64,000 nucleotides of DNA, from NCBI RefSeq assembly GCF_003555545.1, contig NZ_CP032157.1, positions 562,546 through 626,545 on the forward strand, read 5' to 3'. The DNA comes from Paraflavitalea soli (GTDB lineage Bacteria; Bacteroidota; Bacteroidia; Chitinophagales; Chitinophagaceae). A program made the position numbers and the translations under genes. Of the stretch, positions 1 to 64,000 are shown one piece after another. How positions within the stretch are numbered: position 1 is the stretch's first letter; each line of letters begins with the position of its first letter. The notes beneath the pieces were generated by a model. That model saw nothing but the letters and a program-made list of their open reading frames with translations. It was not told the DNA's origin and searched no databases.

Positions 1-238
1 TGATGAGATCGGTTTTGGGGGTATCATCAATATGGGTATGTGGGGAGACTGTTACCAGTCCCTTATGGAAATCCGCTTTTTTTGAAACACCTACCAGTTC
101 GGTCTTAATGAATTCCTGCCTGCCGTTTTCTTTCCAATATTCATTGGCCAGGTCAAACATTTCGTAGGCGCCCACTATACAAGCAACACTGCTCAGGGTA
201 GTTTGGTTATCGGGAACTATAATACTGACATGCTTCAT
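1..238 (-). CDS. GlxA-family transcriptional regulator, N-terminal part (runs off the window)
   Basis: The visible 79 residues begin MKHVSIIVPDN and read as the N-terminus of a DJ-1/PfpI-like domain, including a GAYEMFDLAN stretch. In this family the domain precedes a C-terminal AraC-type helix-turn-helix, which would lie outside the window. The ATG at 236-238 is the only good start. Such proteins are transcription factors whose PfpI-like part probably senses a small ligand; it is not itself a peptidase. No stop codon interrupts the visible part, so the gene looks intact but is cut by the window edge. The family call is fairly good; target and ligand cannot be judged. Confidence 0.7.
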   Translation of the reverse strand, partial: MKHVSIIVPDNQTTLSSVACIVGAYEMFDLANEYWKENGRQEFIKTELVGVSKKADFHKGLVTVSPHTHIDDTPKTDLI

Positions 239-556
239 ATGTATGGTTTATCGTGTATTCAAAGATTGAAATTCAAAAATGTCCAAATCGACCCCTCATA
301 AATTCCATTTCGCCACCTGCTGAAGTAATATTTAGACAATAGTTTTGTGTGAGATAATACATAAATGTAAAAAAAATAAACTCAACATCATGGCAAACAT
401 CAGGCATAACGTTGTTATTTAAGTTTGGCGAGATCCGGAATGATAGGAAGGTAACAGCGCTTGTTCCTGGTTTATGAAAAGCCTTAAATCTTATTGTGAA
501 ACAGGTAAAGGAGAACCATCCTAAGCGATATACATTAAACAATTAAAACAAAAACA
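239..556. other. Intergenic region, divergent promoters expected
   Basis: This 318-bp AT-rich spacer separates a minus-strand regulator from a plus-strand SnoaL gene, so it should carry both promoters. One TAnnTTTG-type -7 box (TAGTTTTG, 340-347) is visible on the plus strand, but it has no convincing -33 TTG. An 89-codon reading frame on the minus strand (273-542) has no protein-like composition and is not called. No RNA gene or hairpin stood out. Confidence 0.4.
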
Positions 557-937
557 ATGACAACAACACAAAAAAAGGTGCTTACAACTCAGGAAGTTGC
601 AACACGCTTCAACGAACTTGCACAACAAGAAAAGTGGTTTGAGATACAGGAAGAGTTTTTTGCGGATAATGTAAAAAGTATTGATCCGCCCCAATCACCT
701 TATTTTGGATATGCAGAAGGCAAAGCGGATGTTCGCAAAAAAGGAGAAGATTTTGTAGCCCGGATTGAGGCCGCTCACAGAATGTATACGAGCGAACCCA
801 TTGTTACCGGCAATCACTTTGCCGTGGCGAGAGAGAAGGATCTTACTGTACAAGGCTATGGAAGAATACAAATTAATGAGATTATGTTGTATGAAGTAAA
901 AGACGGTCAGATCGTGTCGGAACAATTCTTTTATTAA
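557..937 (+). CDS. SnoaL-like / NTF2-fold protein
   Basis: This 126-residue protein has the layout of a stand-alone SnoaL/NTF2-like domain. An N-terminal helix region (TQEVATRFNELAQQ) is followed by a short FADNVKSIDPP strand, and the C-terminal beta-sheet ends in EVKDGQIVSEQFFY, typical of the last strand of the cone-shaped fold. There is no signal peptide, so it is cytoplasmic. Members act as small isomerases, hydrolases or ligand-binding proteins, and the reaction cannot be predicted from sequence. The ATG follows an A-rich leader without a clear Shine-Dalgarno, which is normal in Bacteroidota. It is monocistronic by position. Confidence 0.7.
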   Translation: MTTTQKKVLTTQEVATRFNELAQQEKWFEIQEEFFADNVKSIDPPQSPYFGYAEGKADVRKKGEDFVARIEAAHRMYTSEPIVTGNHFAVAREKDLTVQGYGRIQINEIMLYEVKDGQIVSEQFFY

Positions 938-1052
938 GCAATCTTCTTTCGGCTGGTTACAACTTTGGCTGCAGCCATTGTGATCTCATCACCGGCCAGG
1001 CTGGCAGTGATCCTGTCGCGATCGACCCTATAGAATGTCTTACCAACACCCG

Positions 1053-1081
1053 TTGTGGTGCATTTACACCTATTAGATTTG
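1053..1081 (+). promoter_or_regulatory. Predicted Bacteroidota-type promoter of the Bcr/CflA transporter
   Basis: TTG at 1053-1055 and TAGATTTG at 1074-1081 are 18 bp apart, matching the -33 TTG / -7 TAnnTTTG pattern of the Bacteroidota primary sigma factor. The expected start of transcription is about 1085-1087, at or next to the ATG at 1086. The mRNA may therefore be leaderless, or translation may begin at the in-frame ATG at 1092. Confidence 0.5.
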
Positions 1082-1085
1082 TTGT

Positions 1086-2282
1086 ATGAAAATGAGATCG
1101 GCGGAATTTATTGCGCTGTCGGCCAGTACCATGATGCTTACAGCGCTGGGCATTGACATCATGCTTCCGGTATTGGGAGTGGTGCGGATGCATTTTGGGC
1201 TCAGGCCTGAGTCTACGTCCACTGCCCAGATCATTGGGTTCTTTTTCATGGGCCAGGTGGCCCAGCTTGTCTTCGGGGTACTGTCCGACCGTTTTGGACG
1301 GTTGCCGATCCTGCGGATAGGGTTTCCGCTTTATATTACCGGCGGGCTGGCAGCTACTTTTGCACCGACGCTGGGGCTTATGTTTGCGGCCCGGTTTGTG
1401 GCTGGCATGGGGGCCTCGGCAGTGTTCATGACCACCATTGCAGGTGTTCGTGACCGCTTTGTTGGTGACCAGATGGCCCGTACCATGTCATTGATCTTTA
1501 CGATCTTTCTTTTTACACCGATCGTGGCGCCTTTTCTGGGATTGGCTATTTTGTCGGTCTCCTCCTGGCAGGTGGTATTCCTTACGCCTCCACTGTTTGC
1601 GGTGATCATCTTTATCTGGTCGCTCAGACTGGAGGAGTCGCTTCCCCGCGAACAACGCAGTGTGCTTAACTGGAGTATTATTGGTCAATCGATCCGGAAA
1701 GTGATCGGTAACCAGGTATTTCTCCGGTATACGGGCATCACAACACTCCTTTTTACGGCATTGAGTTCATACGTTTCCAGTTCAGAACATATTGTGGGAG
1801 AGATCTATGGCAAACCGCAATTATTCGCCTGGATCTTTGCAGGTATCGGCGTGGTGATGTGCGTTTGCACTTTTATGAATGCCCATTTTTCTTCCAGGTT
1901 TGGAGCAAGGCGAACCATCCGATGGTTGTTGTTTATTTACACGCTGGTAGGGGGCTTGCTATTATTGTATACGTTTAGCTTTAATGATCCGCCGGGCATG
2001 CTCTTATTCTTTGTGGCGATTGCCTTGCTGATGGGTATCAATATCGCGGTAGAACCTAATAGCAGTGCATTGGCACTGGAGCCGATGGGAAATATGGCTG
2101 GTATGGCGGCTTCCTTATACGGCACTTCTTTCTTTTTTATCGGGGCATCGCTGGGATCGGTGATCAGTCATTTTATGGTGAAGGGTGTTTTTCCGCTTGT
2201 CATCAGTTTTTTTGTTATTGGGCTGATCGCTGTAGGGCTGGTATTTAGTGATCGCCGGCCACTAACTAGGGAAGTTTCCTGA
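1086..2282 (+). CDS. Bcr/CflA-type multidrug efflux MFS transporter
   Basis: This 398-residue integral membrane protein has about 12 hydrophobic segments. The N-terminal LGIDIMLPVLG segment and the loop GVLSDRFGRLPILRIG (MFS motif A, between TM2 and TM3) match the DHA1 family, subgroup Bcr/CflA, whose members export drugs or small metabolites by proton antiport. Segment FVAGMGASAVFMTTIAGVRDRF corresponds to the TM4/TM5 region of this subgroup. It sits alone, with a promoter abutting the start codon and no attached regulator. The substrate is unknown. A second MFS exporter of a different subgroup lies at 54.3-55.5 kb. Confidence 0.85.
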   Translation: MKMRSAEFIALSASTMMLTALGIDIMLPVLGVVRMHFGLRPESTSTAQIIGFFFMGQVAQLVFGVLSDRFGRLPILRIGFPLYITGGLAATFAPTLGLMFAARFVAGMGASAVFMTTIAGVRDRFVGDQMARTMSLIFTIFLFTPIVAPFLGLAILSVSSWQVVFLTPPLFAVIIFIWSLRLEESLPREQRSVLNWSIIGQSIRKVIGNQVFLRYTGITTLLFTALSSYVSSSEHIVGEIYGKPQLFAWIFAGIGVVMCVCTFMNAHFSSRFGARRTIRWLLFIYTLVGGLLLLYTFSFNDPPGMLLFFVAIALLMGINIAVEPNSSALALEPMGNMAGMAASLYGTSFFFIGASLGSVISHFMVKGVFPLVISFFVIGLIAVGLVFSDRRPLTREVS

Positions 2283-2362
2283 AAAAACGTGATTGCGACG
2301 GGGCGGCGGGTGGACTATCACTCATGTTGCAACTGGCCTACCGTTATATTGTAAGATGATGC

Positions 2363-2370
2363 TAGCTTTG
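2363..2370 (+). promoter_or_regulatory. Predicted -7 box for the GNAT gene
   Basis: TAGCTTTG fits the TAnnTTTG -7 consensus and lies 22 bp before the ATG at 2393, predicting a 5' leader of about 18 nt. A properly spaced -33 TTG is not evident, so support comes from the -7 box and its position only. Confidence 0.35.
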
Positions 2371-2392
2371 TGGTATCAGCAATCATACTACT

Positions 2393-2926
2393 ATGCACTT
2401 CTCCATTCAAGCTGTTTTAGAAAATGACCAGGCGATCCTGGAGCCGCTGGCAGAACAGGATTTTGATGTTTTGTATGCATTGGCATCCGACCCCAAGGTA
2501 TGGGAGCAACATCCGAATAAGAACCGTTGGAAAAAAGATGAATTTGTCAATTACTTCGAAGGGGCTATGCAAAGTAAGGGAGCCTACAAGATCATAGACA
2601 AGGCATCGGGGAAAGTAGCCGGAGGCACCCGCTTTTATGAATACAGTCCGGAAGGAAAGAGTATTGCCATCGGCTATACTTTTTATGCTACGAAGTTTTG
2701 GGGTACGGGCATCAATCCTTCGGTTAAAAAACTAATGCTGGATTATGCGTTTCAATTTGTGGATACGGTGATCTTTCACGTTGGCGCTACGAATCTCCGT
2801 TCACAGATCGCCATTGGCAGGGTAGGGGCTGTAAAAGTGGGCGAACAATCTATAGCCTATCATGGAGAACCGCCCAGGTTGAATTTTGTGTACGAGATCA
2901 AAAAGGAAGACTGGTTGAAAGGCTAA
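2393..2926 (+). CDS. GNAT-family N-acetyltransferase (RimJ/RimL-like)
   Basis: This 177-residue cytoplasmic protein opens with LEPLAEQDFDVLYALASDPKVWEQHP, the usual N-terminal strand-helix of RimJ/RimL-type GNAT enzymes. The central strand IAIGYTFYATKFWGTGIN corresponds to beta-4 and the acetyl-CoA pyrophosphate-binding region, although the classic Q/RxxGxG/A loop is degenerate (KFWGTGIN). The segment HVGATNLRSQIAIGRVGAVKVG matches the conserved N-x-x-S-x-x-x-x-x-x-x-G region near the C-terminus. These enzymes acetylate protein N-termini, amines or antibiotics; the substrate is unknown. The gene is single. Confidence 0.8.
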   Translation: MHFSIQAVLENDQAILEPLAEQDFDVLYALASDPKVWEQHPNKNRWKKDEFVNYFEGAMQSKGAYKIIDKASGKVAGGTRFYEYSPEGKSIAIGYTFYATKFWGTGINPSVKKLMLDYAFQFVDTVIFHVGATNLRSQIAIGRVGAVKVGEQSIAYHGEPPRLNFVYEIKKEDWLKG

Positions 2927-2999
2927 TCATCAGGGCTGGCAGTTAAAAGTTGGTAGTGCCCTTAACTTTTAATAGCTTCCTCCCTTAATCTATTGCCTG

Positions 3000-4142
3000 A
3001 TGAACCGGAGAACCCGTCTGTTTATTTTCAATACTCTTTTTCTTGCTGTTTTTATTTTCCTGAAAGGCTTTGGACAAGCCGAAAAGGCAGAAACCTGCAT
3101 CAATGAACTGATGCAGCAGTCGAAAACCGTGGGCCTCGCTGTGGTGGTGGTGAAAGACAACCAACTCATCTATACGCATTCCTTTGGTTACAAAGACCTT
3201 GAAAGTCAAACACCGCTTAGTGATAAGGATCTGTTCCGGATCGCCTCGATCTCCAAATCATTTACTGCCACTTCTATTCTCCAACTGGTGGAAGCAAAGA
3301 AATTGAAGCTGGATGCTGATGTAAGTGATCTGTTAGGGATCAAGGTGCGTAACCCGCTGTACCCTGATAAGGTGATCACGCTGAAGATGATCCTTTCCCA
3401 TACTTCAAGTGTCAACGACAGTCAGGGTTATTTCACGCTGGATGCGATCAATCCGGATAAAAATCCCAATTGGGCGAAATGTTACAATACGTATGAACCT
3501 GGCGCCGGGTATATGTATTGCAACCTCAACTTTAATATGGCCGGTACTATCCTGGAGAAAACATCAGGTGAACGCTTCGACCAGTATGTGAAACACCATA
3601 TCCTGGATCCCCTGGGATTGTATGGAGGATATTGTGTAGACTCTTTGGATCAATCGCGGTTTGCCACCTTGTATGAGTACAAGGCAGATTCAGGAAAGTT
3701 TGTGGCTGCATCGGGTGCGTATGCGGCACGCAGCGTTGAGGTGGCCAATTACACCATGGGCTATAGTACCCCTGTATTTTCTCCCACGGGTGGTATGAAG
3801 ATCACGGCTACAGACCTGGCGAAATATATGATGATGCACATGAACCAGGGCAAGTTTTCCGGAAAACGGATCATTCGTAAAAAGAGCGCCCGGCTGATGC
3901 AATCAAAGATTGCTGAGAAGGAAGGGTACGGGCTGGCCATCGTAACAACAGATTCACTGATTGCCGGCAAAACCATGAAGGGGCACACAGGATCAGCTTA
4001 TGGATTATATAGTTATATGTTCTTTCAACCCAAAGAAAAGTTTGGTTTCGTTGTTATTACCAATGGCTATTCTTCTTCCATTCCCGGCGGATTGAAACCT
4101 TTTGTCAATTGCCTCTATGAATACCTGGTGAAAGACCACTAA
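3000..4142 (+). CDS. Secreted serine hydrolase, class C beta-lactamase / PBP-like fold
   Basis: This 380-residue protein has an N-terminal hydrophobic signal (residues 7-25). The three active-site elements of the serine beta-lactamase/transpeptidase fold are visible: SxxK as SISK (83-86), YxN as YCN (173-175), and the third-strand motif HTG (329-331), which replaces KTG as in many esterase or D-aminopeptidase members. It should act in the periplasm or at the cell surface on an ester or D-amino-acid peptide. Nothing marks it as an antibiotic-resistance enzyme; this large family is mostly of unknown substrate. A strong hairpin follows the stop codon. Confidence 0.85.
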   Translation: MNRRTRLFIFNTLFLAVFIFLKGFGQAEKAETCINELMQQSKTVGLAVVVVKDNQLIYTHSFGYKDLESQTPLSDKDLFRIASISKSFTATSILQLVEAKKLKLDADVSDLLGIKVRNPLYPDKVITLKMILSHTSSVNDSQGYFTLDAINPDKNPNWAKCYNTYEPGAGYMYCNLNFNMAGTILEKTSGERFDQYVKHHILDPLGLYGGYCVDSLDQSRFATLYEYKADSGKFVAASGAYAARSVEVANYTMGYSTPVFSPTGGMKITATDLAKYMMMHMNQGKFSGKRIIRKKSARLMQSKIAEKEGYGLAIVTTDSLIAGKTMKGHTGSAYGLYSYMFFQPKEKFGFVVITNGYSSSIPGGLKPFVNCLYEYLVKDH

Positions 4143-4159
4143 GGTGGCGAACCAATAAG

Positions 4160-4204
4160 AAGCGCCTGTTTCAGGTCTCATGACCTAAGACAGGCGCTTT
4201 TGTT
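4160..4204. terminator. Bidirectional terminator between convergent genes
   Basis: AAGCGCCTGT (4160-4169) pairs with ACAGGCGCTT (4190-4199), and inner AGGTC/GACCT extends the stem around a TCAT loop; a T-rich tail follows on the plus strand. It serves the hydrolase gene and, in reverse, the convergent lipoprotein gene. Confidence 0.8.
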
Positions 4205-4224
4205 TTATCAGGGGATTACTTTTA

Positions 4225-5142
4225 TTAGCGTGCGGGTTTCATGACCCATTTGCCAAATTCATCATCAATGCCATCGCCATTGCTATCCCAGCTTTCTGTG
4301 AGCCTGAGGCTGGTAGCGGTGAGTTCATTGATCAGTACATCGTTGTTTTCTTCATCAAAAGGTTCATTATCCCAGGCATATACAAACCGGTCGGATTTAG
4401 TGGAATGCCATTTCCAATTGGCCATATCGGCCACTTTTAATTTTCCGGCCGAGAAAGTTTGTATCAGGTAAGTACCGTTGGTGCTGATGGTGAAAGTGGC
4501 GCTGTCGACAGTATACCAAACCGGTTCGCCATTATCATCCAGTTCATAATCTTCAGAACCAAGGATCTCCGCGCCGCTTTCTTCGGGGGTGAGGTACCAG
4601 GTGCCTTTGCACAAAATAGCGGTGCGGTTATCAGCTGGAATAGCGGCGACCTTGTTGGAAGTGATCGTGATCGTTTTATTGCCGGCTGCGTAGTACAATT
4701 TGAAGTTCATTACCTCTCCGTTGATGATAATGTTGGTGAGGTATCCAATGCCTTTGAGGACAATGGAGTCGCCAGATGCGGCTGTAAACTTACCGGTATA
4801 TACTTTTTGGTTTTCGTCGTAAATGATATAAGTGCTATCGCTGTTAAATTCAATAAAACCAGGAACATCTCCTAATGTTCCATTCGTGCCGGCAGTCCCA
4901 TTGGGTTCCACCTGCACTGGCAAGTGACGGCCGAGCAGTGCTATTGCACTCTTTTTGCCCTGGCTTCCGATAGCCACCCTGCCAATGGAAATGTCCGAAT
5001 TGAAAAGCCATTTACCCTGCACATCTTTTTGCAGTTTTTGAGCTGCTTCATTGATGGGGTCGGTAATAGGACTGTCGTCATTTTTGGAACAGGAAAATAA
5101 CATGATCATTCCTCCAAGAAGGAACAAGGGGATCTTCTTCAT
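4225..5142 (-). CDS. Lipoprotein, possibly lipocalin-like
   Basis: The ATG at 5142 gives a 305-residue protein with signal sequence MKKIPLFLLGGMIMLFSC; the cysteine in LFSC is a lipobox, so it is a lipidated envelope protein. A longer frame upstream adds 22 residues that would bury the signal and is rejected. The mature part holds GKWLFNSD followed by beta-rich segments with repeated patterns (KYTGKF-like strands, GTWYLT, NGTYLIQTFSAGKLKVAD). This resembles two tandem lipocalin-like beta-barrel domains common in Bacteroidota lipoproteins. No catalytic motif is visible. The C-terminal part contains DSNGDGIDDEFG, a calcium-loop-like acidic stretch. Function unknown. Confidence 0.7.
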   Translation of the reverse strand: MKKIPLFLLGGMIMLFSCSKNDDSPITDPINEAAQKLQKDVQGKWLFNSDISIGRVAIGSQGKKSAIALLGRHLPVQVEPNGTAGTNGTLGDVPGFIEFNSDSTYIIYDENQKVYTGKFTAASGDSIVLKGIGYLTNIIINGEVMNFKLYYAAGNKTITITSNKVAAIPADNRTAILCKGTWYLTPEESGAEILGSEDYELDDNGEPVWYTVDSATFTISTNGTYLIQTFSAGKLKVADMANWKWHSTKSDRFVYAWDNEPFDEENNDVLINELTATSLRLTESWDSNGDGIDDEFGKWVMKPAR

Positions 5143-5313
5143 AGTTTGTTTATTATGAATATTGGGTGAACGCAATAGGAGATTTGCAATGGGAGGAATG
5201 CCTTCCATAGAATACGGGTATTTTGGTGGGCTAATGTACTACGGAGAATTTACACTTGCAAGGGTGGAGAATGGGTAAAGAGCGATTAGGGTTAAAACAG
5301 GCAATGATCCGGG

Positions 5314-5979
5314 TTACTTCACCCAGGCCAATACCTGCTGCGCCACTTTATCGGCTTTGTCATCAAAATGATGGCCGCCGTCAATCGTGATGCTGCTATA
5401 ATTTTTGATGGTGAGGGCATTCAGGGGAAACTGATCCTTCTCTGTACCTAATACAAAGAGGATGGGTTTGCTCACTTTGTTGATCTCATCGGGCACACTC
5501 CAGGCATCTTTCCGGGCGATGCCCAGCATCTCAGAAAAATGTACTTCAAAATCGGTAGACTTATAGGGCAGCATTAACACCATGTGGGTGGTTTTGCCCG
5601 CAATATTCCTGTCCAGGTAATTCTGGATAAAGGGGGTCACGTCTGCGCCGAAGGAGTAACCAACCAGTATTACTGCTTCGCGTTTCCAGGTCTGCAGGTA
5701 TTGGCTCAGGAGGGCGCCTACATCGGCCGCTGTTTTGGCAGGCGTCTTTTTCTTCCAGAAATAATCTTTGGAGTTAAGCGCTACTACGGGGTAGCCGGCC
5801 TGGTTGAATGATTGTACCAGGGCCAGCGAAAACTTTGTCCAGCCTCCATCACCGGTGGCATAAAAGATAATGGGTTTGGAGGCATCATTGCCGGCCATGA
5901 TCTTTACCGGCAGGGAGGTGGTTTGCGCCTGGCTAACGGTAAAAGTACCAAGGCAGAGTATTAACAGTAAATACTTCAT
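5314..5979 (-). CDS. VirJ/AcvB-like periplasmic alpha/beta hydrolase
   Basis: This 221-residue protein has a signal peptide ending near SQAQ (residue 19). The nucleophile elbow GYSFGAD (107-113, Ser109) and the C-terminal GGHHF (201-205) carry the expected Ser and His of an alpha/beta hydrolase. GYSFGAD and the opening YATGDGGW are characteristic of the VirJ/AcvB family. In Agrobacterium, AcvB is known as a periplasmic hydrolase of lysyl-phosphatidylglycerol encoded with the lipid's synthase LpiA. Here the gene starts 10 bp after mprF on the same strand, which supports the same role. It has only the VirJ-like single domain, not the longer two-domain AcvB form. Confidence 0.75.
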   Translation of the reverse strand: MKYLLLILCLGTFTVSQAQTTSLPVKIMAGNDASKPIIFYATGDGGWTKFSLALVQSFNQAGYPVVALNSKDYFWKKKTPAKTAADVGALLSQYLQTWKREAVILVGYSFGADVTPFIQNYLDRNIAGKTTHMVLMLPYKSTDFEVHFSEMLGIARKDAWSVPDEINKVSKPILFVLGTEKDQFPLNALTIKNYSSITIDGGHHFDDKADKVAQQVLAWVK

Positions 5980-5989
5980 ACTATAGTTT

Positions 5990-8587
5990 TTAGTGTACCG
6001 GCCGCATTACTTTTCTAAGGGCATTCGGTAGCTGGAAAAGATCAAAGTCATGTTCATACAGGAGGTATTTGTTTTCCCAAAAGGTAGCATACTTCTCCTT
6101 GAACTCCCGCAGGCCATCATATCGTCTGAAGCGCCTGACCCTGGGTGAGACCATTTTCAATATTTGTTCGGCCGTGTTGTCGGGCTGGGAAAGCCCGGTC
6201 AGCGGCACCATGCCGAGGTTGATGAATAACTTTCCCTTGCCCCGTGCGTATTCGATCAGTTGAAGGATCAGGGCATCAGCCGCCGCAGCCGGGGCATCGC
6301 CCGTCTTGCGGATCAGGTCGTAGGTACATTCTTCTTCGGCATAATCGGGTATAATATTAAGAAAGGCAACGATCCTGCCTTCGGCATCCGATACGGTAAT
6401 GATGTCCTGCAGCATCAATTCCTTCTCATCAAACATGCCCTGGGCAAAGATCATTTCTTCACGCGTAAAGAATTGCAGCCAATTATCCGATACTCTTCTC
6501 AATTGTTGTACAAGATCGGGGGTATGCGGTGCAGCATGTACAGCCATGGTAAATCCTTTCTTCTGCAAATTGTTGAGCCCATTACGCAATGATTTTTTAT
6601 CCCTCCCTTCGAGACTGAACTTAGCCAGCTCCAATATCCCTTCCTGACCGATCATGAGTTTCTTCTTCTTTAGTTCCCTGAAATAGGAGATGCTGTCCTC
6701 ATTGACCCGGTAGAAAGCTGTTTTCAATCCCATCTTTTTGCAATGCTGGTCAAACTCCTGCAATACCGCTGTTTTGTGTTCTTCAGCACAAACGGGTTCT
6801 TCCAATACAACGGCAAAACCACCGGCAATGCGGTAAGCAATGAATGCTTCCTGCAGGTCGGAAAAGAAATAGAGTTTATCCTTGTACACTTTGAAATAGT
6901 CCATGGCCGAGTTGCCGTATTGGCTAAGGAGGAATCTGGCGCGTTGACGGATTGATTCGCTGGTCTTTTGTCTTTTGGTATAAGGTATGATGAGTGTTAA
7001 CAATAAAAAGGCCCAGGTAAGGAAACCTGCAATGCGGATAATGGCTATAAACTCATGACCAAAGCGGGTAACGGGGTGGAGGCCACTGTCTTCTACCAGG
7101 AGAAAACTATTTAAGGTGTGCAGGAGCGACTGACGCCAGGTAAAGTCTACGCCAAAATGTCGTTGGTCTACAAAATAAAAACTGAGAAAACCAAAGAGTA
7201 ATACCGCCGACATACTGAGCAAGGCCGTTTGTAACCCTGTTCTGATCCATTTATAGCTGCTCCTGCTGCGGTATTGACCACTGGTGGTGAGCAAAATAAG
7301 CAGCGTGATGGCTGCGATGATCGCTTCTTCATAATCCAGTGCTTTGGTAACATGGCCTACCAGCGAAAGGAAGGACAAGCCTACGGCAATGAGCCAGGCG
7401 CTGCGCAGGCCCCGCAAAAGGAAGGCAGCGGTGATCAATAGTCCCAGGCCAATATAGAGCACCAATAAATTGGAGGCATGCATGGCCCGCACAGGCAGGT
7501 ATTGATGCAGGATATGGAGGCGCGACCGTACCGGGGGCAATACCACGGAGACAATATTGATCATGCCCAGGGTGAAAGTGAGCAGGGCAGGGGCCATCCG
7601 TAAGAAGAGTTTTCTACCCTTCCAGGCAAAGGCGATGATACCGGCCAGCAGGGGCAGCCAGAATTCAAAAAGCCTGTACAATACCATCACTGCCAGTGAC
7701 TGTTCCAGTGAATAGCCGAATTGCTGCAAGATGTAAACGAGTGAAATTTCAACCGCACCCAGGCCGCGTAAGAAGGGCGATACCACCATCATGAGTACCG
7801 CCGCTATATAAGCAGAGGCGGCTGCTATTAAAGAGGCGTGAATGCCGAGCGCCTGCATCGCCAGCCAGATGTGCAGGATACCACACAGCTCAACGCCCAT
7901 GGAATACAGGACGGCTCCGCCAAATTGTTTTTTGTTGACGTTGGCAGAAAACAGGTCGTCGAGGAAAGGAATTGTAGCGGGAAACTTACGACTGAAGAAA
8001 CGATACAGCATTCCTTTTTGTGCAAAAGAACGGGTAGCCCATGCCAGTGTGGCTACCAGCAATATCATGATGGCTATGCCAGCCATGGCATAACCTGATT
8101 GACTATGTTTTAAACTAAGCGCTGATAAAATGATGATAGGCAAGCCTGCCAGTACCACCGTAAGTAAACCGGCAAAGCCAAAGAGCGCGCTTGCCTGGTA
8201 TACCTGTGTTTTGGAAAAACCTGCTTTACGGATCTGGGAAGGTGCATAGGCCAATGCACTGATGCTGCCTGCGGGCAGGAACACGCTGATGAAATTCCTT
8301 TTCAGGAACAGCAGGATAGACCTGGCCCAGGAAAACCGGAGGCCAATGGATGCAAAACTTTTCCGGTAGATGCCAGATTGGAAGAGTATATAGACGATGG
8401 TCATGCCCAGGCCGGCGATTACCAGCCAGGGGTTGGCTTTGTGGATCTGCGGAAGAATAGTACTTAATTCTTTGCGCTCGCTGCGAAAGAAAACAATTGC
8501 CAGCAATAGCACCAGAATCGCCAGGAGTTCTTTTTTGGGAGCCCGTTGGAAGAAGGTGCGTAGTTTGTTTTGGAGACTGGTGGCCAT
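5990..8587 (-). CDS. mprF: MprF/LpiA-like phosphatidylglycerol lysyltransferase and flippase
   Basis: This 865-residue protein has two parts. Residues about 15-530 hold some 13-14 membrane segments (flippase-type domain, with GAVEISLVYILQQFG in the conserved region), and residues about 540-865 form a cytosolic DUF2156/GNAT-like transferase domain with LVLLEEP-like and FINLGMVPLTG motifs. MprF enzymes transfer lysine or another amino acid from charged tRNA to phosphatidylglycerol and flip the product outward, lowering surface charge and giving resistance to cationic peptides. Length matches the family. The downstream VirJ-like gene may be co-transcribed. Which amino acid is used cannot be read from sequence. 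Confidence 0.88.
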   Translation of the reverse strand: MATSLQNKLRTFFQRAPKKELLAILVLLLAIVFFRSERKELSTILPQIHKANPWLVIAGLGMTIVYILFQSGIYRKSFASIGLRFSWARSILLFLKRNFISVFLPAGSISALAYAPSQIRKAGFSKTQVYQASALFGFAGLLTVVLAGLPIIILSALSLKHSQSGYAMAGIAIMILLVATLAWATRSFAQKGMLYRFFSRKFPATIPFLDDLFSANVNKKQFGGAVLYSMGVELCGILHIWLAMQALGIHASLIAAASAYIAAVLMMVVSPFLRGLGAVEISLVYILQQFGYSLEQSLAVMVLYRLFEFWLPLLAGIIAFAWKGRKLFLRMAPALLTFTLGMINIVSVVLPPVRSRLHILHQYLPVRAMHASNLLVLYIGLGLLITAAFLLRGLRSAWLIAVGLSFLSLVGHVTKALDYEEAIIAAITLLILLTTSGQYRSRSSYKWIRTGLQTALLSMSAVLLFGFLSFYFVDQRHFGVDFTWRQSLLHTLNSFLLVEDSGLHPVTRFGHEFIAIIRIAGFLTWAFLLLTLIIPYTKRQKTSESIRQRARFLLSQYGNSAMDYFKVYKDKLYFFSDLQEAFIAYRIAGGFAVVLEEPVCAEEHKTAVLQEFDQHCKKMGLKTAFYRVNEDSISYFRELKKKKLMIGQEGILELAKFSLEGRDKKSLRNGLNNLQKKGFTMAVHAAPHTPDLVQQLRRVSDNWLQFFTREEMIFAQGMFDEKELMLQDIITVSDAEGRIVAFLNIIPDYAEEECTYDLIRKTGDAPAAAADALILQLIEYARGKGKLFINLGMVPLTGLSQPDNTAEQILKMVSPRVRRFRRYDGLREFKEKYATFWENKYLLYEHDFDLFQLPNALRKVMRPVH

Positions 8588-8684
8588 GTCAGGTTTTTAC
8601 GAATACAAACCTACCGATGGACGGACGCCGGTCAACCTGCCTGTCGGCGAATGGGCAAATTCGATCGGTGGGGGACCAGTGTAC

Positions 8685-9446
8685 TTACCTGTTTTCCAGC
8701 CATTGCAAGAAGTTGCTGCTCTTTTCCTTGCCAATCAACAGTTTCTCCGGACTGGGCACCACAAGTTTCACCAATAGTTTCCGGGCAAAATAGTGCTCTA
8801 CTTCCTTTACTGCCGTAAAGTTGATGAGGTATTGCCTGTTGAGCCTGTACCATTGTTTGGTGGCCAGCAATGCCTGCACCTGGTCGAGGGATTGATCAAG
8901 GGGGTATTCCTCTCCCTGGAAGGTCATGATGGTGGCTGTCTCATACCTGATATAGATAAAGGCTATCTGATCCGTGGGAACCGTGGTGTATTTATGGTTT
9001 TTAAAAACGAGGAAGCTTTTCTTTCCTTCATCGAGGCCCACTTTTTTTAAGAGGCCATCGAGGTCGGGCTGGGGATTTTGCTGGAAGAAGTTCTTGAAGT
9101 TTTCCACCTTTTCAAAGGCAGCTTCCAGGTCGTCCTGCGAAAAAGGCTTGAGCAAATAATCAATGCCATTGGCTTTGATCGCTTCCATGGCGTATTCACC
9201 ATATGCCGTACAAAATACCACCGGGCACTGAATGTTTACCGTCTTGAATATGTCAAAGCTAAGGCCATCAGAAAGCTGGATATCCATAAAGATAAGGTCG
9301 GGCTGCGCCTGATGAGTGAAATACTCCACCGCACTTTCAATGCTTTGCAATTGTGCAGCGATGGTAGCAGCTGGTCTTAATTTGGTGATAAGGGTTGCCA
9401 GTGATTTGGCTGCTTTCAACTCGTCCTCAATGATGACTATTTTCAT
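8685..9446 (-). CDS. LytTR-family response regulator
   Basis: Starting at the ATG at 9446 gives 253 residues. The receiver domain (1-120) has the acidic pair ED at 7-8, the phospho-acceptor Asp55 in LIFMDIQLSDG and the conserved Lys in YLLKPF. Residues about 150-250 form the LytTR DNA-binding domain (YTTVPTDQIAFIYI, YRLNRQYLINFTAVKEV). LytTR domains bind DNA through beta-strands, often at direct repeats about two helical turns apart. The gene overlaps the 3' end of the kinase gene by 20 bp, so the two are translated from one message and form a cognate pair. Confidence 0.9.
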   Translation of the reverse strand: MKIVIIEDELKAAKSLATLITKLRPAATIAAQLQSIESAVEYFTHQAQPDLIFMDIQLSDGLSFDIFKTVNIQCPVVFCTAYGEYAMEAIKANGIDYLLKPFSQDDLEAAFEKVENFKNFFQQNPQPDLDGLLKKVGLDEGKKSFLVFKNHKYTTVPTDQIAFIYIRYETATIMTFQGEEYPLDQSLDQVQALLATKQWYRLNRQYLINFTAVKEVEHYFARKLLVKLVVPSPEKLLIGKEKSSNFLQWLENR

Positions 9447-10446
9447 GGATGATGGGTAGTTTGATGGTAAATAAAGTTTCACTGGCATGTATCTCCATTT
9501 TCCGGTTCACAAAATGGAGGTAACGTTGGTTGATATTTTCGAGTCCCAGCCCCATCGAGGCTTCCGGGGTCTTTTTACGCTGTAATCCGTTTTCAACCAC
9601 GATGTAATCGTTTGCTGTATATAGGCTGATCTTCAACGGACGATCAATGGATACGATATTGTGTTTGATGGCATTCTCTACCAGTAGCTGCAGGGTGAAC
9701 GGCGGGATAAAAGATTGGTAGTACTGTTTGTCTATATCGATAGACAGATCGATCCCTTCTTCAAAGCGGGCTTTTAAGAGGAATACGTAAGCGCTGAGGA
9801 TGTCCAGTTCTTCCTGCAGGCGGATCAGGTCCTGCTTACGGCTTTCCAGTGTGAAGCGGTAGAAATCGGAGAGCTTAAGTATAAAATCCACAGAATGCCT
9901 GTCTTCGCTTTCTACCATGTATTTCAGCGTGTTCAAACTATTGAACAGGAAATGCGGATTGACCTGCTGTTTGAGCAGTTCATATTGAGCGGCGAGGTTA
10001 TCGGATTTGGTACGCTCCAGTTCAATACCTACCTGCTGGTTGTGGTAGCTCTGGTACAGGAGGTGGAGGAACATATAGAAGGTAACATTGACCAGGATAC
10101 CCCTCACCTCAAACATCAGCATCACGGGGCCGAAGTTGAGGTGAGACAATAAATATTGCTGGATGGAAGCAAGGATAAACATTACCCCTATACCTAAAAA
10201 GAGACCTTTCACCAGGCGTTTTAATGAAAAGCCATGGGCCAGATCGCGCGACGAATAGGCCGGAATAGTGAGGAGGTTATAATACCATATGAAGACGGCA
10301 AACAAAAAAGTAACTGATGAATCGACAATCGCCTCATAAAGATTGAAATGGTGTTCGGCAATTTTAGGCACGGAAGTCAGTATGCCCAGGAACAGAGAGC
10401 TTAGCCAGATGATCTTATGCGGAACTTTGAATGGTTTCTTATTCAT
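9427..10446 (-). CDS. LytS/YehU-type sensor histidine kinase
   Basis: This 339-residue membrane protein has four N-terminal hydrophobic segments (about 12-28, 42-60, 80-98, 110-132), a short coiled linker, and a His_kinase domain with phospho-acceptor His165 in QVNPHFLFNSLN. The N-box lies in LQLLVENAIKHN, and an HATPase-like C-terminus GLGLENINQRY follows. There is no extracellular sensor domain beyond the membrane segments. It precedes and overlaps its LytTR regulator, and a DUF1223 gene lies 48 bp upstream on the same strand, so all three may share a transcript. Confidence 0.9.
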   Translation of the reverse strand: MNKKPFKVPHKIIWLSSLFLGILTSVPKIAEHHFNLYEAIVDSSVTFLFAVFIWYYNLLTIPAYSSRDLAHGFSLKRLVKGLFLGIGVMFILASIQQYLLSHLNFGPVMLMFEVRGILVNVTFYMFLHLLYQSYHNQQVGIELERTKSDNLAAQYELLKQQVNPHFLFNSLNTLKYMVESEDRHSVDFILKLSDFYRFTLESRKQDLIRLQEELDILSAYVFLLKARFEEGIDLSIDIDKQYYQSFIPPFTLQLLVENAIKHNIVSIDRPLKISLYTANDYIVVENGLQRKKTPEASMGLGLENINQRYLHFVNRKMEIHASETLFTIKLPIIHENSHH

Positions 10447-10494
10447 CGCGGGGTCAAATATAGTATTTTACCAATGCTCCTTTCCGGAGTTGCT

Positions 10495-11286
10495 TTATGG
10501 TGCTTGAAAATTAAGCCTGGCAGCTGCCGTGATCTTTCCATTGGATTGTTGCTGTACAAATCCCACCAGTTCCCAGCCTTTCGCGGTAAAATCTTTGGGG
10601 AGATGGAGGGTAATATCTTTTTTAGCATCACTATTGAGTGAAACCTGGCGCAATTGCCTTACGATTTGTACGTGTGACAGTTGACTACCTGCATTTTCAC
10701 CGGCTTTTACACTGCTTTGTGCCGATTGCTGTACCAGGGCCAGGATGAGCGCTGTATTTTCCTGCTTACCCGTTGCCTGGTATTCAATATGCGCCTTGCC
10801 GTTCTCTATTGTTCCATGCAGCGTTAATGCACTGATCGATGGTTGTTCGAGTGCGGTGGAAATAGCTGGTAGTATGGAACCCTGATCGGAACCCACATAC
10901 TCTGCTTTTCCGTTTACTACGATCTGCGGGGTGTAGATGGATGGAATGTTGAGCCAACTGGCATATTGACGTTGCCTGTTGGAATATTCCCGGTCGCTGA
11001 AGCGGTCTTTCCAGCCCTGGTGATTCCAGTAGTCTACGTGGTAGGCCAGTATATAGATCTGGCTGTTGAAGTTGTCCTGTTGTATCTTTTCTACCAGTGC
11101 ATCTGCAGGAGGACAACTGGAGCAGCCTTCTGAAGTAAATAGCTCGACTACGGCGAAGCCTTTATTACTGGCTGATGCTTTCAATGGTTTGACAGTGGTT
11201 TCCTGCTCGCAATTGCTGAATGCAGCAGATATAAGGAGTACGCCGGCTAAGCTGGCGGTCATAAAAAACAGGTTGATGCGTTTCAT
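10495..11286 (-). CDS. DUF1223 secreted thioredoxin-fold protein
   Basis: This 263-residue protein carries an N-terminal signal; LISAAFSNC contains a possible lipobox cysteine. The signature of DUF1223 is clear: VVELFTSEGCSSCPPAD near residues 46-62 with a CxxC pair, then AYHVDYWNHQGWKDRFS and TPQIVVNG. The fold is thioredoxin-like and the protein is exported, so it may handle disulfides or metals, but no function is established for the family to my knowledge. It is the first gene of a possible run with the downstream kinase and LytTR regulator. Domain call is strong, function unknown. Confidence 0.82.
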   Translation of the reverse strand: MKRINLFFMTASLAGVLLISAAFSNCEQETTVKPLKASASNKGFAVVELFTSEGCSSCPPADALVEKIQQDNFNSQIYILAYHVDYWNHQGWKDRFSDREYSNRQRQYASWLNIPSIYTPQIVVNGKAEYVGSDQGSILPAISTALEQPSISALTLHGTIENGKAHIEYQATGKQENTALILALVQQSAQSSVKAGENAGSQLSHVQIVRQLRQVSLNSDAKKDITLHLPKDFTAKGWELVGFVQQQSNGKITAAARLNFQAP

Positions 11287-11477
11287 TTGTTATGTATTTA
11301 AATTTCTTTTGTAAAAGTAATCCAGGCAGGAGGCCATTGCCAACCACAATAAAGGCAGGTGGACGATGTAGAGGCTGAGTTAGACATTCCGGGGGCTGAA
11401 AATGCAGGGCGTTGGTGGAGGCCGGCAATTGAATGTACGCTACGGGCCTGGGGTAAGCATTATTGGTCCTAACAGGC

Positions 11478-11485
11478 TATATTTG
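11478..11485 (+). promoter_or_regulatory. Predicted -7 box for the methyltransferase gene
   Basis: TATATTTG matches TAnnTTTG and ends 20 bp before the ATG at 11506, predicting a leader of about 15 nt. The -33 region is weak: the nearest TTG (11463-11465) is too close at 12 bp. Confidence 0.4.
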
Positions 11486-11505
11486 ACGCGTAATACGAAA
11501 ACAAG

Positions 11506-12174
11506 ATGTCATTGTTTCAGAAGATCTTACGACGAATAGAAGTTACTCTGTTGTACTTTTTAGGGAAGGCCCGGGGTGTGTTTGCGCCCGGCAGGTTTGG
11601 CATCAAGCGGGGATACCGTCACCGTAAAGAGGAGGTGTTTTGGGATGATACGCAGCACACCGATGAATGCCAGAAAGAGGTTTATGAACTAGCCCGCTTT
11701 TACCTGGATAAGTATGGTTACAGGCAGGTATTGGACATTGGCTGTGGCTCCGGATATAAATTAATGCAGCAATTTGCTGATTATCCTACTGTAGGAGTGG
11801 AGGTGGGTACTACCTATGCATTCCTGCAACAAAAATATCCGGATCGTATATGGGTCAATGCAGCGCAGCCAGACCAGATACCCCGGCAAACTGACCTGAT
11901 CATCTGCTCCGATGTTATCGAGCACGTAGTGAATCCTGATGAACTGCTGCAACTGATCAACAAGATCGACTTCAAGTTATTGTTCCTGAGTACACCCGAC
12001 AGGGATCTTGTGCGGGGCTGGTATAGTTACGGACCTGCGGAAAACAAATGTCATATCAGGGAATGGAATACCAAAGAATTCCGTCGTTATGTAGGTGCAC
12101 ACTTCAACATTATATCCCACCAGATAACGCATATCGAAGATGCTACGCAATTGTTGATCTGTAAGAAGAAGTAG
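11506..12174 (+). CDS. Class I SAM-dependent methyltransferase
   Basis: This 222-residue cytoplasmic protein contains SAM motif I, VLDIGCGSGYKL, at about residues 73-84, an acidic post-I region (TVGVEVG) and the motif-IV-like segment TDLIICSDVIEHVVNPDELL, which is typical of Methyltransf_11/23 enzymes. The N-terminal 50 residues are basic (RRIEVTLLYFLGKARG) and could contact a membrane or a polymer. The acceptor substrate is unknown. The gene is single, with its own -7 box, and is followed immediately by a repeat-rich convergent spacer. Confidence 0.85.
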   Translation: MSLFQKILRRIEVTLLYFLGKARGVFAPGRFGIKRGYRHRKEEVFWDDTQHTDECQKEVYELARFYLDKYGYRQVLDIGCGSGYKLMQQFADYPTVGVEVGTTYAFLQQKYPDRIWVNAAQPDQIPRQTDLIICSDVIEHVVNPDELLQLINKIDFKLLFLSTPDRDLVRGWYSYGPAENKCHIREWNTKEFRRYVGAHFNIISHQITHIEDATQLLICKKK

Positions 12175-12300
12175 GTCGGAAAGACGGCGGGTCGGTAAGT
12201 CTGGAAGACCGGAAGTCGGAAAGCCAGGGAGCAAAATAGTACGCCAATGATGTATTACTTTACCGACTTCCGGACCTGCTGACTTTCGGACTTTCTTACC
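12175..12300. repeat. Imperfect inverted repeats built from GTCGGAAAG-like units
   Basis: The left part (12175-12230) contains GGTCGGAAAGACGG, GGTCGGTAAGTCTGG and GACCGGAAGTCGGAAAG, all variations of one short unit. The right part (12261-12300) carries the complements TACCGACTTCCGG and CTGACTTTCGGACTTTC. Together they can fold into a long hairpin between two convergent genes, and the right arm runs into the last codons of the downstream gene. It may end transcription in both directions, or it may be a genome-wide intergenic repeat. Confidence 0.6.
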
Positions 12301-12589
12301 AAACCTTGAATATCTCCCTTGAGCCAGTAAGGTACATATCCGTATAGTTGGCCATTTTTTCCATCATTTTCTTCATCTTCTCGGTATCGGCTTCCATTCT
12401 TTTCCAGCTGTCTTCATAATCGGCCAGGTCTTTAAACTGGCTTACAATGATCACCCGGTTGTATTGGCCGGTCATATCCGTCAGGATATGCATCGTTTCT
12501 TTGTTGTCGGCCATTACTTCTTTAAACAATTTGGCCAGTTTGGACGCATTGCCTGGTTTGCAAACGAAGATGTCGTGTACAATGATCAT
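12296..12589 (-). CDS. Dimeric alpha/beta-barrel (NIPSNAP/ABM-like) small protein
   Basis: Using the ATG at 12589, the protein has 97 residues and begins MIIVHDIFVCKPGNASKLAKLFKEV. Together with NRVIIVSQFKDLADYEDSW and a C-terminal MYLTGSREIFKVW strand this gives the beta-alpha-beta-beta-alpha-beta layout of ferredoxin-like dimeric barrels such as NIPSNAP, ABM or stress-responsive A/B families. It is cytoplasmic and has no conserved catalytic residues that I can identify. An upstream in-frame start would add 23 residues lacking any domain character. Function unknown. Confidence 0.65.
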   Translation of the reverse strand: MIIVHDIFVCKPGNASKLAKLFKEVMADNKETMHILTDMTGQYNRVIIVSQFKDLADYEDSWKRMEADTEKMKKMMEKMANYTDMYLTGSREIFKVW

Positions 12590-12775
12590 AACTATACTTT
12601 TAAATGGTGAGTAAATAAAGCCGTGTTGATACTGCAAAGATGAGACCTGAATAGCCACCAGAAGAGGGGTGATTGCGACAGTTTGGATGGGGAAATGAGC
12701 CAGTTTTTCCTCAATATGTACTACATAATATCCCGAAATTGACTACTTTGGAGGTTCTAAAACCATGCATGCTAT

Positions 12776-13453
12776 ATGAAGATCCTGTTTATCACCACCC
12801 TATTAACCTGTTTTGTAAGCCAGTTTTCAAAGGCGCAAACCGATGCCGCCACTGCCAATCCTGATTACCGGCCCGGTGCTTATGCTTTAAAAGCCGCCCA
12901 GTTCAGGAGTTATCCCAATTCTGCCAAAGACATTATTTTCCTGGGTAATAGTATAACGGCCGGTACCGACTGGGCTGAGTTGCTGGGGAATCCCAATGCC
13001 CGCAACCGCGGTATTTCGGGTGATATTACTTTTGGCATCCTGGCCCGCTTGGATGAAGTGACCGAAGGAAAGCCTGCCAAAGTATTCCTGCTCATCGGCA
13101 TCAATGATATTCAGCACAATACACCCGATAGCCTCATCATTGCCAATTACAGGAAGATCGTGCAAACGATCAAGTCCGCCTCTCCCCATACAAAGGTCTA
13201 TGTGCAAACCCTGCTGCCGGTGAACAATACTTTTACCCAATTCAAGAACCATTATAATAAAGATGAGCATATTGCTGCCGTCAATGAAGGGATCAGGAAG
13301 ATCGCCGCAGAGGAAAAAGTTACGTGCATTGAACTCAACAAAGCCTTCCAGGATGCAGAAGGCAAGCTCGATAAAAAGCTGACCATGGACGGTCTACACC
13401 TCAATGCCGAGGGGTATAAGATATGGGCTGGCATTTTGAAACCTTACCTCTAA
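12776..13453 (+). CDS. Secreted SGNH/GDSL-type hydrolase
   Basis: This 225-residue protein has a signal peptide (cleavage near SKAQ, residue 21). SGNH blocks are visible: block I IIFLGNSITAG with Ser59, block II Gly in RNRGISGD (77-83), block III Asn in LLIGIND (106-111) and block V DGLHLNAEGY with the Asp-His pair. Block I reads GNS rather than GDS, as in many Bacteroidota acylhydrolases of the rhamnogalacturonan-acetylesterase/platelet-activating-factor acetylhydrolase type. It should de-esterify lipids or acetylated sugars in the periplasm or outside the cell. No carbohydrate-active gene lies beside it. Confidence 0.85.
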   Translation: MKILFITTLLTCFVSQFSKAQTDAATANPDYRPGAYALKAAQFRSYPNSAKDIIFLGNSITAGTDWAELLGNPNARNRGISGDITFGILARLDEVTEGKPAKVFLLIGINDIQHNTPDSLIIANYRKIVQTIKSASPHTKVYVQTLLPVNNTFTQFKNHYNKDEHIAAVNEGIRKIAAEEKVTCIELNKAFQDAEGKLDKKLTMDGLHLNAEGYKIWAGILKPYL

Positions 13454-13561
13454 GTATAAAAAACTGCGTTAGCACACAACCCTTTTTTTCATGGCTGCGT
13501 AATGATTGCATACCCCGGAAAACTCCAGGCCGTTTTTCCTCACCTTCAAAATAAGTTCCGT

Positions 13562-14680
13562 ATGCAAAAAATTACCAGACGATTGGGTAGTTCAGGCTAT
13601 CCATATGCTTTGCTATGTGCAGTACTGATCTTTGTCGCAGGCTGCAAGAAACTTGACGAACTAAAGCAGCTAAAAAACTTTGAGCAGGTAAATCTGGTGG
13701 GTAATAACCAGGAGTACAATCCTGCGCACGTTGACCCTACGTTGATCAATGGCTGGGGCATCGCCTTCAGCGCTACAGGCACCCCCTGGGTCAATTCACA
13801 GGGCGGGCATGTGAGCGAAGTGTATGACCGGGAAGGCGTGATCGTACGGCCTCCCGTCAATATACCTTCACCGGGCGGCCCTACCGGCGGCAATCCTACA
13901 GGCATTGTATTTAATGGGGGAGCGGACTTTGTGTTGTCGAACGGCCAGGCGGCGCGTTTTATCTTTGTAGGGGTAGATGGTATTCTATCTGCCTGGAATG
14001 GTGCAGCGGGGAATAATGCATTACTCATTAAAAATGATGCGGCTACCGCTGCTTATACAGGTTTGACGAATGCCCTGATGGATGGAAATAATTACTTGTA
14101 TGCAGCTGATTTCCGGGCCAATAAAATAGTGGTTTGGGATAAGAATTTTGCCGTTGTGAACATGCCTTTTAAAGACCCTGGCATCCCTTCAGGTTATGCC
14201 CCTTTTAACATACAGGCTGTTGGCGAATGGTTATATGTTACCTATGCCAAAGTGGGGCCGCAGGGAAGGTCTGCTGCCGGTCGTGGATTAGGCTTTGTAA
14301 GTATTTTCAAAACAAATGGGACACTGGTAAAGCGGTTTGCTTCCAGAGGTGCGCTGAATGCTCCCTGGGGCATAGCCCTGGCATCACCTTCTTTCTTTGA
14401 TGATATGGATGATGCGGAAGACCAAAAGATGAAAGGCGCCACAGAGGGCAGGAGTGCGATCCTGGTAGGCAATTTCGGCGATGGCTATATCAATGCTTAT
14501 ACCGATGATGGCCAGTTTATCGGAGTGCTGCGTTCAAATGGCAGACCTATCCAGATCGAAGGATTGTGGGCCATTACATTCCCGCCTTCCACTTCCACCA
14601 TCGATCCCAACAGGCTTTATTTTGCTGCAGGACCGGATGAGGAGATGGGAGGCTTGTTTGGTTATATTAAGAAACAATAG
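13562..14680 (+). CDS. TIGR03118-family lipoprotein
   Basis: The ATG at 13562 gives 372 residues with signal LLCAVLIFVAGCKK, whose cysteine is a lipobox. The mature part opens with FEQVNLVGNNQEYNPAHVDP and NGWGIAFSATGTPWVNSQGG, which I recognise as the start of the TIGR03118 family. This is a beta-propeller-like extracellular protein of about 350 residues with NHL-type repeats (NPTGIVFNG, APWGIALA, IEGLWAITFP). The family has no assigned reaction to my knowledge. An upstream in-frame start at 13502 would precede the signal by 20 residues and is less likely. A hairpin follows the stop. Confidence 0.8.
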   Translation: MQKITRRLGSSGYPYALLCAVLIFVAGCKKLDELKQLKNFEQVNLVGNNQEYNPAHVDPTLINGWGIAFSATGTPWVNSQGGHVSEVYDREGVIVRPPVNIPSPGGPTGGNPTGIVFNGGADFVLSNGQAARFIFVGVDGILSAWNGAAGNNALLIKNDAATAAYTGLTNALMDGNNYLYAADFRANKIVVWDKNFAVVNMPFKDPGIPSGYAPFNIQAVGEWLYVTYAKVGPQGRSAAGRGLGFVSIFKTNGTLVKRFASRGALNAPWGIALASPSFFDDMDDAEDQKMKGATEGRSAILVGNFGDGYINAYTDDGQFIGVLRSNGRPIQIEGLWAITFPPSTSTIDPNRLYFAAGPDEEMGGLFGYIKKQ

Positions 14681-14702
14681 CGCAGAGAATAATACCAGGC
14701 CG

Positions 14703-14746
14703 AAGAGGCTATGTCTTGTTGTTGCTAACACAGGACATAGCCTCTT
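14703..14746. terminator. Hairpin after the TIGR03118 gene
   Basis: AAGAGGCTATGTC (14703-14715) and GACATAGCCTCTT (14734-14746) form a perfect 13-bp stem with an 18-nt loop. No long T-run follows, so termination may be factor-aided or incomplete. Confidence 0.6.
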
Positions 14747-14750
14747 GTTG

Positions 14751-14782
14751 TTTGCTTGCCTGGGAAGCAAGTTATATCTTCG
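14751..14782 (+). promoter_or_regulatory. Predicted promoter of the 151-residue secreted protein
   Basis: TTTG (14751-14754) and TATCTTCG (14775-14782) are 20 bp apart, close to the TTTG / TAnnTTTG pattern with one substitution in the -7 box. The predicted start near 14787 leaves a leader of about 37 nt before the ATG at 14824. Confidence 0.45.
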
Positions 14783-14823
14783 CATGGCCATGATATTGAC
14801 TTACCAATTCAAAAAACACGAAG

Positions 14824-15279
14824 ATGAAATGTACTCATTGGGTATTCGCTATTTGTTTGTTGCTGGCCGGTTATAGTTTGGGTTATGCACAGCAGGCAAC
14901 GCAACCGGCGCCTTTCAAAATGCGGGAGGGGGTACATAACTTCAGCCTGCAATGGATTGGCTGGGAAAAGCCGGGTAAAGTGCAGATCAGCAAAAAGACC
15001 GACAGCACTTATGCTATACAGGGCGAACAAAGGGGCGGGGAGGACGGGACTGATTTTGTGACCATCCACGGAACACTGAAAGTGATCTCTCCGCGTGAAC
15101 TGTTATTTGAAGGCACTATTCTTACCAAGGTAAAGTACATTTTTGACGGTAAGGTGTGTGACCGTACAGGCACCTATCATTTCCTGGCGAAAGGAACACG
15201 CAAATACTGGCGGCTGCAGGAGATGGACAATTGCGCCGGAGCCAGTTCCGCCGTGGATTATGTAGACATATTCTTTTAG
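14824..15279 (+). CDS. Small secreted protein of unknown function
   Basis: This 151-residue protein has a signal peptide (MKCTHWVFAICLLLAGYSLG, cleavage near YAQ). The mature part of about 130 residues is predicted mostly beta-strand: FSLQWIGWEKPGKVQISKK, TYAIQGEQRG, FVTIHGTLKV, LLFEGTILTKV. A conserved-looking end CDRTGTYHFLAKGTRKYWRLQEMDNC contains two cysteines that could form a disulfide. I do not recognise a named family, and no catalytic motif is visible. It stands alone between two hairpins. Confidence 0.65.
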   Translation: MKCTHWVFAICLLLAGYSLGYAQQATQPAPFKMREGVHNFSLQWIGWEKPGKVQISKKTDSTYAIQGEQRGGEDGTDFVTIHGTLKVISPRELLFEGTILTKVKYIFDGKVCDRTGTYHFLAKGTRKYWRLQEMDNCAGASSAVDYVDIFF

Positions 15280-15314
15280 CCGGCCTGCACGTTGATAACT
15301 GATCTTGCTTATAC

Positions 15315-15346
15315 AAGCCGCCTGTCATTCATGCAGGCGGCTTTTT
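15315..15346 (+). terminator. Intrinsic terminator
   Basis: AAGCCGCCTG (15315-15324) pairs with CAGGCGGCTT (15334-15343) around a 9-nt loop and is followed by a T-run. It ends the small secreted protein gene. Confidence 0.85.
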
Positions 15347-15416
15347 AATTCGCCTGGTTCCTGATTTTTTCGTATTTTTTATGTCATACCAATTCATTAT
15401 TTAAACCTTGCCAGGA

Positions 15417-16919
15417 ATGAAAAAGAGATCAATTTCCCGTCGTCAATTTATTGATACTACTGCCAAAGCCTCCCTTGCCTTTACCATTGTACCCCGTCAC
15501 GTATTGGGCGGCCCCGGATATATTGCGCCCAGTGACAAGCTCAACCTGGCTTATATTGGCTGCGGTACCCAGGGCCTGCGTGAAATGTGCGAGCTGATCA
15601 CCAATCCTGCCATACAGATCATATCCGTCTGTGATCCCAATAAAATGAGCACAAATTATATTGACTGGTCACCCAATGGCATACGCGATGATATCCGTAA
15701 AGTATTGGGTGATGCCAATTGGGGCGCCTCTTACCAGGGTATTCCCGGTGGCCGTGATATTGGCAAAGAACTGGTGGACAGGTACTACAGTAAACAACAA
15801 AATAATAGTAATAAGAGCTGTACGTCTTATGCAGACTTCCGGGAGTTGCTGGAAAAGGAAAAGGATATTGATGTGGTGAAGATCATGACCCCCGATCACC
15901 TGCATGGTTATATCTCCATAGCAGCTATGAAAAAAGGCAAACAGGTGGTGATCCATAAACCCTTGTCGAACCGCTTGTATGAAGCGAAGCTGGTGATCGA
16001 TACCGCCCGGCAAACCGGTGTAAGCACACACCTGCTGGCCTGGAGCAAGAAGCCAGGTACAGAGTTGGTAAAACAATGGATCGCTGAAGGGCATATCGGT
16101 CAGCTGAAAGAGATCCACAATTGGTCCAACCGCCCGGTATGGCCACAGTGGACATCCAATCCCACCGATACACCACCGGTGCCGGAAGGTTTTGATTGGC
16201 CCTTGTGGCTGGGTCCTGTCCCCGACCGGCCTTATCATCCGAATTATACGCACAATGTATTTCGTGGCTGGTACGACTTTGGTGCAGGCAGCATTGCCGA
16301 TATGGGCCATTATAGTTTATGGCCTTTGTTCCTGACATTAGGTATTAATGCCGCGCCATTTTCGGCAGAAGCATACGGCACTACCACCAGCACCATCGAC
16401 AACCAGGTATGTCATGGCGTACAAAATGATGTGGCATTTCCTTATTCCAGTATTGTGCGGTTTAAATTTCCCAGGCAGGAATCGTTGCCGCCCTTTGAGC
16501 TTTTCTGGTACGATGGAGGCATGCGTCCCCATACGCCTGATGCATTGGGCAATGCCTCGCTGGAGCGGGAAGGGATGCTGTTTGTGGGCGATAAAGGGAC
16601 CATTGTTGCCGGCTTTCGCTGCGAGAATCCTCGGTTGTTGCCCGATAGTAAAATGGAAGCGGTGATGAAAGGGCAGCCGGTTAAAAAAGAGGTACAGGAG
16701 TCTGGCGATCCTTATTGGATCGAAGCATTCAAAAATAAGGTGCAATCGCCCGGCAGCTTTTTATATGCAGGCACTGTAACCGAAACCATTTTGTTGGGCG
16801 GTGTAGCCTTGCGGGCAAAAAAAAGGTTGCTGTATGATTCAGCTGCAATGAAGATCACCAATGAGGAGGCCGCCAATAAATATTTTTACCGGGAATACCG
16901 GAAGGGGTGGGAGTTATAG
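15417..16919 (+). CDS. Tat-exported Gfo/Idh/MocA-family oxidoreductase
   Basis: The ATG at 15417, preceded by CCAGGA, gives 500 residues; the in-frame codon at 15408 is TTG. A twin-arginine signal ISRRQFIDTT plus a hydrophobic stretch predicts folded export. The Rossmann motif reads LAYIGCGTQGLREM, and the catalytic-lysine region of the family appears as VVIHKPLSNRLYEAK. The C-terminal part contains the long GLDH/MocA-like domain with FDWPLWLGPVPDRPYHPNYTH-type residues seen in exported Bacteroidota sugar dehydrogenases. Such enzymes carry tightly bound NAD(P) and act on sugars or inositols in the periplasm. The substrate is unknown and no sugar-utilisation genes are adjacent. Confidence 0.85.
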   Translation: MKKRSISRRQFIDTTAKASLAFTIVPRHVLGGPGYIAPSDKLNLAYIGCGTQGLREMCELITNPAIQIISVCDPNKMSTNYIDWSPNGIRDDIRKVLGDANWGASYQGIPGGRDIGKELVDRYYSKQQNNSNKSCTSYADFRELLEKEKDIDVVKIMTPDHLHGYISIAAMKKGKQVVIHKPLSNRLYEAKLVIDTARQTGVSTHLLAWSKKPGTELVKQWIAEGHIGQLKEIHNWSNRPVWPQWTSNPTDTPPVPEGFDWPLWLGPVPDRPYHPNYTHNVFRGWYDFGAGSIADMGHYSLWPLFLTLGINAAPFSAEAYGTTTSTIDNQVCHGVQNDVAFPYSSIVRFKFPRQESLPPFELFWYDGGMRPHTPDALGNASLEREGMLFVGDKGTIVAGFRCENPRLLPDSKMEAVMKGQPVKKEVQESGDPYWIEAFKNKVQSPGSFLYAGTVTETILLGGVALRAKKRLLYDSAAMKITNEEAANKYFYREYRKGWEL

Positions 16920-16928
16920 GTCCCTTGC

Positions 16929-17180
16929 TTAGATGAACGATTCATCCTGTACTGCATCCAGGCCTTTCTGGTTGAGTATAGCTGTAAAGCTATCTACTCC
17001 TTTTTTGGTATATTGTGAGATAAAGCGCTCCTTGTTGAGTTCAGTAAGGAAACCATCCAATTCGTCTTTCGACAGGTTTAGGTGTTTACCGAGCGCATTA
17101 AAGCTGTACCGGGAGGGAGTGCCGGGTGTAGCATCGCCGCTGATAAAAGTTAAAATAGCTATTTTTGATTGATCAGACAT
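16929..17180 (-). CDS. Small predicted winged-helix-like protein
   Basis: The ATG at 17180 gives 83 residues. The layout FNALGKHLNLSKDELDGFLTELNKERFISQY, ending in a KGVDSFTAILNQKGLDAV segment, looks like helix-turn-helix plus wing. This suggests a small DNA-binding or protein-binding domain, but I cannot name the family. A longer frame up to 17273 would extend into a repeat region and is rejected. It converges on the oxidoreductase gene with 9 bp between stop codons. Confidence 0.6.
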   Translation of the reverse strand: MSDQSKIAILTFISGDATPGTPSRYSFNALGKHLNLSKDELDGFLTELNKERFISQYTKKGVDSFTAILNQKGLDAVQDESFI

Positions 17181-17235
17181 GGTAAAATGATTTTCTGTTA
17201 AACACTGCCAAAGTGCAAAGATAAGGGATGCGAAA

Positions 17236-17430
17236 AGATTTCTCACTCCGCTGCGCTTCGTTCGAAATGACACCGTAGGATATTACGTTTCTTCCTTCCT
17301 TGTTATTCTACCTTCCTTGTCATTTCAGCCTTTCTTGTCATTTCACCCTTTTTTGTCATTTCGACCGCAGGGAGAAATCTGTTATCGAAGCGAAAGACTA
17401 GCAAAGTGAAAGACTAGCGAAGTAAACGAC
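17236..17430. repeat. Complex intergenic repeat with inverted ends and tandem 18-bp units
   Basis: Outer inverted arms are AGATTTCTC and CGAAATGACA (17236-17272) against TGTCATTTCGACC and GAGAAATCT (17354-17380). Between them lie four tandem 17-18-bp units at 17294-17310, 17311-17328, 17329-17346 and 17347-17364 with a shared core CTTGTCATTTC. Downstream, GAAAGACTAGC is repeated at about 17392-17415. The pattern resembles mobile palindromic intergenic elements seen in Bacteroidota; no coding capacity is present. Confidence 0.7.
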
Positions 17431-17469
17431 CACCGATTTACAATTGCCGGCACTAAAAAATGCTTGTTT

Positions 17470-17763
17470 ATGAAAGAAAAGATCCAACTGCTCCATCCTC
17501 AAGGAAGGAAACTGGCGAGCATCGACAAAGAGAAATACGACGTGATCCGGAAAGCTATCTTACAGGCGTTAAAAAAAGGTCCCTTGCAGCACAAAGCATT
17601 ACAGGAAGCTGTAGAGGCTGATTTTAAGAAGAACAAGACCAGCTTTGAAGGATCGGTTGGCTGGTATGTGGAATGCGTGAAGCTTGACCTGGAAGCTACC
17701 AAAGTGATCGACCGGATCAATGAGAAGCCGCTCCATCAATGGGTACTGAAGGCGCTACGCTAA
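17470..17763 (+). CDS. Conserved small protein, DUF6958-like
   Basis: The ATG at 17470 gives a 97-residue basic cytoplasmic protein. Its layout is LLHPQGRKLASIDKEKYDVIRKAILQALKK, a central helix pair, then WYVECVKLDLEATKVIDR and a C-terminal KPLHQWVLKALR. This agrees with my memory of the DUF6958 family (about 95 residues, winged-helix-like: a WW/WY-x-x-x-VKLDLEA motif and a final R-x-x-P-x-x), but the name is uncertain. No partner gene is evident. The upstream region is the repeat element, so its promoter may lie within or just after that element. Confidence 0.6.
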   Translation: MKEKIQLLHPQGRKLASIDKEKYDVIRKAILQALKKGPLQHKALQEAVEADFKKNKTSFEGSVGWYVECVKLDLEATKVIDRINEKPLHQWVLKALR

Positions 17764-17790
17764 TGTATACCCTGTTTTTTGACAGTGGCC

Positions 17791-18039
17791 TTATTGGCCC
17801 GTTTTAGCTTCGTTCTCTTCCTTATCGACTTTTTCAACCGGCCGGTTTTTCGCTTCAAGTCCTTCTTCATCAATTTCCCGGTCGTCAAGATCATCAGGCA
17901 CAGCAGCACCGGGATGCACCGGTGTTTCGCTGGCGGTTTGCGACAGGTTATTACTATTTTGGGTAATAAACTCATCCTGGGGCTGGGTTTTAACATCCTT
18001 GGGGTCTCTTTTTTGTCCAAATTTGTCGTTGGTATTCAT
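17791..18039 (-). CDS. Short acidic, probably disordered protein
   Basis: The ATG at 18039 gives 82 residues, rich in D, E, K, N, Q and P and without hydrophobic core or cysteines: MNTNDKFGQKRDPKDVK at the start and a highly acidic-basic end. This composition is not random for this GC content and suggests a real disordered protein, but there is no homologue that I recognise. It converges with the preceding gene at 28 bp distance. Confidence 0.5.
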   Translation of the reverse strand: MNTNDKFGQKRDPKDVKTQPQDEFITQNSNNLSQTASETPVHPGAAVPDDLDDREIDEEGLEAKNRPVEKVDKEENEAKTGQ

Positions 18040-18100
18040 ACAATAGGCTTTCCCATTATTGTTACCAAAGCCATGCCACCCGTCCACAATAGAACACCTG

Positions 18101-18132
18101 TTGAAGTGGTTGCCCGCTGTTTTGTATATTTA
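18101..18132 (+). promoter_or_regulatory. Possible promoter of the DUF1080 gene
   Basis: TTG (18101-18103) and TATATTTA (18125-18132) are 21 bp apart, one base off the TAnnTTTG -7 consensus. The predicted start is about 18137, 16 nt before the ATG at 18153. Confidence 0.35.
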
Positions 18133-18152
18133 CCCCCTCATAATGAAAAACT

Positions 18153-19130
18153 ATGCACAAGAACCTTTTTCTTTTTGGTATCAGTTGTATGCTAATGACT
18201 GCTCCTGCCAGCTCTAACGCAAATCCATTAGCTACAGGCATGTCTGTATATGTGGCAAATCAGGCCGAACCCAAAGACCTGATCGGACGCTGGGATATCA
18301 CGATCGACAGGGACGGCAAACCTGCACCTTCCTGGCTGGCTGTAGAGCTCTCCGGCAACCGTACCCTGGTGGGTTATTTTGTAGGTATCAGCGGCAGCGC
18401 CCGCCCCGTATCAAAAGTGAATTTTGACAATGGCAAGTTTGGTTTTTCTATTCCTCCACAATGGGAGCGGGGCAACCAGGACCTGGTACTGGAAGGTGAA
18501 GTAACTGCTACCGGTATTCAAGGCACCATCGTAACACCCGAAGGAAAAAAATACAACTGGACAGGTGTAAAAGCCCCTTTATTAAAAAGAACAACGGCCC
18601 CCGCATGGGGTAAAGCCATCAACCTGTTCAACGGTAAAGACCTTACAGGCTGGAAAGCCCTGGGTCAAAACCAATGGGAAGTAAGAAATGGTATCCTTAC
18701 CAGCCCAAAGTCAGGCGCCAACTTAATATCAGATCAAACCTTCACCGATTTTAAATTGCATGTAGAGTTCAGGTACCAGAAGGGAAGCAATAGCGGTGTT
18801 TACCTGAGGGGAAGGTATGAAGTACAAATAGAAGATAATCCGGCTACGGAACACCCCGATAGTCATTTGTTCAGTGGTGTATATGGATTCCTGGTGCCGA
18901 GCGAACTGGCTGCCCTGGGGCCTGATCAGTGGCAGACCTATGATATTACCCTGGTAGGCCGTATGGTGACGGTAGTTGCCAATGGAAAAACGGTGATCAA
19001 TAACCAGGAGATACCCGGTATTACCGGAGGCGCACTGAACAGCAATGAAGGAGAACCAGGCCCCATCTATATACAGGGCGACCATGGTCCTATTGAATTC
19101 AGAAAGATCGTGATCACACCAGTTAAATAA
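18153..19130 (+). CDS. Secreted DUF1080 (3-keto-disaccharide hydrolase-like) protein
   Basis: This 325-residue protein has a signal peptide (MHKNLFLFGISCMLMTAPASS). Residues about 40-145 form an extra beta-rich N-terminal domain. Residues about 150-325 match DUF1080: INLFNGKDLTGWKALGQNQWEVRNGILTS, FRYQKGSNSGVYLRGRYEVQIEDN and GPIYIQGDHGPIEFRKIVI. The fold is a concanavalin-like jelly roll; related proteins act on 3-keto-glycosides or bind sugars. Gfo/Idh/MocA oxidoreductases often occur with DUF1080 genes in 3-keto-sugar routes, and one lies 1.2 kb upstream, though separated by other genes. Confidence 0.82.
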   Translation: MHKNLFLFGISCMLMTAPASSNANPLATGMSVYVANQAEPKDLIGRWDITIDRDGKPAPSWLAVELSGNRTLVGYFVGISGSARPVSKVNFDNGKFGFSIPPQWERGNQDLVLEGEVTATGIQGTIVTPEGKKYNWTGVKAPLLKRTTAPAWGKAINLFNGKDLTGWKALGQNQWEVRNGILTSPKSGANLISDQTFTDFKLHVEFRYQKGSNSGVYLRGRYEVQIEDNPATEHPDSHLFSGVYGFLVPSELAALGPDQWQTYDITLVGRMVTVVANGKTVINNQEIPGITGGALNSNEGEPGPIYIQGDHGPIEFRKIVITPVK

Positions 19131-19150
19131 CGAATAGATTATAAACAGGA

Positions 19151-19180
19151 AAAGTTTCACCACAAGGTGAGACTTTTTTT
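19151..19180 (+). terminator. Intrinsic terminator
   Basis: AAGTTTCACC (19152-19161) and GGTGAGACTT (19166-19175) form a 10-bp stem with one mismatched or wobble pair, a 4-nt loop and a following T-run. It ends the DUF1080 gene. Confidence 0.75.
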
Positions 19181-19292
19181 ATGCCCAATACTAGCTGCTT
19201 GCTACCTGATCCTCGATGGAGCTTGTAGATTGTATACATTTAACCCAGATTTGCACAGATAATATGGAATGTCTGGTTTAATGAAGTATTGA

Positions 19293-21056
19293 ATGCATCA
19301 TCTAAAAAACAATAGAGGCTGGCTGATGGGGATGCTCCTGTTCCCGCAGGGCATGCTGGGTAGTACCAGCGCCGAAGCGCAAACCAGGTCTGCACCCTTT
19401 GGCCACAATTTCCTTTTTGAGCTGTACACCATCACCAGCAGGGCCATGGTCACTGAGCCCGTCTATACCCTCATTCCTGATACGGCTGTATACCGCATTT
19501 ATGATAAGTTAGAGGAAGGTGCAGAACGCGGTGTGGTGAAGAACAGATCTAAGAGCCCACTGCTATTGGGCGTAAAGTTAAACCCCTCACTAACCCGGTT
19601 CAGCGGCAATAATGTGCAGTCCGTTACCAAAGAATACCCCAGCTACCGGATTGCCGATAGTTCTGAAGCCATCCTGATTGCAATGGGCATTACAATAGAC
19701 AACAAGGACCAGTACCGGTATCACGTCGTGGAGAATGACAGTGTGGAGCTGGTACCCTGGAGCCCGGTTGCAAAGCTGGAGCAACAATTTGGCGCCCGGC
19801 AACCCTATGCCTTCCTGGGCAGGTTCAAAGCGCCAGGGAAAACGATCCTCGTAGAAGTAGTGCATGTGAAGGATTATCGTATTCGCGATGGCGTGTTGTT
19901 CGATTGGCGTACCAACCTGCAACCGGTACTGGCACAGATCACACTGGGCATGCGCCGCGATTATTTCAACCTGGCCTATCTGCAACGCAACCGGCATTAT
20001 GCCACCCGGTTTGATCCGCAAACAGGTGTACCGCTGGACTTTGCTTTCCCGGTGGATAGTGTGGAGCAGATCATCCTCCAATTGGAAAGACGTGAATCGG
20101 TGGCCTACGCTGTGTACCTGCTCAAAGAAATAGCGGGAAGAAGAGACACCGTTTTCCTGGGCATGGTGAACCAGGCCGGACAATTTGCACTGGATAAAGG
20201 CATGTATACCCCGGCTGGTCGTTATGAGGTCAGGATAGAGTCACAATCGAGGATGCCGGTATGGGATGAAGCCAGCATGATCAAAATACCTTTTGAGGTA
20301 TTGCCTTCACCGGAAGCAAAGACCCTTGCATGGCGACAAATAGTACCCTGGTTACTGGGTGCCCTGGTGCTGGTCTTATTGCTCTTCGCTGCTTACCGGC
20401 AGTACAGCAGGCGGCTGGTGCGCAGGGCGGCACAGCAGCGTAGTATGATACAGCTGCAGTTGAAAAGCATCCGGTCCCAACTGAATCCGCACTTTATGTT
20501 CAATGCATTGGGCTCCATTCAAAACCTGATGAATAAAAACAACCAGCTGCTGGCCAACCTTTACCTGGCAAAGTTTGCCGGCCTTACCCGCAAGGTGCTT
20601 AATACCAGTGAACAGGAATTGATCAGCCTGGAAGAGGAGTTGAAAATAGCCGATGATTACCTGCAAATGGAGCAGCTGCGTTTTGGCTTTCAGTACGAGT
20701 TGCAGGTGGCAGCGAATATAAACCAGGCCAATACCGGGATACCTTCTATGTTGTTGCAGCCTTTTATAGAAAATGCCGTGAAGCATGGGTTGGCTGCTTT
20801 AAAAGACCAGGGTAAGATCATCGTGTCTGTACAACAGAAGGGCCATGACCTGGTTTTTGTAGTGCAGGACAATGGAGCAGGCTTTAGGATTGACGAAGTG
20901 GCTGGAAAGGAATCGTCCTGGGGGCTGAAACTGAGCCAGGAAAGGGTAGACCTCATTAACCGGGTGTATAAAGACCAGCCTGCATCTTTACAGTTCTTTT
21001 CTGAACCCGGCAATACCACCGTTACACTTACTTTAACCAATTGGAGTAGACCATGA
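19293..21056 (+). CDS. LytS-type sensor histidine kinase with large extracytoplasmic domain
   Basis: This 587-residue protein has a signal-like N-terminus, a beta-rich extracytoplasmic region of about 300 residues, one membrane helix near 350-370 (WLLGALVLVLLLFAAY), and a cytosolic His_kinase domain. The phospho-acceptor is in SQLNPHFMFNALGSIQ; the N-box is LLQPFIENAVKHGL and an HATPase G-box follows (DNGAGF). The sensor part has no family that I recognise. The gene overlaps the LytTR regulator by 4 bp (ATGA), so the two are translationally coupled. A TlpA-like thioredoxin gene follows. Confidence 0.88.
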   Translation: MHHLKNNRGWLMGMLLFPQGMLGSTSAEAQTRSAPFGHNFLFELYTITSRAMVTEPVYTLIPDTAVYRIYDKLEEGAERGVVKNRSKSPLLLGVKLNPSLTRFSGNNVQSVTKEYPSYRIADSSEAILIAMGITIDNKDQYRYHVVENDSVELVPWSPVAKLEQQFGARQPYAFLGRFKAPGKTILVEVVHVKDYRIRDGVLFDWRTNLQPVLAQITLGMRRDYFNLAYLQRNRHYATRFDPQTGVPLDFAFPVDSVEQIILQLERRESVAYAVYLLKEIAGRRDTVFLGMVNQAGQFALDKGMYTPAGRYEVRIESQSRMPVWDEASMIKIPFEVLPSPEAKTLAWRQIVPWLLGALVLVLLLFAAYRQYSRRLVRRAAQQRSMIQLQLKSIRSQLNPHFMFNALGSIQNLMNKNNQLLANLYLAKFAGLTRKVLNTSEQELISLEEELKIADDYLQMEQLRFGFQYELQVAANINQANTGIPSMLLQPFIENAVKHGLAALKDQGKIIVSVQQKGHDLVFVVQDNGAGFRIDEVAGKESSWGLKLSQERVDLINRVYKDQPASLQFFSEPGNTTVTLTLTNWSRP

Positions 21057-21808
21057 AGATCAGTGCTGTGATCATAGAAGATGAACCCAATAACCTGGAG
21101 AACCTGCAGGCTATACTGACCAACTGGTGCCCGGCTGTACAAGTAGTAGGTACTGCCGCCACCGTAGCGGAGGCGATAGCCGTGATCAACACCCAACAGC
21201 CGCAACTGCTATTCCTCGATATTCAATTGGAGGATCGCTCGGGTTTTGAGGTATTGAAGGGGCTGGATCATTTGGACTTTGAAGTGGTATTCGTTACTGC
21301 GTATGATCAGTATGGCATCCAGGCCATCAAGTTTTCGGCATTGGATTACCTGTTAAAGCCCATTGATATCCGCGAACTGCAACAGGCAGTAGAAAAGGCG
21401 CGGGAAAAGATAATGGCAAAGCAGCACAATGGTAACCTGGAGAACCTGCTCAATTTTGTACGCCGCTCCGGTATAGATATGCCGCGGATAGCGTTGCCCA
21501 CGTTGCAGGAAACCCGCTATGTAAAAGTGAATGAGATACTGCGTTGCGAAGCATCGAACAATTATACCAATTTCCATTTGCGCAGCGGTGAGACCATCCT
21601 GGTGTGTAAGACCTTAAAAGAATTTGCAGAATTGCTGAAGCCGTATGATTTTCACCGCACTCATCAATCGCACCTGGTAAACCTGCCATATGTAAAAAGC
21701 CTGCTGCGCGAGGATGGTGGCGTCTTGCTCATGGAAGATGGCGCCAAAGTGCCTGTGTCCAGGCAAAACATGGAATCCATTAAGCAGGCCCTCAACCGCC
21801 ATTCGTAA
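21053..21808 (+). CDS. LytTR-family response regulator
   Basis: This 251-residue protein has a receiver domain (IIEDEPNNLENL, phospho-Asp in LLFLDIQLEDRSG, Lys in YLLKPI) and a LytTR DNA-binding domain from about residue 145 (YVKVNEILRCEASNNYTNFHL, FHRTHQSHLVNLPYVK). It is the partner of the kinase whose stop codon it overlaps. The next gene starts 27 bp downstream on the same strand and may be in the same operon. Confidence 0.92.
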   Translation: MKISAVIIEDEPNNLENLQAILTNWCPAVQVVGTAATVAEAIAVINTQQPQLLFLDIQLEDRSGFEVLKGLDHLDFEVVFVTAYDQYGIQAIKFSALDYLLKPIDIRELQQAVEKAREKIMAKQHNGNLENLLNFVRRSGIDMPRIALPTLQETRYVKVNEILRCEASNNYTNFHLRSGETILVCKTLKEFAELLKPYDFHRTHQSHLVNLPYVKSLLREDGGVLLMEDGAKVPVSRQNMESIKQALNRHS

Positions 21809-21835
21809 TCCTTTTTATTGATCAATTCTTTTTGT

Positions 21836-23290
21836 ATGAAGTACATGTCATTATTAGTAATGGCGGGCATGGCTATGTCCACCAGTTTAGCTCAATCACC
21901 CATTCCTAAGCCGGTAACCATTACGGTCAGCATGGCACATATCACCGATAGTACCCCCACCGTGTTTACCTTTCATTTCGTTAATCCTTTCTATAAGGAA
22001 TCGCCGCAGGTGCAGCTGGATGCAAATGGCAGGCTGCTGGTGCGGGGTGAAATGATCTTCACACAAAACATGACAGTCCGGTACAATGAGGTATTCATCA
22101 ACCTGTATGTATCGCCCGGAGATTCTGTACACCTGTCTATCGATGCGGCGTTGCTCGCTGATAAACATTTCGGCTGGCTCAGTATCAGCGGAGATCATGC
22201 TCAACTGAGTGAACAGCTTAATAAAAGCCATCAATACATCATGGGCCTGCCTTATAAAAAATACGACCTGCATGTGCCGGCGCCGGATATGCTGGCTGCG
22301 TTCAGGGCCGACTATGCCGAAAAGATGGCTACATTTAATACCTATGCGGCGGTCCATCAATTACATCCCGTGGTCATTGATTTTATACAACGCGATTACC
22401 TCTATGGTCTTTCCAACTGGATCACCGATTATGTAATGGATAGCCTGCCGGAAGCTGAGCGCAAGGCGCGGATAAATATCTTCAGGGATTCCATCTTTGA
22501 GCTGCACGAGCCTGCTAATTTTAAGTCCATGATGTTTTCCTATCACCTGGGCTGGTATGCCAAATGGATCGCTGAAAGCAATGGGGCTGTGCGTACCGCC
22601 CTGCGGGAAGAACGGTGGAAGGACGCCATCGAAGCCGCGGCCGCCTCCTTGCTGCAGGAGCCGGCCGGTATTAATAGGGATTATATGTTTTTTTCCTTCC
22701 TGTCAGGCATTGTTGCTAAATCACCCACCCTGCTGGAGGAATTACCTGCAATACGCCACTATTTTACAGCGCCCCTTTATTATGATTATTTCACCCGGAG
22801 TGTGAAAAGAAATGCTTCCCTTAGCTTTTCTCCATTGGCTGTATCGGGCTTGCATAAGTTAACGGCCAGCGGCCAGGTGCAACGCATCCCTCCCACAGAT
22901 GTATTACAATTTCTTGGGAAACGTTATCGCGGCAAGGTCATCTACCTCGATGTATATGCCACCTGGTGTGGCCCCTGTAGAAAAGAAATGACTTATACGC
23001 CCGCTTTGCACCAGGCGTATAAAAAGCAGCAGGTGGAGTTTGTCAATCTCTGTGCACAGGATGAAATGCCCGATTGGAAAAAGCTGATCAAAGAAAAGAA
23101 CCTGCCAGGCGAACATTACTTTTTGGATGCGGATGCCAGCAAATTGTTCCTGGGCAATTACCGTATAACGGGATTCCCCACTTATTGGCTCATTGATAAA
23201 AAAGGTAAGATCGTAACGAAGCTGGCGCCCCGGCCATCAGATAGCGGTAAGCTGCATCAGCAATTGGATGTATTGCTTGCCGGGCAATAG
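21836..23290 (+). CDS. TlpA-like exported thioredoxin-fold protein
   Basis: The ATG at 21836 gives 484 residues with a signal ending near SLAQ; the in-frame codon at 21818 is TTG. The last 150 residues hold a thioredoxin domain with WCGPC in VYATWCGPCRKEM and the cis-Pro region in FPTYWLIDKKG. The first 330 residues are an extra region common in Bacteroidota TlpA/ResA proteins, with no recognised activity. The redox domain probably reduces disulfides in the periplasm. The gene follows a kinase/LytTR pair by 27 bp, which may control or use it. Confidence 0.85.
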   Translation: MKYMSLLVMAGMAMSTSLAQSPIPKPVTITVSMAHITDSTPTVFTFHFVNPFYKESPQVQLDANGRLLVRGEMIFTQNMTVRYNEVFINLYVSPGDSVHLSIDAALLADKHFGWLSISGDHAQLSEQLNKSHQYIMGLPYKKYDLHVPAPDMLAAFRADYAEKMATFNTYAAVHQLHPVVIDFIQRDYLYGLSNWITDYVMDSLPEAERKARINIFRDSIFELHEPANFKSMMFSYHLGWYAKWIAESNGAVRTALREERWKDAIEAAAASLLQEPAGINRDYMFFSFLSGIVAKSPTLLEELPAIRHYFTAPLYYDYFTRSVKRNASLSFSPLAVSGLHKLTASGQVQRIPPTDVLQFLGKRYRGKVIYLDVYATWCGPCRKEMTYTPALHQAYKKQQVEFVNLCAQDEMPDWKKLIKEKNLPGEHYFLDADASKLFLGNYRITGFPTYWLIDKKGKIVTKLAPRPSDSGKLHQQLDVLLAGQ

Positions 23291-23425
23291 AGGGGTTATC
23301 GCCATTTACTTTTCAACGGCTCATCAATCGGGCTATTGGGTTGGGTGTTGTCCGTCGCTATCCCAATTATTTGATCTATCTCAAAAAAAACTTGCTAATT
23401 TCCGCGCTGTTTTATCGCCCTACAC

Positions 23426-26400
23426 ATGAAAAAGATATCTCTTCTGTTCCTGTTCTTTTTGATTGCAAGGTCATTGCCGGCACAGCAAAACCCGCAATGG
23501 CTGCGGTATCCCGCCATTTCCCCGGATGGCAGCACCATCGTATTCACTTATCACGGGGATATCTATAAAGTGGGCGCTGCTGGTGGCGAAGCAGTACCCC
23601 TGGTGATCCATGGCGCATATGACTTCATGCCGGTATGGAGCCATGATGGCCGCTACATTGCTTTTGCCAGCGACCGGTATGGCAACTTTGATGTGTTCAT
23701 TGTGCCCGTCAGTGGGGGAGCAGCCCGGCGGCTTACCTGGTATTCTGGTGATGAATTTCCCTACGACTTTACCGCTAAAGATGAGGCCGTATTGTTCGGT
23801 ACCGTGCGAATGGATGCGCCTGCCAACCGGCAATTTCCTTCCGATGCCTTGCAGGAATTGTACAAAGTGCCGGTGGAAGGCGGCAGGACCAGGCAGGTAT
23901 TGACCACCACGGCCGAAGATGCTAAAGTGAGCAAAGATGGCCGTTACATTATTTACCATGACCGGAAAGGCCGCGAAAATCCCTGGCGCAAGCACCAGCT
24001 ATCTTCTGTAACGCGCGATATATGGATCTATGATTCCGTTACGCAATCGCACAGCTTACTGAGTTCATTTGCCGGGGAGGATAGAAGCCCTGTGTTTTCG
24101 GCCAACAACAAAGACATTTATTACCTTAGCGAAAGGAGTGGAAGTTTTAATATTTACCAACAATCTTTATCCGATACCAATTCAGCCAAAGCCCTGACCA
24201 ACTTTAAGCAGCACCCTGTTCGTTTTCTAAGCATTGCCAACAACAATACTATTTGCTTTGGCTATGATGGCCAGGTATACCTGCAACAAAAAAATGAGGG
24301 GCCTAAAAAACTACCCATTACCATCATCACCGGGCAAAAGGAAAATGATGAAAAGAAAGTACCCGTAACAGCCGTGCAGGAAATGGCCGTGGCGCCATCC
24401 GGCAAGGAAGTGGCATTCGTTTTCCGGGGCGACATCTTTGTAAGCAGTGTAGAAGGCAATAATATTAAGCGGATCACCACTACGCCGGAACAGGAAACCA
24501 GTGTGAGTTTTTCACCCGATGGCAGGAAGCTATTGTACGCCAGTGAGCGTAATCATGGCTGGAAGATATACCAGGCTGAACTGGTGCGCCCGCAAGAGGC
24601 TTTGTTTGCTGCCTCCAGTCAGGTGCAGGAATCAGCGTTGATTGCCAATAGCCGGGAGAACTATCAACCTGCCTGGTCGCCCGATGGAAAGGAAGTGGCT
24701 TATATAGAAGACAGAACCACGCTGAAGATATTTAACCTGGCCACACGGAAAACGCGCACCTTGTTGACGGGTGACCAGTTGGTGAGCCGGCGCGACCATG
24801 ACCAGTATTTCGAATGGAGTCCTGATGGCAAATGGTTGCTGGTGCAGTTTACAGAGCAGGGTAGCGGCAATGAGGAGGTGGGTATCGTCAATGCCGATGG
24901 CAATGGGAAACTGATCAATTTAACCCAAAGCGGTTACAGCGATCTGCATCCTGCCTGGATGATGGGTGGAAAACTGATCACCTGGTACAGCGACCGCCAG
25001 GGCCTGCACAGTTATGCCAATAGCAGCACGCGGCAACAGGATGTATATGCTATGTTCATGAATGCCCGCGACTGGGAAAATTTCAGGGAAGAACAACCGG
25101 GCATAGCGGATACAGCTAAACATAACAGTATCAAAAAGGCTGCAGCCGGAAGCCTGATTGATTGGCAGCCTGTACGAGATAGGAAAGAACGGCTCACCAC
25201 ACAGGCTTCCTTGTTAATGGATGCCCTGGTGAGTAAAGACGGCAGTTTTTTATATTACCTGAGTAAGACTGAAAAGAATTATGACCTGTGGCGCACCAAC
25301 CTGCGTACGCGGGAAACCAATATTGTGTTGCGGCTGAATGTGCGCGATGGCAGTATGAAATGGGACCGGGAGCAAAAGTATATTTTCCTGCTGGCCGACG
25401 GAAAGATAATAAAGATCGATCCGGTCAATGCCAAACAAGAAGGGATCAATACCAGTACCGAAGTAATGATCGACCTGGCCAAAGAAAGACAAAGCATGTT
25501 TGACCATGTATGGCGCAGAACCGCCGAAACTTTTTATACCGCAGGTATGCATGGAGCTCCCTGGAAAGAACTCAAAGAACCTTACGAACGATACTTGTCA
25601 GGGATCGACAATAATTATGATTTTGCTGAAATGCTCAATGAGCTGTTGGGCGAATTGAATGTCAGTCATACAGGCGCTTCTTATAACAATAACCGGAAAG
25701 ATGGAACTGTTACCGCTTCCCTTGGGGTGTTCTATGATCAGGCCTGGCAGGGTGATGGCGTGCGGATCGCAGAAGTGATTACTGCTGGTCCACTGGACCT
25801 GGAGAGCCTGGATATTAAAGCGGGCGATATCATCGAAGCCATCGATGGCGAACGCATCAGTAAAGACAAAGATATGGCCCAATACCTCGAAGGAAAAAGC
25901 AGTAAGCATATCCTGCTGCGCATCAACGATGGAAAGGGGGTACGTGAACTATTGGTAAAACCTGTAACACCTGCCGAAGAAGCAGACCTGTTGTACAGAC
26001 GTTGGGTAAAGCGCAACCAGGAGGAAGTAGCGCGGCTGAGTAACGGTACAATAGGATATGTGCACCTGTACCGGATGAATGATGCCGCTTACCGGAATGT
26101 ATATGAAGAGGCCATGGGTAAACTGGCTGCCTGCAAAGCCATCATTGTGGATACAAGGTTTAACCGGGGTGGTGACCTGGCGCCTGAACTGGCCATGTTC
26201 CTGAGTGGGATCAAGGTGCGCGAAAATGCCAATGACCATTTTGTGATAGGGAAGGAGCCTTCATTCCGTTGGACTAAACCTTCCATTGTATTAGCCAACG
26301 AAGCGAATTATAGTGATGGGCATTGTTTTGTGTACGATTACCAGGTCCTCCATATGGGTAAACTGGTGGGTATGCCTATCCCGGGCAGTTGTACCTGGAT

Positions 26401-26608
26401 GACTGGGCAGGCCCTGCAGGATAATTCCCTCAGTTACAGTGTGCCTACCCTGGGGGTTAAAACATTGGCAGGCAGGTGGCTGGAAAATTACCAAACCGAG
26501 CCCGATATCCGGGTAATGAATGAATATGGAATAGTGGGCAAGGGCCGTGACCAGCAACTGGAAAGGGCGGTGGAAGAATTAATGAACGATCTGAAAAAGA
26601 ACAGGTAG
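23426..26608 (+). CDS. Tricorn-like S41 protease with beta-propeller and PDZ domains
   Basis: This 1060-residue protein has a signal peptide (SLPAQQ). Residues about 25-540 show WD40/PD40-like repeats typical of a propeller (SPDGSTIVFTYHGDIYKV, SHDGRYIAFASDR, SPDGRKLLYASE, SPDGKWLLVQF). Then come a core region, a PDZ domain at about 770-850 (AGPLDLESLDIKAGDIIEAIDGE) and an S41 catalytic domain with the nucleophile-like Ser963 in NYSDGHCF. The architecture is that of tricorn protease, which degrades peptides released by other proteases. It lies 31 bp before the ECF sigma gene of a peptide-type SusCD locus and may take part in the same process. Here it is exported, unlike archaeal tricorn. Confidence 0.85.
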   Translation: MKKISLLFLFFLIARSLPAQQNPQWLRYPAISPDGSTIVFTYHGDIYKVGAAGGEAVPLVIHGAYDFMPVWSHDGRYIAFASDRYGNFDVFIVPVSGGAARRLTWYSGDEFPYDFTAKDEAVLFGTVRMDAPANRQFPSDALQELYKVPVEGGRTRQVLTTTAEDAKVSKDGRYIIYHDRKGRENPWRKHQLSSVTRDIWIYDSVTQSHSLLSSFAGEDRSPVFSANNKDIYYLSERSGSFNIYQQSLSDTNSAKALTNFKQHPVRFLSIANNNTICFGYDGQVYLQQKNEGPKKLPITIITGQKENDEKKVPVTAVQEMAVAPSGKEVAFVFRGDIFVSSVEGNNIKRITTTPEQETSVSFSPDGRKLLYASERNHGWKIYQAELVRPQEALFAASSQVQESALIANSRENYQPAWSPDGKEVAYIEDRTTLKIFNLATRKTRTLLTGDQLVSRRDHDQYFEWSPDGKWLLVQFTEQGSGNEEVGIVNADGNGKLINLTQSGYSDLHPAWMMGGKLITWYSDRQGLHSYANSSTRQQDVYAMFMNARDWENFREEQPGIADTAKHNSIKKAAAGSLIDWQPVRDRKERLTTQASLLMDALVSKDGSFLYYLSKTEKNYDLWRTNLRTRETNIVLRLNVRDGSMKWDREQKYIFLLADGKIIKIDPVNAKQEGINTSTEVMIDLAKERQSMFDHVWRRTAETFYTAGMHGAPWKELKEPYERYLSGIDNNYDFAEMLNELLGELNVSHTGASYNNNRKDGTVTASLGVFYDQAWQGDGVRIAEVITAGPLDLESLDIKAGDIIEAIDGERISKDKDMAQYLEGKSSKHILLRINDGKGVRELLVKPVTPAEEADLLYRRWVKRNQEEVARLSNGTIGYVHLYRMNDAAYRNVYEEAMGKLAACKAIIVDTRFNRGGDLAPELAMFLSGIKVRENANDHFVIGKEPSFRWTKPSIVLANEANYSDGHCFVYDYQVLHMGKLVGMPIPGSCTWMTGQALQDNSLSYSVPTLGVKTLAGRWLENYQTEPDIRVMNEYGIVGKGRDQQLERAVEELMNDLKKNR

Positions 26609-26639
26609 CGTGTACCTTCATAAATAAAGATGGTCCTAC

Positions 26640-27191
26640 ATGAACGAGGATGAACAGAATATACAGTATTGGGAGCAAATGAGGAGGGGCGATAAGCAGG
26701 CGCTTTTCGAGCTGTACAACAATACCTATTTCCACCTCGTGCGCTTTGGATTAAAGATAACCGCCAATGATGAATTGGTAAAAGATTGCGTGACCCAGCT
26801 TTTCTTTCAGCTATGGGACAAGCACGCCAGGCTGAATGCAGTGACCCATGTGCGGGCTTACCTGTTTACCTCCCTGCGCAGGATGTTGCTGGACAAGCTG
26901 GACTATCATTCCAAAACAGATGCGGCCATCAGCCGGTTATCCGCCAAAGAAGAACAGGAAGAACTGTCTTATGAAGAGATCATTGTGCGCGTGCAGCACG
27001 ATGAAGAGTTGCGGCAGAAATTGTACAAGGCCATGGAGCAACTCACACCCAAACAAAAGGAATTGATCCGGCTGATGTTCTTCGAAGGGCTTAATTATGA
27101 ACAGGTAGCTAACCAAACCTCCTTAAGTATTAAAACAGCCTATAATACGATCTACAATGCCATCCAGGTGCTGCGGAAAGTTTTAAAGTAA
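26640..27191 (+). CDS. RNA polymerase ECF sigma factor (FecI-like)
   Basis: This 183-residue protein has sigma region 2 (about 20-90: ELYNNTYFHLVRFGLKIT, VTQLFFQLWDKHARLNAVTHVRAYLF) and region 4 (about 125-180: LTPKQKELIRLMFFEGLNYEQVANQTSLSIKTAYNTIYNAI). Together with the downstream FecR anti-sigma and SusC with an STN domain this forms a FecIRA-type trans-envelope signalling system. Substrate binding at SusC would release the sigma factor to transcribe the locus. The gene starts 31 bp after the tricorn-like protease gene. Confidence 0.9.
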   Translation: MNEDEQNIQYWEQMRRGDKQALFELYNNTYFHLVRFGLKITANDELVKDCVTQLFFQLWDKHARLNAVTHVRAYLFTSLRRMLLDKLDYHSKTDAAISRLSAKEEQEELSYEEIIVRVQHDEELRQKLYKAMEQLTPKQKELIRLMFFEGLNYEQVANQTSLSIKTAYNTIYNAIQVLRKVLK

Positions 27192-27242
27192 ACTTTCAGC
27201 CAGTTAAAAATCATACTTTCTCTCTCTCGCCCAACTCCTTAC

Positions 27243-27250
27243 TACCTTTG
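27243..27250 (+). promoter_or_regulatory. Predicted -7 box upstream of fecR
   Basis: TACCTTTG matches TAnnTTTG and lies 105 bp upstream of the FecR start codon. No exact -33 TTG is present at the right distance. It would give a separate transcript for fecR, susC and susD besides read-through from the sigma gene. Confidence 0.4.
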
Positions 27251-27354
27251 TGATCCTAAAATGTTTCCCGCCCTTCATAGTTAAATAAAAAAAATATTAA
27301 AAATACCCGGGAAATAATGAGCAAACCGCCCTCTGTATAATAAAGGGCAGGCTC

Positions 27355-28458
27355 ATGAACCTACAAAACTATAGCGTAGAGGACTTCATCTGTGATGAAT
27401 CGTTCCAGCATTATTGCCTGGGAGATGATCCGGAAGCCGTACAAAGCTGGACCACCTGGATCAGCAACAATCCCCATAAGCAGCCTGAGGTAGAGGAAGC
27501 GAAGCGGATGATCTCCATCCTCAATGCCAACCAGGGCCATCTTCCTGCACAATTGGATCAACTGAAAGATGGCATCAATCGTTTTGACCTGCTGAAACAG
27601 GCCTTGCAACAAGAACCGCCCCCGGCACCCCCAAAGCCTGTTGTTACCCGCTTCAAATATGCCATGGGCGTGGCAGCTTCCCTTTTGCTGCTGGCAGTGG
27701 CCGGTTACTTCCTGTTCAGGCCATCTACAACCGCGATACCTGCTAACCCGGAAGCTATTGCCAGCCATCAGCCCACTGTGCTTAGTTCAGGCAAAGAACC
27801 GCGCAAAACTGTCGTATTGCCGGATGGATCAGTGGTCACATTACGCAGTAACAGCAGTATTACCCTGGCCCACAATTTTGAGCAGGGCAACCGCGAGTTG
27901 AGCCTTTCCGGTGAAGCATTCTTTGATGTCACCCATCGGGAGAACCATCCTTTTATTGTACATACCAACGAAGTCAATATAGAAGTGCTGGGTACTGCTT
28001 TTAATGTGAGTGCTTATCCTTCCAACCCCCATACGGAAACTTCCTTGTTCAGGGGTAGGGTGGCGGTGTCGGTGAAAGATCATCCCGATCAAAAGGTGAT
28101 CCTTACGCCCAGTATGAAACTCATCTATATGAGCGCCGTAGCAGCCAAAACACCCGCCGCCACAGAAAATCCTTTCCGGATCGTGCCCATGTCCGTAGAC
28201 CCGGTAAACCACAAAGCGCAGGAGATCGCTTGGATCCGCAACAGGCTTAAAATAGAAGATGAACCGCTGTCGGCCATCGCTACGAAATTGCAACAATGGT
28301 ATGGCATTGAGATCAGCTTTGCTGACTCAACTGTAAAAACCTTTCGATATTCCGGAACCTTTGAAAGCGAGACCGTGGTGAAAGCCCTGGAAGCGCTGCA
28401 ACTATCTTATCCTTTTAATTTTCAGGTAGACAAAGAAAAAATAATCATCAGCAAATAA
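27355..28458 (+). CDS. FecR-family anti-sigma factor
   Basis: This 367-residue protein has a cytosolic N-terminal domain (1-100), a single membrane helix at about 101-121 (KYAMGVAASLLLLAVAGYF) and a periplasmic part with the FecR core VVLPDGSVVTLRSNSSITL, LSLSGEAFFDVTH and IEVLGTAFNV. A C-terminal secretin/STN-like portion (LKIEDEPLSAIATKLQQWYGIEISF) also fits. It should hold the ECF sigma factor inactive until SusC signals. It lies between the sigma gene and susC and completes the cascade. Confidence 0.92.
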   Translation: MNLQNYSVEDFICDESFQHYCLGDDPEAVQSWTTWISNNPHKQPEVEEAKRMISILNANQGHLPAQLDQLKDGINRFDLLKQALQQEPPPAPPKPVVTRFKYAMGVAASLLLLAVAGYFLFRPSTTAIPANPEAIASHQPTVLSSGKEPRKTVVLPDGSVVTLRSNSSITLAHNFEQGNRELSLSGEAFFDVTHRENHPFIVHTNEVNIEVLGTAFNVSAYPSNPHTETSLFRGRVAVSVKDHPDQKVILTPSMKLIYMSAVAAKTPAATENPFRIVPMSVDPVNHKAQEIAWIRNRLKIEDEPLSAIATKLQQWYGIEISFADSTVKTFRYSGTFESETVVKALEALQLSYPFNFQVDKEKIIISK

Positions 28459-28503
28459 AAGGAAACGAACCAAGTATTGCTCATTGTTAAACCAACTAAC
28501 GTT

Positions 28504-31500
28504 ATGAAGACTGCTCATCGCTTCGCAGGAAGGCTCCTGCTCATCCCCGGCAGGCAACTGTTATTCTTTATGAAACTCACGACCATCTTACTGGTGTGCG
28601 TGGGTATGCAGGCACAGGCAAAGACCTTTGCACAGGAAAAGATCAATCTCCAGTTACGGAAAAGCACCATTAAGCACTTGCTCAATGAAGTGGAGAAACA
28701 AACCCTCTACAGGTTTGTATACCACACCGGCACCTTACCCGATGATAAAAGAATTGATATCACGGCCCGCGGCGCCAGCCTGGACCAGGTGCTGGCACAG
28801 GCCTTTACGGGTCTTCCACTGAATTATACCGTGAAGGAAGATAACCTGGTGGTGATCTTCTCTACCGAAAAGAAACCCGTACCCGATAAAACCATTAAGG
28901 GTAAAGTAACCGGCCCCGACAATGCACCCTTAGCGGGTGTTTCTGTATTGGTATCCGGCACCTCTATTGGCACACTCAGCAATGGGGTAGGTGAATATTC
29001 CATCCAGGTGCCCGATGATGCCAAAACCCTGGAATTTTCCCTGGTAGGCTTTCTTGAACAGAAAATAGCGATCAATGGGCAGCAAACGATCAACGTAACC
29101 TTGAAGTTATCTACGGTGAGCCTTAATGAAGTGGTGGTTACCGGTTATACGAATTATACCCGCAATAAATCAGCTTCTGCAGCTACTACCGTTGGTGGCG
29201 ATAAGATCAATGACGTGCCCGTTGCAACTTTTGAACAGGCATTGCAGGGCCGTGTACCGGGCTTATCTGTGTCGGCTATGTCAGGCCAGCCAGGAACCAG
29301 CGCCAATGTAGTGTTGCGTGGTGTAGGGTCCATTGGCGGTACCAGTTCTGCTTTGTATGTGATGGATGGTGTGCCCATTGAAGCCGGTTATTTTCAATCA
29401 CTCAATCCCGGCGATATAGAATCTGTTACTGTGTTGAAAGACGCTTCTGCCAAAGCCATCTATGGCTCCCGTGGTTCCAATGGCGTGATCGTGATCACCA
29501 CCAAAAAGGGGAAAGCCGGTAAACTGGCCGTAGAATACCGCTCACAATACGGTGTATCTACCCTTACCTCTACCAAATTCAGGATGATGAACTCGGCCGA
29601 ACGCAAGGAGTTTGAAGAAGGCATTGGTATGGAAACAGGCGCCGAAGCAGGCCCTTTCTGGGACTATTCAAAACTAAACCCTGCCTATGCATCCAAAACC
29701 CCGGCTGAAAAAGCTAAGGCCGATCGTATTGTAGACAGCTTGTTGGGTGTGAATACCGACTGGCGCGATCTCTTTATGCGCGATGGACATTTTATGGAAC
29801 AACAAATAAGTGCCAGTGGCGGTAACCAGAATATCCGGTTCTATACTTCGTTGAATTATTTTGACCAACAGGGCCTGGTAAGGGTATCTGGTTTGAAAAG
29901 GTATACGCTAAAGAATAACCTGGATTTTAGTTATGGAAAATTGACCGCCAATGTGAACCTCAATATCGGGTATTCCAAATCCACCTATATACAAAATGAG
30001 AACGGCACTGGCGGTAATAACCCTTTATCGGCAGTTTATTATGCATTGCCTTATGAATATCCCTATGCGCCCAACGGTAAACTCGTTACCTGGGAAGACA
30101 GAGCCGCTTATCCTATTCTGGACCTGCGGGAAGGAAGTGACTCCTATGAACGGATGCTCAATACTTCCAGTAAAAAGGACCAGTTGAAAACGATCCTGGG
30201 TTTGTCGCTCAGTTATAACCTGATGAAAGGGCTCACCGCGAAGACAAGGCTGGGCATTGACTACCGCGACCAAACGAATGAAGATTGGATCAACCCCGAC
30301 TCTTATGCAGGTAGAAAGCTTTCTGCCAATGGAAGGTTGGGCAGTTTCGGTGAAGGTGTGGTGCGGCACCTTTCCCTGGTGTCTACTTCAGGTCTCACTT
30401 ATAATAACATCTTCGCGGATGATCATGATCTGGAAGTCTCTGGCTTGTTTGAATACCTGAGTAATAAGGACCGCTCATTTGGTTATACAGGTTATGGCAT
30501 TGATGGAAGGTTGCCTAATACTCCCGCCGGTGTAGGTAATCCAGGTACTTATGTGCCGGCGCTGAGTGGATCGCGTACCCAAAATGCTATGTCTTCTTTC
30601 ATAGGACTATTGCGTTATACTTATCAGAATAAGTACACCCTGAATGCCAGTTACCGGTACGATGGATCTTCCACGCTGCCTGAGCAAAACCGCTGGCATG
30701 GATTCTATTCTTTGGGCGCCAGTTGGGAAGTGAAGAAAGAGCGCTTCCTGGATGATGTAGATTTCATCTCCAACTTGCGTCTCAGGGCAAGCTATGGTAC
30801 CACGGCCAGTCCTTTTACCAGCAATTTTGGCTACCTGCCTGCTTATGGCGGTTCCACTTATGGGGGTAATGCGGGTATTATACCTACGCAGCCTGGCAAT
30901 CCGAATTATGATTGGGAATATGCCAAAGAACTGAACATCGGTTTTGACCTTAGCCTGCTTAACAACCGTATTCGTCTTACCACGGAGTTCTATAACAGGA
31001 TTACCAGCAACCTCTTTATCAACCAGGACCTGCCACTTACTTCGGGCTCTTCCAATTTGGATATCAACTCCGGTAAAATGCGGAACCGCGGTGTGGAAAT
31101 AGACCTGCAAGGCGATGTAGTTAGAACCAGGGAGCTTCAATGGACTGTAGGTGCCAATATGGCCTATAATAAAAATGTGGTGTTGGACCTGGGCGGTGTG
31201 GAAGAATTTGAATACCAGTACACCGGTATTATTCGGGTGGGCCTCCCTTTTGGGGCGCACTATGCTCCCAAATGGGCGGGGGTGAATCCGGCTAATGGCG
31301 ATCCCCAATATTATACAGCAGATGGACAGATCACCACGGATTATAATGCGGCCACGATGAGCGTAGCGGAATTTGGAACCTATGTACCCGTTATTACAGG
31401 TGGTTTCAATACTTCCCTGACCTGGAAAGCTTTTTATGTAAATGCCTTGTTTTCCTTCACCGCAAAAGTAAACCGGTACAACAACGAGGATTATTTTAAT

Positions 31501-31857
31501 GAGAATCCCAGCTTTATCACCAGTAACCAGTCTACCCGCCTTTTGTACGATCGTTGGAAAAAGCCAGGTGATAATGCCATCCTTCCCCGCATAGATGCTC
31601 CCCGTAATTTTACTTCGAGAGATATACAGGATGCTTCCTATGTGCGTTTGAGGAATGTGAACATTGGTTACAACGTGCCGCAGTCGGTGATCAGCAAATT
31701 GAAAGTGATCAGTGGTATACAGATCAATCTGCAGGCACAGAACCTGGTGACCTGGACGAAGTGGAGGGGATTTGACCCGGAAAATGGTAATGAATACGCC
31801 CGCTTCAGCTATCCGGCGCCAAGAACATACGTAGTAGGCTTAAACGTTAACTTTTAA
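28504..31857 (+). CDS. SusC/RagA TonB-dependent outer-membrane transporter with STN domain
   Basis: The ATG at 28504 gives 1117 residues; the upstream in-frame codon at 28477 is TTG. After a signal peptide comes an STN signalling domain (about residues 55-115: STIKHLLNEVEKQTLYRFVY), a carboxypeptidase-D regulatory-like domain (KGKVTGPDNAPLAGVSVLV), the TonB box EVVVTGY, the plug (VPVATFEQALQGRVPGLSVS) and a beta-barrel ending in aromatic TYVVGLNVNF. It imports oligomers handed over by SusD. The STN domain ties it to the FecR/ECF pair upstream. The enzyme gene downstream suggests its cargo is a peptide-like polymer fragment rather than a glycan. Confidence 0.95.
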   Translation: MKTAHRFAGRLLLIPGRQLLFFMKLTTILLVCVGMQAQAKTFAQEKINLQLRKSTIKHLLNEVEKQTLYRFVYHTGTLPDDKRIDITARGASLDQVLAQAFTGLPLNYTVKEDNLVVIFSTEKKPVPDKTIKGKVTGPDNAPLAGVSVLVSGTSIGTLSNGVGEYSIQVPDDAKTLEFSLVGFLEQKIAINGQQTINVTLKLSTVSLNEVVVTGYTNYTRNKSASAATTVGGDKINDVPVATFEQALQGRVPGLSVSAMSGQPGTSANVVLRGVGSIGGTSSALYVMDGVPIEAGYFQSLNPGDIESVTVLKDASAKAIYGSRGSNGVIVITTKKGKAGKLAVEYRSQYGVSTLTSTKFRMMNSAERKEFEEGIGMETGAEAGPFWDYSKLNPAYASKTPAEKAKADRIVDSLLGVNTDWRDLFMRDGHFMEQQISASGGNQNIRFYTSLNYFDQQGLVRVSGLKRYTLKNNLDFSYGKLTANVNLNIGYSKSTYIQNENGTGGNNPLSAVYYALPYEYPYAPNGKLVTWEDRAAYPILDLREGSDSYERMLNTSSKKDQLKTILGLSLSYNLMKGLTAKTRLGIDYRDQTNEDWINPDSYAGRKLSANGRLGSFGEGVVRHLSLVSTSGLTYNNIFADDHDLEVSGLFEYLSNKDRSFGYTGYGIDGRLPNTPAGVGNPGTYVPALSGSRTQNAMSSFIGLLRYTYQNKYTLNASYRYDGSSTLPEQNRWHGFYSLGASWEVKKERFLDDVDFISNLRLRASYGTTASPFTSNFGYLPAYGGSTYGGNAGIIPTQPGNPNYDWEYAKELNIGFDLSLLNNRIRLTTEFYNRITSNLFINQDLPLTSGSSNLDINSGKMRNRGVEIDLQGDVVRTRELQWTVGANMAYNKNVVLDLGGVEEFEYQYTGIIRVGLPFGAHYAPKWAGVNPANGDPQYYTADGQITTDYNAATMSVAEFGTYVPVITGGFNTSLTWKAFYVNALFSFTAKVNRYNNEDYFNENPSFITSNQSTRLLYDRWKKPGDNAILPRIDAPRNFTSRDIQDASYVRLRNVNIGYNVPQSVISKLKVISGIQINLQAQNLVTWTKWRGFDPENGNEYARFSYPAPRTYVVGLNVNF

Positions 31858-31868
31858 TTCCCACCAAC

Positions 31869-33302
31869 ATGACTATTACAAACACTTTTCATAAACATAT
31901 TGTACTGGCTGCTACCGTCCTTTCCCTGTCTGTTATTGCCTGCAATAAGCAGATAGACCTGAAGCCGACAGACACTATTGACCCGACAAAGGCTTTCAGA
32001 AATATACCCGATGTCAACAAAGGGTTGTTAGGAGCGTATGCTGGTTTAAATCAATTCAGTAGTATTTTTTATACTTCCCGTATTACCGATGAAGTAATGT
32101 TACCTTCTGAAAACAGTACAGGGGGCGGCGTGGCTACCCACCGCTGGCAATATGATGGTTCTTTTCAGCATGATGCCTGGGGCGATAATTATTTCGTAAT
32201 TGACCGTGCCAACAGGGTATTGTCAGTGATTGATAATATTGTTGCCAAACCCGGCGAAGAACAATTGAAGATCCAATACAAGGGAGAGTTATTGGCCTTG
32301 CGGGCCTATTGTCACTTTGAGCTCATCCGCAATTTTGCATCAGGGTACATAGCTGACTCCCTGGGTGTTCCATATATGGAAAAATCGGAGATCAGTATGC
32401 CGGCGCGTTTGACTTTCGCCGCTACCATGACTAAAATAAACAAAGACCTTACGGATGCGAAAGCATTAATACCTGCTTCTTTTAATGACAATACCAGGAT
32501 CACCAAAGCTGCTATTTCCGCCATACAGGCCAGGGCTGCTTTGTATGAAAAGAACTGGGACAATGCCATCACTTATGCTACCGAAGCGATCAATGCCGTG
32601 CCGTTGGCCTCCCGCACCGATTTTCCTAAAATATGGAAAGATAAAACGACCAACGAAGTATTGTGGAAGCTGAAAAGAGCGACCGGTGATAAACAAACAC
32701 CTATTGGCGATGCTTATACACAAGCAACCTTCCTGGACAATCCCGGAGGATCACGTTTGTATTATGCTGCTGCCTATAAACTGACCAATCTGTTTGACCA
32801 GGCCAATGATATCCGTTTCTCCTCCTATATTAAAATAGACCCGGCCAGGCAGACCGCCGGTAAAACACCCAATGCGGTCGTTAAATACCTGAGTGATGAG
32901 CCGGCTACCCGCAACCTGGTGGATATTAAGTTGTACCGTACCGGTGAAATGTACCTGATCAGGGCAGAAGCCTATGCAGAAAAGAATAACCTGCCCGCTG
33001 CCAAAAAAGACCTTAATGACCTGCGCGCCCAAAGGATCAGTGGCTATGTAGACCAGGACTTTGCTACTAAAGAATTGCTGATAGCTGCGGTTGATACAGA
33101 AAGATTCAAAGAACTGGCATTTGAAGGCCATCGTCATTTTGACCTAAGGCGTCATAAACTGCCCATCAGCCGTAACCCCGAAGATGCTGTGAACGCACTC
33201 GGTGCTGTATTGCTGACGCCCAATGATGCACAATACATCTGGCCCATCCCCAACAGGGAACTGCGGGTAAATAAGAACCTGAAACAAAACCCGCATTATT
33301 AA
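31869..33302 (+). CDS. SusD/RagB-family substrate-binding lipoprotein
   Basis: This 477-residue lipoprotein has a signal with lipobox (LSLSVIACNK). It holds typical SusD regions: FRNIPDVNKGLLGAYAG near the start, a TPR-like helical scaffold (YKGELLALRAYCHFELIRNF) and the C-terminal RFKELAFEGHRHFDLRRHKLPI plus YIWPIPNRELRVN. It sits 11 bp after susC and forms the lid of the SusCD complex at the outer membrane. Its ligand is unknown; genes around it suggest a peptide or amino-acid polymer. Confidence 0.94.
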   Translation: MTITNTFHKHIVLAATVLSLSVIACNKQIDLKPTDTIDPTKAFRNIPDVNKGLLGAYAGLNQFSSIFYTSRITDEVMLPSENSTGGGVATHRWQYDGSFQHDAWGDNYFVIDRANRVLSVIDNIVAKPGEEQLKIQYKGELLALRAYCHFELIRNFASGYIADSLGVPYMEKSEISMPARLTFAATMTKINKDLTDAKALIPASFNDNTRITKAAISAIQARAALYEKNWDNAITYATEAINAVPLASRTDFPKIWKDKTTNEVLWKLKRATGDKQTPIGDAYTQATFLDNPGGSRLYYAAAYKLTNLFDQANDIRFSSYIKIDPARQTAGKTPNAVVKYLSDEPATRNLVDIKLYRTGEMYLIRAEAYAEKNNLPAAKKDLNDLRAQRISGYVDQDFATKELLIAAVDTERFKELAFEGHRHFDLRRHKLPISRNPEDAVNALGAVLLTPNDAQYIWPIPNRELRVNKNLKQNPHY

Positions 33303-33323
33303 TCCGTATAACCTGATAACTGG

Positions 33324-35294
33324 ATGTCAATGACAAGATCAATTTTAGTGACCGCTGCCTGTACCCTTTGTTTGCACATGTCCCATGCACAGGTAAAGAC
33401 CACTGCCGGCCCTTCCCTCGGCCTCACCGGTGATGCCAAAGATGTAACAACTGCTACGAAAGGCGGTGTAGCATTGATCGGCGGCGGTGGTAATGTGGAG
33501 GGCGCATTCAAATGGATGATCGAGCGCAGTGGCGGCGGCGATGTCGTCGTGATCCGTGCTTCAGGTGATTACCTGTACAATGATGATATTGCCAAACTGG
33601 GCAAGGTCAACTCCATAGAAACCTTGTTGATCAATTCGAGAGAAGTGGCCAATAGCGATAAAGTGGCGCAAACGATCCGCAATGCCGAGATGCTTTTCAT
33701 CACCGGTGGCGATCAATCCAATTACATGCGTTTCTGGAGAGGTACCAAAACCTCCGAAGCGATCAATTACCTGCTCAATAAGAAGAAAGTACCGGTGGGC
33801 GGTACCAGCGCAGGCTGTGCCGTACTCAGTGGTTTCTATTATAGCGGAGAAATAGGCAGCGCCACCGCGGCAGTAGCCATGGACCCCTACGATGAGCAGG
33901 TGAAACTCTACAACAATGATTTTCTGCAACCTCCTTTTCTCAAAAATGTGATCACCGACCAGCATTATGTAGCCCGCAACCGGCAGGGAAGGCATATGAC
34001 CTTTTTGAGCCGCATCATTACCGACTGGAAGACTTTCCCCCAGGGAATTGCCCCGGACGAAAGAACGGCCGTATGTATTGATGAGCAGGGCAATGCTACC
34101 GTGATCGGTGAAGGCAAGGCTTATTTCTTACTCACCAGTAAAGCTGCTGCACCGGAAGTTTGCGTAGCTGAAAAACCATTGCAATGGGTAGCCGGCAAAA
34201 AAGCAGTGAAAGTATACGAGATACAGGGTACAGCCAATGGCAATGGTTATTTTTCTGTCGCTGATTTTGACGCCGCTAAAGCAAAGGGTGGCAAATGGTA
34301 CTGGTGGTGGATGGAGAACGGTAAATGGCAACAAAGTCCCGAAGACAAATATGTGCTGGTAATACATGGCGGTGCAGGCACCATTTTGCAAAGTACCATG
34401 ACACCGGAAAAAGAGAAGGCTTACCGCAGCGCCCTGCGCCAGGCGTTGGAAGCCGGTTATGCCAAACTGAAAGCGGGTGCTCCCAGTCTCGATGCAGTGG
34501 AAGCTGCTGTGCGGGTGCTGGAAGACAATCCGCTGTTCAATGCAGGAAAGGGGGCCGTGTTTACCCATGATGGCAGGAACGAACTGGACGCGGCCATTAT
34601 GAATGGCAATACCTTAGCGGCCGGTTCTGTAGCGGGCGTAAGAACCATACGCAATCCGATAACAGCTGCCAGGGCCGTGATGGAAAAATCGGAGCATGTG
34701 ATGATGGTTGGTCCAGGTGCTGAGCAGTTTGCAAAAGAAGTAGGGATTGAACTGGTTGATCCTGGTTACTTCCGTACAGAAGAAAGGTGGAAGGGATTGC
34801 AGGATGCTTTGAAAGAGGATTCCCTCAAAGCAAAGCTCGACCATAGCTCAGCCCCGAAGAAAGGTACCATCAATATAGATTATAAGTTTGGTACCGTGGG
34901 TTGTGTGGCCCTGGACAATAATGGAATGCTGGCTGCGGGTACATCTACAGGTGGCATGACCAATAAAAAGTATGGCCGGGTAGGGGATGCGCCCATTATT
35001 GGAGCTGGTACCTATGCCAACAGCACAGTAGGTATATCCTGTACAGGATGGGGTGAGTTTTATATCCGCACTGTTGTAGCGCATGAGCTGAGCGCCCTGA
35101 TGGAATACAAAGGTCTGTCCGTTCAGAATGCCGGAAAAACGGTGATTGAAAAAGTAGGCAAGCTGGGTGGCGATGGCGGCCTCATAGCCCTGGACAAGAA
35201 CGGTAATATCGCCATGCCCTTCAATACCGAAGGCATGTACCGGGGCGCGATTACCCAAGACGGAAAAATGGAGATATCTATTTATAAGGAATGA
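33324..35294 (+). CDS. Secreted fusion: cyanophycinase domain plus isoaspartyl peptidase/asparaginase domain
   Basis: This 656-residue protein has a signal peptide (about 1-22). Residues 45-280 read as a cyanophycinase (S51-related): GGDQ (128-131), the nucleophile elbow GGTSAGCAVL with Ser162, and DQHYVARNRQGRH (212-224), a hallmark of the family. Residues 340-656 form an Ntn-hydrolase of the isoaspartyl peptidase/L-asparaginase type: VLVIHGGAGTI, then the self-cleavage site with nucleophile Thr524 in KFGTVGCVALD, and a TSTGGMTNK substrate region. In known biology cyanophycinase releases beta-Asp-Arg dipeptides and isoaspartyl peptidase splits them. Fused and secreted behind susCD, the protein could perform both steps. 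Other beta-aspartyl substrates are possible. Confidence 0.88.
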   Translation: MSMTRSILVTAACTLCLHMSHAQVKTTAGPSLGLTGDAKDVTTATKGGVALIGGGGNVEGAFKWMIERSGGGDVVVIRASGDYLYNDDIAKLGKVNSIETLLINSREVANSDKVAQTIRNAEMLFITGGDQSNYMRFWRGTKTSEAINYLLNKKKVPVGGTSAGCAVLSGFYYSGEIGSATAAVAMDPYDEQVKLYNNDFLQPPFLKNVITDQHYVARNRQGRHMTFLSRIITDWKTFPQGIAPDERTAVCIDEQGNATVIGEGKAYFLLTSKAAAPEVCVAEKPLQWVAGKKAVKVYEIQGTANGNGYFSVADFDAAKAKGGKWYWWWMENGKWQQSPEDKYVLVIHGGAGTILQSTMTPEKEKAYRSALRQALEAGYAKLKAGAPSLDAVEAAVRVLEDNPLFNAGKGAVFTHDGRNELDAAIMNGNTLAAGSVAGVRTIRNPITAARAVMEKSEHVMMVGPGAEQFAKEVGIELVDPGYFRTEERWKGLQDALKEDSLKAKLDHSSAPKKGTINIDYKFGTVGCVALDNNGMLAAGTSTGGMTNKKYGRVGDAPIIGAGTYANSTVGISCTGWGEFYIRTVVAHELSALMEYKGLSVQNAGKTVIEKVGKLGGDGGLIALDKNGNIAMPFNTEGMYRGAITQDGKMEISIYKE

Positions 35295-35345
35295 TGGTTT
35301 AGGTTCTTTTCACTACGTAGCATGTTCCACATTCTGGTACCTATT

Positions 35346-35380
35346 GGACAAAATGGCTTTTAACCATTTTGTCCTTTTTT
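35346..35380. terminator. Bidirectional terminator
   Basis: GGACAAAATGG (35346-35356) pairs with CCATTTTGTCC (35364-35374) in a perfect 11-bp stem and is followed by a T-run. It ends the sigma/fecR/susCD/peptidase locus and faces the convergent ABC transporter gene. Confidence 0.85.
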
Positions 35381-35415
35381 GTTTAGTAAGGGTAATAATT
35401 TGGTGTATTGCATTG

Positions 35416-37401
35416 CTATTCGCCTATATCCTCTTCATCTTCTTCGTCTTCCTCCAATGCAGCATCGCCTTCCTCATATTCGTCCTCTCCTGCAATGGCA
35501 AAGTCGGCAAACCAACCTCCTTTGGCAATAAGTGTTGCAGGTGTTCCCGCTTCGGCTACCTGTCCCGCATCCAGCACAATCACATGGTCTGCATCCCTGA
35601 CCATCGAATACCGGTGGGCGATAATGATGACAGTATTTTCTTTCCTGATCTCGTCTATGGTGTTTTTAACTTCTGCTTCGGTGGCATAATCGAGGTTGGC
35701 CGTTGCTTCGTCCATCACCAGTATGCCGGGCCTGGATACGATGACGCGGGCTATCTGCACCCGCTGGCGCTCTCCAACCGACAGGCCAAAGCCGCTCTCA
35801 CCTACCAGCGTCTTCAGTCCATCGGGTAAGCGTTGTAAGGTAGTTTGCATACCGGCAGCAATAGCAGCGGTTTCCACTTCTGTATCGGTGGCTTCCGGTT
35901 TTTTGTAGCGTATATTATCCGCCAGGGTACCCCGGAAGATGGCGCCATCAGCAGCCACCATACCGATATTTCTTCTGACCGATGCGGCATCCAGGGCAGA
36001 TAGCTTTTGCCCATCGATCAGTATTTCCCCGCTTTGCGGTTCAAATAGTTTTAACAACAGGTCCACGGTAGTCGTTTTTCCTGCACCCGATGTACCTACA
36101 ATAGCGGTTACTTTACCGGGTGCTGCCACAAAGGACAGGTCTTTCAACACCTCTCTTTCGGGTGTATAACCAAAATGCACGTTCTTAAATTCAACGTTCC
36201 CTTTATGCAATAGCAATTCCGCTCCTGGCTTTTCTTCAATATTGGTATCCAGCAAGGTGAATGCCCTGGCCACCGAGGCTATATTCTGCTGCACTTCCGC
36301 CCAGATGCTGGCCAGGTTGTCAATAGGGGTGTACAACATATCCAGGTAAGCCACAAACATCACCACATCGCCCGGGGTCAGTTTATGGTGCAAAGCGAGA
36401 TAACCGCCATAGGTGAGCACCATGGCAGTTGCAATATGCGTCAGCAATACCTGCCAGAAAGTATATTTGTTGGACAACAGTGACCGTTTGGTATAATCAC
36501 CATAGGCGCTGGTAGCCTGCTTATCCAGCCTGTTCACTTCTCGTTCTTCCGCGCCGGAAAGTTTTACCGTTTTTATTCCACTCAGCGCATCCTGCATTTC
36601 TGCTGATACCTCCTCCCATTTTTCATAATAGCCGGCCAGGCTCATTTCGAGTTTCTTAGTAGATATAACTGTAATGATGAGGTAGAACGGAACGATTGAT
36701 AAGGCCAGTAAAGCAAGAACATAGTTTTGCCAGAACATGATGGCGAGTATACCGGCAAGGCTGATGATCTCCGGAAAGATGTTCTTGGTAAAAACAGTCA
36801 CCGTGCCTGAGATCTCTTCCGACTGATCGATCTGCTTATGTAATACAGCACTGGAACGTTTGGCAAAAAAGGCCAGGGGCAATTTCAATACATGGCTGAA
36901 TGTGCGCTGAATAAAACGCCTTTCTATGGTGGCCGAAAGCTTTATGTTCATATTTTCTCCTATCCACCAAAAAATAAGGCCGAGCACATTGATCGTGAAA
37001 AGCAATATTATCGCCCATAGCAGGGTATTGAATGCTTCATGAGAGGTACGGGGTGCTACATGCGTTTTCGTATGCGGCTCTTTCACCCTTTTGTGGTGCA
37101 GAGCCTTCTTTCCGCTGGCTTCAGTTGCCTTATGACCCTTATTCCTGAAGAAACTGGCCGCTGGTTCTTCTTCCGTTTCCCGCTCAAGTCCCATTTCTGT
37201 TTTTACTTCATTGCGTGCTTTTTGCACAAACAGACCGGCAATATCATTGACCGCCTCCCTGTAGATAAGCGGCTCCAGCAAAGTGATGGCCGTACTTACC
37301 AGGCTGATGACGAAAACCGCCAGCAGCCTGGTTTTGTATGGCTGTACCAGGCGATAAATACTTAGCCATACATTGGTCTTGGAGTTATTTGAAGCAGTCA
37401 T
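35416..37401 (-). CDS. ABC exporter, fused permease and ATPase
   Basis: This 661-residue half-transporter has six membrane helices in residues about 20-370 and an ATPase domain after 400: Walker A GTSGAGKTT, Q-loop region, signature LSVGERQR, Walker B ILVMDEATANLD and H-loop IIIAHRYS. It should dimerise and export a lipid, peptide or drug. Two odd features are visible. A hydrophilic, charged insert of about 60 residues sits between TM1 and TM2 (about residues 60-120), and the C-terminus is a strongly acidic tail (EEGDAALEEDEEDEEDIGE). No partner genes are adjacent. The substrate cannot be predicted. Confidence 0.88.
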   Translation of the reverse strand: MTASNNSKTNVWLSIYRLVQPYKTRLLAVFVISLVSTAITLLEPLIYREAVNDIAGLFVQKARNEVKTEMGLERETEEEPAASFFRNKGHKATEASGKKALHHKRVKEPHTKTHVAPRTSHEAFNTLLWAIILLFTINVLGLIFWWIGENMNIKLSATIERRFIQRTFSHVLKLPLAFFAKRSSAVLHKQIDQSEEISGTVTVFTKNIFPEIISLAGILAIMFWQNYVLALLALSIVPFYLIITVISTKKLEMSLAGYYEKWEEVSAEMQDALSGIKTVKLSGAEEREVNRLDKQATSAYGDYTKRSLLSNKYTFWQVLLTHIATAMVLTYGGYLALHHKLTPGDVVMFVAYLDMLYTPIDNLASIWAEVQQNIASVARAFTLLDTNIEEKPGAELLLHKGNVEFKNVHFGYTPEREVLKDLSFVAAPGKVTAIVGTSGAGKTTTVDLLLKLFEPQSGEILIDGQKLSALDAASVRRNIGMVAADGAIFRGTLADNIRYKKPEATDTEVETAAIAAGMQTTLQRLPDGLKTLVGESGFGLSVGERQRVQIARVIVSRPGILVMDEATANLDYATEAEVKNTIDEIRKENTVIIIAHRYSMVRDADHVIVLDAGQVAEAGTPATLIAKGGWFADFAIAGEDEYEEGDAALEEDEEDEEDIGE

Positions 37402-37491
37402 AACTGGCTGAACATAGATTGGTAATGTACCCTGAAATTATATAATTATTTATAATATCTCATGCCATACCCAATTGCCCGGGGACTGACT

Positions 37492-37530
37492 CATAAAAAA
37501 AAGCCGCTTCCATAAAGATAGAAGCGGCTA
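37492..37530 (-). terminator. Intrinsic terminator for the minus-strand lipoprotein gene
   Basis: AGCCGCTTC (37502-37510) pairs with GAAGCGGCT (37521-37529) around a 10-nt loop. Read on the minus strand the stem is followed by a run of eight T, so it ends the gene at 37596-38003. Confidence 0.8.
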
Positions 37531-37595
37531 AATACTCAAATAACCATTGCCTGTGCTGACCAGCAGGTTGTCTGTTCACTGACTGATATAGGGTT

Positions 37596-38003
37596 TTATT
37601 CGAATTGATGAGCGAGTGTACCATGTATCACAGAGGTACTGGTATAGGTTTCTGTTTTAACCAGTTTGTCATTTACCAGTATCTCTGTTTTCAGGTTGCC
37701 ATTCTTGATAGCGGTAACACTAAGGCCGATAACTTCATATTGGTTAACCCTTTTCGTGATCTTTTTGGAAAAAGGGATGGGCGCAAGATCTATACTCGAC
37801 ATGCCACCTGTTTCATTGGTATAATTTACATCGGCAGCATTTAATCCGGACGTGGTAGTGGTAACCCTGTACTCTATGGTCACATCTTTAGGATAACTTG
37901 AATTGTCGTTATCCTTGTCTTTTTTACAGGAAAATAAGAGACTTGCTGACAGGAGTAAGGCAATAATCTTCACCGGGTGTTTTGTTGTTGACAGGTTCAT
38001 CAT
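37596..38003 (-). CDS. Small lipoprotein, MmpS-like beta-sandwich
   Basis: This 135-residue protein has a lipobox in LLFSCKKDKDND. The mature part is a beta-sandwich: VTIEYRVTTTTSGLNAADVNYTNETGGM, PFSKKITKRVNQYEVIGLSVTAI and LKTEILVNDKLVKTETYTS. This order (Y-x-V, ADVxYxN, LPxSKxI, I-x-V-D-G-like) recalls the soluble domain of MmpS-type accessory proteins, which also occurs in Bacteroidota lipoproteins, but I am not certain. It is monocistronic, with a terminator downstream and the kinase gene divergent at 38.3 kb. Confidence 0.65.
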   Translation of the reverse strand: MMNLSTTKHPVKIIALLLSASLLFSCKKDKDNDNSSYPKDVTIEYRVTTTTSGLNAADVNYTNETGGMSSIDLAPIPFSKKITKRVNQYEVIGLSVTAIKNGNLKTEILVNDKLVKTETYTSTSVIHGTLAHQFE

Positions 38004-38296
38004 TTATGTTTGTTTTAAAATGTGCTATACGGCCTGGGTATACCAGGTTTTACAGAAAACAAGGTAGCTCTACAGTTGCGGGGTTATCTTGATACGGCCC
38101 TTCAACGCTGGTGGTCGGTAAAAATGGACCATTGGCAGGTGAATGACGCAGGCGTATCGGTTGCGGGGTTGTGTGCAAAGGTATCGGCCATGCACACCGC
38201 GAGCAATACGCTGAAACCGTGAATTTTATCTACTGGTATTCCGGTATTCTTGATATAATAAAAAAGTATTCAGCAATTGTTGTTTATTTTGCCTGC

Positions 38297-40288
38297 ATGA
38301 TCCGCCACACCACCCTCTTTTGCTTACTGATCAGTATTGCGCTATGGAGTAAGGCACAATTGCCATTGGATGAGCATAAATATGCCGACAGTCTGCAAAC
38401 GGTTTTGAATAAGGCTACCAACGATACCGTCAGGGCCAAAAGCAGTTATCTCCTGTCCTATTATTGGGTGTTCAAGGATGCGGCCAAAGCGCGGGTATAC
38501 CTCGATCAGGGCCGGCAATATGCACGGAACAATCCTTTTCAAACAGCTGTCTCCTGGTTTTATGAAGGGATCATATTTTATGCTACGGGTGATATCCCCA
38601 AAAGTGAAGTTGCTTTTCTGAAAGCCGATAGCCTGCTGACCCCATTCAATACAAAACCTGCCAAGCAATTCAGGGCGCAGGCATTACACAATTATGGCGT
38701 TCTGCAACAGGCCAAGGGCGATGAAAAAGGATTTGCTGAGGTGCTGCTCAATAGATCAATACCCCTGGCAAAGGAATCGGGCGATACCTCCGGCCTGGCC
38801 AAAAACTACCATGATCTGGCGCTTACGTTTAAGAATACGACACAATATGAAAAGGCGTCTGTTTGGGTCCTGACTGCTATACGGCTATTTAGGGAACTTC
38901 ATGCCACTGCTGAGCTGGCAACAGCTTATGTAACGGCTGCCGAAAATTATGTGTTGTGGGAAAAGTATGACCTGGCCAAACCCATGTTGGACAGTGCAAA
39001 TGCCATGTTGGCGCCTTTCCCGGAAAATCCGCTCTATTTGGATTATTATGCCGCTGAAAGCATTTACTACAACGCGGTGAAAGACCATAAGAATGCATTG
39101 GTGAGTACAGATAAAGGCATCCGGCTGGCGAAGCAATTGCACAGGGGTTATGAAGAACAGCGCCTGCTGCTGCAAAAGTTCTATGCTCATTTTAACCAGA
39201 AGGATTACCGGAATGCCAGACCGGTTTTAACCTACCTGCTGGCGCAGCCAGAGATGATGTCGCAGATCACGAACCGGCTGCAGCTGTACAAGGGCATGGC
39301 CGAAACGAATGCCGGGCTGGGCAATATGCAGGATGCGTATAAATGGTCTGAACAATACAGCAAACTGAGTGACAGTGTGCATGAAAGTCAATTGAAGACC
39401 GATATCCAGGCGCTGGAACTGAAATACAATGATGCGGAGAACCAAAAGAAAATAACCACCCTGAAAGCCGAGAATGACAAAGCGGCACTGACAGCCAGGA
39501 ATACACGGTTGGTGAACTGGTTTTTAGCCTCTGTTTCTGTGCTGCTGCTGATCGCCGCCGTGCTGGGCCTGCTGTACTTCAGGAACAATAAAAAGCTGTC
39601 GGAACAAAAAGACCTCAATCACCAGCAGCAATTGAAGGAATTGGCCCAGCAACAGCAAATACAGTTCAGCCAGGCCATGCTACAGGGAGAGGAACGCGAG
39701 CGCCGGCGGCTGGCCGGTGACCTGCACGATGGACTAGGGGGGATGCTGGCCGGGGTAAAAATGAATTTGACCGGGCTCACAGTAGCTGCGCCTGTGGCAC
39801 AGGATAATGACCTCAACAAAGTGATCGGCCAGTTGGACCACTCCATCAGTGAATTGCGCCGTATCGCCCGTAATATGATGCCTGAGGCCCTGTTGAAGCT
39901 GGGACTGGAAACGGCGTTGAAAGATCTGTGCGAATCGGTAATGACCGATCAGGTTCGGGTTGGCTTCCAGTCCTACGGGATCGAGAAAACGATACCGCAG
40001 CAAACACAGGTTACTATTTACCGGATCGTGCAGGAATTGCTCACCAATGCCATTCGCCATGGTCATGCATCCAGCATTTTATTGCAGTGCAGCCAGAATG
40101 AGGGTGTTTTTTTTGTAACACTCGAAGATAACGGCAAGGGATTTGATCCTCAAAATGCCGCCAGGGCCAAAGGAATAGGACTGAGCAATGTAAAAAGCCG
40201 GGTAGATTACCTGAATGGGAAAATGGACATCGCCTCCGTCATTAATGAAGGAACCACCATAAATATTGAACTATATGTTGCAGGATAA
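38297..40288 (+). CDS. TPR-containing sensor histidine kinase (HisKA_3 / NarX-DesK type)
   Basis: The ATG at 38297 gives 663 residues with a signal peptide (MIRHTTLFCLLISIALWSKAQ). An extracytoplasmic region of about 370 residues contains TPR-like helix pairs (RAQALHNYGVLQQAKG, LAKNYHDLALTFKNTTQYEKAS). A membrane helix follows (NWFLASVSVLLLIAAVLGLLYF), then a coiled coil. The HisKA_3 segment is RRRLAGDLHDGLGGMLAGVKM, with the phospho-His in LHDG, and the HATPase ends the protein (LEDNGKGFDP). It overlaps the NarL-type regulator by 14 bp. Confidence 0.9.
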   Translation: MIRHTTLFCLLISIALWSKAQLPLDEHKYADSLQTVLNKATNDTVRAKSSYLLSYYWVFKDAAKARVYLDQGRQYARNNPFQTAVSWFYEGIIFYATGDIPKSEVAFLKADSLLTPFNTKPAKQFRAQALHNYGVLQQAKGDEKGFAEVLLNRSIPLAKESGDTSGLAKNYHDLALTFKNTTQYEKASVWVLTAIRLFRELHATAELATAYVTAAENYVLWEKYDLAKPMLDSANAMLAPFPENPLYLDYYAAESIYYNAVKDHKNALVSTDKGIRLAKQLHRGYEEQRLLLQKFYAHFNQKDYRNARPVLTYLLAQPEMMSQITNRLQLYKGMAETNAGLGNMQDAYKWSEQYSKLSDSVHESQLKTDIQALELKYNDAENQKKITTLKAENDKAALTARNTRLVNWFLASVSVLLLIAAVLGLLYFRNNKKLSEQKDLNHQQQLKELAQQQQIQFSQAMLQGEERERRRLAGDLHDGLGGMLAGVKMNLTGLTVAAPVAQDNDLNKVIGQLDHSISELRRIARNMMPEALLKLGLETALKDLCESVMTDQVRVGFQSYGIEKTIPQQTQVTIYRIVQELLTNAIRHGHASSILLQCSQNEGVFFVTLEDNGKGFDPQNAARAKGIGLSNVKSRVDYLNGKMDIASVINEGTTINIELYVAG

Positions 40289-40916
40289 AGACGTTATAGA
40301 ACTGGCCATAGTAGATGATCATCCTGTTGTGATCGAAGGGGTATTAAAACTGCTTGACAACAAAGAGCACCTGCGGGTAGCCGGCTCTTTTACTTCCGGC
40401 ATGGAGTTTATTGATTTTATAAAGACCAGTAAGGTAGATATTGTATTACTGGATATCTCCCTGCCGGATAGGAATGGGATGGACCTATGTAAAGAGATAA
40501 AGATATTATCACCCGGTACCTGTGTACTGGTGTTGAGCAACCACAGTGAGCGCAGCATTATTATGCAGGCCCTTCAAAATGGCGCCAGCGGCTATTTGCT
40601 CAAAAACGCCTCCCCCACAGAACTCATCACCTGCATCCATGAAGCATTGGGTGGCCAGATCACCTTTAGCCGGGAAGTAAAAGAAATTATTGCCCGACCC
40701 TCAGTCATCGAATTAAGAGGTATTCCCCAATTGACCAAACGGGAAAAAGAGATACTGCAATTGATCTCCGACGGTATTACCACCGCTGGTATAGCTACAC
40801 AGCTTTCCCTGAGTCCGCTCACCGTAGAAACCCATCGCAGGAATTTGCTGCAGAAGTTTGAGGTAAAGAATGTGGCTGCCCTCATCAAGGTTGCAGTGCA
40901 GCAGGGATTGATTTAG
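40275..40916 (+). CDS. NarL/FixJ-type response regulator
   Basis: The ATG at 40275 gives 213 residues; the in-frame codon at 40266 is TTG. The receiver domain carries VDDHPVV, the phospho-Asp in IVLLDISLPDRNG and the Lys in YLLKNASP. The C-terminal LuxR-type helix-turn-helix is LTKREKEILQLISDGITTAGIATQLSLSPLTVETHRRNLLQKF. It is the cognate partner of the overlapping TPR kinase. Target genes are unknown; the pair could regulate itself or distant genes. Confidence 0.93.
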   Translation: MLQDKDVIELAIVDDHPVVIEGVLKLLDNKEHLRVAGSFTSGMEFIDFIKTSKVDIVLLDISLPDRNGMDLCKEIKILSPGTCVLVLSNHSERSIIMQALQNGASGYLLKNASPTELITCIHEALGGQITFSREVKEIIARPSVIELRGIPQLTKREKEILQLISDGITTAGIATQLSLSPLTVETHRRNLLQKFEVKNVAALIKVAVQQGLI

Positions 40917-40920
40917 AAAG

Positions 40921-41004
40921 GCATTAGCTATTAGGTATTAGCCTTTAGCGCTTTTGATACGTAAACGGTGTATTGCTAATAGCTAACGGCTAACAGCTAA
41001 TACC
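40921..41004. repeat. Inverted repeat of ATTAGCTATTAG-like units between convergent genes
   Basis: The left half contains CATTAGCTATTAGG and TATTAGCCTTTAGC (40922-40949). The right half contains GCTAATAGCTAACGGC and TAACAGCTAATACC (40975-41004), close to its reverse complement. Together they can form a long AT-rich hairpin between the NarL gene and the convergent membrane protein gene. It may act as a terminator; the internally repeated unit suggests an expanded intergenic palindrome. Confidence 0.5.
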
Positions 41005-41012
41005 TTACTTCG

Positions 41013-41483
41013 TCAATTGAACTTGAAGGCGCTCAGGAAAAAGATAATAAAGAAAATGGTGAGTTGTGTAATATGGAATAGTTGCAGATTTTTTTTCAGC
41101 TGCTGCAATGATTGATCGTTGGCGGGCCCTGTTCCCGCCGTAGTCAGCATTTTATTGAGCCTTCCGTTGAGCTTTCGTCCCACCACAATACCATTCAGAA
41201 TAACAATTACCACAAGGATTATCTTGATCCTGAACCACAACATAGCGCCTATTACGGCATGCAGGATGGTCATCATGCCTATGCCGGAAAGAAGCGTGAG
41301 TACAATACCTGCTACTACCAGGAGGGGAAGTTTCTCGGTTAGCTTTCTTGCCACCATACCTGCCGGCTGGTCTTTGGCATAAAAGGCCCAGAACTTACGG
41401 GTCAGTACAAAATCAACGAAAGTAGTGCCTGCCAACAACGTAATGCCAATAATATGGAACCACAAGGATGCGTGATAGATCAT
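41013..41483 (-). CDS. Four-helix membrane protein, CopD/DUF2269-like
   Basis: This 156-residue protein has four hydrophobic helices: WFHIIGITLLAGTTFVDFVL, LLVVAGIVLTLLSGIGMMTIL, WFRIKIILVVIVILNGIVVG and LTIFFIIFFLSAF. A conserved His-x-x-x-x-G-type start (LWFHIIGITLLAG) and a His in helix 4 (LFHITQL) resemble CopD/DUF2269 proteins, some of which bind haem or copper; this is only a resemblance. It lies 54 bp downstream of the SigJ-like gene on the same strand and may be in the same transcript. Confidence 0.65.
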   Translation of the reverse strand: MIYHASLWFHIIGITLLAGTTFVDFVLTRKFWAFYAKDQPAGMVARKLTEKLPLLVVAGIVLTLLSGIGMMTILHAVIGAMLWFRIKIILVVIVILNGIVVGRKLNGRLNKMLTTAGTGPANDQSLQQLKKNLQLFHITQLTIFFIIFFLSAFKFN

Positions 41484-41536
41484 GATCTTATTTTCTTCAT
41501 AAGACAGGCGAGATCCTTTTCCTGTGACAGCTGTTA

Positions 41537-42445
41537 CTAAGAAGAACTATCTTTTTTAAACATCTTTAGTTTATCGGGATTTGTCTGGATATATATGTTC
41601 CTGATCTTGTCTCCATCCGGCTCCAGGGAGAAAAGACTGATGGGCGAATCGCCGGAGTAGGAGATGATGGAGGGAAGGCCATTGGCAATAATGATCTCCC
41701 GGCGAAAACCGGGGATTGCCTCTATTTTGGTGACTGCGCTTATCATCAACCTCGATACATTTTCTCTGCCGTAAATAGGCTTGTAAGCGGCTGTAAGGCG
41801 CTGTCCTTTCACATGAACGAATTTACCGCCACCATCTGCAAACAATACAATGTCTTCTTTGAGCAGATCGATCAGGTCTTCCATACTTCCCTCTGAAGTA
41901 GCCTGCAGCAGTTTATGCAGCATCTTTTCATGCACTTTCATGTCTACTTCAAACCGGCGGGCGTCTTTGCCCAGGTTGTCTTTTGCCCGTTTTAATATCT
42001 GTCGGCAATTGTCTTCCGATTTGTCAAAGATGTCGGCCAGCTCATAATAATCATAAGCAAATATTTCCTTCAGCAGGAAAATAGCCCTTTCCTGTGGAGT
42101 CAACTTTTCCATCAGGAGGAGGATGCCCAATGAAAGGGCATGGTAGGTCTCAAATCGTTCATGGCCATTGTCGACGCCATAGTTCAGCAAGGGCTCAGGT
42201 AGCCATACTCCTATGTATTGTTCACGCTGTACGCGGGCACTGTGGAGGTAGTTGATACAGGTATTGGTTACGATTTTTACGAGGTAGGCCTTGGGGTGCT
42301 TTACTGAGCCTTCCTGTGTTTCCATCCATCTAAGAAATGCATCCTGCACGATATCCTCCGCGGCATCTACACTGCCGAGCATATTGTAGGCCATGGAAAA
42401 CAACAATGCCTTGTATTCAATAAAAAGGGACGCTTTCTTGTCCAT
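41537..42445 (-). CDS. ECF41-type sigma factor (SigJ family) with SnoaL-like extension
   Basis: This 302-residue protein has sigma region 2 (about 8-75), region 4 (about 115-165) and a C-terminal SnoaL-like domain (about 175-295). The three hallmarks of ECF41 are visible: WLPEPL (81-86) after region 2, DGGGK (204-208) in the SnoaL domain and NPDKL (288-292) near the end. In this group the SnoaL domain acts in place of a separate anti-sigma factor. ECF41 genes usually sit beside a carboxymuconolactone decarboxylase-like or oxidoreductase gene; here the neighbour is a CopD-like membrane protein. Confidence 0.88.
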   Translation of the reverse strand: MDKKASLFIEYKALLFSMAYNMLGSVDAAEDIVQDAFLRWMETQEGSVKHPKAYLVKIVTNTCINYLHSARVQREQYIGVWLPEPLLNYGVDNGHERFETYHALSLGILLLMEKLTPQERAIFLLKEIFAYDYYELADIFDKSEDNCRQILKRAKDNLGKDARRFEVDMKVHEKMLHKLLQATSEGSMEDLIDLLKEDIVLFADGGGKFVHVKGQRLTAAYKPIYGRENVSRLMISAVTKIEAIPGFRREIIIANGLPSIISYSGDSPISLFSLEPDGDKIRNIYIQTNPDKLKMFKKDSSS

Positions 42446-42593
42446 GCTGTAATAAATGTAAGTTATTAGAAATTAAGTTAGCCGGGATCACCCGTAACAT
42501 GGGACAAATGACCCTGCGGAATTGTGACAGGCTGGGAAGGAAAACAGTAAAAAAATGCCTGTCGGGGCAGTTGGCCGCCACTTGCGGACTGAA

Positions 42594-43268
42594 TTACAGC
42601 ATTTTGAGGTTCATTTTATAGTGTTCTCCCAGGGGAATGGTGGTTTGCCCAATGGTTACGGCTTCCTTACTGAGCCGGTCAATATGCCGGATGTTGACCA
42701 CGTACGAGCGGTGTACCCGTTTGAATTGTTGTTCCGGCAGCAATTGTAGTAGGGATTTCATGGTGAGGTGGGTAATATGCTGTCCGGTAGTGGTGATGAT
42801 CCTGATATAATCTTTCATGGATTGGGCAAACAGTATCTCAGCGAGAACAACCTTTACCAGGCTGCCGTTTACTTTAAAGTATACATAGTCTTTCTCTGGC
42901 AGAGAAGGAGGAATTGGCTGCTGGTTCAAAAAGCGGGCAATGCTCTTTTTGAACCGGTCATAGGTAATGGGTTTTAGCAGGTAGTCCACCGCCTCCAATT
43001 CAAAGCCCAGCAGGGCAAAGTCGGGATAAGCAGTAGTGAAGATAAAAGCAGGCGGCTCTTTTAAGGATTGTATGAATTGTGTGCCGGTAAGCTGTGGCAT
43101 TTTAATGTCGAGGAATAAGAGGTCGATGGGCTGCTGATGTAGCACAGCAAAGGCCGCTGCTGCATGGAAGCATTCAGCAGAAAGGGTCAGCCCATCAGTT
43201 TGCTCAATGTATTTTTTTAATACCTGTTGCGCCAGTGGCTCATCATCCACGATCATGCATCTTACCAT
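42594..43268 (-). CDS. LytTR-family response regulator
   Basis: This 224-residue protein has a receiver domain with VDDEPLAQQVL, the phospho-Asp in LLFLDIKMPQLTG and the Lys in YLLKPI. The LytTR domain follows (YFKVNGSLVKVVLAEILFAQSMKDYIRI, FKRVHRSYVVNIRHIDRL). It starts one base after the stop codon of the kinase gene, so the two form a cognate pair in one operon. The target is unknown; a TlpA-like gene is transcribed divergently from the same region. Confidence 0.92.
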   Translation of the reverse strand: MVRCMIVDDEPLAQQVLKKYIEQTDGLTLSAECFHAAAAFAVLHQQPIDLLFLDIKMPQLTGTQFIQSLKEPPAFIFTTAYPDFALLGFELEAVDYLLKPITYDRFKKSIARFLNQQPIPPSLPEKDYVYFKVNGSLVKVVLAEILFAQSMKDYIRIITTTGQHITHLTMKSLLQLLPEQQFKRVHRSYVVNIRHIDRLSKEAVTIGQTTIPLGEHYKMNLKML

Positions 43269-43269
43269 A

Positions 43270-44373
43270 TCAATTGAGAATAATAGTTAAAAGTACTTCA
43301 TAGGTTTCATTGGTCTCCTTTACCTGCACGGAGTGCCTGCCGGGGTACAGGATCGACAAGCGTTTTTGTGTATTGTCCAGTCCGATACCATTGCCATGGC
43401 TATTCGGCAGGGATTGATCCGTAGCGCCTGCTGCCTTGCTGTTCTTAACAGATAAAGTAAGTTCCTGGTCGTTGAGGCAAATAATGACCTCAATAAAACC
43501 TGTATGGACCTCTTCAATGCCATGCTTGAACGCGTTTTCAATATAGGGCAGCAGCAGCAGCGGCTCAATGAGCGCCTGATCAGTAATGCCCTGGGTATCG
43601 AACCGGATGGCCGTTTTATCATGGTAGCGGACCGACTGTACATCTACATAATTGCTCAGGAAATGTATTTCATGGGTAAGGGGTTGTTTTGGCTGGGTGG
43701 TTTTATACAGTACATAACGCATCATATCCGACAACTTGGCTACCAGGGGAGCGGTAAGCTGAGACTGTTGCAGGGCGAGGGCATATATATTATTAAGGGT
43801 ATTAAAAAAGAAATGGGGCTGTAGCTGCGACCGGAGGTATTGGAGATCAGTTTCTGCCTGCAATTGTTTTAATTGCCGTATCTGCTTTTCCTGTTTGTCA
43901 AGATGAATAAAATAGGCCAGGGCGATCATGATCAGCAACTGGAACACGAGGTAATTGATGCCAAAATGAAACCGGCCTTTTAGTTTTAATACTTTTTGTG
44001 CTTCGGTGATCATCTCAATGGGTAAAAAGGAGAGACGGGCTATAGAACCGTACATGATATACACCGTGTATAGTTCCCGCACTGCCACAAACAGCAATAC
44101 AGAAAGCAGGAAATATCCGTATCTTTTTTTGATAAGGAGTGGTTGAATGGCAAGTTTATAATACAGGTAATAAGGGATGACCGTGAAAAATCCCCAAACG
44201 AGGCGCCGGATGATGTTGACCTGGAAATAGCTCCATTGCAATTGCTTCGGTTCTTCATTAAAACCGTATTCAAGATCAGTGAGCAACGGACTAATGAACC
44301 AGATAAAAATAAAGAATGCCCATTCTATCCGGGCATATTTGTCGGAGGTGAAAATTGATTGCCTGAGGGTCAT
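43270..44373 (-). CDS. LytS/YehU-type sensor histidine kinase
   Basis: This 367-residue membrane protein has four hydrophobic segments in the first 155 residues, a linker (DKQEKQIRQLKQLQAETDLQYLRSQ) and a His_kinase domain with QLQPHFFFNTLNNI; the usual Asn of NPHF is Gln here. The N-box is LLPYIENAFKHGI and a C-terminal HATPase GIGLDNTQKRLSILYPG follows. It has no separate sensor domain, so the membrane part may sense. It is followed immediately by its LytTR regulator and is divergent from a TlpA-like gene. Confidence 0.9.
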   Translation of the reverse strand: MTLRQSIFTSDKYARIEWAFFIFIWFISPLLTDLEYGFNEEPKQLQWSYFQVNIIRRLVWGFFTVIPYYLYYKLAIQPLLIKKRYGYFLLSVLLFVAVRELYTVYIMYGSIARLSFLPIEMITEAQKVLKLKGRFHFGINYLVFQLLIMIALAYFIHLDKQEKQIRQLKQLQAETDLQYLRSQLQPHFFFNTLNNIYALALQQSQLTAPLVAKLSDMMRYVLYKTTQPKQPLTHEIHFLSNYVDVQSVRYHDKTAIRFDTQGITDQALIEPLLLLPYIENAFKHGIEEVHTGFIEVIICLNDQELTLSVKNSKAAGATDQSLPNSHGNGIGLDNTQKRLSILYPGRHSVQVKETNETYEVLLTIILN

Positions 44374-44554
44374 GCAGCTTAAAGGTATTGCAATTCCAAA
44401 ATAAAACCGGGCGCTGGAAGGAGCACGGTCTGGTTTTCGATAAAAGCCCTTGTTTTTTCGATTAAACCGGTCCCGTCTTTTTGTTGAATGGGTATGTCGA
44501 ATCGTCCGCAGGCAGGTATTGATAATGCCTATGTTTGGGGCAACAATCTTTATT

Positions 44555-45754
44555 ATGATGCATCATTGCCTGTTATGTCTGTTTGTATTGTTCCTTACCG
44601 GAATAAGAGTTCAATCTCAACCTGCGTCTTCCCCGGCCAATGCGGTGGACGTACTCTCAAAAACAAAGGAAAAGCTGGATCGTCTTAGCGTGGTCCGTTA
44701 CCGGCAAACCCGGGAAACAAAGTATTACGGAGACAATTATTACTCCTTATTCAGTGCGGAACTATTCATTCAGCGCATAAAGAATAGCCCCATAGGGTGG
44801 CGGCTACAGGCCAGTGAAGGGAATACGTTATTCATTTATGATGGCCAGCAGACCATACGACTGAAAAGGGACGCTATGACTATTGACAGTGCATCTGCAA
44901 AGAATGCAAGGCAGCTGGAGGGGAATAGTTATCTTTCTCATTCACTGATCAACCTGGGCTATTTTCTTCCCCTGGTGATCGGGGACGACAGCACCCAAAA
45001 GTCGATCAGTGATACCCTGATCGGCGGTCAGTCCTTGTATTGTGTAAAGATGGAGCGGCCCAACAGGTATTATGATGGGTTTTACAGCATGCAGCCTATT
45101 AACCTGCGGAATTTGCGGAGACCTTACTACCTGTTGATCGATAAGAAAACCTACCTGCCTTACCAGTTCATCACCAGATATATCCGAGGAAATGATGACC
45201 GGGATTATATAACAGTAACGTTTGACGATCTCAATATGGCTCCCGCTTTGCCTGCTGATAGCAGCTGGGCATATATCAGTTACAGGGACAAGTACCAGCC
45301 ATTTAAGCCTAAGGAGAAAAAGCCTGTGATAAAGACCGGTGTTATTATCGGCGACTTTACATTGCCTGATTATAGACCTGCAGCCATCGATAGTGCATCG
45401 CTTCATCAATATACAGGTAAAGTGGTGCTGCTTGATTTCTGGTTCAAATCCTGCGGTCCTTGTATGGCAGCCATGCCCCATTACAATACTTTACAGAACA
45501 AGTACGGGAAAGATGGTTTCCAACTGCTGACGATCAATGTTGAGGATGGAGAAGAGGATATGAAGTTCTTCTACAATAAGTACCAGCCTGCTTATAAAAT
45601 GCTGTTTAAAGGGAATGTGTTATTTGAAAAACTGGGCCTCTCGGCTTGTCCCTCTTCCGTGTTGCTGGATCGGAGTGGTAAGGTAACAGAGGTATTTGCG
45701 GGCTTTGATGAGCCGGTAATCAGCAGGAAAATTGGGGAATTGCTGGCACAATAG
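44555..45754 (+). CDS. TlpA-like exported thioredoxin-fold protein
   Basis: Translation from the ATG at 44555 gives 399 residues with signal MMHHCLLCLFVLFLTGIRVQSQ. Upstream in-frame starts would hide the signal. Residues about 45-270 are an outer-membrane-lipoprotein-carrier-like beta-rich region (YGDNYYSLFSAELFIQ, DKKTYLPYQFITRY). Residues about 280-399 hold the thioredoxin domain with CGPC in FWFKSCGPCMAAMP and a CPSSVLLDRSGKV cis-Pro region. It should act in the periplasm. It is divergent from a LytTR system, and the window's other TlpA-like gene also adjoins one. Confidence 0.85.
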   Translation: MMHHCLLCLFVLFLTGIRVQSQPASSPANAVDVLSKTKEKLDRLSVVRYRQTRETKYYGDNYYSLFSAELFIQRIKNSPIGWRLQASEGNTLFIYDGQQTIRLKRDAMTIDSASAKNARQLEGNSYLSHSLINLGYFLPLVIGDDSTQKSISDTLIGGQSLYCVKMERPNRYYDGFYSMQPINLRNLRRPYYLLIDKKTYLPYQFITRYIRGNDDRDYITVTFDDLNMAPALPADSSWAYISYRDKYQPFKPKEKKPVIKTGVIIGDFTLPDYRPAAIDSASLHQYTGKVVLLDFWFKSCGPCMAAMPHYNTLQNKYGKDGFQLLTINVEDGEEDMKFFYNKYQPAYKMLFKGNVLFEKLGLSACPSSVLLDRSGKVTEVFAGFDEPVISRKIGELLAQ

Positions 45755-45829
45755 AGCGGTATGATATATGCCTGGTTGGCATGGCTTTTATGCGTATTAT
45801 GGTTTTCATCCCTTAAAAAAGGAGGTTAT

Positions 45830-46261
45830 ATGGCAACGTATGATAAGCAGTATGAAGCAGACAACCAGACGGGTATCAACCATGAAGGCCCCGATGCAAA
45901 TAACCCGGTAAAACGCTTAACGGCCCGCTCGATCACGGGTGACAAGGTGGAGAATCCGAATGGGGACGATCTGGGCAAAATAGAGGACCTGATGATCAAT
46001 ATCGATACGGGAGAAGTGGAATATGTAGTGATGGAATCAGGTGCTTTCCTCGGTTTAGGCGGAAAGCTATTTGCGATCCCATTTAAAGAGTTACGTTTGA
46101 ATCCTGCGAAAGAAGTATTCGTATTGAACAGGGACAAAGAATATCTGAAAGAATCACCGGGATTTGATAAAGACCATTGGCCCGATACAAATGATCACCG
46201 CTATTTTGAACGCGTGACCAGCTATTACGACCGGACACCCATACCCATGTTGCCCTTGTAG
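45830..46261 (+). CDS. PRC-barrel domain protein
   Basis: The ATG at 45830 is preceded by an unusually strong AAAGGAGG Shine-Dalgarno and gives 143 residues. An alternative ATG at 45761 would add a hydrophobic helix and fits less well. The PRC barrel is visible in DKVENPNGDDLGKIEDLMINIDTGEVEYVVMESG and in LFAIPFKELRLNPAKEVFVL. PRC-barrel proteins bind RNA, photosynthetic centres or sporulation targets; in Bacteroidota such small cytosolic forms are often stress-related, but no role is shown here. A hairpin follows. Confidence 0.82.
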   Translation: MATYDKQYEADNQTGINHEGPDANNPVKRLTARSITGDKVENPNGDDLGKIEDLMINIDTGEVEYVVMESGAFLGLGGKLFAIPFKELRLNPAKEVFVLNRDKEYLKESPGFDKDHWPDTNDHRYFERVTSYYDRTPIPMLPL

Positions 46262-46344
46262 ATCGTATGGGGAGTGAAAGATATCCAAACAACGGGAGAG
46301 CGCCCATTGTGGCAGGCTGCCTGAAATGACAGCGGATAAGAAGC

Positions 46345-46374
46345 TTTGCCAGGTTATCACAATAACCTGGCAAA
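46345..46374. terminator. Hairpin between convergent genes
   Basis: TTTGCCAGGTTAT (46345-46357) pairs with ATAACCTGGCAAA (46362-46374) in a perfect 13-bp stem with a 4-nt loop. Only short T-runs flank it. It separates the PRC-barrel gene from the convergent SWIB gene. Confidence 0.65.
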
Positions 46375-46399
46375 TGCTTGTTTGACCTTACGGCCAGAT

Positions 46400-46789
46400 T
46401 TATTTTACATGCTTGTTGACAATCTTAGCCAGTTCAAACATGGATATCTGGTCTTTGCCAAAGATTGGTTTCAACTTGGAATCGGCATTGATCATTCTCC
46501 TGTTCTTTTTGTCCTGGAGATTGTTCTTCTTGATATAATCCCAGATCTTCTTAACGATCTCAGTTCTGGGTATTGCCTTTGAACCGATCACTTCACCGAG
46601 TGATGCGCTGGGCGTAAGAGGAGCCATGAAGGCTGCGTTTGGTTTCCTGGCAGATTTTTTCTTAGCTGCTTTCTTAGCTGGAGCTTTCTTTACAGGAGCT
46701 TTCTTCGCAACTTTCTTAGGTGCTGCTTTTTTGGCGGCCTTTTTTACTGCTTTTTTAGCTGCTTTCTTGGGCGCTTTTTTTGTTGCCAT
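46400..46789 (-). CDS. SWIB/MDM2-domain protein with histone H1-like tail
   Basis: This 129-residue protein has a lysine/alanine-rich N-terminal tail (residues 1-50, built from KKA, KKAPKKA and KKVAKK repeats) resembling the C-terminal tail of histone H1. Residues about 52-129 form a SWIB domain (LGEVIGSKAIPRTEIVKKIWDYIKK, LKPIFGKDQISMFELAKIV). The combination is known from chlamydial and Bacteroidota proteins thought to bind nucleoid DNA. It lies 250 bp downstream of ligD on the same strand, and LigD contains a similar K/A-rich linker. Role in DNA packing or repair is inferred. Confidence 0.88.
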   Translation of the reverse strand: MATKKAPKKAAKKAVKKAAKKAAPKKVAKKAPVKKAPAKKAAKKKSARKPNAAFMAPLTPSASLGEVIGSKAIPRTEIVKKIWDYIKKNNLQDKKNRRMINADSKLKPIFGKDQISMFELAKIVNKHVK

Positions 46790-47040
46790 TGTTCGATTTT
46801 TTTTACGATTGATGATGGTGACTAATGCAGGAGGAAGGGATCTTATTCCTGCATTAGACAGGATGATAATCTATCCTCCAAAATTAATGAAGTAATATAG
46901 TAAGAAACATCCATATCAGCTCATCATTTGTACACCAGTTATACACTCTTGTGAATAGCTTTTCATTGGGGAAATCGAATAAAAGAGGTATTAACCACCG
47001 TTGGAGATATGAAAATTCCCCAATGAAACGACATAAAGTG

Positions 47041-49728
47041 CTATTGTAATTGCTTCAATACCCTGGCAATATTGACACCTTTACCCAACACTGGTTTGAA
47101 CAGATCGCCCTCTCTTTTGATCCGTTCCATTGCATTGGCAAGTGTGAAATGTTGTAGCTGTAAACCCTTCTTTACTTCGTCCCAATGGAGGGGCATTGAT
47201 ACCGTGGCGCCGGGTTTGGGTCGCAGTGAGTAAGCCGCTGCCAGCGTGGCTTTGGGGCGATTTTGCAGGTAGTCGATATAGAGTTTTCCCTTCCTGTTGC
47301 GGGTGAGTCTTTCGATGCTGGTAAACTGTGGTAATTGCTCCCGTACATGCGTGGCGATGAGCTTGCCAAATAGCTGGCATTCGTCATACGTATACTTTGC
47401 GCCCAATGGGATATAGATATGAATACCGGTAGAGCCGGATGTCTTGGGGTACCCCTCAATGCCCAGTTGGTCCAGCACCTGTTTTACCACCCGGGCGGTT
47501 TGTATCACCTGTTCAAAAGTATTGCCTTTGTCGGGGTCCAGGTCGAGGCAGCACCAGTCAGGGTGCTCCGGTTTGTCAATGGTGCTGTTCCAGGGGTTCA
47601 TCTCAATGGCCCCCAGGTTAGCCATCCACAACAGGCCTGCTTCATTGGTAGGTACCATGAAATTCTTGTCTTCCCCCTCACTGGTATGATAGGGAAATTG
47701 CTTGATCCATGCGGGCGCTTTGCCTGTTATATCCTTCTGGTAAAAGCTTTTTCCATTGATCCCATTGGGGTATCGGTTCAATGATTGGGGCCGGTTTACC
47801 AGGTAGGGGAGTATATAGGGCGCCACCTGGTAATAGTAGTTGAGCATATCTCGCTTGGTATATTTTTCCTTTGGCCAGAATATCTTATTGAGGTTGGTAA
47901 AGGAAAGTTCATGGCCATTGATAGCCCTCACCTGCGTTGCTTCAGAAGGGTTCAGCAGGGTCTTCCTTTCCTGTTTGCCTCCCTGCTTCAATAGTTTGGT
48001 TGCCGGATCTTTCCTGCCCCTTTTAGTCACTTCCTTTACCTCCACAGCAGTTTCAGCTACTACAGCGCTGGCTTTTTTGTCTTCCCGCATACCTTCAAAA
48101 CTGGGATGGCGCATCACTCCGTCGCTGGTCATTTCAGCATAACTCACTTCTCCCACCAGTTTGGGTTTTAGCCAGGTAACGGTGGCATGAGGAGGATTGG
48201 GCCGGAAGCGGGAAGGCTTGTTGACGTCTGGCAGTTCAGTAAAAGGGCATTTGGTGGTAATAAGGGGCTTAAACTGTTTCATCATTTCCCGTTGCATCTT
48301 GTCATTGAAACCAGTACCTATTTTGCCGGTATAGTTCAATCTTTTCCCGTCATACAGCCCTACCAGCAATGCACTGAACAGTTTGGGTGAATCCTCATTG
48401 TTGGTGAATCCGCCGATCACTACTTCATGTCTTTTATTGGCTTTCAGCTTTAACCAGTCGCGGGTACGTTCTCCCGGCAGGTAAACACTATCGGCTTTCT
48501 TGGCCATTATGCCTTCCATTCCCATTTTAGAAGCTGCTGCCAGGAACTCTGTGGCCGAGCTTTCGAAGGCTTCGCTGTAGCGGATAATGCCCGAAGATGG
48601 TACCAATGGTCGTAGCAGATCACGTCGCTTTACCAGTGGCAGTCCGGTGAGGTCGTGGCCATCCAGCCAAAGGATGTCAAATACATAATATACCAGTTCG
48701 CCATCAGCTTCACTTCGCCAGTTCTGCAGCGACCCAAAATGGGAAATGCCTTTGTCACTGACCACGCAGATCTCTCCGTCTATGACTGCATCGAGCTGCC
48801 AGTCCTTTACCGCCTTGTATACAGGATAGAATTTTTCATTGAATGATTTCTGGTTGCGGGAGAGTAGTTCCACCTTGCCTTTATTACAAAGGGCCAGGGC
48901 CCGGTAGCCATCCCATTTGATCTCATACAACCAGCCTGGTTGATCAAAAGGTTCGCTGACGAGGGTGCCCAGCATGGGTTGAATGTTTTTGGGAAATGCT
49001 TTTTTAGGTGCTTCCTCCAGTGCTGCTACGTCTTTTTTTTTTCGTGCCGCCTTGCGCGGTGCTGTCTTTTTTACTGCTTTTTTCGGTGTGGTGGTAGCGG
49101 CTTTGGAAGCTTTTTTAGGAGCGGCAGCCTTTGATTGACCGTATATATTATGACTGGTCTTTGCCACTTCTTCAAGGGTTTTATCAGATACAACAGACCG
49201 TACTTTCCTGGTTACATCCGTTGCTTTGGCGTACTGATCCCGGTGTTTGATGAGTAGCCAGGCGTTGTTCTCTGCATTTTTTAATCGTACGAGCGCAAAT
49301 TCACCCTGTAGTTTATGGCCTGATAAACTGAATTTGAGCGAGCCTGCTTTGAGTTGTTTGAGCAACGCTTTTTCATCTTTCTTTTTATCGCCGCTGGGTT
49401 CGAGGGGTTCATAGGTGCCTTCATCCCATACGATCACCGTGCCGGCCCCATAATTACCTTCGGGGATAATGCCCTCAAAACTGCGGTAATCATAGGGATG
49501 GTCTTCTACCATCATGGCCAGTCTTTTGTCTTCGGGATTGGTGGAAGGCCCCTTGGGGACCGCCCAACTTTTCAATACACCGTCCATCTCCAGGCGGAAA
49601 TCATAATGCAGGCGGGATGCATCATGCTTTTGTATTACAAATCGTAAAGCTTTGCCGGATGACTTGCCACCGGTAGGTTCCGGTGTTTTGTTAAAGGAGC
49701 GTTTTTTGCGGTAGGTAGTTAAAGCCAT
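47041..49728 (-). CDS. ligD: LigD: multifunctional non-homologous end-joining DNA ligase
   Basis: This 895-residue protein has domains in the order 3'-phosphoesterase (about 25-190; FVIQKHDASRLHYDFRLEMDG), a K/A-rich linker (about 200-245), ATP-dependent ligase (about 250-550; motif I KWDG with the adenylated Lys271) and polymerase/primase (about 600-895; DLDP with Asp729 and Asp731). It repairs double-strand breaks, normally with the Ku protein. No Ku gene is in the window. The linker, with KKAVKKTAPRKAARKKK, resembles the tail of the SWIB protein downstream and could add non-specific DNA binding. Confidence 0.93.
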   Translation of the reverse strand: MALTTYRKKRSFNKTPEPTGGKSSGKALRFVIQKHDASRLHYDFRLEMDGVLKSWAVPKGPSTNPEDKRLAMMVEDHPYDYRSFEGIIPEGNYGAGTVIVWDEGTYEPLEPSGDKKKDEKALLKQLKAGSLKFSLSGHKLQGEFALVRLKNAENNAWLLIKHRDQYAKATDVTRKVRSVVSDKTLEEVAKTSHNIYGQSKAAAPKKASKAATTTPKKAVKKTAPRKAARKKKDVAALEEAPKKAFPKNIQPMLGTLVSEPFDQPGWLYEIKWDGYRALALCNKGKVELLSRNQKSFNEKFYPVYKAVKDWQLDAVIDGEICVVSDKGISHFGSLQNWRSEADGELVYYVFDILWLDGHDLTGLPLVKRRDLLRPLVPSSGIIRYSEAFESSATEFLAAASKMGMEGIMAKKADSVYLPGERTRDWLKLKANKRHEVVIGGFTNNEDSPKLFSALLVGLYDGKRLNYTGKIGTGFNDKMQREMMKQFKPLITTKCPFTELPDVNKPSRFRPNPPHATVTWLKPKLVGEVSYAEMTSDGVMRHPSFEGMREDKKASAVVAETAVEVKEVTKRGRKDPATKLLKQGGKQERKTLLNPSEATQVRAINGHELSFTNLNKIFWPKEKYTKRDMLNYYYQVAPYILPYLVNRPQSLNRYPNGINGKSFYQKDITGKAPAWIKQFPYHTSEGEDKNFMVPTNEAGLLWMANLGAIEMNPWNSTIDKPEHPDWCCLDLDPDKGNTFEQVIQTARVVKQVLDQLGIEGYPKTSGSTGIHIYIPLGAKYTYDECQLFGKLIATHVREQLPQFTSIERLTRNRKGKLYIDYLQNRPKATLAAAYSLRPKPGATVSMPLHWDEVKKGLQLQHFTLANAMERIKREGDLFKPVLGKGVNIARVLKQLQ

Positions 49729-49971
49729 GGTTGCGAATTGTACAATGCGTGAATGGTATTGACCTATATGTCAGCAAATCAAAGACCGTGAGAGCGATAA
49801 TAGGCCTTTGTCCATAAAAGTCCTCACCAGGTTCCAATAGCCTGAGACCTGTGATCGACGCATGTTAAAGGCGTAGGATTTGTGAGGGTATAAGATATTG
49901 CCTCTCTTTAATAAAGCATACAAGCAAAGCGTCCGGTAAACCTGTTATACAGCAGAACTGCAATTATTTAC

Positions 49972-50718
49972 ATGAGGAGAAATACAAAAATATACATTGG
50001 TACTTCGGGATGGCACTACAAGCACTGGAAGGGTACTTTTTACCCGCAGGAAATAAAAGATGCCGGCCAATTCGATTATTATAGTCAATATTTTAATACG
50101 GTTGAAATTAATAACTCCTTTTACAAATTACCAGCTCCTGCAACCTTCCGGCAATGGAAAATGGAAGCACCGGCAAAATTCATTTTTTCAGTAAAGGCCA
50201 GTCGTTTCATTACCCATATGAAAAAGCTCAATCCTGATGGGGCCAGTATACAAAAGTTCCTCAGGCGTGCCGGAGAACTGGATAGAAAGCTGGGGCCGGT
50301 TTTGTTTCAGCTGCCACCGGCTTGGAATATTAACATCGATAGACTCGCTGCTTTTTTAAAGCAGCTACCCGGCAGGCAACGCTATACTTTCGAATTCCGA
50401 AATCATAGTTGGTACCATGCAGAGGTGTTTGCTTTATTACGGCAATACAATTGTGCTTTTTGTATCTACCATCTTGATAAGCACCTTTCCCCTCTGGAAG
50501 TAACGGCTGATTTTGTATATGTAAGACTGCATGGCCCAGGCAATAAATACCAGGGGAATTATCCAAAAAAGGCCCTTGAAAAATGGGCAGGACTATGCCA
50601 TCAATGGCAGCACGAAAAAAAGGATGTCTATTTGTATTTTGACAATGATCAGGCAGGCTATGCCGCTTTTAATGCACAGCGATTACTGAAGTTGGTAAAT
50701 AGTAAAGAGGGGGCCTGA
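49972..50718 (+). CDS. DUF72 (YecE-like) protein
   Basis: This 248-residue cytoplasmic protein begins IYIGTSGWHYKHWKGTFYP, the hallmark of DUF72. NTVEINNSFYKLPAPATFRQWK, KFIFSVKASRFITHMKKL, FEFRNHSWYHAEVF and YVRLHGPGNKYQGNY follow in the conserved order of a TIM-barrel-like fold. Function of the family is not established to my knowledge. The gene is divergent from ligD across 243 bp. Confidence 0.85.
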   Translation: MRRNTKIYIGTSGWHYKHWKGTFYPQEIKDAGQFDYYSQYFNTVEINNSFYKLPAPATFRQWKMEAPAKFIFSVKASRFITHMKKLNPDGASIQKFLRRAGELDRKLGPVLFQLPPAWNINIDRLAAFLKQLPGRQRYTFEFRNHSWYHAEVFALLRQYNCAFCIYHLDKHLSPLEVTADFVYVRLHGPGNKYQGNYPKKALEKWAGLCHQWQHEKKDVYLYFDNDQAGYAAFNAQRLLKLVNSKEGA

Positions 50719-50735
50719 TCAGGAACTGCGAGTTA

Positions 50736-50936
50736 TTAGTCCAGCCGGAAAGAGATCTTGGCAATCACACCATAGGAAACGATCTTGCCATCTTTCACAT
50801 GTGCTTTGATGTCTTTGACAAACACCGAGTCGATATTCCGTATCGTTTTGGAGGCTTCAGCTACGGCCACTTTTAAAGCATCGTCAATGCCTTTTTCTGA
50901 AGAAGCAATCACTTCAATGACTTTTACGATAGCCAT
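50736..50936 (-). CDS. Dodecin-family flavin-binding-like protein
   Basis: The ATG at 50936 gives 66 residues with the dodecin layout: MAIVKVIEVIASS, the helix DDALKVAVAEASKTIR, then DSVFVKDIKAHVKDGKIVSYGV and AKISFRLD. Dodecins form hollow dodecamers that store flavins or related ligands. The tryptophan that stacks on the flavin (W in NVVWAEV-type or LDWFEV-type strands) is Ser in this protein (NIDSVFV). It may therefore bind a different ligand. It converges with the DUF72 gene at 18 bp distance. Confidence 0.85.
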   Translation of the reverse strand: MAIVKVIEVIASSEKGIDDALKVAVAEASKTIRNIDSVFVKDIKAHVKDGKIVSYGVIAKISFRLD

Positions 50937-51160
50937 AAATGGTAAGTTTTGGATGAAAAGGTATGACCGGCACAATTTTCATACCTGCCAGCTAAAGACA
51001 CCTGAAAGGAGAGAATTGCGGCAGAGCTTCTACACAAATCGGCGTCAGTAAATGCGTGCTGATGACGCAATTCACCCGTAGATTGTCGTAATTGCACATC
51101 CTGTATCTAGCTAATTGACAGTAGGTTTGCAACAATTCCTTACTCATAAAACAAGCGTAT

Positions 51161-51709
51161 ATGGCTGTAAAAAACTTCATCGACCTGCCAATGAATGACC
51201 TGCAAAAGCTACTATATGAACTGGATCTTGCTGCCCGGGGTGTACTGGCCATCATCGCTGATTTTAGCCAGGAGCAATTCAATAAAGTACCTTTTGCCGG
51301 TAGCTGGACGGCAGGTCAGGTATCAGAACACCTGTTGAAGTCCATCAGCGGCATACCAGCTTTGATGGCAGGCAACACCCGGCCTACCACTGAAAGGAAA
51401 GGAGATGAGCACGTAATGACCATTGAAACCATTTTCCTTGATTTTGAAGTGAAAATGAAATCACCAGAGTTTATCCTTCCTTCCAATGGTCCGCACGACA
51501 GAAATGAGCTGCTCCATGGTTTCAGGACAGCCCTCGATGAGATCGCCTCTAAAACCCGCACGATGGACCTTACGCTAACCTGCACTGATTTCCCATTTCC
51601 CGGAATAGGAGAGCTTACAAGGTGGGAATTGATCAGTTTTGCCATTTGCCATACCATACGCCATACCCGTCAAATGAAAAATATTCACGGGCATGTAGCT
51701 GGCCAATAA
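51161..51709 (+). CDS. DinB-family protein
   Basis: This 182-residue protein has the four-helix DinB layout. A first helix FDLPMNDLQKLLYELDLAARGV-like region is followed by WTAGQVSEHLLKSI and a C-terminal ICHTIRHTRQMKNI with two His (IRHTRQ); metal-binding His of DinB proteins lie in these helices. The family includes metal-dependent thiol transferases and DNA-damage-induced proteins. A -7-like TAGGTTTG lies at 51122-51129. A strong terminator follows. The actual reaction is unknown. Confidence 0.8.
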   Translation: MAVKNFIDLPMNDLQKLLYELDLAARGVLAIIADFSQEQFNKVPFAGSWTAGQVSEHLLKSISGIPALMAGNTRPTTERKGDEHVMTIETIFLDFEVKMKSPEFILPSNGPHDRNELLHGFRTALDEIASKTRTMDLTLTCTDFPFPGIGELTRWELISFAICHTIRHTRQMKNIHGHVAGQ

Positions 51710-51723
51710 ACTGACTATACCCT

Positions 51724-51761
51724 AAAATGGCTGCCTGCTATTCTCTGCAGGCAGCCATTTT
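51724..51761. terminator. Strong bidirectional hairpin terminator
   Basis: AAAATGGCTGCCTGC (51724-51738) pairs with GCAGGCAGCCATTTT (51747-51761), a perfect 15-bp stem with an 8-nt loop and A/T-rich flanks on both sides. It serves the DinB gene and the convergent esterase-like gene. Confidence 0.85.
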
Positions 51762-51778
51762 ATTGGATGGACAACACT

Positions 51779-53899
51779 CTATAATTTCACTATTTGTTTC
51801 ACTTCAGTATACCCGGCCATGGTGATTTTTAATAAATAGACACCTTTTGACAGCCCGGATACATTCAATTGTGTAGTTAATTGTGTACTTCCTTTCTGCA
51901 ATCGGGAATTTCTCATGATAACTCCGGAAGGGTTGGTAAGCGTAACTGTAACGGTGCCCTTGAGTTTGTTGGTCAAGACCAGGTTCACAAGGTCGGGAAC
52001 AGGATTGGGGAATACTTCCAATGTGTGATCTGCCGGCGCAGCTTCATCTGATATCTTTTTTTGCGTAGTTGTTTTTCCGGCTGTTCGCAGTAAGGCAGTT
52101 CCTGCTTCTTCGATCACAAAACCATTGAGGTAGGTATAAGTGCCACCAACACCTCTCGTGACACTAACCACAATGGTACCCGATACGCTAGGTGTAATGC
52201 CTGTGAATGTGGCATCGTTGGCGAGGTTATTGTCAGTAAGGATATTGATGGTGTCTCCATTGATGGCAAAATTGGTGTTGTTGGTGGTGGGGTTGGCTAC
52301 CTTTCTACTGGCAAATAAGCTGATGTTATAAATTTTGTTCACATCAAGGCCACTGATGGTAAGAAACCTGCCCACTGTAACATAGGATGCGTACCTGAGT
52401 ACTTCCGGTGGGCACATAGTACCTCCATAAGTAGCCGTATTGTCTGCAGAAGGGGTTAGTACCGCAGCCCCTCCATTGGTAAGGGTTTGTGAAACGTTGT
52501 AGCCTGATGCTGTGCTGTCTTCATACAGCAGGTTGATAATGGTACTGTTGACATTATTGTTCCAGTTATTCCAGGCTGCATTGTTATATGGATTGGTGCC
52601 GCCGTAAACATTTACGTTTACTTTTTTCAATACCACGCCGGTTGAAGTATCCGCCACTACTACAATTAATGAATCATATCCTGTCGCACCGTCATCATCT
52701 GTTACGGTCAGTCTGAAAATATAGGTCCCCACAGAAAGGCCGGTAACGGTAGTAGCTGGTGTGGAAGGCGATGCGATGGTGGCAGAAGGTCCGCTGCTTT
52801 GGGTCCAGGTATAGGATATAATGGATCCATCTGTATCAGTTCCGGAGCCGGAAACGTGTAAACTGTCCTGCGGTAGGTAGATATTTCTGTCGTTGCCGGC
52901 ATTGGCCATGGGTGGCTGGTTAGGTGGTGGCTCAATGCCCACCATGGAAGTATCGCCCTGGCGAAGCATCCATTCAAAGATGCTTCCGCCGATGTAAGTA
53001 CCCATGCTATTGGGGTGAAGGCCATTGGTGCCTATAACAGCCGTATTGGTGATGGGAGTTACACATCGCCAGTCTTTGGCGTTGGGGTTATACATCTGGT
53101 TCCAGCAGCAATGCTCGCCTCCGCCCAATTTTTCGAAGCTGAAGTAAGCATTAGCGCCAAATCCACGATTGGCAATCGTGTCCCTTGGTTTCCATACGGA
53201 ACGGCCATCTGTGGTGCCTTCGAGGCCAAAGAATTTACCATTATATTTCTGCGCCCAGGTCCCATAACCGCCATATCCCCAGTTGTCGGCAGCCGGAAAG
53301 CCCGACATACAGCAGGCGTCTGACTGCCCCTGTAAGAACACAGCACTGGTAATCGTGCTCATAGGACCTTCGGGCGTTACCGGGTTTTTGTAGCAAATAT
53401 ATCTTCCCCAGGTAAAAGCTCCTTCAGAGAAGCCGGCCACATGAACAGCATTACGCTTTATATGATAGGTGTTGAGTACATAGGTCAGCCAGGCATATAC
53501 GATATTGGGCCTGATGTTAGCGGCATTGGTACTCCAGGTGATGATGATGGGATAATGTTTGCCATTGCCTAATTGAATGCCGCCATCCCAGCCATTGTTC
53601 ATCCAGTAATGTGGGCCAAACTTACGGTTGTTCATTTTCATCGTATCGTTATTGCCGTTGTTCTCACCGGCCCCGGGGCGTGTAATGAATACGGGCCGGG
53701 AGGCAGTATCGACGTGCCCGGCAGTGAACATATGTGTTGGGCGGGAAATGGTCATCATGATTTTGGTAGTGCCCGATTGCCATAAGGTATCGTAAGTGAT
53801 AAAATCATGGGTTTCAGTTTGCGTGATACCGGTAACTGATAACATCAACATTAGGCAAAGCAGTAGCCAGCCTCTGCATTGGAGTAAAAAGTGGGTCAT
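51779..53899 (-). CDS. Secreted esterase-like protein with PKD-type domain and type IX sorting signal
   Basis: This 706-residue protein has an N-terminal signal (MLMLSVTGITQ). Residues about 30-320 look like an alpha/beta hydrolase with the elbow GFSEGAF (Ser in GFSEG), and later His-rich GGGEHCCWNQ. Residues about 325-415 hold a PKD-like domain (ANAGNDRNIYLPQDSLHVSGSG and TWTQSSGPSA). Residues about 420-610 are another beta-rich region. The C-terminus (about 635-706) is a T9SS type A sorting domain (EVFPNPVPDLVNL, LSKGVYLLKITM). It should be secreted and anchored or released outside the cell. Substrate unknown; feruloyl- or polyester-type activity is possible. Confidence 0.8.
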   Translation of the reverse strand: MTHFLLQCRGWLLLCLMLMLSVTGITQTETHDFITYDTLWQSGTTKIMMTISRPTHMFTAGHVDTASRPVFITRPGAGENNGNNDTMKMNNRKFGPHYWMNNGWDGGIQLGNGKHYPIIITWSTNAANIRPNIVYAWLTYVLNTYHIKRNAVHVAGFSEGAFTWGRYICYKNPVTPEGPMSTITSAVFLQGQSDACCMSGFPAADNWGYGGYGTWAQKYNGKFFGLEGTTDGRSVWKPRDTIANRGFGANAYFSFEKLGGGEHCCWNQMYNPNAKDWRCVTPITNTAVIGTNGLHPNSMGTYIGGSIFEWMLRQGDTSMVGIEPPPNQPPMANAGNDRNIYLPQDSLHVSGSGTDTDGSIISYTWTQSSGPSATIASPSTPATTVTGLSVGTYIFRLTVTDDDGATGYDSLIVVVADTSTGVVLKKVNVNVYGGTNPYNNAAWNNWNNNVNSTIINLLYEDSTASGYNVSQTLTNGGAAVLTPSADNTATYGGTMCPPEVLRYASYVTVGRFLTISGLDVNKIYNISLFASRKVANPTTNNTNFAINGDTINILTDNNLANDATFTGITPSVSGTIVVSVTRGVGGTYTYLNGFVIEEAGTALLRTAGKTTTQKKISDEAAPADHTLEVFPNPVPDLVNLVLTNKLKGTVTVTLTNPSGVIMRNSRLQKGSTQLTTQLNVSGLSKGVYLLKITMAGYTEVKQIVKL

Positions 53900-54080
53900 T
53901 TTTTTTAAGATAAGGTTTACAATGAGGTCTGCAAGGGACCTGTACTAACTAAATGTAGGAAGAATTAGGATACCATTGAATGGTTTTAATGCGAAAAGGA
54001 ATTGCGTTTAATCAAATAATCTATTTTATTTCAGGTAATAGTATCACTGCCCAAGCCCATATCTTAAACCTTACGGTAAC

Positions 54081-54293
54081 TTATATAAGCTGTGGGTTAA
54101 ATATACCATGGGGGCCTGACAGGAAATGACCAGCATGCACCTGGTTCATAGCTTGTGTGCCGTCTGTAATTTCCTTGTTGTTGATAGCCTGGCTTTGTTG
54201 TTTGGTACCATACCGGGGCTTGGATTCAAACGACCTGAACAGGCTGATAATGCCTTTCAGGCGGTTGCTGATACTAAGAGATGCTGTTTTCAT
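54081..54293 (-). CDS. Small ORF overlapping the end of the MFS gene
   Basis: A 70-residue frame starts inside the last codons of the MFS gene (20-bp overlap) on the same strand. It reads MKTASLSISNRLKGIISLFRSFES at the start and has basic and hydrophobic residues, compatible with a short amphipathic peptide. The overlap with the upstream stop suggests translational coupling. I do not recognise any homologue, and it could be a chance frame. Confidence 0.35.
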   Translation of the reverse strand: MKTASLSISNRLKGIISLFRSFESKPRYGTKQQSQAINNKEITDGTQAMNQVHAGHFLSGPHGIFNPQLI

Positions 54294-55527
54294 AACTTTT
54301 TTCTTTTAATGGTGAATGAATGGCCTGTTGTATCTCCGGTTGCGGAACGACAACAGGTCGTTTTTTCTGTTTGGCAAGCACCATACAAAGAACGAAACCG
54401 GTAAGGGCCAGTCCGGCGCCTACATATTCCGGTGATGTGTAACCATATCCGGCCGCAATGGGCATTCCGCCCAGCCAGGCCCCCAGCGCATTGCCCATAT
54501 TGGCGCTGGCCTGCAAAGCTGAGGAGGCCAGCATTTCCGCACCTTTGGCGGCCCTGATCATCAGCATTTGCATGGGAGCTATCACGGCAAAAGCAATGGC
54601 CCCCGTAATGAACGTCATACCAATGGCCGGTACCTTATAATAACTCACTACCGATACGATGAGCAATGACCCGATCATGGTCAGTAAAAGTGAGGCAGTT
54701 GTTTTCAAGGGCGAAAAGCGGTCCGCCAGCCTGCCTCCAATGAAATTGCCCGCTGCCATACCCAGGCCGGCAATGATCATGATGCTGCTGATACTGCTGC
54801 TGCTGAACCCGCCCACTTCCGTCATCAGCGGGGCGATATAACTGATCCAGGCAAACAAACCACCGGTACCAATACTGGAAATACCGATGATGATCCAGAT
54901 ATCCCGTTGCTTGAAGACCTTGGCACTTTTGCTGAATCCCTCATAGGGCGATGGCGTTAAGTTGGGCATCCACTTTTTGATGCTCAGTGCAGCCACCAGC
55001 GCTATCAGCGCAATGGCCAGGAAGGCATACCGCCAGCCAATCGCATGCGCCATCCAGGTACCCAGCGGCACACCGGCAATATTCGCAATGGTAAGTCCGG
55101 CAAACATCATCGATACCGATCTTGCTTCGCGGCCGGGATCGGCCAGTCTGCTGGCCACTACAGCGCCCATTCCAAAGAAGGCCCCATGCGGCAAACCGGC
55201 AAACAGCCTTGTCACCAGCAACAATTCATAACCCGGGGCCAGCGCAAACAAGGTGTTGAATAACGCAAACATACCCATCAGGCTCAGCAGTACCGTCCGG
55301 GGCCTGTACTTAGCCGTCAGTGCCGTCATCAGCGGTGCACCGATCACTACCCCCAGGGCATAGATGGAGATCAGGTGACCGGCTGAAGGAATAGAGATAT
55401 CGAGTGAAGTAGCCACATCAGGCAATACACCCATCATCATAAATTCCGTCATGCCCACTACCATGCCTCCCAGTGTAAGGGTTAGCAAGCCTGGCTTCAG
55501 CGTACTTAATAAACTCGATTGTTTCAT
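54274..55527 (-). CDS. MFS transporter, AraJ/YdhP-like (DHA1 family)
   Basis: The ATG at 55527 gives 417 residues (an ATG at 55536 adds three) with about 12 membrane helices. TLGGMVVGMTEFMMMGVLPDVA, the DHA1-type N-terminus of the AraJ/YdhP/NepI group, and MTALTAKYRPRTVLL (motif A position) are visible, as is RLFAGLPHGAFFGMGAVVASRLA (motif C region). These proteins export sugars, purine nucleosides or drugs. The gene is monocistronic or leads the small ORF at its 3' end. The substrate is unknown. Confidence 0.86.
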   Translation of the reverse strand: MKQSSLLSTLKPGLLTLTLGGMVVGMTEFMMMGVLPDVATSLDISIPSAGHLISIYALGVVIGAPLMTALTAKYRPRTVLLSLMGMFALFNTLFALAPGYELLLVTRLFAGLPHGAFFGMGAVVASRLADPGREARSVSMMFAGLTIANIAGVPLGTWMAHAIGWRYAFLAIALIALVAALSIKKWMPNLTPSPYEGFSKSAKVFKQRDIWIIIGISSIGTGGLFAWISYIAPLMTEVGGFSSSSISSIMIIAGLGMAAGNFIGGRLADRFSPLKTTASLLLTMIGSLLIVSVVSYYKVPAIGMTFITGAIAFAVIAPMQMLMIRAAKGAEMLASSALQASANMGNALGAWLGGMPIAAGYGYTSPEYVGAGLALTGFVLCMVLAKQKKRPVVVPQPEIQQAIHSPLKEKSYENSIS

Positions 55528-55692
55528 ATGTTGCATTGATCAGATTGATGGCAGCAGCGTAGAAAAATAAAAATGCCCACTTGTCAGCAGGCATTCGTTG
55601 TGTGTGAGGGGGTATCTCATGTGAGCGCTTGGCCCAGTTCCCATAGGTAATCTCTTTCTTTTATGACATGCAATCCTATGATCATCGCTGCA

Positions 55693-55983
55693 CTATACCA
55701 ATCTTACATGTTTACCTGTTTGCAGCACTTCGGCTACCAGGTCTAGGTCATTTTTCGCAGCTCCGGATATTACTATGAGATCTATCGTTGAGTCCTCCAT
55801 GATGGCGCGTTTGTCGTACACTATTTCCGATTGCGGATAATGTAGTTTGATGATCTCCGGCGAACCGTTGGGGACCATCACTTTTTTAAGGTGAAAACCG
55901 TGACGGTTGCCGAGCGTATCAGTCTTAAAAGTCCCGGCAGGAGAGGTACCCTCTATAAGCCCCACATTTGTTAATCTTTCCAT
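55693..55983 (-). CDS. Short protein with Gfo/Idh/MocA N-terminal-like Rossmann region
   Basis: The ATG at 55983 gives 96 residues; a GTG lies six bases upstream in frame. The order NVGLIEGTSPAGTF, SEIVYDKRAIMEDSTIDLIVISG and LDLVAEVLQTGKHVRLV matches the first Rossmann half of Gfo/Idh/MocA oxidoreductases up to the strand before the catalytic lysine. The usual GxGxxG is altered to EGTSPAG and the C-terminal domain is missing. Either a truncated gene or a small stand-alone family is possible. It is divergent from a LacI regulator whose operator lies between them. Confidence 0.55.
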   Translation of the reverse strand: MERLTNVGLIEGTSPAGTFKTDTLGNRHGFHLKKVMVPNGSPEIIKLHYPQSEIVYDKRAIMEDSTIDLIVISGAAKNDLDLVAEVLQTGKHVRLV

Positions 55984-56082
55984 ACTCACGTTTTGGGTTC
56001 CATTATTCCGGCCTGGTTGCTGTAGCTGACGGGCACGGGGTAACTTGAAATGTGTGTTGACTACACAAAAGTAAGTATATTT

Positions 56083-56098
56083 GGTTAAACGTTTAACC
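56083..56098. promoter_or_regulatory. LacI/GalR-type operator
   Basis: GGTTAAACGTTTAACC is a perfect 16-bp palindrome with a central CG, the typical form of LacI/GalR operators. It lies between the divergent 96-residue protein gene and the lacI-type gene, so the regulator probably controls one or both. A second inverted repeat, AGTCA-N6-TGACT (56165-56180), lies nearer the regulator gene and may be another site. Confidence 0.75.
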
Positions 56099-56237
56099 AG
56101 TCGGCGCGGGTTTCAGCGATTCTTAACATGCCTTTAATGCTTTCGGTAGTAATATTCGATTGATAGTCAGTATATTGACTGCATCGGGTAGGATAGTATC
56201 TGAAAGGTGTTAGAGCGATTTAGACCACGATTGTGCT

Positions 56238-57254
56238 ATGGAGCGAAAGGTTTCTTTAAAAGATATTGCCCAAAAGGTAGGGGTGTCGACAGCCCTGGTT
56301 TCCTATGTCCTGAACAATAAACGGGAAAACAGGGTGTCCAAAGAACTGGCCCGGCGCATACGGGAAACTGCGGCCGAAATGAACTACCGCACCAACCAGG
56401 TAGCCCGCAGCCTCAAAACCAATAAGACCTACACCATTGGCCTTATTGTAGCCGATATTGCCAACTCATTCTCCTCGGGGCTGGCACGCATCATCGAAGA
56501 TGAGGCCGAGCAGCATCAGTATACCGTGATCTACAGCAGCAACGATGAGAATGCCCACAAATGCGGCAAGTTGATCGACACCCTGCTCGACCGGAAGGTG
56601 GATGGCCTGATCATTGCACCGCCCGCTTTTTCCGAGCACCAGCTGATCTACCTGCAACAACAGCGGGTGCCTTTCGTACTGGTAGACCGTTATTTCCCCG
56701 ATCTCCCTACCAACTATGTTGCCCTGGATAATTATGGCATGGCGTTTAAAGGCATTGAGCACCTTATCCAGGTCGGTTGTCGCCGGATTGGGATGATCAC
56801 TTACAAAACAGAATTGCATCACCTGCAGGAACGCAGAAGGGGCTATACGGCGGCGTTGAAGAAACACCGGTTGCCCGTTTCCAAAAAGCTCGTCAGGGAG
56901 GTAGATATAAAGCTGGAAACAACGGCGATCGAAAATGCCATTGATTCCCTGCTGTCCGGCGAGGAGCCCGTAGATGGTTTGTTGTTCAGCGCCAATAATA
57001 TTGCCTTGGCAGGATTGAAGTATATCAGCACCCTGCCGGTAAAAGTGCCGGACCAACTGGCTATTGTGAGCTTTGATGAAACAGAGGCTTTGGAGTTTTT
57101 TTATGCCCCCTTTGCTTATATCAAACAACCATTACCCGAAATGGGACGCCTGGCCACGCACTTATTGCTCGAAAGCATAGAAAAGGGGAGTGCTACCACC
57201 CAGGTCAACCTGGAAGGAGAACTGATCCTGAAAAAGCCTTATGCGCCCCGATAA
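56238..57254 (+). CDS. LacI/GalR-family transcriptional regulator
   Basis: This 338-residue protein has an N-terminal LacI helix-turn-helix (KDIAQKVGVSTALVSYVLNNKRENRVSKELARRIRETAAEMNY) with the hinge helix NQVARSLKTNKTYTIG. A periplasmic-binding-protein-like sensor domain follows (GLIVADIANSFSSGLARIIEDEA, VLVDRYFPDLPTNYVALDNYG, VDGLLFSANNIALAGLKYI). The effector is probably a sugar. A perfect palindrome lies 140 bp upstream, suggesting autoregulation and control of the divergent gene. Confidence 0.92.
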   Translation: MERKVSLKDIAQKVGVSTALVSYVLNNKRENRVSKELARRIRETAAEMNYRTNQVARSLKTNKTYTIGLIVADIANSFSSGLARIIEDEAEQHQYTVIYSSNDENAHKCGKLIDTLLDRKVDGLIIAPPAFSEHQLIYLQQQRVPFVLVDRYFPDLPTNYVALDNYGMAFKGIEHLIQVGCRRIGMITYKTELHHLQERRRGYTAALKKHRLPVSKKLVREVDIKLETTAIENAIDSLLSGEEPVDGLLFSANNIALAGLKYISTLPVKVPDQLAIVSFDETEALEFFYAPFAYIKQPLPEMGRLATHLLLESIEKGSATTQVNLEGELILKKPYAPR

Positions 57255-57348
57255 TATATAATTCCCAACTTTATTTTTTACTGCTGACATAGGGCTGTCA
57301 CTACCCGCTTTTTTCTTTGTGTGGTAACCAACAATAAAAACCACATTT

Positions 57349-57861
57349 ATGCAAAACAATGTTATCAGCACCACAGAGTTCATTACACCTGCTCAATTAC
57401 TCGCACACTGGCAGGGGCATCGTCACCTCACCAGGCGTGTAGTGGAAGCCTTCCCGGAAGACAAACTGTTTGATTTTTCAATAGGGGGAATGCGCCCTTT
57501 TTCAGAATTGGTGCTGGAACTGATCCGGCTGACCATTGTAGGGGCACATGGCACGGCTACAGGCCAATGGAAAGATGTGGAGGAACTGTATGCAGGTGAT
57601 ACCAAACCTACTACGAAAGCGGGCATCCTGCGGTTTTGGGACGATGCCACTGCCTTGCTGAATGAGCAATGGCCCTCCATCAGGCCGGAACGCTGGCAGG
57701 AAATGGATGCTGCTTTGGGACAATATGAAGGGAAGGTATATTCTATCATGCTGTATTGGCTCGACAATGAAAATCATCACCGTGGCCAGGGATATGTGTA
57801 TCTCCGTGCATTGGGAATAGAACCACCCTTTTTCTGGGACAGGGGACAAGGCAACTGGTAA
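57349..57861 (+). CDS. DinB-family protein
   Basis: This 170-residue protein has the DinB four-helix layout: TPAQLLAHWQGHRHLTRRVVEAFPEDKL at the start, ELVLELIRLTIVGAHGTATGQWK in the middle and a C-terminal NENHHRGQGYVYLRALGIEPPFFWDRG. The conserved HHRGQ-type motif carries metal-binding His. It is a relative of the DinB protein at 51.2 kb but clearly distinct. DinB members can be metal-dependent transferases; the function of this one is unknown. Confidence 0.85.
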   Translation: MQNNVISTTEFITPAQLLAHWQGHRHLTRRVVEAFPEDKLFDFSIGGMRPFSELVLELIRLTIVGAHGTATGQWKDVEELYAGDTKPTTKAGILRFWDDATALLNEQWPSIRPERWQEMDAALGQYEGKVYSIMLYWLDNENHHRGQGYVYLRALGIEPPFFWDRGQGNW

Positions 57862-57865
57862 TTCG

Positions 57866-57924
57866 TCAGACACTGTCTGAGGATTTGAGCAATACCAAAA
57901 GGTTGTATCAATCGATACAGCCTT
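57866..57924. terminator. Two hairpins between convergent genes
   Basis: TCAGACACTGTCTGA (57866-57880) is a short hairpin. A further imperfect inverted repeat covers AAGGTTGTATC / GATACAGCCTT (57899-57924). They separate the DinB gene from the end of the globin operon and may act together as a terminator in both directions. Confidence 0.5.
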
Positions 57925-57948
57925 CTTGCATTAACCCACTTCCGGTAT

Positions 57949-58353
57949 TCAAACGCTGGCTAACATGGCCGCTGCAAGTTTTTTATAGCATGCCTCCCAT
58001 GCCTCTTTTAATTCTTCGTTCCAGTCGTTTCCCAGGCCATGTTCAAGCGTCCATAACAAAGCTTCTCCTACCATTTTATAATATGCAGGGATGACGCCGT
58101 ATTTAATATGACGAACAGCCAAATCAGTTATTTCCGCTGAGATCACGTCCAGGTTATCGAGTCGGGTCACGATGAGGCTCAGCATCTCCATCAACTTTTC
58201 ATGTTGAGCATTCATATCTGTGCCAAACATTTTCTGCAATGACGGACTAATGACGAATAGTTTGCTGTAGAACACGTCGCCAACGATGGTTGGCTTGATT
58301 TGCTGAAATAACCGCCAGCTCCTTTGTATTAATTGTATTTGTTTTTTGGTCAT
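57949..58353 (-). CDS. Single-domain globin with flavohaemoglobin-like haem pocket
   Basis: This 134-residue protein lacks reductase domains and has the globin layout of bacterial flavohaemoglobins. B10 Tyr29 is in DVFYSKLF, the CD1 Phe is Phe43 in KMFG, E7 Gln50 is in NAQHEKL, and the proximal F8 His is His82 in VRHIKYGV. Tyr-B10/Gln-E7 is the distal pair seen in Hmp and in O2/NO-reactive single-domain globins. The start codon overlaps the stop of the LytTR regulator (TAATG), so it is co-translated with a two-component system. It may bind O2 or NO, protect the cell, or be a sensor or output. Confidence 0.88.
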   Translation of the reverse strand: MTKKQIQLIQRSWRLFQQIKPTIVGDVFYSKLFVISPSLQKMFGTDMNAQHEKLMEMLSLIVTRLDNLDVISAEITDLAVRHIKYGVIPAYYKMVGEALLWTLEHGLGNDWNEELKEAWEACYKKLAAAMLASV

Positions 58354-59123
58354 TATCTATCCATCCATTTCTTCAATAAAGGAGCTTTTTCCCGGCTTAC
58401 ATCAACTTCCAGTTTCAGCGGGGACCTTACCTGGATAGTCAGTTTTTGATTGCCAATGGGTTTGACTGATTGGATGGCATTGATGTGAATGATTGCCTGC
58501 CGGTTGGCCCGGAAAAAAAGTTGTGGATCCAACACTTCCTCGATCTCATCGAGCGCTGAAAAATCATAGATATGCTTTTCACCGCCAAAAGTGTATATGT
58601 AATTGAGGTTATCCTTTAAAAATACGGCGATGCTGCTGGTTTCAACAGGTGTCCATTTATTATTGGTATTGATAATAAAACGTTCTTTATACTGTTGTTT
58701 TGGGGAGCCGGGATTGGTGAAAAAGCTCATCAGGTGCTGCATGTCTACGGATTCAGGAAAGGCGCCAGGCCGCAGGTTACGTACTTTGTTGATGGCCTTT
58801 TTCAGGTCTTCTTCCTGGACGGGCTTTAACAGGTAATCTACTCCATTTACTTTAAATGCCCTGATAGCATATTCCTCATAAGCCGTACAAAATATAATGG
58901 GACATTTCAAGAGAAACTGATCAAATAGTTCAAAGCTTATGCCATCGCTCAGTTTTATATCCATAAAAAGTATGTCGGGTTCCTTGTTGGCCATAAACCA
59001 TTTACGGGCAGCTTTCAAGCTGGGTATAATTTCAAGCACTTCTATGTCAGGCGCAACAGCGCCAATGGTTTCCTGCATTTCGGCTGCAATCAATTGCTCG
59101 TCCTCAATAATTAATGCTTTCAT
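58353..59123 (-). CDS. LytTR-family response regulator
   Basis: This 256-residue protein has a receiver domain (IIEDEQLIAAEMQ, phospho-Asp in ILFMDIKLSDGISF, YLLKPV) and a C-terminal LytTR domain (WTPVETSSIAVFLKDNLNYIYTF, FFRANRQAIIHINAIQSV). It starts 3 nt after the kinase stop codon, and its own stop overlaps the globin start. The three genes therefore form one operon. The direct repeat upstream of the kinase gene is a plausible binding site for this regulator. Confidence 0.92.
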   Translation of the reverse strand: MKALIIEDEQLIAAEMQETIGAVAPDIEVLEIIPSLKAARKWFMANKEPDILFMDIKLSDGISFELFDQFLLKCPIIFCTAYEEYAIRAFKVNGVDYLLKPVQEEDLKKAINKVRNLRPGAFPESVDMQHLMSFFTNPGSPKQQYKERFIINTNNKWTPVETSSIAVFLKDNLNYIYTFGGEKHIYDFSALDEIEEVLDPQLFFRANRQAIIHINAIQSVKPIGNQKLTIQVRSPLKLEVDVSREKAPLLKKWMDR

Positions 59124-59126
59124 GAT

Positions 59127-62117
59127 TTATAACAAGGGGATTTTTACAATGAAATAGTGCTCGTCGGTTATTATTGCTATGGGCTTGTCGGTATAATACC
59201 TGTACAAGGTTTGTAAACCGGTCAGCCCCTTTTTATTGCTGGTTTCTACCAGGTGATACTTTTGCAGGTTATTTCTTACAACAACGTATTCCGCATCGAT
59301 ATAAATATCTATAACAAGCGGGCTATCCTTATCGGTTGTATTGTGCTTAATAGCATTCTCAACAAGGTTTTGCAAACTCACCGGTGCAATATACCTTCCA
59401 TAGTTATTCTCGGTAATTGTAATATTAGCCTGCAGGCCTTCCCCAAATCGTGTTTTCTGCAAATCAATAAATACTTTAACGAACTCCAACTCAAACTGTA
59501 AGGGCACCAGTTCCTGGTCTCCGCTTTTCAATACATACCGGTATACCTTACTCAGCCCATCCAGAAATCCGGTGGCCTGTTTTGTATCTGATCTTATCAG
59601 GCTACGCAGCGATGTTAAAGAGTTGAATAAAAAATGCGGGTTTAGTTGTTGCTTTAAACTCTCGTACTGTACCAGCGTCTTTTCCTTTTCCAGCGCTTCA
59701 GCTTTTGTTTCCAACAGAAGAATGCGCCGCTGCTTGTTCATTCTGTTACGATAAAGCACATACAGTGCAAGCGCACCTGAACAGGTTATCAGCGTCCAAA
59801 ACCAGGAAGTTGTGTAGAAGTATTTTTTAATAGTAATAGTGAGCTGCTTTTCTTCAACATGATCAAACTCATTACGCATCGCTGCTTTGAAAAGAAAGGT
59901 GTAATTGCCTCCCGGTATGTTTGTATAGACCGCTTTGGGATCGGTGGTATAATGCCATTCTTTTTCAAACCCTGATAGTTTATAGGCAAACCAGGTTTGT
60001 GACGGGTTGCTATAATTCAGCGCTTCCAGGTATAAGGTGAAGGAGTTTTGCCCGGCATTCAGGTGCAGTTGATTATTATTACCTTTATCCACCCATTTCT
60101 TTTCGCCCTGCACTTCAACAGATGCTATATAAAAAGGGATCTGATGCTCTTCCTTTTTAAATTCCGAAGGCCTGAACCTGATAAAGCCTTTAGTCGTAGG
60201 CATTATTATCCTATCATCCTTTTGATACCCGGCGTGTTCTGTAAATTCTGCACTGGTAAGCCCCGAAGCTTCGTCGAAATAATACAGGTTATGTCTTTTT
60301 TCATCCAGCATATACAGGCCGGCGGCGGTACCAATCCATAACCGGTTGGCCGTATCAACAGCCAGGGAAGAGGCGATATTGGTTTTTAATCCTTGACTTT
60401 CATTTATCCAATAGTATTGATCTTTCCCGAGGTCAATGCCCGTTACGCCGTTGAAAGTGCTTACCCAAACAATCCCTTTCTTGTCTTCCTTGATATCGAT
60501 GACCATATTGCCAATAATGGTGTTACGGCTACTGTCATTATTTTTCCAGAATTTGCATACACCGTTTTTTTCATCAGCCATGGCCAGCCCGTTTCCATAA
60601 CCAACCCAGATGCGACCTTTGCTGTCGTCGTAAACTATGCGCGCCGGGTAGCCAATGAATTGTTTGAGCAGGGGGTGTTGTCGTACGCTGTAAAATTTAT
60701 GGGCACTTTCGCTGTAATAATATAAGCCATCGTATCCGTTCGTGCCAAACCAGATACGCCCTTGGCGGTCTTTATTGGCTGTAAAATAGAAGGCCTTGGG
60801 AATAGAATCTTTCTCGTCAAAGAAGGCCATCTTATTGCTTTTCGGATCATAACAGTTAATACCTCCTCCGGTTGCAAGCCATATTCTGCCATCACTGCCG
60901 ATCTCCAATCCCCGAACGGAATTATTATAGATGACATTTTTTTTATCGGGTTCATTTCTCCAAACACTCCAGGTGTTTTTATGGGGATCATAGTATGATA
61001 TCCCATGTCCTGTGGAAAACCAATAATTTCCACTGTTGTCCTCCCGTACAATACGGCTTGTCAGGATCCTTTCCTTTTCGGGAAAGGGAAGTAAGGTGGA
61101 AAAAAGGTTTTTATCAGGGTAAAAATAGCTGCATCCTCCTACTTTACCGATCCATAACCGCTCACCGGCATCTGAAAACAGGCAAATCAGTATGTGGCCG
61201 GCATTATATGAATCCTTATCCTTATAGTTGAGATAATGATTCACCTGCCTGGTTGCCGGTGTGTATTGAAGCAGGCCCGCAACATTGGTGGTTATCCAGG
61301 TATTGTTTTTTGAATCGCAGATAAGATCGTTATAAGAAGCTGTTTTGTTCAGTGATCTTATAGCAGGATGATCTGAAATGATCTCCGATTGCCCATTTTC
61401 CGCATGATACCTGACCAGTTTAGCATTCGAAAAATTGCTTAACCATACATAGCCCGTTTTGTCGACCATAATGCGGTTAACGGTTAATTGACTCAATGCA
61501 GTAACGCTATTAAACACAGCCTGGTTCGTTGCATTGTTATATATTGTATAGCCTCCCTTACTTCCTATGTACAGCGCATCGCCGTTTAGGCATAATGAGT
61601 AATTGGGGTATTGATTAATGACTGCATTTTTCTCTTTGAGATCGGTCAGTTTTTGTTGGACTGTGTTGTATTCATACAAACTTCCATTACAGATCAGGTA
61701 TAATTGATTTTTAGGTGCTGCTATTATTTTTGCTATAAACCAGTTTTGCAGCAGGGCATGCTTGTTGAATTTATTGCTTGCAAAATCAAATTCATACAGT
61801 CCATTGTCACAGCCAAACCACAAACGTCCATCTGGCCCGCTGGTAATTGAATAAGGAATACTGGCGGGTGCCGAAGTGCTATCGCCCTGTTTATGGGCAA
61901 ATCTTTCAATGGTAGTGCCATTAAAACGATTCAATGCACCTTGGGTAGCAATCCAGATATACCCGTATTTGTCCTGGGTGATGGAAGTTACGTTGCCGTC
62001 ATTTAATCCGTTTCTGACAGTTATATCATGAAAGAAAATATTGCCAGTTTGAGCGTAAACACCCAAATTTAAAAACACGCATAATAAGGCACAAAACAGG
62101 CGGCAAAATTTCATCAT
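59127..62117 (-). CDS. Beta-propeller (Reg_prop/Y_Y_Y) sensor histidine kinase, LytS-type
   Basis: The ATG at 62117 gives 996 residues with a signal peptide (LNLGVYAQ). Residues about 25-700 hold propeller-type Reg_prop repeats (YGYIWIATQGALNRFNG, GRLWFGCDNGLYEFD, GRIWLATGGGINCYD, GRIWVGYGNGLAMAD). A Y_Y_Y domain follows at about 700-780, one membrane helix near 785-805 (TLITCSGALALYVLYRN), and a His_kinase domain with QLNPHFLFNSLTSLRSL and LQNLVENAIKHN. The sensor half resembles hybrid two-component glycan sensors, but this protein ends at the kinase without receiver or AraC part. It leads a kinase-regulator-globin operon. Confidence 0.92.
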   Translation of the reverse strand: MMKFCRLFCALLCVFLNLGVYAQTGNIFFHDITVRNGLNDGNVTSITQDKYGYIWIATQGALNRFNGTTIERFAHKQGDSTSAPASIPYSITSGPDGRLWFGCDNGLYEFDFASNKFNKHALLQNWFIAKIIAAPKNQLYLICNGSLYEYNTVQQKLTDLKEKNAVINQYPNYSLCLNGDALYIGSKGGYTIYNNATNQAVFNSVTALSQLTVNRIMVDKTGYVWLSNFSNAKLVRYHAENGQSEIISDHPAIRSLNKTASYNDLICDSKNNTWITTNVAGLLQYTPATRQVNHYLNYKDKDSYNAGHILICLFSDAGERLWIGKVGGCSYFYPDKNLFSTLLPFPEKERILTSRIVREDNSGNYWFSTGHGISYYDPHKNTWSVWRNEPDKKNVIYNNSVRGLEIGSDGRIWLATGGGINCYDPKSNKMAFFDEKDSIPKAFYFTANKDRQGRIWFGTNGYDGLYYYSESAHKFYSVRQHPLLKQFIGYPARIVYDDSKGRIWVGYGNGLAMADEKNGVCKFWKNNDSSRNTIIGNMVIDIKEDKKGIVWVSTFNGVTGIDLGKDQYYWINESQGLKTNIASSLAVDTANRLWIGTAAGLYMLDEKRHNLYYFDEASGLTSAEFTEHAGYQKDDRIIMPTTKGFIRFRPSEFKKEEHQIPFYIASVEVQGEKKWVDKGNNNQLHLNAGQNSFTLYLEALNYSNPSQTWFAYKLSGFEKEWHYTTDPKAVYTNIPGGNYTFLFKAAMRNEFDHVEEKQLTITIKKYFYTTSWFWTLITCSGALALYVLYRNRMNKQRRILLLETKAEALEKEKTLVQYESLKQQLNPHFLFNSLTSLRSLIRSDTKQATGFLDGLSKVYRYVLKSGDQELVPLQFELEFVKVFIDLQKTRFGEGLQANITITENNYGRYIAPVSLQNLVENAIKHNTTDKDSPLVIDIYIDAEYVVVRNNLQKYHLVETSNKKGLTGLQTLYRYYTDKPIAIITDEHYFIVKIPLL

Positions 62118-62192
62118 TACTTTAGTGAGGTGGGAAATTTCCTTCAAAATACGAATGTATATAATCAAGTGCTCTGAAAAGCGAACTACCCT

Positions 62193-62231
62193 GGTAAAAA
62201 GGGCCTTAAACCGGATAAAAATGGCCTTAAA
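62193..62231 (-). promoter_or_regulatory. 21-bp-spaced direct repeat, candidate LytTR regulator site
   Basis: Two 18-bp copies, GGTAAAAAGGGCCTTAAA (62193-62210) and GATAAAAATGGCCTTAAA (62214-62231), differ at two positions and lie exactly 21 bp apart, two helical turns. LytTR proteins are known to bind direct repeats spaced by about two turns. The site is 76-114 bp upstream of the kinase start codon, an appropriate position for autoregulation. The match to the general LytTR consensus is not checked. Confidence 0.5.
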
Positions 62232-62435
62232 GTGCGGTCATCGTTCATGATCATATAATCCACCGAAACGGATGCCTGACAGGTTAAGGTGAAAAGCCGG
62301 CATTGCTCCGTTCTTCAGAAAATCACTTCGTCGCGCTGTTTATACGTTTGGAGGCATTGAATAGCATAATGACTTAACTCTGTTTGCAGGCATTTTCAGG
62401 GAGAGCAATCTTTGTGGTATCAAAATAAAAATGAA

Positions 62436-63365
62436 ATGAAAAAATTACACCTTCTATTGGTCGTGTTGTTTATAACAACCATAGCAGCAGCCCAAACGCC
62501 TCAATTAATAAACTACCAGGCAGTGGCGCGTAATAATAGTGGTCAGGCACTGGCTAATCAAACCATTAAAATACGTATCAGCTTGAATGCCTCAGATGCC
62601 AGCAGCGCCACCACTTTTTACAGCGAAACCAGAACGGTTACCACAAATGCCCTCGGCTTGTTTAATGTTCAGATAGGCTCATCCGGAGCCAGCGCTACTT
62701 ATGGCAGTATCAGTAATACAGAATGGACAGATGGCAGCAAAACACGCTTTATAAAAGTTGAGTTGGATGTAAACAACAGTGGTGTTTTTACGGATATGGG
62801 CAGCCAGCAACTGGTATCGGTGCCTTTTGCATTAGCTGCTAATACTGCAGTTAACAGTGCTAAAATTGGTGGCCGTACGGTTGATTCAGTTACAGCGCCA
62901 ACGAATGGGCAGGTGTTAACCTGGAATTCCAATAGCAGCATCTGGCAGCCTTCAACTATTGTAACCAATGCTCCTGTAATAAAACAATTTGCCGGCCAGG
63001 TACCTAATCCCATTCCTACCAGCCCCAATTGGGTGTTTGTAGGTGCAACCCAAAGTATTACTATTGTGGGTGGTAACAAATTTATTACCGGTAACTTTAG
63101 TGCATCATTAGGTACTAATTTGGGAACTGGGGCTACAGTGTCTCTCTGTGCGTGCTGGCAAAATTCAAGTGGCGGATCCATTACTCCATTTAATCCTACC
63201 AATTACCCGGAGGCCATTGTGGAATCAAACAGGAGGATCGTTAGTTATAATGGAGCTATATCACTTTCCAGCGGCACTTATAACCTAGGTCTCTGCATCC
63301 GCAATAACTCTGGCGTTGCACTCAATTTTAATGATTATTTCTCGGGTTACATGCAGTTACATTAA
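62436..63365 (+). CDS. Secreted protein with repeat-like beta-rich N-terminal region
   Basis: Translation from the ATG at 62436 gives 309 residues with signal MKKLHLLLVVLFITTIAAAQ. The first 140 mature residues (INYQAVARNNSGQALANQTIKIRISL, VTTNALGLFNVQIGSS, GVFTDMGSQQLVSVPFALAAN) match a common Bacteroidota secreted module often found in tail-fibre- or adhesin-like proteins. The C-terminal part is beta-rich without a T9SS sorting domain visible. It is followed by another secreted-protein gene; the pair may form a cell-surface structure. Function unknown. Confidence 0.7.
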   Translation: MKKLHLLLVVLFITTIAAAQTPQLINYQAVARNNSGQALANQTIKIRISLNASDASSATTFYSETRTVTTNALGLFNVQIGSSGASATYGSISNTEWTDGSKTRFIKVELDVNNSGVFTDMGSQQLVSVPFALAANTAVNSAKIGGRTVDSVTAPTNGQVLTWNSNSSIWQPSTIVTNAPVIKQFAGQVPNPIPTSPNWVFVGATQSITIVGGNKFITGNFSASLGTNLGTGATVSLCACWQNSSGGSITPFNPTNYPEAIVESNRRIVSYNGAISLSSGTYNLGLCIRNNSGVALNFNDYFSGYMQLH

Positions 63366-63422
63366 TCCGTACATTTTCATTTGACCGGTTAACAACTATT
63401 AATAAACAAATAAGCCTCTTAT

Positions 63423-64000
63423 ATGATGATGGCAGTAATAAAATGTAAAATGGCGGTGCTGTTGTTGCTGGTTTGTACTGTCACTTCAGCGCAACAATTG
63501 AGTATACAAACCATTAATGCTGCCGGACAAAGCCATAGTGCGGGGGGCTGTTACTGGAAGATGCAGTAGGAGGCCCGGTAGTGGCGGCAGTAAACAGCAC
63601 TGATATTATGTATACGCCTGATTTTTTACAACCCAACGCTGGCACCACCACCAGCATACCTACAGTGGGAAATGCCCAAACAACCAGCGGGTCGGCAGGA
63701 ATTGATAACGGCGGTGGTACACTATTGAAAAATGCCCTGATGCTTGAATTTACTGTTGGTGAAGTTGCCAGTACCAGCTTGCAGCAAACCGGCGGATTGC
63801 TTACACAGGGTATTTTACAGCCTTATACGTTAACCATTTTGCCGGTGACGGGCCTCGACCTTTTTGCCAGCCGCGTAAACAGCAACGAGGTTCGGCTTAC
63901 CTGGAAAACGGTCCAGGAGATCAACAACAAAGGATTCTTTGTTGAACGGAGAAAAGAAATCGATACTAGTTTTGCTGTGGTTGCTTTCGAAAGCACGAAA
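63423..64000 (+). pseudogene. Frameshifted secreted protein gene, runs off the window
   Basis: The ATG at 63423 gives a signal peptide (VLLLLVCTVTSAQ) and SIQTINAAGQSHSAGG, then a stop at 63567-63569. In the +1-shifted frame, the sequence LLLEDAVGGPVVAAV continues without a stop to the window end, including LDLFASRVNSNEVRLTWKTVQEINNKGFFVERR, a fibronectin-like module that usually precedes a T9SS sorting domain. The shift lies at a run of six G (63542-63547); seven G would restore SAGGLLLED. It may be a real disruption, a phase-variable tract or a sequencing error. With one extra G the protein would be intact. Confidence 0.75.

Follow-up and report, generated by a model that had tools for sequence, protein, structure and literature searches.

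The window analysed here is the whole stretch of 64,000 nucleotides that covers positions 562546-626545 of one 8.44-Mb contig of Paraflavitalea soli. Within it, three genes on the minus strand (62117-57949) encode a sensor histidine kinase, a LytTR response regulator and a globin, and they lie opposite a divergent gene group on the plus strand:

57949-58353, minus strand: single-domain F-type globin of 134 aa, with Tyr29 (B10), Gln50 (E7), Lys53 (E10 by position) and His82 (F8)
58353-59123, minus strand: LytTR response regulator of 256 aa, placed in clade I by the regulator tree and the search for the clade
59127-62117, minus strand: propeller sensor histidine kinase of 996 aa (Pfam Reg_prop, Y_Y_Y and His_kinase)
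62202-62231, minus strand: predicted regulator site of the kinase-regulator-globin operon, a perfect 9-nt direct repeat with a 12-nt spacer and a 21-nt period
62322-62354, plus strand: second predicted site, facing the divergent exported-protein gene (score 13.4, the third in the window)
62436-63365, plus strand: divergent gene and likely target, with a signal-peptide-like start by our own reading and no Pfam family
63581-64000, plus strand: next gene of the divergent group, which continues beyond the end of the window (its length in L202 is 266 aa), with a C-terminal sorting-like end by our own reading

The label clade I was coined in this analysis for the group of regulators that includes the one in the window. 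The operon proved to be built as a preliminary description of this DNA had claimed, with the kinase and regulator genes separated by 3 nt, the regulator stop and the globin start overlapping by one base (TAATG) and all coordinates confirmed. Pfam recognized Reg_prop (E-value 5.5e-31), Y_Y_Y (1.8e-11) and His_kinase PF06580 (4.6e-23) in the kinase, and Response_reg (6.9e-14) and LytTR (8e-12) in the regulator, so that, as in the LytS/LytTR class, a PF06580 kinase directly adjoins a receiver-LytTR regulator. The possibility that the translationally coupled trio is peculiar to this strain was ruled out, since relatives carry the trio too.

The globin matches PF00042 (2.4e-18, residues 28-130), which was the sole Pfam family detected, and its closest named relatives are found in Paraflavitalea sp. 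CAU 1676 (79% identity) and Niastella caeni (75%). It appears to combine all three marks of an F-type single-domain globin, namely a 3/3 globin profile, the residues B10 Tyr, E7 Gln and F8 His, and the lack of a reductase that had been pointed out before. It does not qualify as a globin-coupled sensor, as the gene stands alone and Pfam detected no fused signalling domain. Among 86 aligned single-domain globins the pocket residues are kept in 85 (Tyr), 82 (Gln), 76 (Lys) and 78 (His) proteins. Tyr29, Gln50 and His82 had been described as the pocket of flavohaemoglobins; the residues stand, but the family name does not, because the best-matching solved structures are the Methylacidiphilum globins 3wfw (3.9e-26) and 3s1i (2.2e-22), with the flavohaemoglobin structure 1cqx ranking behind them (6.3e-8), so that an HGb-I-type single-domain globin pocket fits better. 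An assignment to the flavohaemoglobin, or NO-detoxification, family was rejected on the grounds that there is no reductase domain and that the NCBIfam model NF009805 gives 58.6 bits against a cut-off of 432. According to excerpts of PMC11203436, Tyr29 and Gln50 of HGb-I form bonds with the distal ligand, and in HGbRL the pocket is closed off by an E10 lysine; Lys53 of the window globin lies at the E10 spacing. This pocket match with HGb-I and the HGbRL-like lysine make it likely that the globin engages in O2 or NO chemistry. If the globin is catalytic, its reductase must be supplied from elsewhere, and no linked reductase gene was found among the mapped neighbours, part of which were run against Pfam. 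The gas-sensing or nitrosative-stress role put forward in the preliminary description finds no support beyond the pocket residues and is at most a candidate role.

We searched 394 genomes of the host family with an alignment of 13 globins (cut-off 1e-8), and at least 62 of them gave matches; in 10 of these 62 genomes the matches were long frames alone (399 aa or more, flavohaemoglobin-like), and single-domain globins were present in at least 52. Our locus set comprised 62 loci, 60 of which were fetched around single-domain matches, the others being the window itself and L012, a second globin locus of its own genome. A pair was scored when a kinase and a receiver-LytTR regulator lay at most 300 nt apart and both within 3.5 kb of the globin. 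By this rule a kinase-LytTR pair is present at 39 of the 62 loci, and 26 of the 62 show strict adjacency (same strand, no same-strand gene in between, at most 600 nt). By contrast, pairs were seen at 0 of 12 flavohaemoglobin loci, whose stretches contained no LytTR gene of any kind, and in 22 control stretches (those 12 and 10 random ones) only 2 of 126 other genes satisfied the 3.5-kb rule. The association of this globin with kinase-LytTR pairs is thus above chance, and the trio can be regarded as a conserved functional unit, as had been proposed. Counting by eye gave 41 instead of 39 loci; those dropped by the single rule are L074, with a truncated kinase on the opposite strand, and L111, with fragmented genes. 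Among the 23 pair-less loci, L059 (kinase cut at the contig end), L060, L101, L105 and L112 are located close to or at a contig end; cut or broken pairs lie near L074 and L111.

Across the family the pairing is retained in several gene orders, which suggests that the system controls the globin as one of its products. The order kinase-regulator-globin is found in the window and in L053, L054, L063, L071 and L084; the order is globin-kinase-regulator in others, for example L058, L072, L086, L102, L103 and L108, and tandem globins lie next to the pair in L061, L064, L065, L070 and L076. Sampling was widened to 395 genomes of the phylum and 248 of the order (cut-off 1e-22), and there pairs within 100 nt of a single-domain globin also occur outside the family, in f2, a family of the order (L124, L125, L127), and in f10, a family of the class (L115, on the opposite strand, and L119). 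The fetched stretches of eight loci from seven genomes of other families (L113, L114, L116, L117, L118, L120, L121, L122) hold no LytTR gene, and neither does that of L126, which stops at a contig end. As pairs are found in f2 and f10 and absent at these other-family loci, the arrangement seems to be a lineage feature at the level of the class, as far as sampled. It should be noted that the genome samples consist of related species and that two pairs of stretches, L065/L189 and L067/L191, are duplicated.

In a tree of 61 regulators, the window regulator falls in a group of 42 rows (support 98/96), which is clade I and supplies most of the globin-linked regulators. A group of 6 rows (98/91) contains the L012 regulator and forms a second globin-linked group; at L012 two tandem globins lie 2.9 kb behind a different propeller kinase-LytTR pair. 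Since the sample was drawn around globins and the outgroup branches are long, this tree should be read with caution. Indeed, the impression that every clade-I regulator is globin-linked was an artefact of sampling around globins, and was overturned by searching for the regulator itself. For this search a profile was built from the 42-row group and run against the 394 host-family genomes, which gave at least 77 rows with scores of 324 bits and above, from at least 58 genomes, the next match scoring 278 bits. Among the matches listed, 44 genomes have both a single-domain globin and clade I, 8 the globin alone, 14 clade I alone and 328 neither; for this co-occurrence (52 globin and 58 clade-I genomes) Fisher's test gives a p-value of 1e-37, which, given the kinship among the genomes, is not a true probability. 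The 80 distinct clade-I regulators divide into 42 with a globin within 4 kb, 32 without one and 6 that are undecidable because of a contig end. The preliminary description would count absence of the globin beside orthologous pairs against its reading; here the outcome is mixed, with a globin at 42 and none at 32 of the 74 decidable regulators. This rules out the globin as an obligatory part of the system. On the regulator tree, globin presence changes at least 15 times, compared to a mean of 24.1 after shuffling (none of 500 shuffles was equally low), and at least 5 changes are forced by well-supported branches. The 42 regulators with a globin, the 32 without and the clustering of the changes on the tree point to an old partnership that recurs but is optional.

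These data also bear on another explanation, that the neighbourhood reflects descent or chance and the globin is a passenger beside common LytTR pairs. LytTR genes are indeed frequent, with 65 LytTR domains in the 8.44-Mb genome of the window, about one per 130 kb, and a LytTR gene in 2 of the 10 random 16-kb stretches; the clustering of globin presence on the regulator tree is also what shared descent would produce. We nevertheless consider this explanation highly improbable, as the LytTR density predicts that about 6 in 100 globins would have such a gene within 3.5 kb on either side, against the 39 of 62 observed, and as several gene orders, the recurrence in a second regulator group and the forced changes on the tree all speak against it.

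A direct repeat lies in the intergenic region upstream of the kinase. The letters GGCCTTAAA (plus strand) are repeated at 62202-62210 and 62223-62231, giving GGCCTTAAA-N12-GGCCTTAAA. Published LytTR sites consist of two repeats of 9-11 nt with a spacer of 11-13 nt (PMC4847170, in excerpt), an architecture with which the predicted site at 62202-62231, with its perfect 9-nt repeat and 12-nt spacer, agrees. A word search of 70 dissimilar clade-I upstream regions found TTCA-N17-TTCA in 24, compared to 2.4 expected from other genes at the same loci. The aligned site reads approximately ACGgTTCA, 13 nt, ACGcTTCA; it mostly lies 80-110 nt ahead of the first gene, that is, ahead of the kinase, or ahead of the globin when the globin leads. 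The top model position in the 64-kb window is 62204-62236 on the minus strand, ahead of the kinase, which scores 19.4, and 19.2 when the window site is excluded from training. The second-best model position in the window is at 33142 on the minus strand (14.0). A pattern written from both window sites has only those two exact matches in the 8.44-Mb genome; with two mismatches allowed, its five genome-wide matches, versus four for the reversed pattern, are background.

In leave-one-out scoring, where the model for each operon was trained after removing that operon and regions similar to it, 8 bits or more were reached by 56 of 77 clade-I operons, compared to 53 of 1027 control genes, a set (1027-1030 genes) that itself includes likely true targets. 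Under this model the site was found in front of 0 of 12 flavohaemoglobin genes, all of which scored below zero. The 21 of 77 clade-I operons without a site at 8 bits include the globin-first loci L098, L099, L107, L109 and L110, as well as L119; at L098 the site precedes the kinase rather than the globin. L053, L063, L124, L125 and L098 were missed in the first scan, their kinase frames being over-long and the site lying nearer to the true start. The tandem globins at L012 in the window's own genome have no clade-I site. As AgrA sites centre near -60 of activated promoters, according to excerpts of PMC4227749, activation by the clade-I regulator is plausible.

If the globin is a controlled product of the system, globins encoded far from it should carry the site where a clade-I regulator exists. 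We therefore scored the stretch 150-50 nt upstream of distant globins with a model trained on system operons only. In clade-I genomes, 11 of 14 distant globins scored 6 or more and 9 of 14 scored 10 or more, whereas 6 or more was reached by 0 of 6 globins from host-family genomes without a clade-I regulator among the matches listed, by 0 of 9 globins of other families (outside the clade-I search) and by 36 of 1030 control genes in the same stretch. Three of the 11 positives (L059, L060, L101) are at contig ends and may not be distant, and two pairs among the positives are congeners (L069/L073 and L082/L088). L089, L090 and L097 have no site in the tested stretch; in L089 and L090 sites lie further out, at -257 and -273. 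Of the collected globins, 38 had no clade-I pair within 4 kb, and 29 of these make up the scored set. Nine were left out: L056 (3970), L092 and L094, which have other kinase-LytTR pairs nearby (scores in a wider stretch -9.7, -4.7 and -8.9), L074, L111 and L115, where the 4-kb rule missed a pair (-1.6, 12.2 and 1.1), L112 (a fragment; -8.1), L113 (2973, the second globin of one contig; -3.7) and L105 (at a contig end, too short for scoring). The predicted site ahead of distant globins in clade-I genomes speaks for regulation of the globin by the clade-I regulator, and thus for a globin that would be mainly a controlled product of the system, rather than its sensor.

The main alternative is that the globin acts in trans as a gas sensor for the propeller kinase and makes the response to the envelope signal depend on O2 or NO. 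The tight TAATG coupling in the window and the largely kept Tyr, Gln, Lys and His positions are compatible with this, as is L119, in another family of the class. There the globin gene is followed after 3 nt by the gene for a 212-aa kinase, whose one Pfam match is His_kinase and which would need a sensor in trans; this short kinase gene is located 14 nt before a LytTR regulator gene, and a full propeller kinase is encoded on the far side of the globin gene. Related globins are also fused to 2Fe-2S and nucleotide cyclase domains (L123, L128-L130; Pfam was run on L128 only), and together with L119 these fusions indicate that this type of globin can be a signalling input. There is a precedent in H-NOX genes, which usually adjoin genes for kinases or cyclic-di-GMP enzymes (PMC8738867, in excerpt), and kinase adjacency, one feature of the H-NOX/NosP-like mode, is likewise seen for the globin genes. 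If the sensor reading were true, the system would integrate cytoplasmic O2 or NO with an envelope signal as a globin counterpart of H-NOX/NosP, L119 being its barest form. Against it, 32 of the 74 decidable distinct clade-I regulators lack a globin within 4 kb, 14 of the 58 clade-I genomes lack a single-domain globin among the matches listed, and the distant globins retain the regulator site, as a target needs. This promoter evidence carries more weight than a single locus and some fusions, and we regard a sensor role in trans as unlikely, though it should be kept in mind. Still less probable, in our judgment, is a dual role, in which an output globin would also act back on the kinase and damp or sharpen it as O2 or NO levels change. 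Co-expression from one operon would suit such feedback, and the facts cited for the output and sensor readings apply to it as well, but nothing in the data requires it, and systems without a globin persist.

The globin is apparently not the only product. In the window, the second predicted site lies about 110 nt ahead of the likely ATG (62436) of the divergent gene. Among 24 rows of genes that lie head-to-head with clade-I kinases, 13 reach a score of at least 10 (two rows represent one gene). Two clusters of exported-looking proteins, with 25 and 22 loci, recur beside clade-I systems, as do lipoprotein-like proteins of about 255 aa at 14 loci; these names were given by inspecting the sequences. 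The tie to an envelope theme suggested by the preliminary description is borne out in that the same predicted site faces the divergent exported-protein gene. The best reading is that of a small regulon of exported proteins and the globin.

Taken together, the locus probably encodes a two-component system that regulates its own operon in response to a periplasmic or envelope signal and has the globin and exported proteins among its products. The gene order, the recurrent association and the predicted site with its places are read from the sequences; the scheme that follows is our proposal. The periplasmic propellers of the kinase would receive the envelope signal and the kinase would phosphorylate the LytTR regulator, which in turn would bind the direct-repeat site upstream of its own operon and raise the expression of kinase, regulator and globin. 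The second site in the same intergenic region would drive the divergent exported-protein gene. In relatives the same predicted site is placed ahead of a leading globin and ahead of globins encoded elsewhere. The cytoplasmic globin would handle O2 or NO, whether by binding it, by scavenging it or, together with a reductase encoded elsewhere, by redox chemistry, and may serve cells that are switching on surface export.

Several known systems share features with this one. YpdA/YpdB of E. coli, of the LytS/LytTR type, has a PF06580 kinase, a receiver-LytTR regulator, a direct repeat with a 21-22-nt period and a very small regulon (one direct target of YpdB in print, according to excerpts of PMC4847170), whereas the window system has a periplasmic propeller sensor, a globin in the operon and exported-protein genes as likely targets. 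Hell's Gate globin I, which shares Tyr29 (B10) and Gln50 (E7) with the window globin (PMC11203436, in excerpt), and HGbRL, both of Methylacidiphilum infernorum, are its nearest solved structures; unlike the window globin, HGbRL is fused to Roadblock/LC7. We know of no two-component partner in print for HGb-I or HGbRL. H-NOX/NosP are likewise stand-alone haem proteins encoded beside a histidine kinase (excerpted PMC8738867), but they have another haem fold, and in the window the kinase is of the propeller type, the regulator is LytTR and the promoter evidence favours an output. In the Campylobacter NssR regulon a single-domain globin is also a regulon member, but NssR is, as far as the reference list of PMC1457004 indicates, a Crp-Fnr regulator of nitrosative stress and not a two-component LytTR regulator. 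The flavohaemoglobin Hmp resembles the window globin in its globin domain, as the 58.6 bits to NF009805 attest, but differs in that the window globin has no reductase and flavohaemoglobin loci lack both LytTR neighbours and the site. When globins were surveyed in 2006, the small number of Bacteroidetes known at that time mostly lacked them (PMC1457004, in excerpt). The preliminary description knew of no described system with this arrangement, which agrees with the literature searched, a set that omits most subscription papers; no paper on the arrangement turned up in it, and co-mentions of LytTR and globin were off topic by title. The parts are thus of known kinds, and their combination and the predicted regulon appear to be new.

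To our knowledge, most bacterial single-domain globins still lack an assigned function. With a conserved regulator, a predicted site and a small set of targets, the present system would make the function of one such globin directly testable, including the questions of which signal switches the globin on and why a haem protein would be made alongside exported surface proteins in Bacteroidota.

In L119, a genomic locus from another family of the class, a globin gene stands in a row of signalling genes, 3 nt upstream of a short kinase without a recognisable sensor domain.

L119, 6626-11817: propeller kinase, globin, short kinase and LytTR regulator, in this order

At four further loci a C-terminal F-type globin is joined to a 2Fe-2S domain and a nucleotide cyclase within a single protein, a fusion on which none of the papers listed by one literature search bears, judged by title.

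L123, 7862-9190; L128, 7718-9052; L129, 6680-8071; L130, 7887-9206: 2Fe-2S, nucleotide cyclase and F-type globin

The globin L089:7936-8355 is followed by a solitary LytTR protein of 148 aa that lacks a receiver domain, and a 283-aa shortened flavohaemoglobin-like protein (L115:9334-10185) lies close to a single-domain globin. A small protein, around 105 aa long, lies directly upstream of globins at L065:7489-7827 and seven further loci, and lipoprotein-like proteins of about 255 aa repeatedly neighbour systems of clade I, the group of the window's LytTR regulator (L067, L062, L087 and other loci).

The predicted direct-repeat site of clade-I operons also precedes some of these lipoprotein-like genes (L081, L087), and its model has its second-best match within the window at the following position.

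33142-33174, minus strand: predicted site, score 14.0 bits

The same genome carries a second globin locus, L012, where the LytTR regulator belongs to a group other than clade I.

L012, 6533-7400: two globins in tandem, preceded by another pair of propeller kinase and LytTR regulator

The clade-I site was not found at these tandem globins, and a different site is therefore expected there.
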